From a virus, in IMG/VR virus record IMGVR_UViG_3300027759_000233, positions 1 to 35,263 of that record: DNA of 35,263 nucleotides; one strand, written 5' to 3'. Shown here piece after piece: positions 1-35,263 of the stretch (the stretch's first letter is position 1; every line of letters starts with the position of its first letter). The translations under genes were made by a program, and so were the position numbers. Below the pieces are notes generated by a model. It ran no database searches. It was not told where the DNA came from and was given only the letters and a program-made list of their open reading frames with translations.

Positions 1-32
1 TCCTATATTCTTTCATTTTATAGCCCTTTTTA

Positions 33-950
33 CTAAACTACAACCCAACGAGCGCCAGAACCTAGAGTAACTGACTGACCGCTTGCAACGGTGATTGGAC
101 CTGCTGACATGGCTGAGTAACCTGCGGCTATGGTGTAACTTGCACTTACTGTCTGGCTGTTTACATGAAGTCCATTGCTTGCAACCACATTAGAACCAGT
201 CAGCGTGTTTGGCGTAGTAACTGCTCCAGCCGTGCTTATAGTCAAGGCATCCGCTGTATTGACAGAACCGTTAACAATAAAACTGATTGCTTGGCTGTCC
301 CAAGTTCCTATGGCTAGTGGACCGCCATTTGATTCTAAAAATACCGCTGATGCAGCAGAAAATTTGTTGTTTGGATACCCTGCCGCAGAAAAACTGTAAG
401 CCGAGTTGTTTGCACCAATTTCAAGATAAGCCGAGCGATTTTCATTATTAACCGCATAAGCACCGTAACTTGTATTGCTTGAACTTGTGTTTTGTAAACT
501 CGTATAAAGATACAGTGTTTCACTTGCTGTAAAAGCCGCAATCATTCCCGTATCAGAAGTTGTTGTGTTACCAACATTCAATGAGCCAACAGTAGATGCG
601 CCAGTTGTATAGGGAATCAGAACCCTGCCATTAGCGTCTTGGTTTACCGACTTTCCAGAGGGATAGGTAACAAATACGTTTTTTGTTCCAGCAGAAAAGT
701 TAACCAACGAACCTGAGTTGCTAGAAGAAAGAACGGTTGTACGGGCTAGGGTTGTCCCTGATGAGGTGTATGTTCCTATCCCAACTTCCCACTCGGAGAG
801 TGTTTGACTTGCAATTGTGTAGTAAGTGGTGTTTGCGTTACCTACAACGGAAAATGATTGATAACCCGTAACCGCTCCAAGCAAAGTCACTGTTCCCGTA
901 CCAGTCGTTGTGGTGGTCTCATTTACTCTGTCTGCTAGTACAAGTGCCAT
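33..950 (-). CDS. Tail fibre / distal tail protein
   Basis: A 305-residue protein, complete, last gene of the leftward late operon here. The N-terminus (MALVLADRVNETTTTTGTGT, then a YQSF...EWEVGIGTYTSSGTTLART stretch to about residue 110) is the kind found at the head of many phage tail-fibre proteins. The middle is rich in Ser, Thr, Asn and Gly, as in beta-structured fibre shafts. It ends in SGQSVTLGSGARWVVV, a common C-terminal tip in such proteins. A host-contacting role is inferred from composition, family resemblance and position at the end of the structural module. No enzymatic motif is visible. Confidence 0.7.
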   Translation of the reverse strand: MALVLADRVNETTTTTGTGTVTLLGAVTGYQSFSVVGNANTTYYTIASQTLSEWEVGIGTYTSSGTTLARTTVLSSSNSGSLVNFSAGTKNVFVTYPSGKSVNQDANGRVLIPYTTGASTVGSLNVGNTTTSDTGMIAAFTASETLYLYTSLQNTSSSNTSYGAYAVNNENRSAYLEIGANNSAYSFSAAGYPNNKFSAASAVFLESNGGPLAIGTWDSQAISFIVNGSVNTADALTISTAGAVTTPNTLTGSNVVASNGLHVNSQTVSASYTIAAGYSAMSAGPITVASGQSVTLGSGARWVVV

Positions 951-959
951 ATTTTTTCC

Positions 960-1772
960 TTACGCTACCGTGTCAATGACTTGCCAATCAGCGGTTTGAC
1001 TATCATCTATATTTTGCCAGTTTGCTGTTTGACTGTCATCTATAGGTTGCCAAGAGAAGTAACCAAGTTGCCCCTGATAGCCTCTGGCAAAATTACCAGT
1101 CAAAGCCTTTGAAATACTAAACCCAGTAGTTCCAACGTTACCAGTGGCGTTTAAACCAGTTAGTGCTGCTGCCTTGCCGGGCAATATTGTTCCAACAAAC
1201 CCAGAAGCACTATTACCACTCAAAGCAACAGAAACACTCTGTCCTACTGTTCCTACGTTACCACTAGCCGCTACGCCTGTTAAATCAACTGTGATTGATG
1301 AAGTGACAGTACCAACGAATCCTGATGCAATATCGCCTGTTTGTTCTGGGGCTAGGGATGGGGTTACCGTACCCACTGCTCCAGAAGCCACAGCACCAGT
1401 CAATGCCACCGACATGGTTGGCGTAACTGTACCTATAAAACCAGATGCCACATCTCCTGTTTCTGCGGGAGATACGCTTGGTGTAACCGTTCCTACCGCA
1501 CCTGATGCTGTCCTGCCTGTTAGCGCAACAGACTGCTCTGGTGTTACCGTACCTCCAAAACCTGATGCCAAGTTGCCCGACAGAGCAACAGAGACACTAG
1601 TTGTAATTGTTCCAACTAAGCCAGAGGCGTTTAAACCAGTTAAGGCAACAGTCTCGCTGGTGGTTACCGTTCCAACAAACGCAGATGCAGAAAGCCCCGT
1701 CAGGGCGACACTAACGTCACTTGTCCCTAGACTCGCAAACGGGGATTGAGCAAAAGCGGAGATACCAAACAT
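960..1772 (-). CDS. Repeat-built tail/structural protein
   Basis: A 270-residue protein made almost wholly of eleven tandem 20-residue units between residues 22 and 241. The core pattern is (V/A)ALTGxxASGxVGTVTxxxS. A short head (MFGISAFAQSPFASLG) precedes the array, and a 29-residue tail holds a second small repeat, W-Q-x-I-D-D-S-Q-T-A-x-W, twice. Small beta-prone residues with regularly spaced Gly suggest an elongated beta-solenoid or fibre shaft; that structure is inferred. It lies between two other tail-type genes in the late operon. No catalytic motif is seen. Confidence 0.65.
   Translation of the reverse strand: MFGISAFAQSPFASLGTSDVSVALTGLSASAFVGTVTTSETVALTGLNASGLVGTITTSVSVALSGNLASGFGGTVTPEQSVALTGRTASGAVGTVTPSVSPAETGDVASGFIGTVTPTMSVALTGAVASGAVGTVTPSLAPEQTGDIASGFVGTVTSSITVDLTGVAASGNVGTVGQSVSVALSGNSASGFVGTILPGKAAALTGLNATGNVGTTGFSISKALTGNFARGYQGQLGYFSWQPIDDSQTANWQNIDDSQTADWQVIDTVA
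1050..1709 (-). repeat. Tandem 60-bp coding repeat, 11 units
   Basis: Eleven in-frame units of exactly 60 bp encode the 20-residue repeats of the surrounding gene. Units have diverged in DNA sequence, mostly at third positions and in the variable residues, while Gly, Ala-Ser-Gly and Gly-Thr-Val stay fixed. This suggests old duplication under protein-level constraint. Unit number could vary between related phages. Confidence 0.8.
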
Positions 1773-1800
1773 GGTTTAAACGGCTTTTAGCCGCCTCCGC

Positions 1801-2277
1801 TTATGTTGTAGAGATACGCAGTAAAGCGGTGCTGGTTGTGTTTGAAGGCATCGTCAACGCAAAAGTACCAGCGGTAATCGTTTGGTTACCAAATGTATAT
1901 ACGCCAACAGCCTTGTTTGACTGGGTTGAGTTATACATAAGCATCGCATTGAAAGAAGTTGTCAATGTGACGTTGGTATAACTGATACTTGCTGAAGGTG
2001 TCCAGTACGCTACACCAGCAGTTGCAGAACTGTTTGTCGAAGCAGGAGCAGTAGCGTTAGTGATTGTTACGCCACCAGCCGTGTAGTTAGTTCCAGTCAC
2101 TTCGCCTGTAGCCGAATAAACGGTAGTAGAAGCGTCAATCGTGGCGCTGGTCAAGTACAAAGCCGCCTTGAATGTGTCTGCTGTAGTTGCCGCACGGATA
2201 GGTGCTACGCCAAAGTTATGAGTTGCTGTAAGCACTTCTCCCAAGAAGGAGGTGCAGAGTGATGCTGTATTTGCCAT
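1801..2277 (-). CDS. Virion structural protein, paralogue A
   Basis: A 158-residue Ser/Thr/Ala-rich protein with no catalytic motif. It is clearly related to the product at 2475-2891: both carry D-T-(F/V)-K-x-A-L-Y, then an (A/D)xTTVYxxxxEVTxxNYTAGG block, then a MxYNxTQxNK-like segment and a hydrophobic C-terminus ending in ALxRxST. Such beta-rich proteins beside tail fibres are usually minor virion or tail components; the exact role is unknown. A 62-residue gene separates the two paralogues. Confidence 0.6.
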   Translation of the reverse strand: MANTASLCTSFLGEVLTATHNFGVAPIRAATTADTFKAALYLTSATIDASTTVYSATGEVTGTNYTAGGVTITNATAPASTNSSATAGVAYWTPSASISYTNVTLTTSFNAMLMYNSTQSNKAVGVYTFGNQTITAGTFALTMPSNTTSTALLRISTT

Positions 2278-2289
2278 GATGTTTCCCTG

Positions 2290-2478
2290 TTAGAAAGTGC
2301 CTACTTCGCCACCGATAGGTAACGAGCGTTTTAGTGTTACATGGGCAGAGCGATGAACCATTTCACCTTCCAGCCAGTATTCAACCCAAGTGGTTAATTC
2401 GTTGTCGTCCTCAAATGTCCCCTCACGCTTTTCTAGCAGAGAGTCATCCATGTCGCCTTTAGTGGTGGTTACTATCAA
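2290..2478 (-). CDS. Small hypothetical protein in tail operon
   Basis: A 62-residue acidic protein (MIVTTTKGDMDDSLLEKREGTF...), with a Trp/Tyr/Glu-rich middle (TTWVEYWLEGEMVHRSAHVTL). It sits between the two paralogous virion proteins and overlaps the end of the upstream gene by four bases, so translation is probably coupled. I do not recognise the family. Conserved placement suggests a small virion or assembly part, but nothing in the sequence proves it. Confidence 0.55.
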   Translation of the reverse strand: MIVTTTKGDMDDSLLEKREGTFEDDNELTTWVEYWLEGEMVHRSAHVTLKRSLPIGGEVGTF

Positions 2479-2891
2479 CTTGTACTCCTTATTAAAGCAC
2501 TGGTAACTGTGTTTGCTGGCAATGTAACTACAAAGTTTGGACCAGCGGTTTTGTCTGAGCCAAAATTCAGTATTGCTATGGATTTATTGCCTTGTGTTGC
2601 ATTGTAAATTAATGCTCCTCTACAAGTAAAGGAAACGTTAGTCCATGACACATTGTCAAAACTTACATACACCGTGCCGTTACTTTGATTGACGGTAACG
2701 TTTGTACAGACTTTACCGCCAGCGGTGTAGTTAGCAGAGGTCACCTCACTTGTTGATGCATACACGGTAGTGTTGGCATCTAGATTTGCATCTGCTGTGT
2801 ACAGCGCCATCTTTACGGTGTCCGTGCTCAAGTCTTGTACGCCCTTGAACATGTCCACTATAAATGAGGTGGTAATGGTTTGAACAATCAT
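2475..2891 (-). CDS. Virion structural protein, paralogue B
   Basis: A 138-residue protein related to the one at 1801-2277 (shared blocks DTVKMALY, TTVYxxxxEVTxANYTAGG, ALIYNATQGNK, and a C-terminus ending ALIRSTS). It starts with MIVQTITTSFIVDMFKGVQDL. The start overlaps the stop of the upstream adaptor gene by four bases. Beta-rich composition and position next to adaptors and fibres suggest a tail or appendage component. Function beyond that is unknown. Confidence 0.6.
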   Translation of the reverse strand: MIVQTITTSFIVDMFKGVQDLSTDTVKMALYTADANLDANTTVYASTSEVTSANYTAGGKVCTNVTVNQSNGTVYVSFDNVSWTNVSFTCRGALIYNATQGNKSIAILNFGSDKTAGPNFVVTLPANTVTSALIRSTS

Positions 2892-3550
2892 GTGACAGGA
2901 TATTTAGGTAAGCCGTCACGATAAGCATCGCCCTTCTCCTTGGCATCGCCAAGTTGTTTGAGAAGAGCCATAGATTCATCCGCACGAGATTTATAAAGAA
3001 CAACCAAGTCCTGCTCGCCTTTCATGTATGTGATGGCTTCCATCAAACACATATTGAGCAAAGCGGTATCAAAGTTATCGCCCAGCCATGTTGTATTGGC
3101 AGTAACAATTGACTCAGGATAGTAGAAATAATGCAATTCCATCTTGTATGCCACATCTGGGGTGGGAGCAAGGATGAAAGACAGTTCTGTAGGATTGCCC
3201 GTTTGAGGTCCAAAAAGACCGTAATACATGGGTAACCCAGTATCTTTAGGATTTGGGTAGGCTTGGCGTATAAAGTTAACGTCTTTATTTAGAAGATACG
3301 TATAGTTTTCGTTACTCAAGCCGTAGTTTTCAATGACAGCCAAGGAAAAAGTAGACAAATAATCGTCAGGAGCAGATAGGTAACGATTGTTTACCGTACA
3401 GTTTCCTATGGAATTCTTACGCAAAGATGGCAACTGAACAGAGTTGTAAATCTTCTGTTCTGCTTGCTGAATGAAGCGGTTTACATCGACTGTCGGAAAA
3501 GTGTTTTCCGTGTAATCCTGTATAGCCGTTACCAATTGTGCGTAATTCAT
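2888..3550 (-). CDS. Head-tail adaptor / connector-like protein
   Basis: A 220-residue protein. The N-terminal stretch (MNYAQLVTAIQDYTENTF, then a helix with FIQQAEQKIY) and a later YLSAPDDYL-type segment resemble phage head-to-tail adaptor or tail-tube-attachment proteins that bind below the portal in short-tailed phages. The C-terminal half is mainly helical with MCLMEAITYMKGEQDL. It would act in the virion neck. A second adaptor-like protein lies at 4439-5383, consistent with a two-ring neck. Family assignment is from pattern recognition only. Confidence 0.6.
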   Translation of the reverse strand: MNYAQLVTAIQDYTENTFPTVDVNRFIQQAEQKIYNSVQLPSLRKNSIGNCTVNNRYLSAPDDYLSTFSLAVIENYGLSNENYTYLLNKDVNFIRQAYPNPKDTGLPMYYGLFGPQTGNPTELSFILAPTPDVAYKMELHYFYYPESIVTANTTWLGDNFDTALLNMCLMEAITYMKGEQDLVVLYKSRADESMALLKQLGDAKEKGDAYRDGLPKYPVT

Positions 3551-3560
3551 CGTTTAAACC

Positions 3561-3815
3561 TTATGCCATCGGACCACGACTCATCGTGCCCTTGGTGGCT
3601 GCGCCTGTTCCACGCATTTTGATACCAGATGTCTTTGTCTCTGGGTAGTTACCCTTACTAATACCAGCGACAGATGGGTTCATCTTGTTCATAAACTCAG
3701 CACCAGTCTCGGTTGGAACTGTTGCAGACATGGCTTTGCCATCCATAGTGTGTGGCTTGGCATAGACGCTGGCATCGCCAACTTCTTTGCCCATCATTTT
3801 TTTAGAGAAACCCAT
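3561..3815 (-). CDS. Small basic hypothetical virion-cluster protein
   Basis: An 84-residue Lys/Gly/Met-rich protein (MGFSKKMMGKEVGDASVYAKPHTMDGKAMS...), ending TKGTMSRGPMA. Its start codon overlaps the stop of the upstream gene (TAATG), implying coupled translation. It belongs to the run of small basic, low-complexity proteins in the structural arm. These may be packaged with DNA or added to the virion, but no domain is recognisable here. Confidence 0.55.
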   Translation of the reverse strand: MGFSKKMMGKEVGDASVYAKPHTMDGKAMSATVPTETGAEFMNKMNPSVAGISKGNYPETKTSGIKMRGTGAATKGTMSRGPMA

Positions 3816-3997
3816 TATCGACCCCTTTGATTAGCAGCACGTGCCAAGTTACGACCCATAGTCTTATAGTTGCTGTTTAAACTGCTCTTGGCGGATTTTG
3901 GTCCTTTGTCAATAATCTTTTTTCCATCATTTGGAAAGACCTGTGCATCGGTTTTACCTCTGCTGGCTACGCCATCTGCTGTTTTTTTGTATCCCAT
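3815..3997 (-). CDS. Small basic protein with ADGxAxRGKT motif
   Basis: A 60-residue Lys/Arg-rich protein (MGYKKTADGVASRGKTDAQVF...). Its N-terminal TADGVASRGKT resembles the ADGIAQRGKTRGK peptide that ends three other genes in this operon, so the peptide is shared but here sits at the N-terminus. Basic throughout, no cysteine or enzyme motif. The stop overlaps the next start. Function unknown; a virion- or DNA-associated role is inferred from context. Confidence 0.5.
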   Translation of the reverse strand: MGYKKTADGVASRGKTDAQVFPNDGKKIIDKGPKSAKSSLNSNYKTMGRNLARAANQRGR

Positions 3998-4006
3998 TTT
4001 CTACTC

Positions 4007-4435
4007 CTAACTGGTTGAAATTGTTACCGTACCTATCTGAAAAGATAATACCAAACTGTTGGGTGTAAGACTAGCATCAAAGCCTTGTGAACCACCTACA
4101 GGATTCCATCCCCATTCAAATACTCGACTGCCGCCCTCTGGGTAACCATTGGCATTTTGTGCCGTTGTATTACTGTTAGAAACCTGCAATCCGCTATTAC
4201 CAGACATCTGGTAACTCACATCTGGTCTAGGCTCCAAAACCGCCTGTGGGTCAAACACTGGGTACATACCCAGAGATAACTGTGGCTGGTCGGGGTCCCA
4301 ACACTCAGGACAAACCTTAATGTTATAAAGGCGGGTCTTGATGATTTCCTTCTTCAACTCCTTGAGCATGTAGCGCTGACCGCACCTGTCACACTCGGCA
4401 ATTGAATGTTTACCTGATGCGTAAGCGTTTGCCAT
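4007..4435 (-). CDS. Zinc-ribbon structural-cluster protein
   Basis: A 142-residue protein with a four-cysteine zinc ribbon near the N-terminus (C15-x2-C18 in CDRCGQRY, C42-x2-C45 in CPEC), then a Pro/Gly-rich linker and a C-terminal part with VFEWGWNPVGGS and beta-prone residues. The zinc site is visible; its ligand is not. It is next to the adaptor gene at 4439-5383, with three bases between. A neck or tail-assembly role is inferred. An HNH nuclease was considered, but no His-Asn-His pattern is present. Confidence 0.6.
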   Translation of the reverse strand: MANAYASGKHSIAECDRCGQRYMLKELKKEIIKTRLYNIKVCPECWDPDQPQLSLGMYPVFDPQAVLEPRPDVSYQMSGNSGLQVSNSNTTAQNANGYPEGGSRVFEWGWNPVGGSQGFDASLTPNSLVLSFQIGTVTISTS

Positions 4436-4438
4436 TTT

Positions 4439-5383
4439 TTAACTAAAGAACATTTGACGAGGAACAAGCCGCAATGAGGCTTTCTCTCTGTCTTCTTGAG
4501 ATGCAACTAGCCACGCCTCGTCATACATTTGTTTGAGCATTTGAACCCTGTTTTGCGCTTCTGGGTTCTTTACTGACAATTGATACGCCAAAGCAGCAAT
4601 CATGCATGGCAAAAAGCGGAAAGGAATGTCCTCAACCTGAGTTCCAGACCCAGTATCTTGCACCCTACGCATGCGCCAGTACACCAATGTGTAGTCTCCG
4701 CCATCGTTAGGAGTGGGCCAAACGCTTACAGTCGGCAAATTCTGCTGGTAAATCGTTGCTCCAGAGGCGTGTATAGCGGCAGTTGTATTATTTTGACCAC
4801 GAGCACACAACTGCAACTGGTTATTTGCAATGCTGGTGTAGTAAATGGTCTCTGCGCCAACCTGAATGTAGCCAGAAGCGGCTAAATCAACAGTCGAGTT
4901 GACTTGGATGTTAGTGTCCGTTGCGCTGATACCCGTTACTGTGCCGTTTGAACCATTCCCAAGCACGGTAGCGTTGGTTAAGTTGGTCATTCCAGACTGA
5001 CGGTTGATATACAACTGGATTGGACGACCATTTGCCAACTTATTGGGGATTTGTAGGTACGTTACCGCAGAAATACGGGTAATACTGATGTCAATCTGGT
5101 TTGTAGTGCCTTGATTCTGGCGTACAACGTGGTCTAGGAGGTCAATTGTGTCCACGGGAAGGGGGTAGGCTACCTGACCCGTTACAAGCGGTATCTCGCC
5201 CTCTTCTACCGTCCACAAATTGATGCCTCGACTAGCCCAATCCATCGTAATCAGGTTAAGACTACGCCTAGCGGTGCGTAACTGATAGCCAGTACGCATT
5301 TCAATTCCACAACGCTCATACGCCTCTTCCGCAATTTCATTGAAATCGAGGTTAAACGTTGATGTTCCGCTAGTATTTGCCAT
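4439..5383 (-). CDS. Head-to-tail adaptor (tail tubular/gp4-like)
   Basis: A 314-residue protein. The N-terminus (FNEIAEEAYERCGIEMRTGYQLRTARRSLNLITMDWASRGINLWTVEE) is typical of head-completion adaptors of podovirus-like phages, with a helical hairpin that packs against the portal. The middle (residues about 135-215) is an Asn/Thr/Gly-rich beta insertion. The C-terminal part (PFRFLPCMIAALAYQLSVKNPEAQNRVQMLKQMYDEAW) is again helical. It would join the portal ring to the tail. This is one of the better cues that the particle is short-tailed. Confidence 0.68.
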   Translation of the reverse strand: MANTSGTSTFNLDFNEIAEEAYERCGIEMRTGYQLRTARRSLNLITMDWASRGINLWTVEEGEIPLVTGQVAYPLPVDTIDLLDHVVRQNQGTTNQIDISITRISAVTYLQIPNKLANGRPIQLYINRQSGMTNLTNATVLGNGSNGTVTGISATDTNIQVNSTVDLAASGYIQVGAETIYYTSIANNQLQLCARGQNNTTAAIHASGATIYQQNLPTVSVWPTPNDGGDYTLVYWRMRRVQDTGSGTQVEDIPFRFLPCMIAALAYQLSVKNPEAQNRVQMLKQMYDEAWLVASQEDREKASLRLVPRQMFFS

Positions 5384-5617
5384 TTATCTAAACCCTGCTG
5401 TTTTCTTTGCTATGCTTTTTGGCTGGGCTACAAACTGTTTGCCCTTGGCTTTACCTGCTCGCTTTGCTTTTGTCGTTGCCGCATACTCTTTAGAACTTAA
5501 AGACTTGATTGCCGCCTCTGGCAAATAGCGCTCGCCTGTTTTTGATGAAGGCTTTCCCGACTTGGTACGCCACTTCTGGTCGCCCCAATCTTTAAGGGAT
5601 TGCTGTGGCGCTTTCAA
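5384..5617 (-). CDS. Small basic phage protein
   Basis: A 77-residue, strongly basic protein (MKAPQQSLKDWGDQKWRTKSGKPSSKTGERYLPEAAIKSLSSKEYAATTKAKRAGKAKGKQF...). The SLKxWGxQxWRTKSGK and LSSxEYAATT blocks are familiar from small proteins encoded in many environmental phages near 91-residue WSARKAQL proteins such as the one just upstream. It overlaps that gene by four bases. High Lys/Arg content suggests DNA or RNA binding, perhaps inside the capsid; this is inference. Confidence 0.6.
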   Translation of the reverse strand: MKAPQQSLKDWGDQKWRTKSGKPSSKTGERYLPEAAIKSLSSKEYAATTKAKRAGKAKGKQFVAQPKSIAKKTAGFR

Positions 5618-5889
5618 TCTTTATAACCCCCACCCGCTGCCTTGTATTTCTTGGCAACTAACTGTGCTTTACGTGCAGACCATTGTCCTGCACCTGTACC
5701 TTGCGTGGCTGCGGCTTTTACTTGAGACAAAATCCTCTTGCGAAGACTTGGCTTTGTGTAATTGCCAGCGGCATTAACCTTCCCGCCTTCTTTATATTGA
5801 GTAAAGTCGGTGTCATCCCTACGAGCGGTTTTAACGCCTTTGGGCATCTTGGAAGGGCTAATAGCGCCCATACCACGTGAGGCTCTCAT
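5614..5889 (-). CDS. Small basic WSARKAQL-motif phage protein
   Basis: A 91-residue basic protein (MRASRGMGAISPSKMPKG..., EGGKVNAAGNYTKPSLRKRI, then GQWSARKAQLVAKKYKAAGGGY). The WSARKAQL...YKxxGGGY block recurs in small phage and giant-virus proteins (a DUF5872-like family, from memory). It directly follows the 123-residue gene with no gap and overlaps the next gene by four bases. Function is unknown; the charge and position in the late operon suggest a virion nucleic-acid-binding protein. Confidence 0.6.
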   Translation of the reverse strand: MRASRGMGAISPSKMPKGVKTARRDDTDFTQYKEGGKVNAAGNYTKPSLRKRILSQVKAAATQGTGAGQWSARKAQLVAKKYKAAGGGYKD

Positions 5890-6261
5890 TTAAACCATCT
5901 TTCCACGGGTTTTACCACGCTCGGCACAGCCATCAGCACGTTTAGAAGCAGTCATACCGCCTTTAGCCATTGGTTTGCGGTACATCAAAGCCGCACCACC
6001 GCCAGTTTCAGCGGAAGTAAAGTTAGCCTTCTTTGCTTTTTCAGCAAATGACTTTGGTTTTGGTCTTGCCTTTGGTTTTTCCTTCTGGGTGTTGTACAAC
6101 TCGCCAGTCTCTGGATTACGTTTCAGGCGAGAGTTAACTGCGCCTGTTTCGTCTTCCACGCCCATGCCACGTGTATTTCGCACTTCAGCAGTTTCTGGAA
6201 TCTCCATTTCGATGTCCATAGCATCGGTCAAACCACCATCGTCATAACGTCTTTTTTTCAT
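5890..6261 (-). CDS. Basic protein ending in RGKTRGK tail
   Basis: A 123-residue protein with an acidic N-terminal third (MKKRRYDDGGLTDAMDIEMEIPETAE), a Lys/Pro-rich middle, and the tail KGGMTASKRADGCAERGKTRGKMV. That tail is nearly identical to the C-termini of the products at 7109-7678 and 7681-7992, although the rest of these proteins is unrelated. A common tail suggests a shared address or interaction, for example virion incorporation. No enzyme motif is seen. Confidence 0.6.
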   Translation of the reverse strand: MKKRRYDDGGLTDAMDIEMEIPETAEVRNTRGMGVEDETGAVNSRLKRNPETGELYNTQKEKPKARPKPKSFAEKAKKANFTSAETGGGAALMYRKPMAKGGMTASKRADGCAERGKTRGKMV

Positions 6262-6270
6262 GTCAATCTC

Positions 6271-6849
6271 CTAGCAGTAACGTTTACCAGAACCACCACC
6301 AGCCATCTTAATCATCTTGCCTTTGGTGAGACCTTTTGTAGCAACACCATTGATGTTGCCGGGATTGGTTTTAACTTTGCCCATGCTAGTCATGCCGCCA
6401 GAAGCCATCTTCTTGGTTGAGCCGCCTTTTTTCATTGGCATAGTAGGAGCGGGAGCGCCAGCAGGAGCCATTCCAGCGGGCATTGCAGGACGGGCAGCGC
6501 CACCCATCATTGCGGCTTTCTTCTTAGCCATCATTGCCGCCATACGTGGGTCAGGCATTCCACCAGCCGCCATCTTTTTGACGTTGCCGCCTTTTTTAAG
6601 TTTGGACAGATTGGTGTGTTCGCCTTTGTGCGCTTGCTTGTCATGCATAGCAACCGCCCGTTTAATCATTTTCTTGTCTTGTGCTAAGTCTGCGTTTTTC
6701 ATTTCGCCACCCTTCTTAAATGTTTTGCCTTTATCGGCTTTACTAAACTCTTTGCCCACTGACTGTGGGACTCCTGCTTTCTTAGCAAACTCTGGGTTGT
6801 TAGCCACCGCAGCCATGAAATTATGTTGTTTTTTGCTAGTGCTTGGCAT
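6271..6849 (-). CDS. Lys/Met/Ala-rich low-complexity basic protein
   Basis: A 192-residue basic protein. The N-terminal SKKQHNFMAAVANNPEFAKKAGVPQSVGKEFSKADKGK resembles small phage proteins in which a SKxQxxFM helix leads a Lys/Gly tail (DUF3008-like, tentative). After residue 45 it is low complexity, with KKGG repeated three times, a Pro/Ala/Met stretch, and a C-terminal GVATKGLTKGKM that echoes the shared tail of neighbours. It starts at a TAATG overlap. The charge suggests nucleic-acid contact; the role is unknown. Confidence 0.6.
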   Translation of the reverse strand: MPSTSKKQHNFMAAVANNPEFAKKAGVPQSVGKEFSKADKGKTFKKGGEMKNADLAQDKKMIKRAVAMHDKQAHKGEHTNLSKLKKGGNVKKMAAGGMPDPRMAAMMAKKKAAMMGGAARPAMPAGMAPAGAPAPTMPMKKGGSTKKMASGGMTSMGKVKTNPGNINGVATKGLTKGKMIKMAGGGSGKRYC

Positions 6850-7109
6850 TATCTTCCCGCTTGAATAAGTTGGTCAATTTTTGCTTCAAGCCTGTTAAAG
6901 CGCTGGTCAATGTGGTCAGTAATTCGTTGAACTTCTGCTTGAGTAATGTAATCACGGGCAATCTCCTCACGAGTAATGTTTAAAAGGCGCTCGACACGTC
7001 TTATGTCTTCGCCTACGTCTTTTACTTGACCAAGTTTCTCTTTGAGAAAAAAGCCAAAGCCACCCATCACAATGGAGAGGACGGCTGACCAAATTAGATT
7101 AATGTCCAT
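6849..7109 (-). CDS. Membrane-anchored coiled-coil protein, holin candidate
   Basis: An 86-residue protein with one N-terminal transmembrane segment (LIWSAVLSIVMGGFGFFL) followed by a charged coiled coil (VKDVGEDIRRVERLLN...RFNRLEAKIDQLIQ). I chose the ATG at 7109, which overlaps the upstream stop as TAATG and lies eight bases after GGAAAG; the in-frame ATG two codons earlier is too close to that site. Similar small proteins are often annotated as lysis-associated or holin-like in environmental phages, but no endolysin is adjacent. The topology could equally suit a membrane-tethered regulator. Confidence 0.55.
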   Translation of the reverse strand: MDINLIWSAVLSIVMGGFGFFLKEKLGQVKDVGEDIRRVERLLNITREEIARDYITQAEVQRITDHIDQRFNRLEAKIDQLIQAGR

Positions 7110-7678
7110 TAGCATATCTTTCCACGTGTTTTACCACGTTGTGCTATACCGTCTGCTCTTTTGGAGGCGGTAACTTTGCCGCCTTTAGAAAAAGGAACTT
7201 GGTAGGAAAGGTTTGCAGACTTATCTTGTCCACTCTTTCCAAGGGAAGCCATCAATTTCCCAGACCCAATGTCTCGGCTGTAGTTAATGTTTTTACCGCC
7301 ACCAACCTTTTCTCCACGATTAACAATCTCGTTTAAACCGCCAGACAAGCGTCCACCAAGGAAAGGCATGTCGCCTCTTAGTTCTCTAAACTGTGTGTGT
7401 GGGTCTAAATTAGAGCGGGAGATGCCAGCGGAAACTGAGCCTTCTCCAATAGGTTGTCTGTATGCCGCTTTTATGTTGGCTGGGGAATAGTCTTCCCGTT
7501 TAGAGCCACCAATGTTTTCTTGTTCTGTTTTGCCTAGATTAGTTTGTAAAGACAAACCGTTCTTTTCAGCACGAAGTCCTGCCGAAGTACTTTCGGCTGA
7601 ACCTTGTTTGTACTTCCCAGTATAAGGACGAACTAACGACTCATCGTCATCGCCAGAGTACTTCTTGACTTTTTTCAT
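7109..7678 (-). CDS. Beta-rich protein ending in RGKTRGK tail
   Basis: About 189 residues. I prefer the ATG at 7678 to a TTG two codons earlier. Residues about 25-165 alternate short polar and hydrophobic strands (ENGLSLQTNLGK, SVSAGISRSNL, KLMASLGKSGQ, SANLSYQVPF), which resembles a beta-barrel or beta-hairpin repeat protein. It ends KGGKVTASKRADGIAQRGKTRGKIC, the tail shared with 5890-6261 and 7681-7992. No catalytic residues are evident. It overlaps the next start. Virion association is inferred from the operon. Confidence 0.55.
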   Translation of the reverse strand: MKKVKKYSGDDDESLVRPYTGKYKQGSAESTSAGLRAEKNGLSLQTNLGKTEQENIGGSKREDYSPANIKAAYRQPIGEGSVSAGISRSNLDPHTQFRELRGDMPFLGGRLSGGLNEIVNRGEKVGGGKNINYSRDIGSGKLMASLGKSGQDKSANLSYQVPFSKGGKVTASKRADGIAQRGKTRGKIC

Positions 7679-7680
7679 TG

Positions 7681-7992
7681 TCAAATAATCTTTCCACGGG
7701 TCTTGCCACGCTGGGCTATACCATCTGCTTGTGATATATAGCCACCTTCAGCGCAGTTCCATGCTCTAAGACTTTTGTTAATCCTAGAGTTCGGGTCGTT
7801 CGCTGTTTTTGCGGATGTCAATTTCTTTTTCATCCCGCTCATTCGGGCGCAAAAAGAGTCTCGCCTTGAGCCGCCCTCTGGTTGAGGCGGTTTCAAGTTG
7901 TGCCCTTCTCTCTTCGCAGAGGCTCGCCCTTTGGCGTTTAAACCGCCATTGGGGTTCTTGCCTTCCTTGCGTGTCCATGCGGGACTAGCCAT
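7681..7992 (-). CDS. Small basic phage protein with RGKTRGK tail
   Basis: A 103-residue basic protein. The first 80 residues (MASPAWTRKEGKNPNGGLNAKGRASAKREGHNLKPP...FCARMSGMKKK...LRAWNC) match a family of small phage and mobile-element proteins that I recall as DUF6321-like. In place of the usual end there is SQADGIAQRGKTRGKII, the tail carried by two neighbours. This looks like a family core with an added operon-wide C-terminal tag. The start overlaps the upstream gene by eight bases. Function is unknown. Confidence 0.62.
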   Translation of the reverse strand: MASPAWTRKEGKNPNGGLNAKGRASAKREGHNLKPPQPEGGSRRDSFCARMSGMKKKLTSAKTANDPNSRINKSLRAWNCAEGGYISQADGIAQRGKTRGKII

Positions 7993-8278
7993 AGAACACC
8001 GTAATACCAGTTATAGAACCAACACTCAATGTTAGATATAGCCCCGTAGAAGCCAAGATGCCTTCACCGGGAATCAAGATATAGGAAGTGTTTGGAGTAC
8101 CAAGACTTGCTATGTCCATTGTGTATAAGACAGCGCCACTAGAACTACCATTTCTAATCTCAAATGTTGCGGCTGTACTGGCTTTTGGGCTGATAACAAT
8201 ACCTTTTAGCCGTGTACGTCCAACATAATAAGAACCAGCCGAACTAAGGTGGGCGGATAGAACGTCAGTTTGCATCAT
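7985..8278 (-). CDS. Small virion structural protein
   Basis: A 97-residue, beta-rich protein (MMQTDVLSAHLSSAGSYYVGRTRLKGIVISPKASTAATFEIRNGSSSG...), without charged clusters or catalytic motifs. The start is an ATG seven bases after GGAG; a second ATG follows at once. It lies between a larger virion-type protein and the basic-protein run. A small capsid or appendage protein is plausible from composition and place. I do not recognise the family with certainty. Confidence 0.58.
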   Translation of the reverse strand: MMQTDVLSAHLSSAGSYYVGRTRLKGIVISPKASTAATFEIRNGSSSGAVLYTMDIASLGTPNTSYILIPGEGILASTGLYLTLSVGSITGITVFYG

Positions 8279-8330
8279 ATTAATTCTCCAAAAGTTAAAG
8301 CAGGGAGTTGCCTCCCCGCTAAGAATTAAT
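8279..8330 (-). terminator. Nested hairpin between virion genes
   Basis: On the minus strand, AGCGGGGAG and CTCCCTGCT pair around a GCAA tetraloop (8300-8319) and are followed by TTTAACTTTT. Outside this, AGAATTAAT (8322-8330) and ATTAATTCT (8279-8287) form a perfect 9-bp outer stem. The outer arm includes the stop codon of the upstream gene. It could be a weak terminator, an mRNA-stability element or a processing site; the T-run is interrupted, so full termination is unlikely. Confidence 0.5.
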
Positions 8331-9024
8331 CGAAGTTACCGTATGGGTAAGTTGTTGTGTTACCGATGTTGTTATCGGGTTGTGTATAGCGCACAGCAAA
8401 ATTAAATTTGCCGCCTGTAGGTGCTGCAACAGTAGTACCAGTGATTGACAACGTAAACACTACTTGAGATAGGTTTGATTGACCATTACCAAGAACAATG
8501 TCTGTTGAGGTGGACAACATGTTAATCAAGTTGGTTGCGGTATAAGAAGTTGTCTTACGACCAGCAGTACCAACAGTGGTAGTTCCCAATTGCGTAGAAG
8601 CGTAAGTAGGAGTTCCAGCGGCAGCGGTAGTTGCATTGGATACATAGATACTTACATCAGACAATGTAGCGCCACCTTCTCCAGTGATTGCGCTCAAGTA
8701 ATCAATAGTGATGTCTTGGATTGTGCAGCCTGTAGGCAAATACATAATAACGCCACGATATACCTGTGTACTTACATCCGTTGGAGGGGTTGTAGTGGTA
8801 GCAGGATATGCAGAAGACGGGGTAAAGAGTTGACCTTGTACGTTGGGGATGCCGTTAGCAAAAGCATAAAGCCCCGAAGTGCCAGAGTAACCAGCCGTAC
8901 CGGGAGTGGTAACAGAGAGGTCAATGTAAGCGTCTTGAACCAACTCAACGTAACCAACGTTACGCTGTGGACCAAAACGGTTATCGCCAGCAAGTACTGG
9001 ACCTTCAAAAGTAGAACGTGCCAT
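8326..9024 (-). CDS. Virion structural protein downstream of capsid
   Basis: A 232-residue Thr/Ser/Gly-rich protein (MARSTFEGPVLAGDNRFGPQRNVGYVELVQDAYIDLS...), with a C-terminal KFNFAVRYTQPDNNIGNTTTYPYGNFD. The N-terminal STFEGPVLAGDNRFGPxRNVGY is typical of conserved uncharacterised virion proteins encoded just after the major capsid gene in environmental phages. Beta-rich, no catalytic motif. It is separated from the capsid gene by a strong terminator and a 100-base structured leader, so it may be expressed from its own start point. Decoration, fibre or minor capsid are all possible. Confidence 0.6.
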   Translation of the reverse strand: MARSTFEGPVLAGDNRFGPQRNVGYVELVQDAYIDLSVTTPGTAGYSGTSGLYAFANGIPNVQGQLFTPSSAYPATTTTPPTDVSTQVYRGVIMYLPTGCTIQDITIDYLSAITGEGGATLSDVSIYVSNATTAAAGTPTYASTQLGTTTVGTAGRKTTSYTATNLINMLSTSTDIVLGNGQSNLSQVVFTLSITGTTVAAPTGGKFNFAVRYTQPDNNIGNTTTYPYGNFD

Positions 9025-9048
9025 GAAAAATGTCCTTATGCAAAAGTA

Positions 9049-9093
9049 ACTCTATCAATCGTTGCATCGTCTGCTGGGGCAGTGCGATAGAGT
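9049..9093 (-). other. Inverted repeat in leader of virion gene
   Basis: ACTCTATC (9049-9056) and GATAGAGT (9086-9093) form a perfect 8-bp inverted repeat with a 29-base loop that contains a further CTGC/GCAG stem. It lies between the terminator after the capsid gene and the start of the next virion gene, so it would fold in that gene's 5' leader. It may be an operator or a leader structure. No clear sigma-70 promoter was found beside it. Confidence 0.4.
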
Positions 9094-9126
9094 CAATCAC
9101 CCAGATGTTTAAATATACAACAAAAA

Positions 9127-9158
9127 ATAAAAAAGGGGGCGTTTAAACCCCCTTTATT
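9127..9158 (-). terminator. Strong terminator after major capsid gene
   Basis: On the minus strand, AAAGGGGG and CCCCCTTT form an 8-bp GC-rich stem around loop TTTAAACG, followed by TTTTTTATTTTTT. It begins immediately after the capsid stop codon at 9160. The loop and closing base pair contain one copy of the genome-wide palindrome GTTTAAAC (9141-9148). It probably tunes expression so that capsid exceeds downstream genes. Confidence 0.85.
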
Positions 9159-9159
9159 T

Positions 9160-10071
9160 TTAGTACGAACCAGAAGAACCGTACATACCCAATGGGTCAG
9201 ACCAGCCAAATGAGTAACGCTCACGAGACTTGTAACGGACGTTACCAGTATCGAAGTCGCCATCCATGCTGTTAGACAATGGGGTACGAACGAAGTGCTT
9301 CATGCCGTTAGGCACATCAGTTGTCAAGAACCAAGCATTGGTGTCGGTCAAGAAGTGGTTAATTGTGTAACCATCTGGAATCGAACCGTTGTTCTTGATT
9401 GCGTTGATGTCGTTGTTGTTAGTACCAACACGCAATTCAGTTTCGAGCAAACGAGTTGCAACGAACTGGAGAGCAGGAGGAACAACCAACTTCTTAGGCT
9501 TAGCAGCAATCAGCAAGCCACGCTCATCAGTCCAAGCGGCAATAGCGATAACTGCGTTTTCCAACGAAGTTTCGTTCAAGTCTGCTTGAGTTGTGGGAGT
9601 GTTGCCGTTAGTACCGCCAGAGACCAAAGGATGCGCTGTAGAGAACAAAGAAACGCCATCACCGCCTGTGTAGGCAGAAGAGAAGCCGTTGTTCAAAACT
9701 GCTGCCGCTTTAACTTGCTTGGTGTAAGCCATAGCACGAGCCAGACCCTTGGTATAACGAGCAGACAATGAGTCATACAAGTTATCTTCAATTGCTTCTT
9801 CAGTTAAGGAGAAGCCAAGAGCGATGGTTTCGTGGTTGTAGCGAGCAGTCCATGCTTCCTGTGCATTGTCATAAGCGATGGCAGAGCCTTCGTTTTTGAC
9901 AGGAGCAGCAGAGAAACCTGACAGTTTTGTTTCTTCTTCAAAAGAACGCTCAGAGGTTTCGGTTTCATAAATCTCTTTATGTTCCTCACCATAACGGGCG
10001 TACTCAAGACCAAACAAAGCGTTTAGACCGGGAAGGAGTTCCTTCAGTAGTTGTGCACGTGAAATAGCCAT
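9160..10071 (-). CDS. Major capsid protein
   Basis: A 303-residue protein with the layout of Mu gpT-like major head proteins: an N-terminal helix (ISRAQLLKELLPGLNALFGLEYARYGEE), an E-loop-like section (TKLSGFSAAPVKNEGSAIAYDNAQEAWTARYNHETIALGFSLTEEAIEDN), a spine helix (YTKGLARAMAYTKQVKAAAVLNNGF), SLFSTAHPL, and a C-terminal A-domain with KKLVVPPALQFVATRLLET and YKSRERYSFGWSDPLGMYG. Position after scaffold and decoration-type genes and before a strong terminator fits the most abundant virion protein. An RBS (AGGAG) precedes the ATG. Confidence 0.85.
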   Translation of the reverse strand: MAISRAQLLKELLPGLNALFGLEYARYGEEHKEIYETETSERSFEEETKLSGFSAAPVKNEGSAIAYDNAQEAWTARYNHETIALGFSLTEEAIEDNLYDSLSARYTKGLARAMAYTKQVKAAAVLNNGFSSAYTGGDGVSLFSTAHPLVSGGTNGNTPTTQADLNETSLENAVIAIAAWTDERGLLIAAKPKKLVVPPALQFVATRLLETELRVGTNNNDINAIKNNGSIPDGYTINHFLTDTNAWFLTTDVPNGMKHFVRTPLSNSMDGDFDTGNVRYKSRERYSFGWSDPLGMYGSSGSY

Positions 10072-10082
10072 GATTTAACTCC

Positions 10083-10910
10083 TTATGCGCCAGTGGCAGA
10101 GTAGTATCCATGTAGACCTTGGTTAAATTTAACCAAAATCTCAGGAAACTGGGTGAACACAAGCGTGGAACTTGCAACGAATGCTGTTGCTGGTGCTTGG
10201 TCTAACACAACAGAAGTTGCGCCAGCGGCAGCAGCAGTAGCGACAAATGAGCCAGATGAAATGATTTGACCATTTGAAGCCAGTGAAGCAACGTCAGTTC
10301 CTACAGGAAGAGCGTAAGGCAATGCAGAACATGTAACCGTAGCAGTAGAAATACTAGAGTAGGTTGCAGTTCCCAAACTTACGGAAGTCTCAGGCACAAC
10401 ACCAATCATACGCAAAGGCAGAGTGGTTGTTACTGGAGTTGCTGATGGAGCCAAGACAGCGTTTGCTGAATTGCCAGTGTTGGTGCTGCCAGTGTTGTTG
10501 ATAGCAGAAAGGTTAGTACCAATCATTGCAATCGCACCAGAAGCAACGGTAGTTCCAGAAGAACATACAACAGCCTTGAACACTGCATCAGGGTCATCCG
10601 AAACATAAGCCTGACAGTCACCAGCCAAGGTGCCAGAGGGCCAATATTGTGCGAATTGCTTCTGCTTAGTTACTGGGTTTGTGTATGTACATCCCAAGAA
10701 AATACCAACGGTCTGGTTCAAGCCAGTGCCAGTAGAAACGGAAGCCCTTTGGAGGCGACCACGGGAGAGAACAACGAAATCGCCATAAAAAATATCAGTT
10801 GCGTATCCGTAAATGATGGGGTACATGCGAGTACTGCCAGCAAAAACTTGACCGCCTAATAGATTTATTGGCTTTAGCCCGTAAGGGGCTGAGACAACAG
10901 GATAAGCCAT
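10083..10910 (-). CDS. Head decoration / capsid-associated protein
   Basis: A 275-residue protein (MAYPVVSAPYGLKPINLLGGQVFAGSTRMYPIIYGYATDIFYGDFVVL...). The APYGLKPxNLxGGQxFAGSTR opening is common in virion proteins encoded directly before the major capsid gene. The first part suggests a beta-barrel (YGDFVVLSRGRLQRAS), followed by a Ser/Thr/Ala-rich middle and a VLDQAPATAF segment. Its gene has a good RBS and lies twelve bases before the capsid gene. Capsid decoration or cement is the likeliest role, inferred from position and fold pattern. Confidence 0.62.
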   Translation of the reverse strand: MAYPVVSAPYGLKPINLLGGQVFAGSTRMYPIIYGYATDIFYGDFVVLSRGRLQRASVSTGTGLNQTVGIFLGCTYTNPVTKQKQFAQYWPSGTLAGDCQAYVSDDPDAVFKAVVCSSGTTVASGAIAMIGTNLSAINNTGSTNTGNSANAVLAPSATPVTTTLPLRMIGVVPETSVSLGTATYSSISTATVTCSALPYALPVGTDVASLASNGQIISSGSFVATAAAAGATSVVLDQAPATAFVASSTLVFTQFPEILVKFNQGLHGYYSATGA

Positions 10911-10926
10911 TTAAGACTCCTTTAAA

Positions 10927-11376
10927 TTAGGTTCCTTTACCAAAACTTGCCGAGGATTTACTCTCTTTAAAGATAGGCATCCTTGGGTCGCTTTGACGCA
11001 TTAAGTTATTGTCCACAGCCTCCGTCTGTTGCTTCGTCAGGTCATCGTAGTATTTCGCACGTTGCTCAACGAATTCTTCTGGAGTCTTGCAAAGCAATAA
11101 CCCACCAATCTCAATATTGCCGTTAAAGCGACTATTGGGGTCGATTAGCAGTTTAAACTTCGGTTGCTCTTCAATCTTTACTGGCTCATAACCTTCCCGC
11201 ATTGCTTTGGAAATATTACGTGGGTCAGCGTTGTTCAAAAGAGAAACACGAATCCATCTGTACTTGTAGCCGACTTCCTTGTCAGGTTCTGGCAAGAGTT
11301 CGGGAGGCATCCACTGCTTGGGGCGCTCCGTCAATACACGGTCTTCAAGTTCACGGGGTTTTCTGTTGGTCGCCAT
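10927..11376 (-). CDS. Conserved head-module hypothetical protein
   Basis: A 149-residue, charged protein (MATNRKPRELEDRVLTERPKQWMPPELLPEPDKEVGYKYRWIRVSLLNNADPRNISKAMREGYEPVKIEEQPKF...). The GYxYRWIRxxxxxxxDxxNxxxxxxEGYEPV pattern is recurrent in small proteins between scaffold and capsid genes of podovirus-like environmental phages. The role is unknown but is likely in head assembly. It follows the scaffold gene with a one-base gap. Confidence 0.6.
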   Translation of the reverse strand: MATNRKPRELEDRVLTERPKQWMPPELLPEPDKEVGYKYRWIRVSLLNNADPRNISKAMREGYEPVKIEEQPKFKLLIDPNSRFNGNIEIGGLLLCKTPEEFVEQRAKYYDDLTKQQTEAVDNNLMRQSDPRMPIFKESKSSASFGKGT

Positions 11377-11377
11377 A

Positions 11378-12322
11378 TTAAGACTCCATTTTTAGCACTG
11401 CTTGTGCGTATTGTTCAGGGGAAAGTCCAAGTTTTTTAGAGATAGCCAATTGGGATTGGGTTAATCTTATTTTCTTGGGGGCTGTGCTACGAGTCGCTGG
11501 TGCAACGTTCGTGCTTGGTCTTGTACGAGGTGACTCGTTTTGATTCTGTCTGTCGGTCTCAAATTTCTCTGGGAACCGTTGACGCATTGTTTCATCAATA
11601 CGCCTGTAGTATTCTTGTGATGATAACACCACGCCTTCGTCTTTAAGTTGTTCATGTAAGGCTAACGCCATTCCAGTCATCAACTTATCCTGACCAAACC
11701 AGCCGTTATCTTGTTGCCAAGCAACTGCGCTGGGGTCAGCACGAGGTGTTACCGCCTCTTGCCTAGTTTGTACTACAGGAGTTTCAATTTGTAAAGGGGC
11801 TGGTTTAAAGTTTTTAACTTTTTCTTGCCTTAACGCCACATCGGTGAGTTTTTGCTGGGCTTCAAGCATTTTTTCAGTATCGCCAGACTCGTAAGCCTCT
11901 CGATATGAGCGCTTTGCTTGCTCCATTTCCATCTCAACGTTTTTGGAAACGCTTTGCAAAATGCTCTTTTCGTTCTCATTTAAGTGGCTTTTGAGTCTTT
12001 TATTCTCTTCAATCACCTGTTGAGCAAACGCTAAAGCCTCTTGCTGCTCCCGCATTGCGGCATCTTTCTCACGTCTTTCATCGTGAGCCAACTTTTTCAT
12101 CTGCAAAAGTTTCTTTTTAACCTTTGCCGAGTAGTCGGTCATCTCGTCATCGTAGAGTTCTTCCTTTACATTCTCAGGAAGCGGGTCTACTCTGTCTTGT
12201 TCTGGTCTGTCATCCTCGATTTCTATCTCGATTTTGACATCGTCCTTCTCTTCTCCCTCTCTGGCGACAATTTCTGTCCCCTCGTCTGGAAATTTAAAGC
12301 CGGGTTTTTCAAATTCTGCCAT
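11378..12322 (-). CDS. Scaffolding protein
   Basis: A 314-residue, highly charged protein. The N-terminal 70 residues are very acidic (EKDDVKIEIEIEDDRPEQ), residues about 75-190 form a long coiled coil (KKKLLQMKKLAHDERREKDAAMREQQEALAFAQ... through ALRQEKVKNF), and a Pro/Thr-rich linker leads to a basic C-terminal helix (PKKIRLTQSQLAISKKLGLSPEQYAQAVLKMES). This is the usual build of phage scaffolds, with a C-terminal capsid-binding helix. Position between portal and capsid genes supports the call. Confidence 0.75.
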   Translation of the reverse strand: MAEFEKPGFKFPDEGTEIVAREGEEKDDVKIEIEIEDDRPEQDRVDPLPENVKEELYDDEMTDYSAKVKKKLLQMKKLAHDERREKDAAMREQQEALAFAQQVIEENKRLKSHLNENEKSILQSVSKNVEMEMEQAKRSYREAYESGDTEKMLEAQQKLTDVALRQEKVKNFKPAPLQIETPVVQTRQEAVTPRADPSAVAWQQDNGWFGQDKLMTGMALALHEQLKDEGVVLSSQEYYRRIDETMRQRFPEKFETDRQNQNESPRTRPSTNVAPATRSTAPKKIRLTQSQLAISKKLGLSPEQYAQAVLKMES

Positions 12323-12333
12323 TTGTACGCTCC

Positions 12334-12756
12334 TTATTTGCGTTTGATTCCTCTGGGGTCGTCTACCACACCCTCAACCGAGTCGTCATTAATCATGCGG
12401 AAGTCTTTGCCATGAATGACAAGACGTGAGCCTGAGTTGGGACGCACTAAGATGAAGTCGCCTTTCTTGCACCACGCTCCAGAGGGAAAACGGGTAGCAT
12501 CTTTGTAGCAATCTGGACCTAAATCCACTACAAAAAGAACGGTAGTAAGCATTTCTTCGTATCGCATAGTCTCTTGGGCTTTGATTAAGCCTATGTCGGA
12601 GCCATCGATTTCCTCTTCAGCCTCTGGAATAGCACAAAGAATGTGGTATCCACTGGGTTTTGGGAGTTGTTTTGCTTTTTCTTCAACAGTTCTGTTGATT
12701 GAACCAATAATTACGGGATTGTCTGGATTGGTAGCCAGTAGGATTTCAGTCGTCAT
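12334..12756 (-). CDS. GroES-like co-chaperonin
   Basis: A 140-residue protein. I chose the ATG at 12756 (preceded by GAGGAG) over a TTG four codons upstream. The C-terminal 105 residues follow the Cpn10 pattern: KPSGYHILCAIPEAEE, then TTVLFVVDLGPDCYKD...FPSGAWCKKGDFILVRPNSGSRLVIHGKDFRMINDDSVEGVV, with a putative mobile-loop region between. A phage-encoded GroES would pair with host GroEL to fold capsid protein, as gp31 does in T4. Its place beside portal and scaffold fits. The start overlaps the upstream gene by eleven bases. Confidence 0.7.
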   Translation of the reverse strand: MTTEILLATNPDNPVIIGSINRTVEEKAKQLPKPSGYHILCAIPEAEEEIDGSDIGLIKAQETMRYEEMLTTVLFVVDLGPDCYKDATRFPSGAWCKKGDFILVRPNSGSRLVIHGKDFRMINDDSVEGVVDDPRGIKRK

Positions 12757-12943
12757 CAGACTCCTCAAGGTTTTTTTGTAGGTCTTGGATGTTTAAACGG
12801 GCGGTGAGAAGACCTTTTATCTCTCCGACCATTGCTTTGTACTCCACGTAGTCTTTGGCGCTTCCGCTACCCAAGGCTTCTTGAAGTTGTGCCACTTTGT
12901 CATCTATCTTTTCAGACAGAAGTTTTAGGATTTTGTCGTTCAT
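12746..12943 (-). CDS. Small acidic coiled-coil protein after portal
   Basis: A 65-residue, mostly helical protein (MNDKILKLLSEKIDDKVAQLQEALGSGSAKDYVEYKAMVGEIKGLLTARLNIQDLQKNLEESDDD) with an acidic end. Its ATG overlaps the portal stop codon (ATGA), so it should be co-translated. Similar short helical proteins often follow portal genes in podovirus-like genomes. The role is unknown; a portal-assembly partner is a reasonable guess. Confidence 0.6.
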   Translation of the reverse strand: MNDKILKLLSEKIDDKVAQLQEALGSGSAKDYVEYKAMVGEIKGLLTARLNIQDLQKNLEESDDD

Positions 12944-15372
12944 GTGTTGCCTTTATTGATTCGGGCATCTTCTTTGGCTACCTCTACTCCTAGACGTAGT
13001 TTTTCTAGAGCCATTTTCTCTTGGCTCTCTATTGCATGGCGCTCTGCCTCTGCTTGGATTTTCATTTGCTCCATTTGAGCCTGTTGCTGTATACGCATAC
13101 GCTCGATGTCTTGCTGAGACATCTTTGCTTGCATATCGGCTTGGTCTTTTTGGGCTTTTCTTTGGGCATCTTGCTGTTTGACTTGCAGTTCTGCCTGTTG
13201 TAACTGGATAAGTGGGTCTTGCTGTTGCTCTTGAGCCTTCTGCTGTGCCGCTTGTCCCTTGTGCATTTCCAGTAACTGCTGGCTTGCCGTGGCAACCAAG
13301 CGAGAAAGTTGAACTTCGACAGAGGCTGGCAATGGCTTGTCTGGCTCTGGCAAGGTAACGCCCAGTTGTTTCTCAATTTGGGAGCGGTATTGGAATCCCA
13401 AGTGCTCTGCCATGTGCGCCTGTAAAGCCGCCATGATTTGGTTGGCTTGTGGGTTCTGTCCCAAAGTCTTCATCACTACGGGGTCAGTCATAAATGCCTG
13501 ATGCGCTGCAATGTGGGCATCGTGGTCTTGGTAGATGAACGCCTTCATTGGTTTGCCGTTGACCGAATTCATGTTTTCGCTGATTGGGTCTAGCGGTTGT
13601 GCGTCATCGTCCAGTTTCACCAACTTCTCTGCGTTCTTAATGCCCAAAACATCCAGCATCTGGCGATGCAGATAGGCTAGGTCGTAGAGTTGAGGCGCTG
13701 TTTGCGCCAGTTGGATAACCGCCTGATACTGAACAACCTTCTGCGATAGCGTAGCAGCGTTCGGGTCTGACACGGGAATAACATCCACCATGTCGTAATC
13801 GGATTTCTTAGCCTGTCTATCACCCTGCGTAGGTTCATATGGATACTCCTCTGGTGTGTAGTCCCGAATGATGTCTTTGAGGAGGCGCAACTCTTGTTTC
13901 AAAGAGTAATGGATACGGGCTTGTACCGCACTCATTACCTTCATGGTTCTCTCTAGGATTGCTAGAGTTGTACCCACTGGAGAGTTAGCCGACATATCCG
14001 ACACTTGGATGTCAGCCGCCCCTGCAAACCTACGCCCCTCTTCCACGATTTGGTTGAGCAAGGACATCAATACTTGGCTTGGCTCCTTGTAGGGAAGCGT
14101 CATTATGTTGTCTTTGATAGTTCCAGACGGAACATCTACGTCACGGAATTCTGCTGGCGCTATTGGTGTGTCGTCACCTTTGACTCGCAGACCACGAGTT
14201 TTGAAGCCACCGGGAAGATTTGACAATGTTCCTGCGTCCACCAATTGGCGAATAAGAGAAGTGCCAGACTTAGCAAAAGCACCGACAAGGTGGATAAGCC
14301 CAAAACAATAAAAGCCAAAGCCCGGCACGTATCCATAATGGACAAAGTGCGTTCTCTTTTGGTAAGTCTTATCGTCTTCTTGCCAATTTCTGCGGATAGA
14401 CAAACACTTCCTGCTACCCTTTTCAACCGTAACAACATACGGTAAAGCAATACCAGTAGGTTCACCATCTTTTCCTTTGTGCTCGTAGCCCTCTAGGTCA
14501 AGGTTGACGTGCATCTCCAATAGTTTGTAACGGTCATCGGTAGTAGCCCGAAAGCCCATCTTCTCGGCAATCTTCTTTTCTACCTCATCCATTGTGTTGT
14601 TGGGTTCACCCAAATCACAATCTAAGTAGAAACCCCCAACCTGCAATCTGCGGATTTCATTCTCTGTTTTCCGCATAACATGGGTAACACGTTCTGCACT
14701 CTCAAGATTAGACGCTCCATAAGGCACAACCACGTCTTCTGCTGGGAGGAAAATAGCCGCAGGGCGTTCCATGTTGGGGTCGTAGTAGACCTTCTTGAAA
14801 GCATTACCTGCTAGTCCCAAGCCCCAAAGCATGCGTTCGGTCTCAGGTCTGTACTCCACCATCACATCTGTGATTTGGTAATTCATGTCGTTTTGGACAC
14901 GCATTGCCGCATCTTTTTTCTCTGGCGTTTCTTTGCCAACGATTTCAGTCTTGACTGGACCTGCCGCTGGCAGGATTTCCATAATGGTTTCGGCTTGAAA
15001 CTTAACCAACGCCTCGGATAGCAGGGGGTGATAAACACCGCAAGCCCCAGCCCACGGGTCTGTTCTGTCTTCTATCTTCATGCCAAGGAGTTCTAGTCCA
15101 TCGACATAGGTCTGCATCCAGTCTCTGCGGGACGATACGTCATCGTCATAGTCGCTAATGAGTTCTTCTACGATAGATTGGATGACATCGTCATCTAGGT
15201 ATTCCGCAAGGTTGTCATCAAAACCTTCTTCGCTAGGTTCTATATCAATCTCTAAACCATCCATGCTGATGCGGACTGACTCTGGGTCTTCAATCTCTAT
15301 TTCAATATCGGGCGCATCTTCAAGGCTTTCTAATCCTTGGGGGGCTTGGTAGAGACTTTTTTCTATTGACAT
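12940..15372 (-). CDS. Portal protein
   Basis: An 810-residue protein, in the size range of the large portals of podovirus-like phages. The N-terminus is acidic (DIEIEIEDPESVRISMDGLEIDIEPSEE). The core has GLELLGMKIEDRTDPWAGACGVYHPLLSEALVKFQAETIMEILPAAGPVKT, a GLAGNAFKKVYYDP segment and FGFIHL/SGTSLIRQLVDAGTLSNLPGGFKTRG, followed by a Gln-rich coiled coil (about 690-800) that could form the barrel extending into the head. Portals form a twelve-subunit ring for DNA entry and for binding terminase and adaptors. Upstream is large terminase, downstream head genes. Confidence 0.85.
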   Translation of the reverse strand: MSIEKSLYQAPQGLESLEDAPDIEIEIEDPESVRISMDGLEIDIEPSEEGFDDNLAEYLDDDVIQSIVEELISDYDDDVSSRRDWMQTYVDGLELLGMKIEDRTDPWAGACGVYHPLLSEALVKFQAETIMEILPAAGPVKTEIVGKETPEKKDAAMRVQNDMNYQITDVMVEYRPETERMLWGLGLAGNAFKKVYYDPNMERPAAIFLPAEDVVVPYGASNLESAERVTHVMRKTENEIRRLQVGGFYLDCDLGEPNNTMDEVEKKIAEKMGFRATTDDRYKLLEMHVNLDLEGYEHKGKDGEPTGIALPYVVTVEKGSRKCLSIRRNWQEDDKTYQKRTHFVHYGYVPGFGFYCFGLIHLVGAFAKSGTSLIRQLVDAGTLSNLPGGFKTRGLRVKGDDTPIAPAEFRDVDVPSGTIKDNIMTLPYKEPSQVLMSLLNQIVEEGRRFAGAADIQVSDMSANSPVGTTLAILERTMKVMSAVQARIHYSLKQELRLLKDIIRDYTPEEYPYEPTQGDRQAKKSDYDMVDVIPVSDPNAATLSQKVVQYQAVIQLAQTAPQLYDLAYLHRQMLDVLGIKNAEKLVKLDDDAQPLDPISENMNSVNGKPMKAFIYQDHDAHIAAHQAFMTDPVVMKTLGQNPQANQIMAALQAHMAEHLGFQYRSQIEKQLGVTLPEPDKPLPASVEVQLSRLVATASQQLLEMHKGQAAQQKAQEQQQDPLIQLQQAELQVKQQDAQRKAQKDQADMQAKMSQQDIERMRIQQQAQMEQMKIQAEAERHAIESQEKMALEKLRLGVEVAKEDARINKGNT

Positions 15373-15380
15373 ATAAATCC

Positions 15381-16886
15381 TTAGTAGTACGCCACTTTGC
15401 GTTTAAATGGCTTTACTTCGTCTTCTCTGTCGCTGTTTAAACGCAGAAAGCCACCTTGTCGAAATCTTAGCAGAGCCTGACTGGTTGAGTCCACTAAATC
15501 GTCATGGTCGCCATTGGGAAAAGAGGCGCACTCTTCCATGACTTCATCAGCCCAGCGAACGTCAGGACACCACACCATGCCCGAATGAAACAGGTCGGAT
15601 ATAGCGTTTACACGGGCTATCTTATCACTTCCCTTACTTGGTGTGTACTCTGAAACAGGGATTCCCATCTGTCTTAACTCATAGATTAATGGTGCACCTG
15701 CTGCTCGTTTTTCCACAATACAGGTATCAGGATTCCATTCCTTGTACTGGTCATACGCCCTGCGTTTTAATTCTGGGAACTCCATGCGTTCCTTGAGAGC
15801 GTTTAACAAAATGATATTGGCACGGTTCTCGCCATTTTCATTGGGTAGGTAGAAAACGCCCCATGTTGTACAGGCTGAGTAGTCGGCTCGGTTGTTCTTC
15901 TCAAAAGCCGTATCCCAAGACTGGATGGTGTACTCGATAGGGGGAGGATGGTCATCTTCCCATATCTTCCAGTACTCCCGCTTGATAATCGCTCCCTCTT
16001 CGGAAGTAGGATTTTGCTGGTATTGGGCTTCCCACTTACCTACAGGGAGTTCAGCCTTAATAGCATGGAGTTCTTTTTCACTCCAAAATTCGGGCCATAA
16101 GGGTTTTCCGCTAGGCATCAGGGCAGGGAACTCAATCACTTCCCATTCATCTCCATCCCTTTTGGCGGCATTGGCTAAGATTTGTCCAGTCAGGTCTTTC
16201 TTTGACCAGCGGGTCATCACAATGATGATGGCTCCCCCCGGCTGTAGACGCTGGCGAGGACCAGAGTTGTACCACTCAAAGACTCGGTCATAGACTGAGG
16301 CAGTTCCTTGCATGGCTTCTTGCTCGGAGTGTGGGTCATCAATGATAAGAAGGTCAGCGCCTTTACCCGTTACAGCACCGCCCACACCGATAGCGAAGTA
16401 ATCTCCGCCCTTGTTTGTGTTCCAGCGTCCTGCGGCTTTGGAGTCGGTAGATAGTTTGGTGGGGAAGATAGCCTGATAGTCTGGGGTGTTGACCAAGTTC
16501 CTGACTTTGCGACCAAAACCCACGGCAAGTTCTGCGGTATGGGCTGTCTCAATAATTTTCTTCTCAGGGAATCTTCCCAAGAACCAAGCGGGGAGAAGAT
16601 AGGACGCAAACTCCGACTTGGTGTGTCGGGGAGGCATATTGATGATGAGTCTCTTTAACTTTCCTTCGGCTACCCGCTCGAATGCCTCTGCCATATCCCT
16701 GTGGTGTTTGCCGGGAATGAAGGCTGACCACATCTCCCGCACAAATGGCAGGAAGTTGTTGCGGCATCTTTCCTTCTTGTCTTCCCCAAATAGAGCGTTT
16801 ATCTTGGCAATGTTGGGATGGTCAGGCGGCAGGACATCGAGCAGTTCTCGATACTGGGTTATTTCTTTTTGGGTAAGGAGAGTCAC
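15381..16886 (-). CDS. terL: Terminase large subunit
   Basis: A 501-residue packaging motor. The ATPase shows a Walker A-like PPRHTKSE (85-92), Walker B LLIIDDPH (179-186) and a VMTRW coupling segment near 223-227. The C-terminal RNase H-like nuclease shows WDTAF (D325), VEKRAAG (E392) and DHDDLVD (D462-D466). It would cut concatemers and pump DNA through the portal. The start is a GTG overlapping the stop of the HTH gene (GTGA); no strong ribosome site precedes it, so coupling is likely. Confidence 0.92.
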   Translation of the reverse strand: MTLLTQKEITQYRELLDVLPPDHPNIAKINALFGEDKKERCRNNFLPFVREMWSAFIPGKHHRDMAEAFERVAEGKLKRLIINMPPRHTKSEFASYLLPAWFLGRFPEKKIIETAHTAELAVGFGRKVRNLVNTPDYQAIFPTKLSTDSKAAGRWNTNKGGDYFAIGVGGAVTGKGADLLIIDDPHSEQEAMQGTASVYDRVFEWYNSGPRQRLQPGGAIIIVMTRWSKKDLTGQILANAAKRDGDEWEVIEFPALMPSGKPLWPEFWSEKELHAIKAELPVGKWEAQYQQNPTSEEGAIIKREYWKIWEDDHPPPIEYTIQSWDTAFEKNNRADYSACTTWGVFYLPNENGENRANIILLNALKERMEFPELKRRAYDQYKEWNPDTCIVEKRAAGAPLIYELRQMGIPVSEYTPSKGSDKIARVNAISDLFHSGMVWCPDVRWADEVMEECASFPNGDHDDLVDSTSQALLRFRQGGFLRLNSDREDEVKPFKRKVAYY

Positions 16887-17113
16887 AGAGCGGTTACGTG
16901 CTTAACGCTGTTGTCGATGACTTTCATAGAGCGAATCATATGGGGCTTGATATGGAGTAGCCCCCGCTCCCGTAGGCAATGGATGTGTCGGTGGATGTTT
17001 GACTTAGAGCGCATGCCCAGCCCTTGGGCTATCTCAGAGTATGACGGGGAAAAGCCACGCATCTTAATAAATGCTTGGATAAAGTCATAAACCAGTTTTT
17101 GTTTTTCAGTCAT
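16883..17113 (-). CDS. LexA-type winged HTH DNA-binding protein
   Basis: A 76-residue protein equal to the DNA-binding domain of LexA: TEKQKLVYDFIQAFIKMRGFSPSYSEIAQGLGMRSKSNIHRHIHCLRERGLLHIKPHMIRSMKV. The turn-helix SPSYSEIAQGLGMRS-SNIHRHIHCL is clear. The LexA self-cleavage domain is absent and the protein is complete, with GGGGGG(T)G before the ATG. Adjacent to large terminase and some distance from the small subunit, it could regulate late genes or act in packaging-site recognition. Both ideas are inference. Confidence 0.7.
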   Translation of the reverse strand: MTEKQKLVYDFIQAFIKMRGFSPSYSEIAQGLGMRSKSNIHRHIHCLRERGLLHIKPHMIRSMKVIDNSVKHVTAL

Positions 17114-17193
17114 ACACCCCCCGAACGAATAGGTAACGTTTCCTATTGTACACGTTTAAACGGGGTAGTTGAGACTCGATTTGGTTGTTATGC

Positions 17194-17394
17194 TCAGAAT
17201 GTATACATGTCACCCTGAACGTGTACAGGAAAGCCAGAAAAATATACACATCCAACATCCTCGACTGCTGGCTTAACATCCCAACACGGCTGGGGACTGT
17301 GCGTGGTAACGGGCTTATCGTTCCTGCCCACGCCTACCTTAAATGCCGAGTCAATCCCCATGCGTGTTAGTTGTTGGTAGCGACTGGGAACCAC
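17194..17394 (-). pseudogene. Possible truncated PAAR-like ORF
   Basis: A 66-codon frame (GTG start; an internal ATG lies at 17361) encoding ...DSAFKVGVGRNDKPVTTHSPQPCWDVKPAVEDVGCVYFSGFPVHVQGDMYTF. The VGVGRxD, HSPQPC and VYFSGxPVxxxGDMYT pattern recalls the first half of PAAR-type spike-tip proteins, but the frame stops where the second metal-binding half should follow. No clear ribosome site precedes it. It may be a decayed gene, or a chance ORF in a repeat-bearing spacer. Low confidence. Confidence 0.3.
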
Positions 17395-17458
17395 CCCATT
17401 TAAAGCACCCGTAACTTACAAGGAAAACAGAGCATCGCTACCAACACGGCTGGAGACT
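17281..17458. repeat. Direct and inverted repeats in late-arm spacer
   Basis: CCAACACGGCTGGGGACT (17281-17298) recurs as CCAACACGGCTGGAGACT (17441-17458), one mismatch, exactly 160 bp apart. Within the same stretch TGTTGGTAGCGA (17372-17383) is the perfect inverse of TCGCTACCAACA (17435-17446), giving a 12-bp stem with a 51-base loop. The spacer 17114-17472 otherwise holds only the doubtful ORF and one GTTTAAAC. Partial duplication or a structured RNA are possible origins. Confidence 0.5.
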
Positions 17459-17472
17459 TTTGATGTCTCACT

Positions 17473-17631
17473 CTAGTGGGTGTCCCGCATGAACTTAATC
17501 ACTTGGTCTGGGCAATCCACAAAATCTCCATGCGTGTAGGAGCCATTGTCTAGGATTTGCACCCAGTTACCTTCCCTTGTCGGGCTGTGCTTCGCTAGAG
17601 CACCCCCAATGGCACGAACGATTGTAAACAT
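17473..17631 (-). CDS. Short hypothetical protein, 52 residues
   Basis: A 52-residue ORF: MFTIVRAIGGALAKHSPTREGNWVQ..., ending QVIKFMRDTH. It lies twenty bases downstream of the 89-residue gene on the same strand and fills a space otherwise empty. The composition is ordinary for a folded small protein (Trp, Gly, mixed charges). The ribosome site is weak. I do not recognise a family. Collinearity with the surrounding operon is the main support. Confidence 0.45.
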   Translation of the reverse strand: MFTIVRAIGGALAKHSPTREGNWVQILDNGSYTHGDFVDCPDQVIKFMRDTH

Positions 17632-17650
17632 AAAAACGCCTATTGGCTAC

Positions 17651-17920
17651 TTAACGAGTCTCCCCGTTATAACGCCAATTTTTTGGGTAGGGCTTCTTGC
17701 CCTCATTAATAATCTGCACATACGCATCTATTAACTGAGAAGTTCCATGTCTTTCTGTAAACCAATTTGTTGCTTTGATTACATCTGATTCGCTTGAATT
17801 TAACCCACTACGGTTTAAAGCATAGAGTAGACGGGCTATGACCCAATCAGCCTCATTCATTTCTTTTCTTGGAGTGTCACTCAATTCACCAAGAAATTTA
17901 CTTATCTCTTCTTTAGTCAT
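17651..17920 (-). CDS. Hypothetical protein, 89 residues
   Basis: An 89-residue helical protein (MTKEEISKFLGELSDTPRKEMNEADWVIARLLYALNRSGLNSSESDVIKATNWFTERHGTSQLIDAYVQIINEGKKPYPKNW). Its ATG overlaps the stop of the gene upstream by four bases, so it belongs to the same operon. No domain is recognised. It is part of a three-gene set of small ORFs between small and large terminase genes. Confidence 0.55.
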   Translation of the reverse strand: MTKEEISKFLGELSDTPRKEMNEADWVIARLLYALNRSGLNSSESDVIKATNWFTERHGTSQLIDAYVQIINEGKKPYPKNWRYNGETR

Positions 17921-18159
17921 GTGTTCTCCTTGAGTTTGGCTTCTGTTAGTTCTATCTCTTGACCAAGCCTTTGCACTTCACGCATAGCCTGTTCTCTCTC
18001 CAGTTCATTAACCCTGTCATTGAGTACACGAACCAACTCCGTCAGGACAGTAACCTCTGCCATTAACTGCTCTCTACTTGGAGTGGCTTTCATTATTACA
18101 GAACGTTCTCTATTCTCTCTTTCTATGCGTTCAAACTCTTCATCTTCCGCTGTCTTCAT
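17917..18159 (-). CDS. Small coiled-coil protein
   Basis: An 80-residue protein starting MKTAEDEEFERIERENRERSVIMK, with a leucine-heptad coiled coil from about residue 33 to 75 (VTVLTELVRVLNDRVNELEREQAMREVQRLGQEIELTEAKL). I chose the ATG at 18159, which overlaps the upstream stop (ATGA) and follows GAGGG, rather than an in-frame ATG 21 codons earlier inside the upstream gene. It is likely oligomeric; function unknown. Confidence 0.55.
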   Translation of the reverse strand: MKTAEDEEFERIERENRERSVIMKATPSREQLMAEVTVLTELVRVLNDRVNELEREQAMREVQRLGQEIELTEAKLKENT

Positions 18160-18374
18160 AATGCCCTCGCTTTCATCATTTCGTCTGCTTGACAATATGC
18201 GTTCTTTGCAATTGCCTCCCAATCTAACTCTTGACTATCCGCAAGAAATCCTGACAACAAACCTTGCACAATCTTTGCCGCAAAGTAATCACGCAAAGTC
18301 ATGCCTGTAACGTGCATCCCTAAAGTTTGTGTTCCGTGGTTGTGTAACGGAAATGCTGGTATGTTTTGTTTCAC
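18156..18374 (-). CDS. Conserved small phage protein (GMTLRDYFAAK)
   Basis: A 72-residue protein (MKQNIPAFPLHNHGTQTLGMHVTGMTLRDYFAAKIVQGLLSGF..., ending AIAKNAYCQADEMMKARAL). The GMTLRDYFAAKxxQGLL and AYxxADxMMKAR blocks are typical of a widespread small phage protein of unknown function. It starts with GTG after AGGAGG with a six-base spacer. The GTG lies inside the parS-like palindrome 18368-18381, so a protein bound there would cover the translation start region in DNA. Downstream genes overlap it. Confidence 0.62.
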   Translation of the reverse strand: MKQNIPAFPLHNHGTQTLGMHVTGMTLRDYFAAKIVQGLLSGFLADSQELDWEAIAKNAYCQADEMMKARAL

Positions 18375-18381
18375 GTGAAAC
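18368..18381. promoter_or_regulatory. parS-like ParB-binding palindrome
   Basis: GTTTCACGTGAAAC is a perfect 14-bp palindrome. With one flanking base on each side it reads TGTTTCACGTGAAACC, matching 15 of 16 bases of the bacterial parS site TGTTTCACGTGAAACA bound by chromosomal ParB. It straddles the GTG start codon of the 72-residue gene. A specific 14-mer is expected about 0.0001 times in a window of this size. Binding by host ParB is inferred, not shown. Confidence 0.65.
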
Positions 18382-18599
18382 CTCCTGTAAAAATTTATAC
18401 ACCCCTCCCCCCTATCCTTTTCAAAACATAAGGGGGTACTTCTGCTGTAGCGAACGTTCGTAGTGTATCAGGAATTAGTGATGGGGTGTGGGAAATCGAG
18501 TGTAGTGGGCTGAGCGGGCAAGCGTCCAATCGGGCGGGTGCGGGGGTAGTGGGTCACGCACACCACGCATCGCACTAGCCGTACCCTGTTTAAACGTTC
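18382..18599. other. Spacer after small terminase gene
   Basis: No convincing gene. The stretch starts with the AGGAGG of the 72-residue gene, contains C-rich then G-rich runs, and carries the perfect 10-bp palindrome CGAACGTTCG (18451-18460), plus a GTTTAAAC copy at 18588-18595. No T-run follows a hairpin, so I do not call a terminator. A promoter or operator for the genes to its left is possible. Confidence 0.4.
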
Positions 18600-19220
18600 T
18601 CAGTTCAGTAGTGACTTAGGTTTGGCTGACTGTAGTAATGCGAGGGATGACTCCAGTTCTTTCTTGAGTGAGTCCACGTTGACCTCTTCCACTTTGCTCT
18701 CTACCTTGTCAGTGAACATGCCAATGGCTCTGCCCATTAGTTCTAACGCCTTGAGTTTGTCACTTGTCCTTTCCCCCGCTCTCTCAGCGTGGTTATACAG
18801 TTCCGACATGATGTGTCTACGTGTGGCTTGGTTGTCAGCAATGACGTTTTCTTTGAGAGTGACCCAAAAAGACTCTAGTAACTGAGTAATTCGTGCATCC
18901 TTCAAAAGTCGGTTCGCATCGCTGACAATTGATGCCTCGCTCATGTTGGAGCAGTCGTAAGCCCTACGATACGCATCGCTTGGTGACATGCCTTGCACTA
19001 TGTTGGATGCGAATGCATGCATCTTTGCAGTCATTCGTTTGTCTTTGCCATTCGTTGACGTTTCGTCTTTGTGTACGCCTCTTGGTAGTCCATTCTTTTT
19101 CTTCTTTACCACTACTTGTGACACAGCAGTCTGTATGTCTACGACATGAGTCCCCGCTCCCTGTGTGCTTGCATCATTCGTGCTTGTAGTGCTTGTCGTT
19201 GTGTGCATGTCTTTTTCCAT
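18600..19220 (-). CDS. Terminase small subunit (probable)
   Basis: A 206-residue protein. A Thr/Ser-rich leader (residues 1-35) precedes a basic stretch (VVKKKKNGLPRGVH). Then comes a small-terminase-like DNA-binding region: MTAKMHAFASNIVQGMSPSDAYRRAYDCSNMSEASIVSDANRLLKDARITQLLESF, where the SPSDAYRRAY and ANRLLKDARI helices are characteristic. A C-terminal coiled coil (SKVEEVNVDSLKKELESSLALL) suits ring assembly. It should bind the packaging site and hand DNA to the large subunit. ATG follows AGGAG at nine bases. It is the first late-strand gene beside the intergenic origin region. Confidence 0.68.
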   Translation of the reverse strand: MEKDMHTTTSTTSTNDASTQGAGTHVVDIQTAVSQVVVKKKKNGLPRGVHKDETSTNGKDKRMTAKMHAFASNIVQGMSPSDAYRRAYDCSNMSEASIVSDANRLLKDARITQLLESFWVTLKENVIADNQATRRHIMSELYNHAERAGERTSDKLKALELMGRAIGMFTDKVESKVEEVNVDSLKKELESSLALLQSAKPKSLLN

Positions 19221-19312
19221 CGTTTGTCACTCCTAGTGCGTTGATATCTCCACTTCATTGCCTGAGTGGTTTGCTACGCATGGTGACCGTTTAAACATCG
19301 ACAGTCAACAAG

Positions 19313-19340
19313 GTTCGCTAAGTGTTCGCAGTGTGTTCGC
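19313..19340. repeat. Three helically phased GTTCGC repeats
   Basis: GTTCGC starts at 19313, 19324 and 19335, a strict 11-bp period, close to one DNA turn. Binding sites so placed lie on the same face of the helix. They are 93 bases upstream of the small-terminase start and about 200 bases from the DnaA boxes, so they could be an operator for the late arm or iterons for an origin protein. Confidence 0.5.
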
Positions 19341-19479
19341 AACAGTGAGCACATCGAGACACTCATTGCCCATTACTGACACCCTACAACGCCTGACCAT
19401 TTCGCTACGCTGAGAGTCCCCCGAACCACAGGCTCATCACAGGCTCAAAACATGCGCTAGTCGTTTAAACGTGCCTTAG

Positions 19480-19512
19480 TTGACATAGTCCACGCCATGT
19501 GGTCTATGTCAA
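19480..19512. promoter_or_regulatory. Long dyad with TTGACA on both strands
   Basis: TTGACATAG (19480-19488) and CTATGTCAA (19504-19512) are a perfect 9-bp inverted repeat. After one mismatch the stem continues with CCAC/GTGG around a five-base loop, 14 positions in all. Each arm carries a consensus -35 hexamer TTGACA, but no good -10 at 17 bases, so an operator or an origin-associated hairpin is at least as likely as a promoter. It lies 29 bases from the first DnaA box. Confidence 0.55.
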
Positions 19513-19540
19513 AACTGACCTGTTTAAACATACAGAGAAG

Positions 19541-19600
19541 TTATCCACAGCCTGTTGATAAGTAAAAGTTATCCACAAAATTGTTAATAACTTATTGAAA
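19541..19600. other. Putative replication origin: DnaA-box cluster
   Basis: Two perfect DnaA boxes TTATCCACA (19541-19549, 19569-19577) lie in direct orientation 28 bp apart. Between them TGTTGATAA (19553-19561) is an inverted box with one mismatch. AT-rich DNA follows (TTGTTAATAACTTATTG...), suited to strand opening. Together with the phased repeats and the dyad this is a classic origin arrangement that would use host DnaA. Only sequence evidence supports it. Confidence 0.65.
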
Positions 19601-19633
19601 ACAAAATAACTCAAACCTCGTATATTGAACGAA

Positions 19634-20092
19634 TGCAAGCACGTCAAGGGGTAGGGTGCTTGCACCCCTAATAATCGCTTGTAGGGCGTTTAAATCGGTC
19701 GGTCACACCAAAAAGTATTACTTTAAAAAATCTTCATTTTTTTTAAAAACCTTGTCAACCGTGGTGCTTGCATGACCGTTTAAATGGTGCTATCATCAAA
19801 CCTCACTCAGTGCTTGCATCGGGTGACTCGCAAACGAATCAGCGAGTAATAAAAGTGATTCGGTGCGATAGGGGAACTAGAGGTACTCGATGCCTATACC
19901 TACACCGCATGACCGCTTTGACCCATGACCTGACGATTGTGGCGAGTGCGACAGTTACCTAGCGATAGGTTGTTCTTTATGCATGTGCTCAATACTTGCG
20001 TACCGATTCAGTTGTGGGTCTGACTCACACATTCACGGTTCTTACTTGGGTGCATGCATGGTGAAAATCCATCTAGTTGGGCAGTGCTTGCA
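19634..20092. repeat. GTGCTTGCA repeat family
   Basis: GTGCTTGCA occurs at 19656-19664, 19764-19772, 19810-19818 and 20084-20092, with an inverted copy TGCAAGCAC at 19634-19642. A further copy at 29480-29488 precedes the exonuclease operon. At 19764 and 29480 it overlaps a TTGCAT -35-like hexamer. Copies 19634 and 19656 face each other, and GGGTGCTTGCACCC there can form a tight hairpin. It looks like an operator or promoter box for rightward early genes. Confidence 0.5.
19768..19796 (+). promoter_or_regulatory. Putative early promoter, rightward
   Basis: TTGCAT (19768-19773), a 17-base spacer that contains CGTTTAAATG, then TATCAT (19791-19796; five of six to TATAAT). The -35 hexamer is part of a GTGCTTGCA repeat. 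It would give a leader of about 330 bases to the first early gene. The same TTGCAT-N17-TA(N)CAT arrangement recurs at 29484-29512. Confidence 0.4.
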
Positions 20093-20129
20093 CCGTCCAA
20101 TAGGATGTAATTTCTATAGGAGGCATCAC

Positions 20130-20273
20130 ATGAAGTTTTGGCATTACTACTGTTTGAAGTCCCCGCTGTGTCTTATTGGGTATGTATTCGGTACTCAGGA
20201 CATGGCATTTTTGTGGGTTGCAGTGCTCTCAGCATTCTGCATACCTTTGTTTGCTTACTTGGAGGAAATCTAA
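20130..20273 (+). CDS. Small membrane protein, first early gene
   Basis: A 47-residue protein (MKFWHYYCLKSPLCLIGYVFG..., ending PLFAYLEEI) with two short hydrophobic segments, LCLIGYVF and FLWVAVLSAFCIPLFAYL. The ATG follows AGGAGG at six bases, a strong ribosome site. The stop overlaps the next start (TAATG). Early small membrane proteins often modify host envelope functions; no specific role can be read here. Confidence 0.55.
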   Translation: MKFWHYYCLKSPLCLIGYVFGTQDMAFLWVAVLSAFCIPLFAYLEEI

Positions 20274-20425
20274 TGGCTGATGAACGTAACCCTGTTTTAC
20301 TTGGTATCGAGCGAGACCTTGAGAGTGGCATACCTCTCATCGAGGTAGCGATTCGCAATGAAGTCCCTCTGTTCATCGTTGAAGACGTGCGGAGGTTTAT
20401 GGACTCAATTTCGGAGGAAATCTAA
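20273..20425 (+). CDS. Small acidic hypothetical protein
   Basis: A 50-residue protein (MADERNPVLLGIERDLESGIPLIEVAIRNEVPLFIVEDVRRFMDSISEEI), helical and acidic. Both its start and the next gene's start sit in the identical context GGAGGAAATCTAATG, with the stop of the previous gene overlapping the ATG. This copied junction suggests duplication of a translation-coupling element. No family recognised. Confidence 0.5.
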   Translation: MADERNPVLLGIERDLESGIPLIEVAIRNEVPLFIVEDVRRFMDSISEEI

Positions 20426-20613
20426 TGAGAAAAATTCTCTATGTGCTAAGTCACATTTTGTTTGCATCGGTGTTTTCATCGTTGCTTTGTATCGCACTCC
20501 TTGACTGGATGGGCGGGTGTGGTGAGTCGTTTACACGTGCTGACGGTACGTCCCAAATGGGAGAGTGCATCGGGCGTGAAACCTTTTTCAACTTTTTAGG
20601 AGCATTGCTATGA
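20425..20613 (+). CDS. Small membrane/exported protein
   Basis: A 62-residue protein with an N-terminal hydrophobic segment (ILYVLSHILFASVFSSLLCIALLDWM) and a Cys/Gly-rich outer part (GGCGESFTRADGTSQMGECIGRETFFNFLGALL). The two cysteines could form a disulfide if exported. Start at the repeated GGAGGAAATCTAATG junction; stop overlaps the SprT-like gene (ATGA). Unknown function. Confidence 0.5.
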   Translation: MRKILYVLSHILFASVFSSLLCIALLDWMGGCGESFTRADGTSQMGECIGRETFFNFLGALL

Positions 20614-21206
20614 GTCAACGTGAACCGTGGCTGACCTCTGCCGTGGGCGAATTGCGTCCCATCTTTGAGGCACACAACTTCCCTCTCCCTGAGAAAATCA
20701 GGGTGACCTGTGGGTTTCCCTCCAAGTTCGCACGTGCCATCAACCGTGCTATGGGTGAGTGGCATCCACCATCGTCCTCTGCTGACGGTCACCATGAAAT
20801 CTTCATCTCCCCTGTGGAGTCTGACCCTTGGTCAGTGCTTGGCACACTGGTGCATGAACTCTGCCACTCTGCTACGCCTGACGATGGTCACCGTGGTGCT
20901 TTCCCCGCCCTTGCCAAGAAGATGCACCTAGAGGGCAAGCCCTCTGCCACACGCATCGGCAAGACGTTCAAGGAGGAGTTTGTTTCCATCCTTGACTCTC
21001 TTGGCGAGTACCCACACGCCAACCTAGACGTGACTGCCGACAACAAAACGCAGAGCACACGCATGCTGAAAGTTGTCTGCCCCACATGCATCGAGCACCA
21101 CCCTGACGGCAGAGTCAAGTGGCAGTATTCGTTCCGCATGTCCCAGTACACCGCAGACAAGGGCACACCGACTTGCCCATGCGGTACGCAAACTCAACTC
21201 GCTTAA
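20610..21206 (+). CDS. SprT-like zinc metalloprotein
   Basis: A 198-residue protein with LVHELCHSATPDDGHRGAF: H82-E83-x2-H86 and the likely third ligand H94 in GH. This is the SprT/gluzincin-like motif. The C-terminus carries a zinc ribbon, C157-x2-C160 and C189-x-C191, as in SprT family proteins. Such proteins resemble the SPRTN protease that clears DNA-protein crosslinks. The phage substrate is unknown. It heads the AAA+/VWA cassette, 18 bases before the ATPase gene. Confidence 0.7.
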   Translation: MSQREPWLTSAVGELRPIFEAHNFPLPEKIRVTCGFPSKFARAINRAMGEWHPPSSSADGHHEIFISPVESDPWSVLGTLVHELCHSATPDDGHRGAFPALAKKMHLEGKPSATRIGKTFKEEFVSILDSLGEYPHANLDVTADNKTQSTRMLKVVCPTCIEHHPDGRVKWQYSFRMSQYTADKGTPTCPCGTQTQLA

Positions 21207-21224
21207 TTTTTCGGAGGCTTAACC

Positions 21225-22697
21225 GTGAATATCAAACTCGAACTTTCCAAGTTTTCTACCCCTGTGCTCAACACCGTGCTGACCAACCGTGGCTTGCAGT
21301 TTTACATCGTCAAGAACGATGCGGTTAACGCAGTGGCTGACCTCATCAACAACGGTCTCATCACGTTCGATGAGGTACGCAACACCGTGCCATCACAGGC
21401 ATCTACCCTCGCAACCAATTCCAAGGTTGATGACGAGGTCAAGCAGAAAATCATGCAGACTCAGGCAGACATTGCCTCGACAGTCGAGAGTGTTGCACGT
21501 GTGCAAGACTCAGCGAATCAATTGCTCAATGAACAACGTCAGCAACGCATTGCCAACGATGCAAAGTTCAACGAGATGACTACTCGTTTAAACAACGCAT
21601 TGACCTCGATTCAGGGCGTGGACTACGGCAAAGTCGAGACCGTCATTCGTACTCAGGTCTCCGACTTGTTCGACTCTTTCCGCAAGGTCACACCACGTGA
21701 GGAGGTTGTCGCAATTGCGAATGCCGTACCTAAGACCACTCGCAAGACTGCATTCGAGTTGTTCGGTAACGTGTGCACCTACGAGGAGGGCGGTCAAACG
21801 GTTAATTTTGGGGGGATGGAAATCGAGGTGTGGTCTGACCCTGACGCACCTACGCTAGTCGATGACTACATCTTCAACCCTGAGAATCTGCATCAAACAC
21901 TCATCGCCCTCGATGACAAACTGCCACACAATTCTTGGCTTGCGGGTGAACGTGGCACAGGCAAGAGCGAGTTCGTTTCTCAGGTTGCCTCACGCCTTGG
22001 ACGTAGGTTGTTTCGTGTGAACTTTGACGAGGCAATCGAACGTGCTGAGTTCATCGGGGGTAACACCATCAAGGGCGGTGACGTTGAATGGAAAGAGGGC
22101 GTTATCACTCAGGCGATACAGCATGCGGGTGCAATCATCCTCCTCGATGAGATTGGTTTCGCACGTAGTCAAAACCTCGCAGTGCTCCACGCCCTGTGCG
22201 AACGGTCACCACACCGCTCCATCGTCATCGCTGAGACAGGCGTTCGCATCCCTGTCGCATCGCATGTGGCTTTTTTCTGTGCCGATAACTCGAACGGTCA
22301 CGGTGATGAGTCGGGTAACTTTGACGGTGTGCGTAGCAAGAACACTGCGTTCCTCGACAGGTTCTCTTTCACTATGTCATTCAACTACTTGCCTCACGAC
22401 AAGGAAGTTGAGTTGATTCACAAGCGAACCATGTTGCCCATCGATGCAACCGATGTGATTGTGAAGTTTGCTAACACGGCACGTGAGAAAGCACGTGCGG
22501 GTTTGCTGACTCAGCCACCGTCACTGCGCCAACTGTTCGCATGGGCATCAGCGATACAGAAAGGTTTACCAGTATCGATAGCGTTTAACAACGCCATCGT
22601 CAACAAGTTTCCCGCAGAGTGCGAAAGCGAACTGCGTGGCATCTACTCAGCGACTATCGATGTGGACGCATTGAAGTCATTCTTGGTCAAGCAATAA
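21225..22697 (+). CDS. MoxR/CobS-like AAA+ ATPase
   Basis: A 490-residue protein starting with GTG eight bases after GGAGG. The N-terminal half has a predicted coiled coil (about 68-132) and no known enzyme motif. The AAA+ part shows Walker A GERGTGKS (241-248), Walker B IILLDE (D308-E309), sensor-type FFCADNSNGHGD and RSKNTAFLDRFSF, then a helical lid. It most resembles MoxR/CobS ATPases that work with VWA partners on a metal-dependent or folding task. The downstream HELGH and VWA genes supply that partner. No CobN-like chelatase subunit is in the window, so cobalamin synthesis is not supported. Confidence 0.75.
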   Translation: MNIKLELSKFSTPVLNTVLTNRGLQFYIVKNDAVNAVADLINNGLITFDEVRNTVPSQASTLATNSKVDDEVKQKIMQTQADIASTVESVARVQDSANQLLNEQRQQRIANDAKFNEMTTRLNNALTSIQGVDYGKVETVIRTQVSDLFDSFRKVTPREEVVAIANAVPKTTRKTAFELFGNVCTYEEGGQTVNFGGMEIEVWSDPDAPTLVDDYIFNPENLHQTLIALDDKLPHNSWLAGERGTGKSEFVSQVASRLGRRLFRVNFDEAIERAEFIGGNTIKGGDVEWKEGVITQAIQHAGAIILLDEIGFARSQNLAVLHALCERSPHRSIVIAETGVRIPVASHVAFFCADNSNGHGDESGNFDGVRSKNTAFLDRFSFTMSFNYLPHDKEVELIHKRTMLPIDATDVIVKFANTAREKARAGLLTQPPSLRQLFAWASAIQKGLPVSIAFNNAIVNKFPAECESELRGIYSATIDVDALKSFLVKQ

Positions 22698-22706
22698 GGA
22701 GGTCTT

Positions 22707-23867
22707 ATGCTAGGTATAAACGTCAAACGTGGTGTCGCAACCACCTTGGAGCGTGTGTTCAACGCAAGTGGTGAGCACATGGGTGACCTTGAGGTTCTGT
22801 GGTCAGGCAAGACAGCGGGAATCATCTTTGACCGTAGGAACGGTTACACGAATGCCAAGGTCATCTTCCCCGCCATCGATGAGAAGTCAGACGTGCCACA
22901 CACCACGTTCAACAACCTCATCGGGTACGCACTGCACGAACTTGGTCATGCGTGGTACACCGACAACAAACCGTGGGACAGGGCACGTGCAGAGCACGGT
23001 GCATTCGTTGGTGCTCTCATCAACGGTCTTGAAGACCCTCGCATCGAGCGATGTGTCATCGAGTCAGGACGTGCACCAAACGCACGTGCCTTGTTCGAGA
23101 ACCTTGCGAACTCAGTGCTTGCCAAGGACGGTTACGTTCAGCCTGACGATAAGAAGAACATTCCTTTTCTTCTCGCCATCGAGGGCAGACGTATGAACGG
23201 TTACGACATATGCGTTGACTCCATCGTTGACGCATCGCCTTGGAAGAAAGATATCAAGTGGGCATTGAAGAGGGCACACAAAGCCACCGACACTGCGGGC
23301 ATCGCAAAGATTGCGGTTGAACTGTTTAAACGCCTATCAGAGAAAGAAGAACAGGCGGGTGACGGTCAGGACACAAAGCCTCAACCACCACAGGGTGAAC
23401 CACAGGATGGCGAGGGTCAAGACGGTCAGCCTCAAGACGGTGAGCCACCGCAGACTCAGCCAACCGATGACCCCTCAGATGATGACGGTCAGGACGGCAC
23501 GAACGGTCAGGATGAGGGTGACCCCTCAGACAGTGACGAACAGGGCGATGGTGACGGTTCTGATGGGTCTGACGATGACGATACGAACGGTCAAGACGGT
23601 GACAAGCCAACCGATGGCAACCCGACTGACGGTCAAGACGGTGACCCTACTGAGGGTGACGGTCAGGACGGTGACACATCCGATGAGCCAAGCGATGAGC
23701 CACCCAGTCAGGGCAACGGCAAGTCGGAGTCACTAGAGGGGGGACGTGAGGTAGAACCTAGCGACTTCATCGAGGGTGAACTCGACAAACACTCCACATC
23801 AGTGGACGATAAGAAGAGCAGACCAAGTTTTGGTAAGCCCGAAATTGCAACATTTTCTTGGAGGTAA
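22707..23867 (+). CDS. HELGH metallopeptidase-like protein, acidic tail
   Basis: A 386-residue protein. Residues 70-115 contain ALHELGHAWYTD (H77, E78, H81) and NGLEDPRIER, where E109 is a likely third zinc ligand; this pairing is typical of metallopeptidase-like domains linked to VWA (CobT-like) proteins. Residues about 215-345 are an extremely acidic Asp/Gly/Gln repeat (GQDGD, DGQDG units). The last 40 residues are ordinary. In CobT-like proteins an acidic linker leads straight into a VWA domain; here the VWA is a separate gene. The next gene's GGAGG overlaps this stop. Confidence 0.65.
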   Translation: MLGINVKRGVATTLERVFNASGEHMGDLEVLWSGKTAGIIFDRRNGYTNAKVIFPAIDEKSDVPHTTFNNLIGYALHELGHAWYTDNKPWDRARAEHGAFVGALINGLEDPRIERCVIESGRAPNARALFENLANSVLAKDGYVQPDDKKNIPFLLAIEGRRMNGYDICVDSIVDASPWKKDIKWALKRAHKATDTAGIAKIAVELFKRLSEKEEQAGDGQDTKPQPPQGEPQDGEGQDGQPQDGEPPQTQPTDDPSDDDGQDGTNGQDEGDPSDSDEQGDGDGSDGSDDDDTNGQDGDKPTDGNPTDGQDGDPTEGDGQDGDTSDEPSDEPPSQGNGKSESLEGGREVEPSDFIEGELDKHSTSVDDKKSRPSFGKPEIATFSWR

Positions 23868-23869
23868 TC

Positions 23870-24673
23870 ATGCGTATCACAAAATCAGATGCAGAACGTA
23901 ACTACTCATTCCAGTACAACCGTCAGACTAGCGGGTTAGGTGCGACACGTGCAAACATCATGCGCCTGTTGCGTTCACTCGACTTGGTCTCTTGGTCATC
24001 GTATGAAGAGTCGGGACGTTTAGACCGTAAGGCGTTTACACGCTTTGCCTGTGGTAGCACTGCCATCTTCAGCAAACGCACGTACCAAGAGGCGCAAGCA
24101 TCAGCGGTGTCTATGCTCATCGACTGTTCGGGTTCGATGTCATCCGATGGTTTGATTCAGACTGCGGAGGCGATAGCGATTCAACTGTCACGCATACTCG
24201 ACAAGGCAAACGTTGAGTTCGCAGTCACAGGGTTTCACGGTTCGGAAGACATCGTGGGCAGACACGCCACTGGTGCAAGTGATGACATTGTCATCAGGAA
24301 AGAAGAGCCTGTGCTCATACCGTTCAAGACGTGGCGTGAGTCGATGCAGAAAGCATCAGCCAAGTTGGGTTCGATTAACCAGTGGGCAATGGGTTCTACG
24401 CCTGACTACTCAGCAATCAGTTTGATTCTTGAAGACATCGCCATGCGTGATGAGCAACGCAAGATTGTGTTCTTGCTGACCGATGCAAACGGTTACAACA
24501 AGGAGCACATGCGCCATCTGCAAGACCTAGCAGACCGCCTCAAAATCAAAATCATTGCGATAGGTATCGGACGCACTGACGTGAAGGAATGTTTCCGCAG
24601 TAGCGAGAACGTGACTAGCGTTGACGGTCTCGCATCCACATCGTTCAACAAAATCCTAAAGGAACTGAAATGA
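23870..24673 (+). CDS. VWA-domain protein (CobT C-terminal-like)
   Basis: A 267-residue protein. I chose the ATG at 23870, preceded by GGAGG, rather than a TTG four codons upstream. A full MIDAS metal site is visible: D85-C-S87-G-S89, T177 in MGSTPDY, and D205 in FLLTDANGY. These bind Mg2+ and mediate partner contacts. The N-terminal 60 residues (FQYNRQTSGLGATRANIMRLLRSLD...) resemble the segment just before VWA in CobT-like proteins. It likely works with the ATPase and the HELGH protein as a complex. Confidence 0.75.
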   Translation: MRITKSDAERNYSFQYNRQTSGLGATRANIMRLLRSLDLVSWSSYEESGRLDRKAFTRFACGSTAIFSKRTYQEAQASAVSMLIDCSGSMSSDGLIQTAEAIAIQLSRILDKANVEFAVTGFHGSEDIVGRHATGASDDIVIRKEEPVLIPFKTWRESMQKASAKLGSINQWAMGSTPDYSAISLILEDIAMRDEQRKIVFLLTDANGYNKEHMRHLQDLADRLKIKIIAIGIGRTDVKECFRSSENVTSVDGLASTSFNKILKELK

Positions 24674-24885
24674 CAGGCACTGAGGCATTCGACAAACTCA
24701 TGGACAACTTAGGGGATGCACTGGAGGGAAAGGAGATAAGTGCAGTCATCCCCGCACTTACAACATTGCTTGCACATGCGGGTGTGATGAGCGGGACAGA
24801 ACCCGCCTCACTCATCGCATTCATCGTGACAACCGTCACAAGGGTTTACGGTGACCACGACAACACCGATGAAGTAATTCACTAG
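24670..24885 (+). CDS. Hypothetical protein, 71 residues
   Basis: A 71-residue protein (MTGTEAFDKLMDNLGDALEGKEISAVIPALTTLLAHAGVMSGTEPASLIAFIVTTVTRVYGDHDNTDEVIH), helical with a mildly hydrophobic C-terminal half. The ATG overlaps the stop of the VWA gene (ATGA). Its genomic linkage to the cassette is tight, but no motif connects it in function. Confidence 0.5.
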   Translation: MTGTEAFDKLMDNLGDALEGKEISAVIPALTTLLAHAGVMSGTEPASLIAFIVTTVTRVYGDHDNTDEVIH

Positions 24886-24905
24886 GAGGTTTAAACATGG
24901 AACAA
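24881..24905 (+). repeat. Duplicated translation leader, copy 1
   Basis: A 25-base stretch identical to 25100-25124. It holds ACTAGGAGG, then GTTTAAAC (24889-24896), then the ATG and first codons (M-E-Q). Here the iterated palindrome fills the spacer between ribosome-binding site and start codon. Identity over the leader only suggests recent duplication or spread of the element. Confidence 0.7.
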
Positions 24906-25097
24906 CAAATTGAAATCATGGAAGTTGCACTCGTTGCATTGAGCAATGCAGTATGCAGACAGTACATCGCAGACTCGATGGACATATCCGATGAGGAGTT
25001 GGATAGGTTGCAAAAAACTTTAGAAGAGAAGTTGAGCAATGAGCAAGAGGAGTTCGGTGACGATGGCGAGGTTATCGCACCGTGCATGTTTCGTTAA
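24897..25097 (+). CDS. Small acidic helical protein
   Basis: A 66-residue acidic protein (MEQQIEIMEVALVALSNAVCRQYIADSMDISDEELDRLQKTLEEKLSNEQEEF...), probably two helices, with no recognised domain. It is translated from the GTTTAAAC-containing leader shared with the next gene; both products begin MEQ. The remainder of the two proteins is unrelated, so only the start region was copied. Confidence 0.5.
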   Translation: MEQQIEIMEVALVALSNAVCRQYIADSMDISDEELDRLQKTLEEKLSNEQEEFGDDGEVIAPCMFR

Positions 25098-25099
25098 TT

Positions 25100-25124
25100 A
25101 CTAGGAGGTTTAAACATGGAACAA
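25100..25124 (+). repeat. Duplicated translation leader, copy 2
   Basis: Second copy of the 25-base leader (see 24881-24905), with GTTTAAAC at 25108-25115 between AGGAGG and the ATG of the next gene. Confidence 0.7.
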
Positions 25125-25304
25125 ACAATCAACAAATTTGAAATCATTGAGACACCCGATGGTTACATGATTAATCATCATTGCGACATGGGCGAATATT
25201 TTCACGATGGGTATATTCATGCGCCCGATGGTGACAACCTGTTCGACACGTATCACCAAGCAGTCATAGTTTTAACTCAACACTTACTTAAGGAAATCAT
25301 ATGA
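25116..25304 (+). CDS. Hypothetical protein, 62 residues
   Basis: A 62-residue His/Asp/Tyr-rich protein (MEQTINKFEIIETPDGYMINHHCDMGEYFHDGYIHAPDGDNLFDTYHQAVIVLTQHLLKEII). The clustered His, Cys and Asp could bind metal, but there is no fixed motif. It uses the duplicated leader and overlaps the next gene (ATGA). Unknown role. Confidence 0.5.
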   Translation: MEQTINKFEIIETPDGYMINHHCDMGEYFHDGYIHAPDGDNLFDTYHQAVIVLTQHLLKEII

Positions 25305-25540
25305 AACGCACCATTAAAGTTTTTCTCGTCAAGTCTATTAACGAAAACAATACAGGCGAGGAGGCTATGACCAACCTTAAATTGTTTACCGACACCGATG
25401 AGGCACAGGAGTTTAAACGTGCAATAAAAAGACAAATTCCACATGGTTCTGATGCTGAGTGGGTTGCGGTTGAAGAATTCTTTTTGGACATTGAAATCAA
25501 CATCAATGTCGTTGAAGACAAAATTGAGGTAACAGTATGA
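25301..25540 (+). CDS. Hypothetical protein, 79 residues
   Basis: A 79-residue protein (MKRTIKVFLVKSINENNTGEEAMTNLKLFTDTDEAQEFKRAIKRQIPHGSDAEWVAVEEFFLDIEININVVEDKIEVTV), alternating strand and helix. The GTTTAAAC at 25411-25418 encodes F-K here. Its start overlaps the upstream stop (ATGA) after AAGGAAA. No family recognised. Confidence 0.5.
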   Translation: MKRTIKVFLVKSINENNTGEEAMTNLKLFTDTDEAQEFKRAIKRQIPHGSDAEWVAVEEFFLDIEININVVEDKIEVTV

Positions 25541-25731
25541 ACAAGATTGAATTGCTACGCACCGACAACGGTTGGGTGCTCATCGTCTATAGCATGACAG
25601 GCGTTGTCATCGAGAGTTCTATCTCTCCTGACCTCGACTCGCTCTTGCATCACATCAGTGAAAAATATTCCAACCACGACTCAAGTGTTCGGGATGTACG
25701 TGTTAACACAAAATATTCGGAGGGCGTATGA
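25537..25731 (+). CDS. Hypothetical protein, 64 residues
   Basis: A 64-residue protein (MNKIELLRTDNGWVLIVYSMTGVVIESSISPDLDSLLHHISEKYSNHDSSVRDVRVNTKYSEGV). The first half suggests a beta-hairpin (LLRTDNGWVLIVYS) and the second a helix. It overlaps both neighbours by four bases, typical of this early operon. Unknown function. Confidence 0.5.
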   Translation: MNKIELLRTDNGWVLIVYSMTGVVIESSISPDLDSLLHHISEKYSNHDSSVRDVRVNTKYSEGV

Positions 25732-25901
25732 CAGTAGAAGAAATGAAAGCATTTATGAAAGAAGAAGAACGTATAAAGAATACGCACGACATGATGATTG
25801 AAACAGTGGAGGGTTTTAAAGAACTTCCATTCAGCCAACGTTACGAAATCGCACGTAATGTATCAACAACGTTTAAACGCATCAAGGAGCAACAGCAATG
25901 A
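25728..25901 (+). CDS. Small charged helical protein, 57 residues
   Basis: A 57-residue ORF (MTVEEMKAFMKEEERIKNTHDMMIETVEGFKELPFSQRYEIARNVSTTFKRIKEQQQ). The ATG follows GGAGGG and overlaps the upstream stop, and the end overlaps the next start (ATGA), so the frame fits exactly into the operon. Strongly helical and charged. GTTTAAAC at 25871-25878 encodes F-K. Unknown role. Confidence 0.55.
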   Translation: MTVEEMKAFMKEEERIKNTHDMMIETVEGFKELPFSQRYEIARNVSTTFKRIKEQQQ

Positions 25902-26230
25902 GTACAGGCTACTACCACACGGACGAATCAGCACGTGACACGATTCGGGAGTATCGAGATGGCAATGGGTTCGATACATTCGCAGAGGCTATCGCTGACA
26001 TGCAAGGGTGTATCGATGACCTAGACGATGAGGACAAGAGCGCACTGTGCCACGTTGAGACAACGCCTGAGTTGATGAATGCCTTGTGCAATACGCCACG
26101 CAAATTCATCAAGGCTTGGTGCGTTCAGATTACATGGAGCGATGGCACGGTTGAAGAGAAGACCGATGTCCCACCTCTGACAGACCTAGACGGTTGTATG
26201 GACGAGTGGGAAGAGGAGGCGAACAAGTGA
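25898..26230 (+). CDS. Acidic hypothetical protein, 110 residues
   Basis: A 110-residue acidic protein (MSTGYYHTDESARDTIREYRDGNGFDTFAEAIADMQGCIDDLDDEDKSALCHVETTPELMNALCNTPRKFIKAWCVQITWSDG...). Many Asp/Glu and several Cys; the high negative charge could mimic DNA, but this is only composition. It overlaps genes on both sides. No domain recognised. Confidence 0.5.
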   Translation: MSTGYYHTDESARDTIREYRDGNGFDTFAEAIADMQGCIDDLDDEDKSALCHVETTPELMNALCNTPRKFIKAWCVQITWSDGTVEEKTDVPPLTDLDGCMDEWEEEANK

Positions 26231-26409
26231 TTGCCTACACCAAGCATCCGAACACCAAGCAGTCTGACTTGCAAGAGCGAGTCCTCCACATTGTCGAGCG
26301 CACGGTTGCCGATAAGAAGATGAGCATCGAGGTAAACGCACGATGCCCACTGGATGCGATTGACCTAGCGCATACCATCCCACTAGATAAATGGTGCTCT
26401 ATGCACTAA
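26227..26409 (+). CDS. Hypothetical protein, 60 residues, GTG start
   Basis: A 60-residue protein (MIAYTKHPNTKQSDLQERVLHIVERTVADKKMSIEVNARCPLDAIDLAHTIPLDKWCSMH). The GTG at 26227 overlaps the upstream stop (GTGA), and GGAGGCGAACAA lies just before it. It is the last gene of the early operon, followed by a strong terminator. Unknown function. Confidence 0.5.
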   Translation: MIAYTKHPNTKQSDLQERVLHIVERTVADKKMSIEVNARCPLDAIDLAHTIPLDKWCSMH

Positions 26410-26446
26410 CCCGCCAAAAAAAGACACTAGTTCATTCCCCCCCCCA

Positions 26447-26478
26447 CCCCCACGGCTCACGCTTTGGGGGTTTTTTTT
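26447..26478 (+). terminator. Terminator of early operon
   Basis: CCCCC (26447-26451) and GGGGG (26466-26470) form a stem around a 14-base loop, followed at once by eight T. It lies 38 bases after the last early gene and ahead of the convergent primase-helicase gene. The C-rich run before it (14 of 15 bases C) may be hard to sequence. On the opposite strand no T-run follows, so it works rightward. Confidence 0.8.
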
Positions 26479-26568
26479 CGCCTAAATTTTTTAAAGCAGG
26501 AAGTCATGGCTCTGCGTTTAAACGGCTATGCTTGTTGCACCAACAGGGAAGCAAAACACAGCAATTGG

Positions 26569-28266
26569 TTAAAACGCATCGGTGCTCTCGTAGTACGTAC
26601 CAGTTGTTTTGTTGTAACCAAGAGTTGTTTCGCCCTGAGTTCCAATCCAACGATAGCGACACTTCCATACCGCCACTTCCACGTCATTGGACTTCGTGCG
26701 ATGGATGGTCAGACCGCAATCAGCCTTTGCCCACCACGCCATCGAACCTGAGATAGCCATGCCATCAGGACGTGGTAAATCCATGTTTGAGCGGGTTATC
26801 TTGCTTGGGTGAGCAACGAACCATATGTGAACGCCATACGCTTTAGCGAACGCTTGCATGCGTGTCAACATCGATGAGATGAACTCATGCTCTGCCATGC
26901 CTGATTTGTTCTCGATGTAGTTGTATGGGTCAACGACTAAACCACGTATGCCTGTTCTTGCTACTGCTACTCTTGCACGTTCAAGAATGGAGTCAATCGA
27001 TGAGGGTTCTGCGCCTTCGGAATCTAGAAACAGGAAGTGGTTCTCTACCCATTTAAACGCCTCATCCTTATCCGCTTGCGTCATGCGATTGTTGCCCTCA
27101 AAAAATCGCTTTTCTTTGTATATCTCCATCAGGCGTGAGATGTGAATCTCAGGCTGATTCTCGAATGAACAGATGGCGAACTTCCAATCGTGTGCTTTAC
27201 CAAGGTTGACCATCAGTTGGTCTACAAAGTTGGACTTACCGCATGACGGATAACCAGTAACGATAGTCAGTTGACCTTGAGCCACCGTATAGATTTGGTC
27301 TACGTTTGAATATCCTGTGCTCGTTCCTTTGCCAGTACCTTTACCCCATAGGTCGTTTAAACGCTCTTCGAACTTGCTGGCTGACGACAAACCCGCTACT
27401 GGATATGGCTCGGCTTTGGCGATGATGTCTTGGACAACCCACTCACCTTCAGCCAAGAACGCCTCGTTTAAATCCTTGTAGTCGAACTTAGCGATACGGC
27501 ATTTGTCTTTGCCAATACGCCTAGCCAACTCCTCTGCTAACGCCTGTCCCGCTGAATCGGTATCAGTTGCGATGGTTACGTAGGGCACGTCCTTCAACAT
27601 GTCAAAGGCGTTCCATACAAACGTGAACCGCTTATCCTCTGACGCATCTATCTTGCCATCGGTTACCTTCATAGGAGCACCGCTTGGTACTGACAGGACG
27701 TTCTTAATCCCGCACTCGATGAGTGTCAGGGCATCTATCTCCCCCTCAACAATCACTACTGGTAGTGTCTTGTCTACGTTGTCAATCCCAAAAAAGTCAT
27801 GCGCCCCACCCGCATCTTGGGTGAAGTCCTTCGATTCAATCGAGCGGTACTTGGCAGAAACATAGACTCCACCACGGAAGTACGGGAAGCCTATCGCATC
27901 TGTCTCCTTGTTTAAACGCTGAAAGTATTTCTGGGCGGGAAACAATTTCATCTCATCAGCAACCCTCTCCGATATACCACGTGACTTTAAGAAATCGTAA
28001 TGTTGTGGTTGTAACTTGGTGATGACAGGGGGTTGCTTTAATGGAATCACATTCTGCTCCTTGCGGTAAATTGGTTTTTGGGATTTGTTTGGGACGAGAC
28101 CTGAGATACCACAATGGTGACAGTGGTACACCAAGCCTTCGGGCTTGCGGTCTATCTTTAGTTCTTTGAGTTTGAACTTCTTGCGTTCGGGTGAACACAT
28201 GGGACAAATGACACGTTGCGTGTCATCGATGTATAGCGTTTCAATCAGTTCAGCGACTGCATTCAA
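26569..28266 (-). CDS. Bifunctional primase-helicase (T7 gp4-like)
   Basis: A 565-residue replication protein. The zinc-binding domain has C21-x2-C24 and C49-x2-C52 (CPMC, CHHC). The TOPRIM primase core has VVIVEGEIDA (E174) and IATDTDSAG (D235, D237). The RecA-type helicase has Walker A GYPSCGKS (338-345) and a GLVVDPYNYIE Walker B-like segment. It would unwind and prime at the fork, like T7 gp4. The start is TTG, chosen because GGAGGCTTAA precedes it at the right distance and no earlier ATG exists in frame. Confidence 0.88.
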   Translation of the reverse strand: MNAVAELIETLYIDDTQRVICPMCSPERKKFKLKELKIDRKPEGLVYHCHHCGISGLVPNKSQKPIYRKEQNVIPLKQPPVITKLQPQHYDFLKSRGISERVADEMKLFPAQKYFQRLNKETDAIGFPYFRGGVYVSAKYRSIESKDFTQDAGGAHDFFGIDNVDKTLPVVIVEGEIDALTLIECGIKNVLSVPSGAPMKVTDGKIDASEDKRFTFVWNAFDMLKDVPYVTIATDTDSAGQALAEELARRIGKDKCRIAKFDYKDLNEAFLAEGEWVVQDIIAKAEPYPVAGLSSASKFEERLNDLWGKGTGKGTSTGYSNVDQIYTVAQGQLTIVTGYPSCGKSNFVDQLMVNLGKAHDWKFAICSFENQPEIHISRLMEIYKEKRFFEGNNRMTQADKDEAFKWVENHFLFLDSEGAEPSSIDSILERARVAVARTGIRGLVVDPYNYIENKSGMAEHEFISSMLTRMQAFAKAYGVHIWFVAHPSKITRSNMDLPRPDGMAISGSMAWWAKADCGLTIHRTKSNDVEVAVWKCRYRWIGTQGETTLGYNKTTGTYYESTDAF

Positions 28267-28284
28267 TTAAGCCTCCTACGGAAA

Positions 28285-28521
28285 TTATTTTTTATTATCA
28301 GATTTGTTCGCACTGGGTGAACGTAATCTGAGGTTGCCTACGGTAGTCTTGCCACCGCTTTTTATTGGTTTCACATGGTCAATGTTTTTACCTGTTCTGT
28401 CTACTCCTTTCTTATCGTATAAACGTCTTGCCTTCTGACGTTCAAGTTGTCCCTTATCGTCACCCCTTGCTAGTTGGGTTTGATACTCTTTTTTCCAGTC
28501 ACGTTTTTCTTTAGTTGCCAT
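28285..28521 (-). CDS. HNH-like endonuclease, small
   Basis: A 78-residue basic protein (MATKEKRDWKKEYQTQLARGDDKGQLERQKARRLYDKKGVDRTGKNIDHVKPIKSGGKTTVGNLRLRSPSANKS). The IDHVKPIxSGGxxxxxNLRLxSxxxNK block is the HNH beta-beta-alpha pattern: D-H at the first strand, N in the loop, N in the helix. The cysteine pairs often seen in HNH proteins are missing. It lies directly upstream of the primase-helicase. It may be a free-standing homing-type nuclease or a packaging aid. Confidence 0.62.
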   Translation of the reverse strand: MATKEKRDWKKEYQTQLARGDDKGQLERQKARRLYDKKGVDRTGKNIDHVKPIKSGGKTTVGNLRLRSPSANKSDNKK

Positions 28522-28555
28522 AGATACTCATAGTAGTTAGATACTCATCGTGTCT

Positions 28556-28599
28556 TCTGCCCTTTGGAGAGGGCAGACCTAGCCTTAAACTGGTCTGCC
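28556..28599 (-). promoter_or_regulatory. Mutually exclusive hairpins in HNH leader
   Basis: TCTGCCCT (28556-28563) pairs with AGGGCAGA (28570-28577), 8 bp. The same right arm, as GGCAGACC (28572-28579), also pairs perfectly with GGTCTGCC (28592-28599). The two stems share bases and cannot form together, an attenuator- or switch-like layout in the leader of the minus-strand HNH gene. Downstream on that strand ATGAGTATCTA occurs twice, the second copy running into the HNH start. Confidence 0.45.
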
Positions 28600-28909
28600 T
28601 TCACGCACTTACGCCCAATGGCTTCGGTACGACCCGACAGACTTTTCGTGCGAGGGACTCTATCTTCGCCTTCCCTTTTCGGTATCTAACGCACTAACCA
28701 CACTACCGACAATTAAGCCCCTTGACCGTGCCGTTTTGCATCGACAATCAAGAGGCGAGTGACAATGTTAAATCCTTTTTAACGATGAGTGCAATGGGGT
28801 TAGCATAAATATTCTTATCTTTGCGTAAATATTTTTACGGCAGCCATACTTAGCCCGTTTAAACGCTTTAAGAAAGAGCCGGGTGAAATGTTGCATGGGC
28901 TACGAAACC

Positions 28910-28946
28910 AAAAAAAAGGAGTGATGCTTGTGACATCACCCCTTTA
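28910..28946 (-). terminator. Terminator, leftward
   Basis: On the minus strand AAAGGGGTGATG pairs with CATCACTCCTTT (one mismatch in 12) around a seven-base loop and is followed by a T-run (eight A on the plus strand at 28910-28917). It is about 180 bases downstream of the RusA-like gene and likely ends that transcript before the HNH/primase unit. Confidence 0.75.
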
Positions 28947-29103
28947 GAACTCCACGTATGGAGAGGCAACCGCAATGTCGTAGGACAAAGCAGAAATTAA
29001 ATTATGCATCACCAAAAAAAGTTTGCAAGGGAACGTTCTCTGATGTATCATTTGTGCACTTATCTCGATTAAGCCTCCTGACAAGTAGACCAGTAGGTCG
29101 GAG

Positions 29104-29131
29104 AGCCTCCCCTAAAAAGGAGGCTTTTTTT
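29104..29131 (+). terminator. Terminator, rightward
   Basis: AGCCTCC (29104-29110) and GGAGGCT (29119-29125) form a perfect 7-bp stem with loop CCTAAAAA, followed by seven T. It abuts the stop codon of the leftward RusA-like gene. No rightward gene is evident just upstream, so it may end a short RNA or guard against readthrough. Confidence 0.7.
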
Positions 29132-29489
29132 ATTTCCGCTCAGAGACTTCTATCTCGCAACGTGGGTTCTCCTTGTCAACCCCCATCCAGTAAATATGTT
29201 TCTCCTTGACTTGCCTGTCGTTCTCATACGCCACGTCCTGTAGCAAGTCCAGTATCAGACTCTCATCCAAGTCAGGTCTGCGTGAGGCGTACCATATACG
29301 AACGGTTACCACCACATCGCATGTAAATTTTTGGGAAGCAGGTACAACGCATTGCCGTTTAAACGCACTAGCGTATGCCAGCGCCTTCTCGGATTTGATG
29401 GAGGCTATCTTGTTCCCGAACTTAACAATCCTCCGACTGTTGGCTTTGGAACATGGCTCACCAAATATTTTTAATGATAGTGCTTGCAT
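29130..29489 (-). CDS. RusA-like Holliday junction resolvase
   Basis: A 119-residue protein, the usual size for RusA. It starts MQALSLKIFGEPCSKANSRRIV, and its core has RRPDLDESLILDLLQDVAYENDRQVKEKHIYWMGVDKENPRCEIEV: the conserved aspartates of the D-L-D-E and Y-E-N-D-R-Q-V blocks form the metal site. It resolves branched recombination or replication intermediates before packaging. It is divergent from the exonuclease gene with only 47 bases between them. No ribosome site precedes its ATG, so a leaderless or weak start is possible. Confidence 0.78.
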   Translation of the reverse strand: MQALSLKIFGEPCSKANSRRIVKFGNKIASIKSEKALAYASAFKRQCVVPASQKFTCDVVVTVRIWYASRRPDLDESLILDLLQDVAYENDRQVKEKHIYWMGVDKENPRCEIEVSERK

Positions 29490-29512
29490 AGTTGTAAAAG
29501 TTGTATTAGCAT
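29480..29512 (+). promoter_or_regulatory. Putative promoter of recombination operon
   Basis: A GTGCTTGCA box (29480-29488) overlaps TTGCAT (29484-29489); 17 bases later comes TAGCAT (29507-29512), four of six to TATAAT. The box also covers the start codon of the divergent RusA-like gene. The layout matches 19764-19796, so both rightward operons may share one regulator. Confidence 0.4.
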
Positions 29513-29536
29513 AGAGGTTCTTTAATAGGAGGCTGA

Positions 29537-30430
29537 ATGAAGATTACGAACAAGTTTAACGTGCCTGAGACTTTAGTGGCACTTGCATCGAGAGACTTTT
29601 ATAGCAAGGGTAAGAGCGATTACTCTGTTACTGAAATCATCTCACCCCCAAGAATACAACGCCTTAGACGCAAGCACTACGATGAGATAGAGCAAGACGT
29701 AGCAGACATGTTATGGATGCTCATGGGTACTGCACTGCACGTAGTAGCAGAACGTTCTGAGGTAGCGGGTCACACCAATGAAGAGCGACTCACTATTGGC
29801 ATCGATGACATCAGACTGTCAGGTGCAATCGATTTGCAAAAAGACGATGAAGATGGCATCACCATCTTTGACTACAAGTTCACATCAGCATGGGCGTTAA
29901 TGAACGACAAGCCTGAGTGGGAACAACAACAAAACATCTACAAGTATTTGGTTGAGCGAGTCAAGCAAAGACCAGTCAAAGGTTTAAAGATTTGTGCGTT
30001 GATTCGTGATTGGTCACGTAGAGATGCGATGAACAAACCAACGTATCCACAAGCACCCATACAAGTAATCGACATCCCCATGTGGACATACGAGAAGGCA
30101 GAGGCGTACATCAAAGAACGTGTTGAGTTGCATCGTGCATCAAAGGTCAACCAAGATTGGGATGAAGAGTTAAGTCCATGCACAGATGAAGAGAGATGGA
30201 TGAGGGAGACAACGTATGCAGTGAAGAAGGAGGGACGCAAGACTGCCATACGAGTTTTGGAAACAGAGGAAGAGGCAAAAGAGTTGTTGGCAACATTGCC
30301 ACCAACCGCAAAAGGATTCATAGAAATCCGCAAGGGAGAGGCGGTACGTTGCACAGGGAATTACTGTGGCGTATCGCAATGGTGTAGTCAGTATCAATCA
30401 ACATTGAAAGAAGAAGGAGGCGAAGAATGA
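29537..30430 (+). CDS. PD-(D/E)XK exonuclease, RecB/Cas4-like
   Basis: A 297-residue nuclease. A GTALH motif (H68) comes first, then D99 in SGAIDL, D112-Y-K114 in IFDYK, and EQQQNIYKY (a QxxxY-like motif). These are the marks of RecB-family PD-(D/E)XK exonucleases. The C-terminus has a Cys cluster (CTGNYCGVSQWC), as in Cas4-like proteins, but I see no N-terminal Cys partner, so an iron-sulfur cluster is uncertain. It would make single-stranded ends for the ERF protein encoded next. ATG follows AGGAGG. Confidence 0.75.
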   Translation: MKITNKFNVPETLVALASRDFYSKGKSDYSVTEIISPPRIQRLRRKHYDEIEQDVADMLWMLMGTALHVVAERSEVAGHTNEERLTIGIDDIRLSGAIDLQKDDEDGITIFDYKFTSAWALMNDKPEWEQQQNIYKYLVERVKQRPVKGLKICALIRDWSRRDAMNKPTYPQAPIQVIDIPMWTYEKAEAYIKERVELHRASKVNQDWDEELSPCTDEERWMRETTYAVKKEGRKTAIRVLETEEEAKELLATLPPTAKGFIEIRKGEAVRCTGNYCGVSQWCSQYQSTLKEEGGEE

Positions 30431-30609
30431 GAGCCTATTCAGTTTTTGCAAATGCAGATTCAAACTCTATAACGATTAATTTTTCGGAAGAGTTTCTTGA
30501 ATTGAATTACAGAGACAGGCTAGACATTTTGGACGATGCAATGACACAGTTGAAATTTATCCACGCAAGATTAATTGAAAGGATTGGTAAAAAAAATGAA
30601 AGTTTATAA
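30427..30609 (+). CDS. Hypothetical protein, 60 residues
   Basis: A 60-residue protein (MRAYSVFANADSNSITINFSEEFLELNYRDRLDILDDAMTQLKFIHARLIERIGKKNESL), a short strand pair then a long helix. It starts with ATG after GGAGG, overlapping the exonuclease stop, and its end overlaps the ERF gene by 14 bases. Placement between exonuclease and annealing protein suggests an accessory role in recombination; no motif supports this. Confidence 0.5.
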   Translation: MRAYSVFANADSNSITINFSEEFLELNYRDRLDILDDAMTQLKFIHARLIERIGKKNESL

Positions 30610-31249
30610 GAAGTTGTCAGAGGCACGTGTGCTTTTGCAAGGGCGTGAGTTGACCAAGTCAGGTCACAACAAGTTTGCGGGTTACAAGTATTTTGAACTG
30701 GGGGACTTTCTCCCTGCGATTCAAGAAATTTTTAACGAGGTTGGTTTGGTCGATGTCATATCGTTTACCGATGACGTTGCAACCATGACCATCTACGCAC
30801 ATGAAGATGGTTCGTCAGTGACGTTTACATCGCCTATGGGTTCAGCCTCATTGAAAGGTTGCCACGAAGTGCAGAATATTGGTGCGGTAGAAACTTACCA
30901 AAGGAGGTACTTATATACCGTAGCGATGGCAGTTGTGGAAAGCGATGCGCTCGATGCAACAACAGGAGGCGTAGCCCCCGAACAGAAACCAGTTAAGGCA
31001 GAGCCAAAAGCAAAGCCCGACACTGGCGAGGCAAAGGTGATACCCACTCAGCCTAGCGCAAACAAGGTGTTGTTTGTCGATTCTCTAATTGATTTAGGTT
31101 CGTCATTCACATCCTTGTCAGAGTTAACCTCTCTATGGAAAGCGAACCAAGGTCAGATTGATGATTTAAAAATCACTGAGAAGGCTGAGTTCAAACGACT
31201 CCAAGAAGGGTTTGCAATATTGAAAAACAAATTTAAGGATGAAGACTAA
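30596..31249 (+). CDS. ERF-family single-strand annealing protein
   Basis: A 217-residue protein. I chose the ATG at 30596 rather than a TTG seven codons earlier. The first 125 residues follow the ERF fold: VYKKLSEARVLLQGRELTKSGHNKFAGYKYFELGDFLPAIQEIFNEVG...ATMTIYAHEDGSSVTFTSPM, then GAVETYQRRYLYTVAMAVVESDALDAT, where G-x-x-x-T-Y-x-x-R-Y is the signature. A Pro/Lys linker and a C-terminal helix follow. It anneals complementary single strands in phage recombination, together with the exonuclease and SSB-like protein. Confidence 0.82.
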   Translation: MKVYKKLSEARVLLQGRELTKSGHNKFAGYKYFELGDFLPAIQEIFNEVGLVDVISFTDDVATMTIYAHEDGSSVTFTSPMGSASLKGCHEVQNIGAVETYQRRYLYTVAMAVVESDALDATTGGVAPEQKPVKAEPKAKPDTGEAKVIPTQPSANKVLFVDSLIDLGSSFTSLSELTSLWKANQGQIDDLKITEKAEFKRLQEGFAILKNKFKDED

Positions 31250-31524
31250 TGGAAAAGAAATTTGAAAAGCGTCCCAACAGTGGCGCACTGTTTGCAGTCA
31301 AGAGCAAACAAAATCCTAACCAACCTGACTATCGAGGTGATGTCATTATTAATCTCAGCGACTTTGAAATCGTTGATGGACAGGTAACAGTGGCGTTATC
31401 AGGTTGGAAGAAACAATATAGCCAAGGCACGTTCTTGTCACTCCAAGCACAAAAGCCTTACGTCAAAGACGCACAAACACAACCATCTAACCAAGGAATC
31501 AATGATGATGACATCCCTTTCTGA
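31249..31524 (+). CDS. SSB-like / DUF736-like small protein
   Basis: A 91-residue protein: SGALFAVKSKQNPNQPDYRGDVIINLSDFEIVDGQVTVALSGWKKQYSQGTFLSLQAQKPY..., ending GINDDDIPF. The GALF...K...PDYRG...W.K....GTFLSL pattern recalls DUF736-like proteins, and the acidic DDDIPF tip is that of single-strand DNA-binding proteins, where it recruits partner proteins. A role on single-stranded DNA beside ERF is inferred. The ATG overlaps the ERF stop. Confidence 0.6.
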   Translation: MEKKFEKRPNSGALFAVKSKQNPNQPDYRGDVIINLSDFEIVDGQVTVALSGWKKQYSQGTFLSLQAQKPYVKDAQTQPSNQGINDDDIPF

Positions 31525-31819
31525 AACAGTTAAAAAAATTGGCAGACCAGTTGGTTCAAAGAACAAACGCAAAAAAATAATCTTGACACGTGACGAGGTT
31601 GAAGTTGCCAACAAGTTTGGCGTTTCAACAGAAGACTACGCCAAGCAAAAATTAGCGTTAAGAAAAAAACCCAAAGTTGCTGCGGCTAACAAAGACCGTT
31701 TAAACGACCTAAGTTACCAGCAAGAACTGCTGGCTCGTATTAAAAACCTTGAGCACCAAGCGATTGGTTATCGAGCAGTCATCTCTTATCTGTCCCACCA
31801 GTTGGAACTGAAACCATGA
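31502..31819 (+). CDS. Basic hypothetical protein with AT-hook-like GRP
   Basis: A 105-residue basic protein (KKIGRPVGSKNKRKKIILTRDEVEVANKFGVSTEDYAKQKLALRKKPKV..., then a coiled coil). GRPVGSKNKRKK is AT-hook-like, a minor-groove DNA-binding motif; ILTRDEVEVANKFGVSTEDYAKQ recurs in phage proteins of unknown role. Three ATG codons in a row (31502, 31505, 31508) are possible starts, after AAGGA. It overlaps the upstream gene by 23 bases. GTTTAAAC here encodes L-N. Confidence 0.55.
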   Translation: MMMTSLSETVKKIGRPVGSKNKRKKIILTRDEVEVANKFGVSTEDYAKQKLALRKKPKVAAANKDRLNDLSYQQELLARIKNLEHQAIGYRAVISYLSHQLELKP

Positions 31820-32244
31820 GCGCACTTCAGTTTGAATGCGTTAAGGTTGCGCTAAAGCAAGACCGTACTGGATTCATTCTGACCATCAGTGTCCACCCTG
31901 ACGAAATCCCCGAAGAGTTAGTTCGGGATTTTGTCGGGTCAAGATACGGTGTAGCAATGGTTCGTATACAAGACGATGAGTCTGCAACCCCTTACAACAA
32001 TCGAGTCAAGAAGGCGGGAATGCTTTGTCGCAATCACGTCTTCCATAGATGGCTTGACCATGTTGGATTTAAAGGCGTTACCGAAAAGGGCGATAGCCAC
32101 GAAGAGAAAGCAACCACTCATATCTATGAGGTTTGCGAAATCTCTTCACGTACTGAACTCAACGGTAACAAAAATGCTCAACGTAAATTTGATGAAATGG
32201 TAGACGAATATGAACGATGGAAAGAAGAAAGTGAGCCGTTTTAA
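31816..32244 (+). CDS. Conserved phage protein of unknown function
   Basis: A 142-residue protein (...LKQDRTGFILTISVHPDEIPEELVRDFVGSRYGVAMVRIQDDESATPY..., then KKAGMLCRNHVFHRWLD). The FxLTxxxHPxxIPExLxRDxxGxRYxVAMVR and AGMLCRxxxFxxWL blocks are well known from small replication-module proteins of environmental phages, with no function assigned. Its position after exonuclease, ERF and SSB-like genes suggests a DNA-metabolism role. The ATG overlaps the previous stop. Confidence 0.6.
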   Translation: MSALQFECVKVALKQDRTGFILTISVHPDEIPEELVRDFVGSRYGVAMVRIQDDESATPYNNRVKKAGMLCRNHVFHRWLDHVGFKGVTEKGDSHEEKATTHIYEVCEISSRTELNGNKNAQRKFDEMVDEYERWKEESEPF

Positions 32245-32536
32245 AACGGTTGAACCAGTAATGATTTATCTGCCAAAACTTGATGCAGATACTTTCCGAA
32301 GGTACGCAAAGAAGACCCAATTAACGCAATCTCAAATTGCGAAGGAAGGTATAGCAATGAGGATGGCGGGAGAGTCAGACCCGTTCAACCAAGGATTTAA
32401 TAGCGGTTTAAACGAAGCGATGAACCTCGTGCGAAACACAGAAGGTGCAAAGATGATGTTCCCATCAGGCAAGTCATTTGCCGAACTCGTATGTGACGAG
32501 ATAGAGAAGTTCCAACGAGGGAAATCAAATGACTGA
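32210..32536 (+). CDS. Hypothetical protein, possible DNA-binding
   Basis: Up to 108 residues (MNDGKKKVSRFKTVEPVMIYLPKLDADTFRRYAKKTQLTQSQIAKEGIAMRM..., then EAMNLVRNTEGAKMMFPSGKSFAELVCDEIEKF). The MIYLPxxxxxxFRRYAKKTxxTxSQIAKEGI stretch resembles a ribbon-helix-helix: strand, helix, turn, helix. The start is uncertain; a GTG at 32231 has a better ribosome site (GGAAAGAAG) than the ATG at 32210. GTTTAAAC at 32406-32413 encodes L-N. A regulator is plausible. Confidence 0.5.
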   Translation: MNDGKKKVSRFKTVEPVMIYLPKLDADTFRRYAKKTQLTQSQIAKEGIAMRMAGESDPFNQGFNSGLNEAMNLVRNTEGAKMMFPSGKSFAELVCDEIEKFQRGKSND

Positions 32537-32729
32537 CCAAGACCGTGTCCACCTTGAGTGGCTTTACACAGGGTTCGCCATGATGGGCTTTCTCATCAAT
32601 GGCGATTACTCTGTAGAAGAGATACCTCATAGGTCAAAGGAGTTGGCGAAAGCCATGATGACCGACCCCGAAGAGTTGGGAATCATGGCAATCAAACCGA
32701 GAAAGAAATACTCACGTAAAGGGGATTGA
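32529..32729 (+). CDS. Hypothetical protein, 66 residues
   Basis: A 66-residue protein (MTDQDRVHLEWLYTGFAMMGFLINGDYSVEEIPHRSKELAKAMMTDPEELGIMAIKPRKKYSRKGD). Helical, with a basic tail. The ATG overlaps the upstream stop by eight bases after GAGGG. Small proteins with LAKAMM...PEEPEEL-like text occur in phage replication modules, but no function is known. Confidence 0.5.
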   Translation: MTDQDRVHLEWLYTGFAMMGFLINGDYSVEEIPHRSKELAKAMMTDPEELGIMAIKPRKKYSRKGD

Positions 32730-32730
32730 T

Positions 32731-32871
32731 ATGTGGGAAAACGTTTTGTTGATAATGCTTTTGGGGTTTGCATTCGTAGGCTTTCTTGTAACGTCAGGCG
32801 TTGCATTCGTCTACTGTTTACACGTCTACCTTGATTGGCAGTTTAGAAAGTCACGCAATGAACGTGATTGA
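32731..32871 (+). CDS. Small single-pass membrane protein
   Basis: A 46-residue ORF, MWENVLLIMLLGFAFVGFL..., with one long transmembrane segment (about residues 4-32) and a basic, polar end (LDWQFRKSRNERD). ATG six bases after AAAGGGG, one base after the upstream stop. The end overlaps the methyltransferase start by 14 bases. Positive-inside rules would place the C-terminus in the cytoplasm. Unknown role. Confidence 0.5.
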   Translation: MWENVLLIMLLGFAFVGFLVTSGVAFVYCLHVYLDWQFRKSRNERD

Positions 32872-33766
32872 GTTTGGAGATTGTCGGGACATTATGAAAC
32901 GATGGACGGATGAGGGGGTCAAGGTTCAAACTTGTATCACCTCTCCCCCATACTTTGGACTGAGGGACTACGGACATGAAGGACAACTTGGATTGGAGAG
33001 TGACGTTGGGACTTACGTTGCTAATATGGTTGGCGTGTTTAGTCATGTGTGGAATCTACTATCTGATGACGGTACTCTTTGGCTAAACCTTGGAGATTCT
33101 TATGCTGGCTCTGGGAAGGGTCCGAGTAAGCGTTTAAACGGGGAGCACCATCATCTGGAGCAGAAGCATTCCAAGATTGTTCCTGACGGACTCAAAGCCA
33201 AAGACCTAATCGGTGTGCCGTGGCGGGTAGCGTTTGCACTCCAAGAGTTTGGATGGTATCTACGCCAAGACATCATATGGAACAAGCCTAACCCGATGCC
33301 TGAGTCTGTCAAGGATAGATGCACCAAGAGCCATGAGTACATCTTCCTAATGACCAAAAGCCCGAAGTACTACTACGACAGTGATGCCATCAAAGAACCT
33401 GTAAAGGAAGATTGGGGTACACGTGATAGGACGGACGGTAAGTATCACAACGAAGGTAGTGGTCTCAATCCACATAGCGGGTTAGAGAAATCCTACGAGT
33501 GGGCTAACAAGCGTTCTGTGTGGACGGTTACAACCAAGCCGTTTACAGGAGCGCACTTTGCCACCTTCCCCCCTGACTTGATTGAGCCTTGCGTTATGGC
33601 GGGTAGTCGAGTTGGCGATATTGTGCTCGACCCTTTCATGGGTTCAGGGACGACTGCGGCAGTTGCTGACCGTTTAAACAGGACATATCTTGGCTGCGAG
33701 TTAAATTCCGATTATGAAAAGTTGCAAAGCGAAAGACTCAAGCAACGTTCATTGGATTTGATATGA
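32858..33766 (+). CDS. Site-specific DNA methyltransferase, beta class
   Basis: A 302-residue methyltransferase. I chose the ATG at 32858; an upstream in-frame ATG lies inside the membrane-protein gene. Catalytic motif IV SPPY (29-32, in TSPPYFGLRDYG) precedes the AdoMet-binding motif DPFMGSGTT (258-266), the order of beta-class N4-cytosine or N6-adenine enzymes. A target-recognition region lies between. It modifies the exocyclic amino group of A or C. The next gene is a nuclease-like protein. Its target cannot be read from sequence; protection against host restriction is the usual phage role. Confidence 0.85.
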   Translation: MNVIEFGDCRDIMKRWTDEGVKVQTCITSPPYFGLRDYGHEGQLGLESDVGTYVANMVGVFSHVWNLLSDDGTLWLNLGDSYAGSGKGPSKRLNGEHHHLEQKHSKIVPDGLKAKDLIGVPWRVAFALQEFGWYLRQDIIWNKPNPMPESVKDRCTKSHEYIFLMTKSPKYYYDSDAIKEPVKEDWGTRDRTDGKYHNEGSGLNPHSGLEKSYEWANKRSVWTVTTKPFTGAHFATFPPDLIEPCVMAGSRVGDIVLDPFMGSGTTAAVADRLNRTYLGCELNSDYEKLQSERLKQRSLDLI

Positions 33767-34209
33767 ACACCAAGCCGTTCAACCAAGAGGTACACGATGC
33801 CTGTGACCCACCCGCAAGGGAGGCGGTTGCTGAGTGGGTGTTCCATACGTGGGGGATGAAGGCGTTCCCTAACCCTGATAAGTATGGCGTTGACTTACTA
33901 GTCAAGAGGTCAGGCAATGTAGTTGGATACATCGAAGTTGAAACGAGGGATTGGTTACAGGAGGACACCAAGTGTCCATACAAAACCATACACATCGCAC
34001 AGAGGAAGTACAAACTACTTGACAACGAATTGCCCACATTGTTTTTTGCGGTAACGAGGGACTTTAGGAATGCTTACTGGTGCAAATCAGATTCAGTATT
34101 GCAAAGCCCCTTGGAAGAGATACCGAACAAAGCAGTGAAAGAAGGAGAGTACTTCTATGACGTACCGATAGATAAGTTTTTTTATATCAATTTAGAGTTA
34201 CCGTTTTAA
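33763..34209 (+). CDS. PD-(D/E)XK-like nuclease-fold protein
   Basis: A 148-residue protein. NPDKYGVDLLVKRSGNVVGYIEVETRDW has D44 on one strand and E58-x-E60 on the next, the spacing of a PD-(D/E)XK nuclease with E in place of K; an upstream helix has E20 and E24. The ATG overlaps the methyltransferase stop (ATGA), so the two are co-translated. It may be the endonuclease half of a small restriction pair, or an inactive relative. Neither is proven. Confidence 0.5.
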   Translation: MNTKPFNQEVHDACDPPAREAVAEWVFHTWGMKAFPNPDKYGVDLLVKRSGNVVGYIEVETRDWLQEDTKCPYKTIHIAQRKYKLLDNELPTLFFAVTRDFRNAYWCKSDSVLQSPLEEIPNKAVKEGEYFYDVPIDKFFYINLELPF

Positions 34210-34219
34210 AGGAGAACAC

Positions 34220-34450
34220 ATGACACAAGATGAAATCATTGAGATGGCTGACAAAGCAGACGAAGAAGCCGACAACGTGCTGAACATGAAAGGTGAGTAT
34301 CACCCAAACTGGCATCAAGTTCGTGATGAAGCCTTTGCCAAACTGGTAGCAGAGCATGAGCGTGAGGCGTGTGCGAAGGTGGTTGACCACATCTTGAAAG
34401 AGGGTGGCGGGACATGGGGCGATGCTATTAGAGCAAGGGGACAAGCATGA
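34220..34450 (+). CDS. Conserved small phage protein, 76 residues
   Basis: A 76-residue acidic protein (MTQDEIIEMADKADEEADNVLNMKGEYHPNWHQVRDEAFAKLVAEHEREACAKVVDHI..., ending GDAIRARGQA). The FAxLVAxxEREACAKVxxxxxxxxxxxxAIRARG pattern is widespread in phages and has no assigned function. It follows AAGGAGAACAC with a good spacing and overlaps the next gene. Confidence 0.6.
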   Translation: MTQDEIIEMADKADEEADNVLNMKGEYHPNWHQVRDEAFAKLVAEHEREACAKVVDHILKEGGGTWGDAIRARGQA

Positions 34451-34689
34451 GAAGAGAAGAACTTGAAACATTATTACGTAGCGTCAGTGTCAACGAGAAC
34501 ACTGTCACCGCTATGCTCAACGCATTTGATATCGGATATGAGGAAGGCTCTGTAGAAGAACAGACTGCTACCCTCCAAGCCATCGATGCTATCTACGATA
34601 CACAAGACCCAACGCCTATGTATGAGGATGGATACAACCATGCGCTTGACAACATATCCCAGTTTGTAAAGGCTAGGAAGAAACCATGA
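34447..34689 (+). CDS. Hypothetical protein, 80 residues
   Basis: An 80-residue acidic helical protein (MRREELETLLRSVSVNENTVTAMLNAFDIGYEEGSVEEQTATLQAIDAIYDTQDPTPMYEDGYNHALDNISQFVKARKKP). The ATG overlaps the upstream stop (ATGA) and its stop overlaps the zinc-ribbon gene. No domain recognised. Confidence 0.5.
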   Translation: MRREELETLLRSVSVNENTVTAMLNAFDIGYEEGSVEEQTATLQAIDAIYDTQDPTPMYEDGYNHALDNISQFVKARKKP

Positions 34690-34844
34690 AGTGCCCGAAA
34701 TGCAACGTGCCCACAGAGGTAAAGGACACACGCATATTCCCCACGCACGTCACAAGGCGTAGGGTTTGCTACAACATGCACACATTCCGAACCGAAGAGA
34801 AAGCGGTAAGCGAACCGAAAGAAAAGAAAGATGACCGACTTTAA
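34686..34844 (+). CDS. Small zinc-ribbon protein, NrdR-like motif
   Basis: A 52-residue ORF, MKCPKCNVPTEVKDTRIFPT..., with C3-x2-C6 and C28-x3-H32 (CYNMH) around TRRRVC. This resembles the N-terminal zinc ribbon of NrdR and the small stand-alone ribbons seen in phages, followed by a charged tail. ATG overlaps the upstream stop (ATGA), and the end overlaps the next gene by 14 bases. DNA or nucleotide binding is possible but unproven. Confidence 0.55.
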   Translation: MKCPKCNVPTEVKDTRIFPTHVTRRRVCYNMHTFRTEEKAVSEPKEKKDDRL

Positions 34845-34998
34845 GACGTGGTCTCAGGAGTCCCTTGCAGACTTTGCGAGGGATGCATTTAAAAGAATCA
34901 ATGAGCAAGACGAAGCGATTGACCAGTTGCGTCAAGACCTATCGGACGCTATAAAACTACTGCGTGAACTAAACCGCCAAGAAAGTAACAATGGATAA
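34831..34998 (+). CDS. Small coiled-coil protein, 55 residues
   Basis: A 55-residue ORF (MTDFKTWSQESLADFARDAFKRINEQDEAIDQLRQDLSDAIKLLRELNRQESNNG), with a heptad coiled coil from about residue 22 to 47. It overlaps the zinc-ribbon gene and the Ref-like gene, fitting the operon. Unknown function; likely oligomeric. Confidence 0.5.
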   Translation: MTDFKTWSQESLADFARDAFKRINEQDEAIDQLRQDLSDAIKLLRELNRQESNNG

Positions 34999-35263
34999 AC
35001 GACAAAAATGGTTTCAAGCCTTGCAAGACATAGGTTGCATAGCCTGTTTAAACGACCTTGGGGTACGCAGCGACCCAGACATTCATCACATACTTCATGC
35101 GGGTAGACGTATCGATGATTTCCATACTCTCCCCCTTTGCCCGTCACATCATCGTGGGGGAATTAAAACGGACATAGCCGTGTCAAGACATCCTTGGAAA
35201 AAGGAGTTTGAAAAAAGATACGGTACAGAGTTGGAACTTCTTGAACAAGTTAGAAAGATGGTG
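34991..35263 (+). CDS. Ref-like HNH nuclease, 3' end outside window
   Basis: The first 91 residues, reading into the window end. IGCIACLNDLG (C16, C19), DIHHILHAGRR (H32, H33), DDFHTLPLCPSHHRGG (C50, H53, H54) and VSRHPWKKEFEKRYGTELELL match the phage P1 Ref family, HNH-type nucleases that cut single strands in a RecA-dependent way. The GTTTAAAC at 35046-35053 encodes L-N here. The stop codon is not in the window. Confidence 0.72.
   Translation, partial: MDKRQKWFQALQDIGCIACLNDLGVRSDPDIHHILHAGRRIDDFHTLPLCPSHHRGGIKTDIAVSRHPWKKEFEKRYGTELELLEQVRKMV

Follow-up and report, generated by a model that had tools for sequence, protein, structure and literature searches.

The window analyzed here, a virus contig of 35,263 bases that carries tailed-phage genes, terminase and portal among them, contains four open reading frames at 20610–24673, all on the + strand and in the order SprT-like / AAA+ / HELGH-acidic / VWA. 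On balance, this cassette probably encodes an ATP-driven MoxR/CobS–VWA remodelling machine, which is equipped with a zinc site and an SprT-like protease, and no cobaltochelatase. The linkage of the four genes, the split of a CobT-like protein into two of them and the contrast between its zinc site and cellular CobT are solid as results of sequence comparison, and the function is what we infer from them.

Gene calls and protein architecture

The four adjacent rightward genes of the preliminary description were recovered at their positions, each preceded by a Shine-Dalgarno-like sequence. Gene 1 (20610–21206, +) encodes a protein of 198 aa matching phrog_6361 (E 1.7e-31), with an HELCH motif at residues 82–86 and H94 (GHRG..F) as the third ligand. 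H82, E83, H86 and H94 are invariant in the alignment, giving an HExxH site with a distal histidine, and the C-terminus is zinc-ribbon-like (Cys157/160/189). With proteins of Microbacterium/Arthrobacter phages that are annotated as SprT-like proteases it shares 40% identity. The best PDB match of its AF2 model (pLDDT 88.8) was human SPRTN (6mdw, Z 8.9, rmsd 3.2, 99 residues), followed by minigluzincins and, lower down, Wss1. With the Pfam family SprT-like (PF10263), 14 of 37 members of the gene 1 family gave matches (E ≤ 0.1), the best having an E of 0.00026; the protein of the window was not among them. HExxH, distal histidine, SPRTN fold and Cys-rich C-terminus are shared with the SprT/Spartan proteases (SPRTN, Wss1) and the phage SprT-like proteins of phrog_6361, from which gene 1 differs by its fixed position ahead of an AAA+/zincin/VWA set.

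Gene 2 (21225–22697, +, GTG start behind GGAGG) encodes a 490-aa AAA+ ATPase of the CobS/NorQ/CbbQ (MoxR) type, which matches AAA_5 (E 6e-15) and CbbQ_C (E 9e-7) in Pfam, phrog_249 (E 3e-42) and, in the PDB, CobS (9ujv, E 5e-24) as well as NorQ, CbbQ and midasin. Walker A (GERGTGKS) and Walker B (ILLDE) are intact, as had been noticed at the outset, and across 64 sequences K247, D308 and E309 are kept to at least 97%.

Gene 3 (22707–23867, +) matches phrog_1576 (28–368) and phrog_459, labelled 'peptidase', and consists of a zincin-like domain (residues ~1–212), an Asp/Glu-rich linker (~210–345) and a conserved C-terminal tail of ~45 residues with GKPxxATFxW. The HELGH zinc motif (residues 77–81, 22935–22949, +) is invariant in a 38-sequence alignment, which bears out the H77/E78 numbering of the preliminary description and, together with HELCH of gene 1, its count of two HExxH proteins. 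In the same alignment E109, D110, R112 and E114 (NxLEDxRxE) are invariant, and in those sets where the LED motif was detected it lies 32–34 residues from HExxH. The corresponding segment NGLEDPRIE (residues 106–114, 23022–23048, +) is therefore a candidate for the third zinc ligand, the invariant LED presumably supplying a downstream acidic residue. Nothing significant came out when gene 3 was searched as a profile against the PDB, when it and related proteins were scanned with Pfam, or when the model was run through Foldseek (E ≤ 0.001). In a structural second look at the N-domain (AF2 pLDDT 93.7) at least 16 of the best 19 matches were zinc peptidases with Z up to 6.5, a range where only a common arrangement may be meant. 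A zincin-like fold of this domain is consequently moderately supported.

Gene 4 (23870–24673, +) starts at ATG 23870 behind GGAGG, which fits better than TTG 23858. Its product belongs to the CobT_C family (PF11775, 44.6 bits, cut-off 21) and matches residues 468–722 of phrog_1576 (E 7e-26) and CobT in the PDB (21vt, E 6e-4). The MIDAS, complete as first described, comprises DCSGS at 85–89, D179 and D205; DxSGS (D85 and S87 being numbered correctly), D179 and D205 are invariant in the aligned relatives.

As the end of gene 3 and the GGAGG serving gene 4 overlap, the boundary between both genes is a real one. Genes 3 and 4 match, in order, the N- and C-terminal parts of the single viral family phrog_1576 (729 aa), and in the junction alignment the break lies after the linker motif of fused CobTs and ahead of their pre-VWA helix, in line with the earlier suggestion of a CobT-like protein split in two. 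A frameshift or sequencing error as the source of the split was ruled out by its presence in 63/63 distinct relatives and by the Shine-Dalgarno site. Genes 2 and 4 hence combine a MoxR/CbbQ-type ATPase having Walker A and B with a neighbouring MIDAS VWA protein, as in MoxR–VWA couples, and genes 3 and 4 present HExxH N-domain, acidic linker and VWA in the order homologous to the viral CobT-like proteins of phrog_1576/459. A DNA-level search for the cassette in a phage collection and a tblastn search with gene 3 gave no match, a promoter/terminator scan yielded nothing above chance and no tRNAs were found.

Conservation of the cassette and of the zinc motif

For the survey of gene neighbourhoods, sets were fetched from viral contigs by a scan with the VWA alignment alone; after dropping loci with identical VWA C-termini 63 distinct sets were counted, among which near-copies remain. 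Four-gene order and CobT-like split are conserved in 63/63 of them with VWA identities down to ~42%, so that the linkage on which the preliminary description depended is well established. HExxH of gene 1 and MIDAS of gene 4 likewise occur in 63/63, and the four genes are contiguous in all sets (median gaps 18 and 8, then an overlap). By comparison, the small genes between terS and primase turn over, each family being found in at most 27/63 sets. In the tree the split cassette forms one clade (SH-aLRT 100), and since the 63 sets share this clade and conserved terS/primase flanks, one origin kept by descent is indicated, not many.

In the window these flanks are a divergent terminase small subunit (18600–19220, −, phrog_51 E 3.9e-15) and a convergent primase/helicase (26569–28266, −, phrog_239 E 3.5e-88). 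Judged by position, strand and length they probably belong to the 214-aa terminase-small-subunit-like family upstream of the cassette in 58/63 sets and to the 562-aa primase/helicase-like family downstream of it in 40/63. Furthermore, a small LexA-like winged-helix regulator (16883–17113, −, phrog_362/3502) adjoins the terminase large subunit, and lysogeny or SOS-type control is possible. Behind the cassette a run of short genes was observed (24670–26230, +), two of which share the leader AGGAGGTTTAAACATGG; the two genes searched, at 24670–24882 and 25898–26227, had no family matches.

Another scan, built around fused CobTs of viruses, returned 68 distinct loci. An SprT-like gene was found in the flanks of 0/68 of these loci and in 0/30 whole viral records with a fused CobT, the same model being positive in 5/5 controls including a distant actinophage. 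Comparing the 63 split sets with the 30 fused-CobT records, the SprT-like gene accompanies the split form only. The extra SprT-like gene, which had been regarded as unusual, is confirmed as present, and its combination with the split belongs to one clade of phages.

The zinc motif, HExxH accompanied by LEDxxIE, reaches far beyond this clade. In gene 3 of the split sets HExxH was found in 62/63, the remaining set showing HEGLGH. Of the fused viral CobTs, 62 had sufficient length for counting; two of these are truncated at the start, and of the 60 with a complete N-terminus 58 carry HExxH and the other two HEAGGH. Apart from the one-residue insertions into the zinc motif, the three deviating proteins (L076 4988–5998, HEGLGH; L248 4900–6867 and L249 4462–6342, HEAGGH) look normal, and they are natural variants useful for studying function. 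CobTs with HExxH, among them those of CRP-810, T5S1, ICP2, Mae-Yong1326-1, SSU5, RHph_Y2_11 and GMA3, span Rhizobium, Gordonia, Microcystis and Roseobacter phages, a vibriophage and a phage-plasmid. The cyanophage 'peptidase' near cobS reads HEVGH...LEDARIE in two phages. In the haloarchaeal virus HHTV-2 (L270 416–2989) gene 2 carries HEVQH, and the VWA domain, together with the acidic linker, is encoded by the next gene. The split of CobT in HHTV-2 probably has a separate origin.

For cellular CobT the picture is the opposite one: 73/76 full-length relatives have no HExxH where it would align. With the viral N-domain profile, the viral GyvdHEagHvrhtd aligns with cellular GFADSFALRLRHHD, in which HExxH is replaced, and the same replacement is seen in the solved CobT 9uka (9uka_G), although the alignment is weak. 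Because the viral profile aligns with cellular CobT at this place, the domain is apparently shared and cellular CobT is devoid of the zinc ligands. As far as the sequences go, the HELGH site can be taken as a general trait of viral CobT homologues that is missing in cellular CobT, a solid conclusion. Since the site is found in all viral lineages examined, its loss in cells is simpler than a gain in viruses, the tree being unrooted.

The three cellular exceptions with HExxH are L145, L167 and L188, of which L145 groups with viral sequence in the tree. L145 (a Neomarinimicrobiota MAG contig) and L109 (a beta proteobacterium MAG contig) carry viral-type CobST or VWA genes; both are probably phage contigs binned with hosts, and they give weak hints as to the host. 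In the bacterial genome L167 (Desulforamulus putei) an HExxH-acidic-VWA protein of 789 aa, of either cellular or prophage origin, was observed with an AAA+ gene ~4 kb upstream, and CobN was not found. The DUF2201 (HExxH–VWA) family is a possible cellular parallel.

Cobaltochelatase and other readings of the function

Phage CobS/CobT pairs are well known, and a split cobT has been reported for HHTV-2 (PMC8651126). Viral CobST was proposed to hijack host CobN (PMC8651126; repeated in PMC13390420), and the 'peptidase' label of viral CobT was called mistaken (PMC8651126; repeated in PMC9503304). Applied to the cassette, gene 2 would be CobS and genes 3 and 4 together CobT, raising the phage's cobalamin supply with host CobN. 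What speaks for it, besides the published proposal (PMC8651126, PMC13390420), is the CobT_C and CobS-like homology: CobS-type AAA+, CobT_C VWA domain and acidic linker are indeed common to the cassette and to aerobic cobaltochelatase CobNST. However, the equivalog models were missed by far (TIGR01650, CobS, 82.7 bits against a cut-off of 558.6; TIGR01651, CobT, 28.3 against 759). Cellular CobT is fused and without HExxH, and cellular CobST forms a clade of its own (SH-aLRT 100), in which the cassette, itself another clade, is not nested. CobN was found neither in the window's own record nor in any of the 21 records with the cassette and the 30 with a fused CobT, some of which may be fragments (positive controls worked), and the large-subunit RNR was absent from the 21 viral records searched, again with working controls. 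Moreover, hijacking leaves the SprT gene unexplained. The absence of CobN has to be read with the finding of CobN in 7/15 bacterial genomes that have a CobT of cellular or viral type, so that CobT without CobN occurs in cells too. Taken together, the zinc motif kept in viruses, the separate CobST clade and the lack of CobN in 51 viral records make the published reading of hijacking and of a mistaken label doubtful on sequence grounds, and for the cassette we rate it as very unlikely. The initial doubt about cobalt insertion, as well as the initial statement that CobN is missing, is thereby corroborated.

MoxR–VWA pairs have been described as peptide-capturing chaperone couples (PMC7159879). 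With NorQ/NorD, CbbQ/CbbO and RavA/ViaA the cassette shares an AAA_5/CbbQ_C ATPase adjoining a MIDAS VWA protein, to which it adds a zincin-like domain and an SprT protein. Such a pair, extended by an SprT protease and by a zinc site that is intact, suggests ATP-driven remodelling with proteolysis. Gene 2 would form the AAA+ ring, the VWA domain of gene 4 would capture a client protein through its MIDAS, and gene 3 would be tied back to gene 4 via acidic linker and conserved C-terminal tail. While the ring pulls, the gluzincin-like zinc site of gene 3 could cleave (or metal-modify) the client, and gene 1, as an SprT/Spartan-like protease, could cut proteins stuck on DNA. Jointly, DNA-bound host or phage proteins would be cleared or inactivated around replication. 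Complex formation, proteolysis, DNA-linked clients and the timing of the four products are all predictions at this stage. DNA-linked clients are favoured because viral cobST pairs adjoin replication genes in unrelated phages (primase/helicase; DNA polymerase and ligase; gp46/47 and gp44/45), a raw observation from phage early regions, which are rich in such genes; we place the clients on or near DNA with low confidence.

HExxH can also bind metal without proteolysis. As in NorQ/NorD or CbbQ/CbbO, ring and VWA protein might therefore act as a cofactor insertase or activase opening a host or phage metalloenzyme, the HELGH domain holding or delivering zinc or another metal. The CbbQ_C match, the PDB matches to NorQ and CbbQ and a metal site next to ring and VWA agree with this, yet HExxH and LEDxxIE are arranged in the manner of a peptidase, an SprT protease is linked and no gene for a metalloenzyme client was seen nearby, which leaves insertion unlikely. 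The SprT-like gene, in turn, could be an independent protease for DNA–protein crosslinks or host takeover that merely adjoins a CobST-like pair in one lineage. Microbacterium/Arthrobacter phages have relatives of it without CobST (the one in Percival lies two genes away from DNA polymerase), the 30 fused-CobT records have none, and general synteny prevails across the 63 sets, which make up a single clade; the contiguity of the four genes in 63/63 sets amid the turnover of the other terS–primase small genes makes us lean against this option, which we still consider a serious one. Highly improbable, finally, is a role in counter-defence, in which the machine would dismantle a host anti-phage complex: MoxR–VWA systems do serve in biological conflicts (PMC7159879) and the module is widespread and accessory-like near early genes, but the cassette belongs to the core of its phage group and is no variable locus.

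Implications for viral CobS/CobT

Viral CobS–CobT pairs (cyanophage cobS/'peptidase', HHTV-2, ICP2, SSU5, Mae-Yong1326-1) share with the cassette the AAA+ and HExxH-acidic-VWA parts in neighbouring genes and, in the records tested, the lack of CobN; HHTV-2 likewise splits the VWA domain off. In contrast to them, the cassette is always split and always led by the SprT-like gene, and its acidic linker resides on the zincin half, that of HHTV-2 on the VWA half. The CobS/CobT-like pair itself was already known, whereas the arrangement of four genes and the difference from cellular CobT are apparently unreported: a search of the open-access literature for phage CobT with MoxR/VWA, with a metalloprotease or with an SprT-like protein found none.

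Tentatively, and with less confidence than in the function of the cassette itself, the 'cobS/cobT' genes of bacterial and archaeal tailed viruses may be seen as distinct ATP-driven zinc-protease machines, of which cellular CobT would be a zinc-less relative; in one clade the protease and its VWA adaptor would have come apart and been joined by a Spartan-like DNA–protein-crosslink protease, giving a four-part machine. In many virome papers viral cobS/cobT is counted among the vitamin-B12 auxiliary metabolic genes, and in cyanophages cobS belongs to the core genes. The zinc motif offers a simple point-mutation handle on the cobalamin hypothesis. Should viral CobT turn out to be a protein machine that depends on zinc and is driven by ATP, these metabolic readings would be wrong and a conserved viral function would await description.
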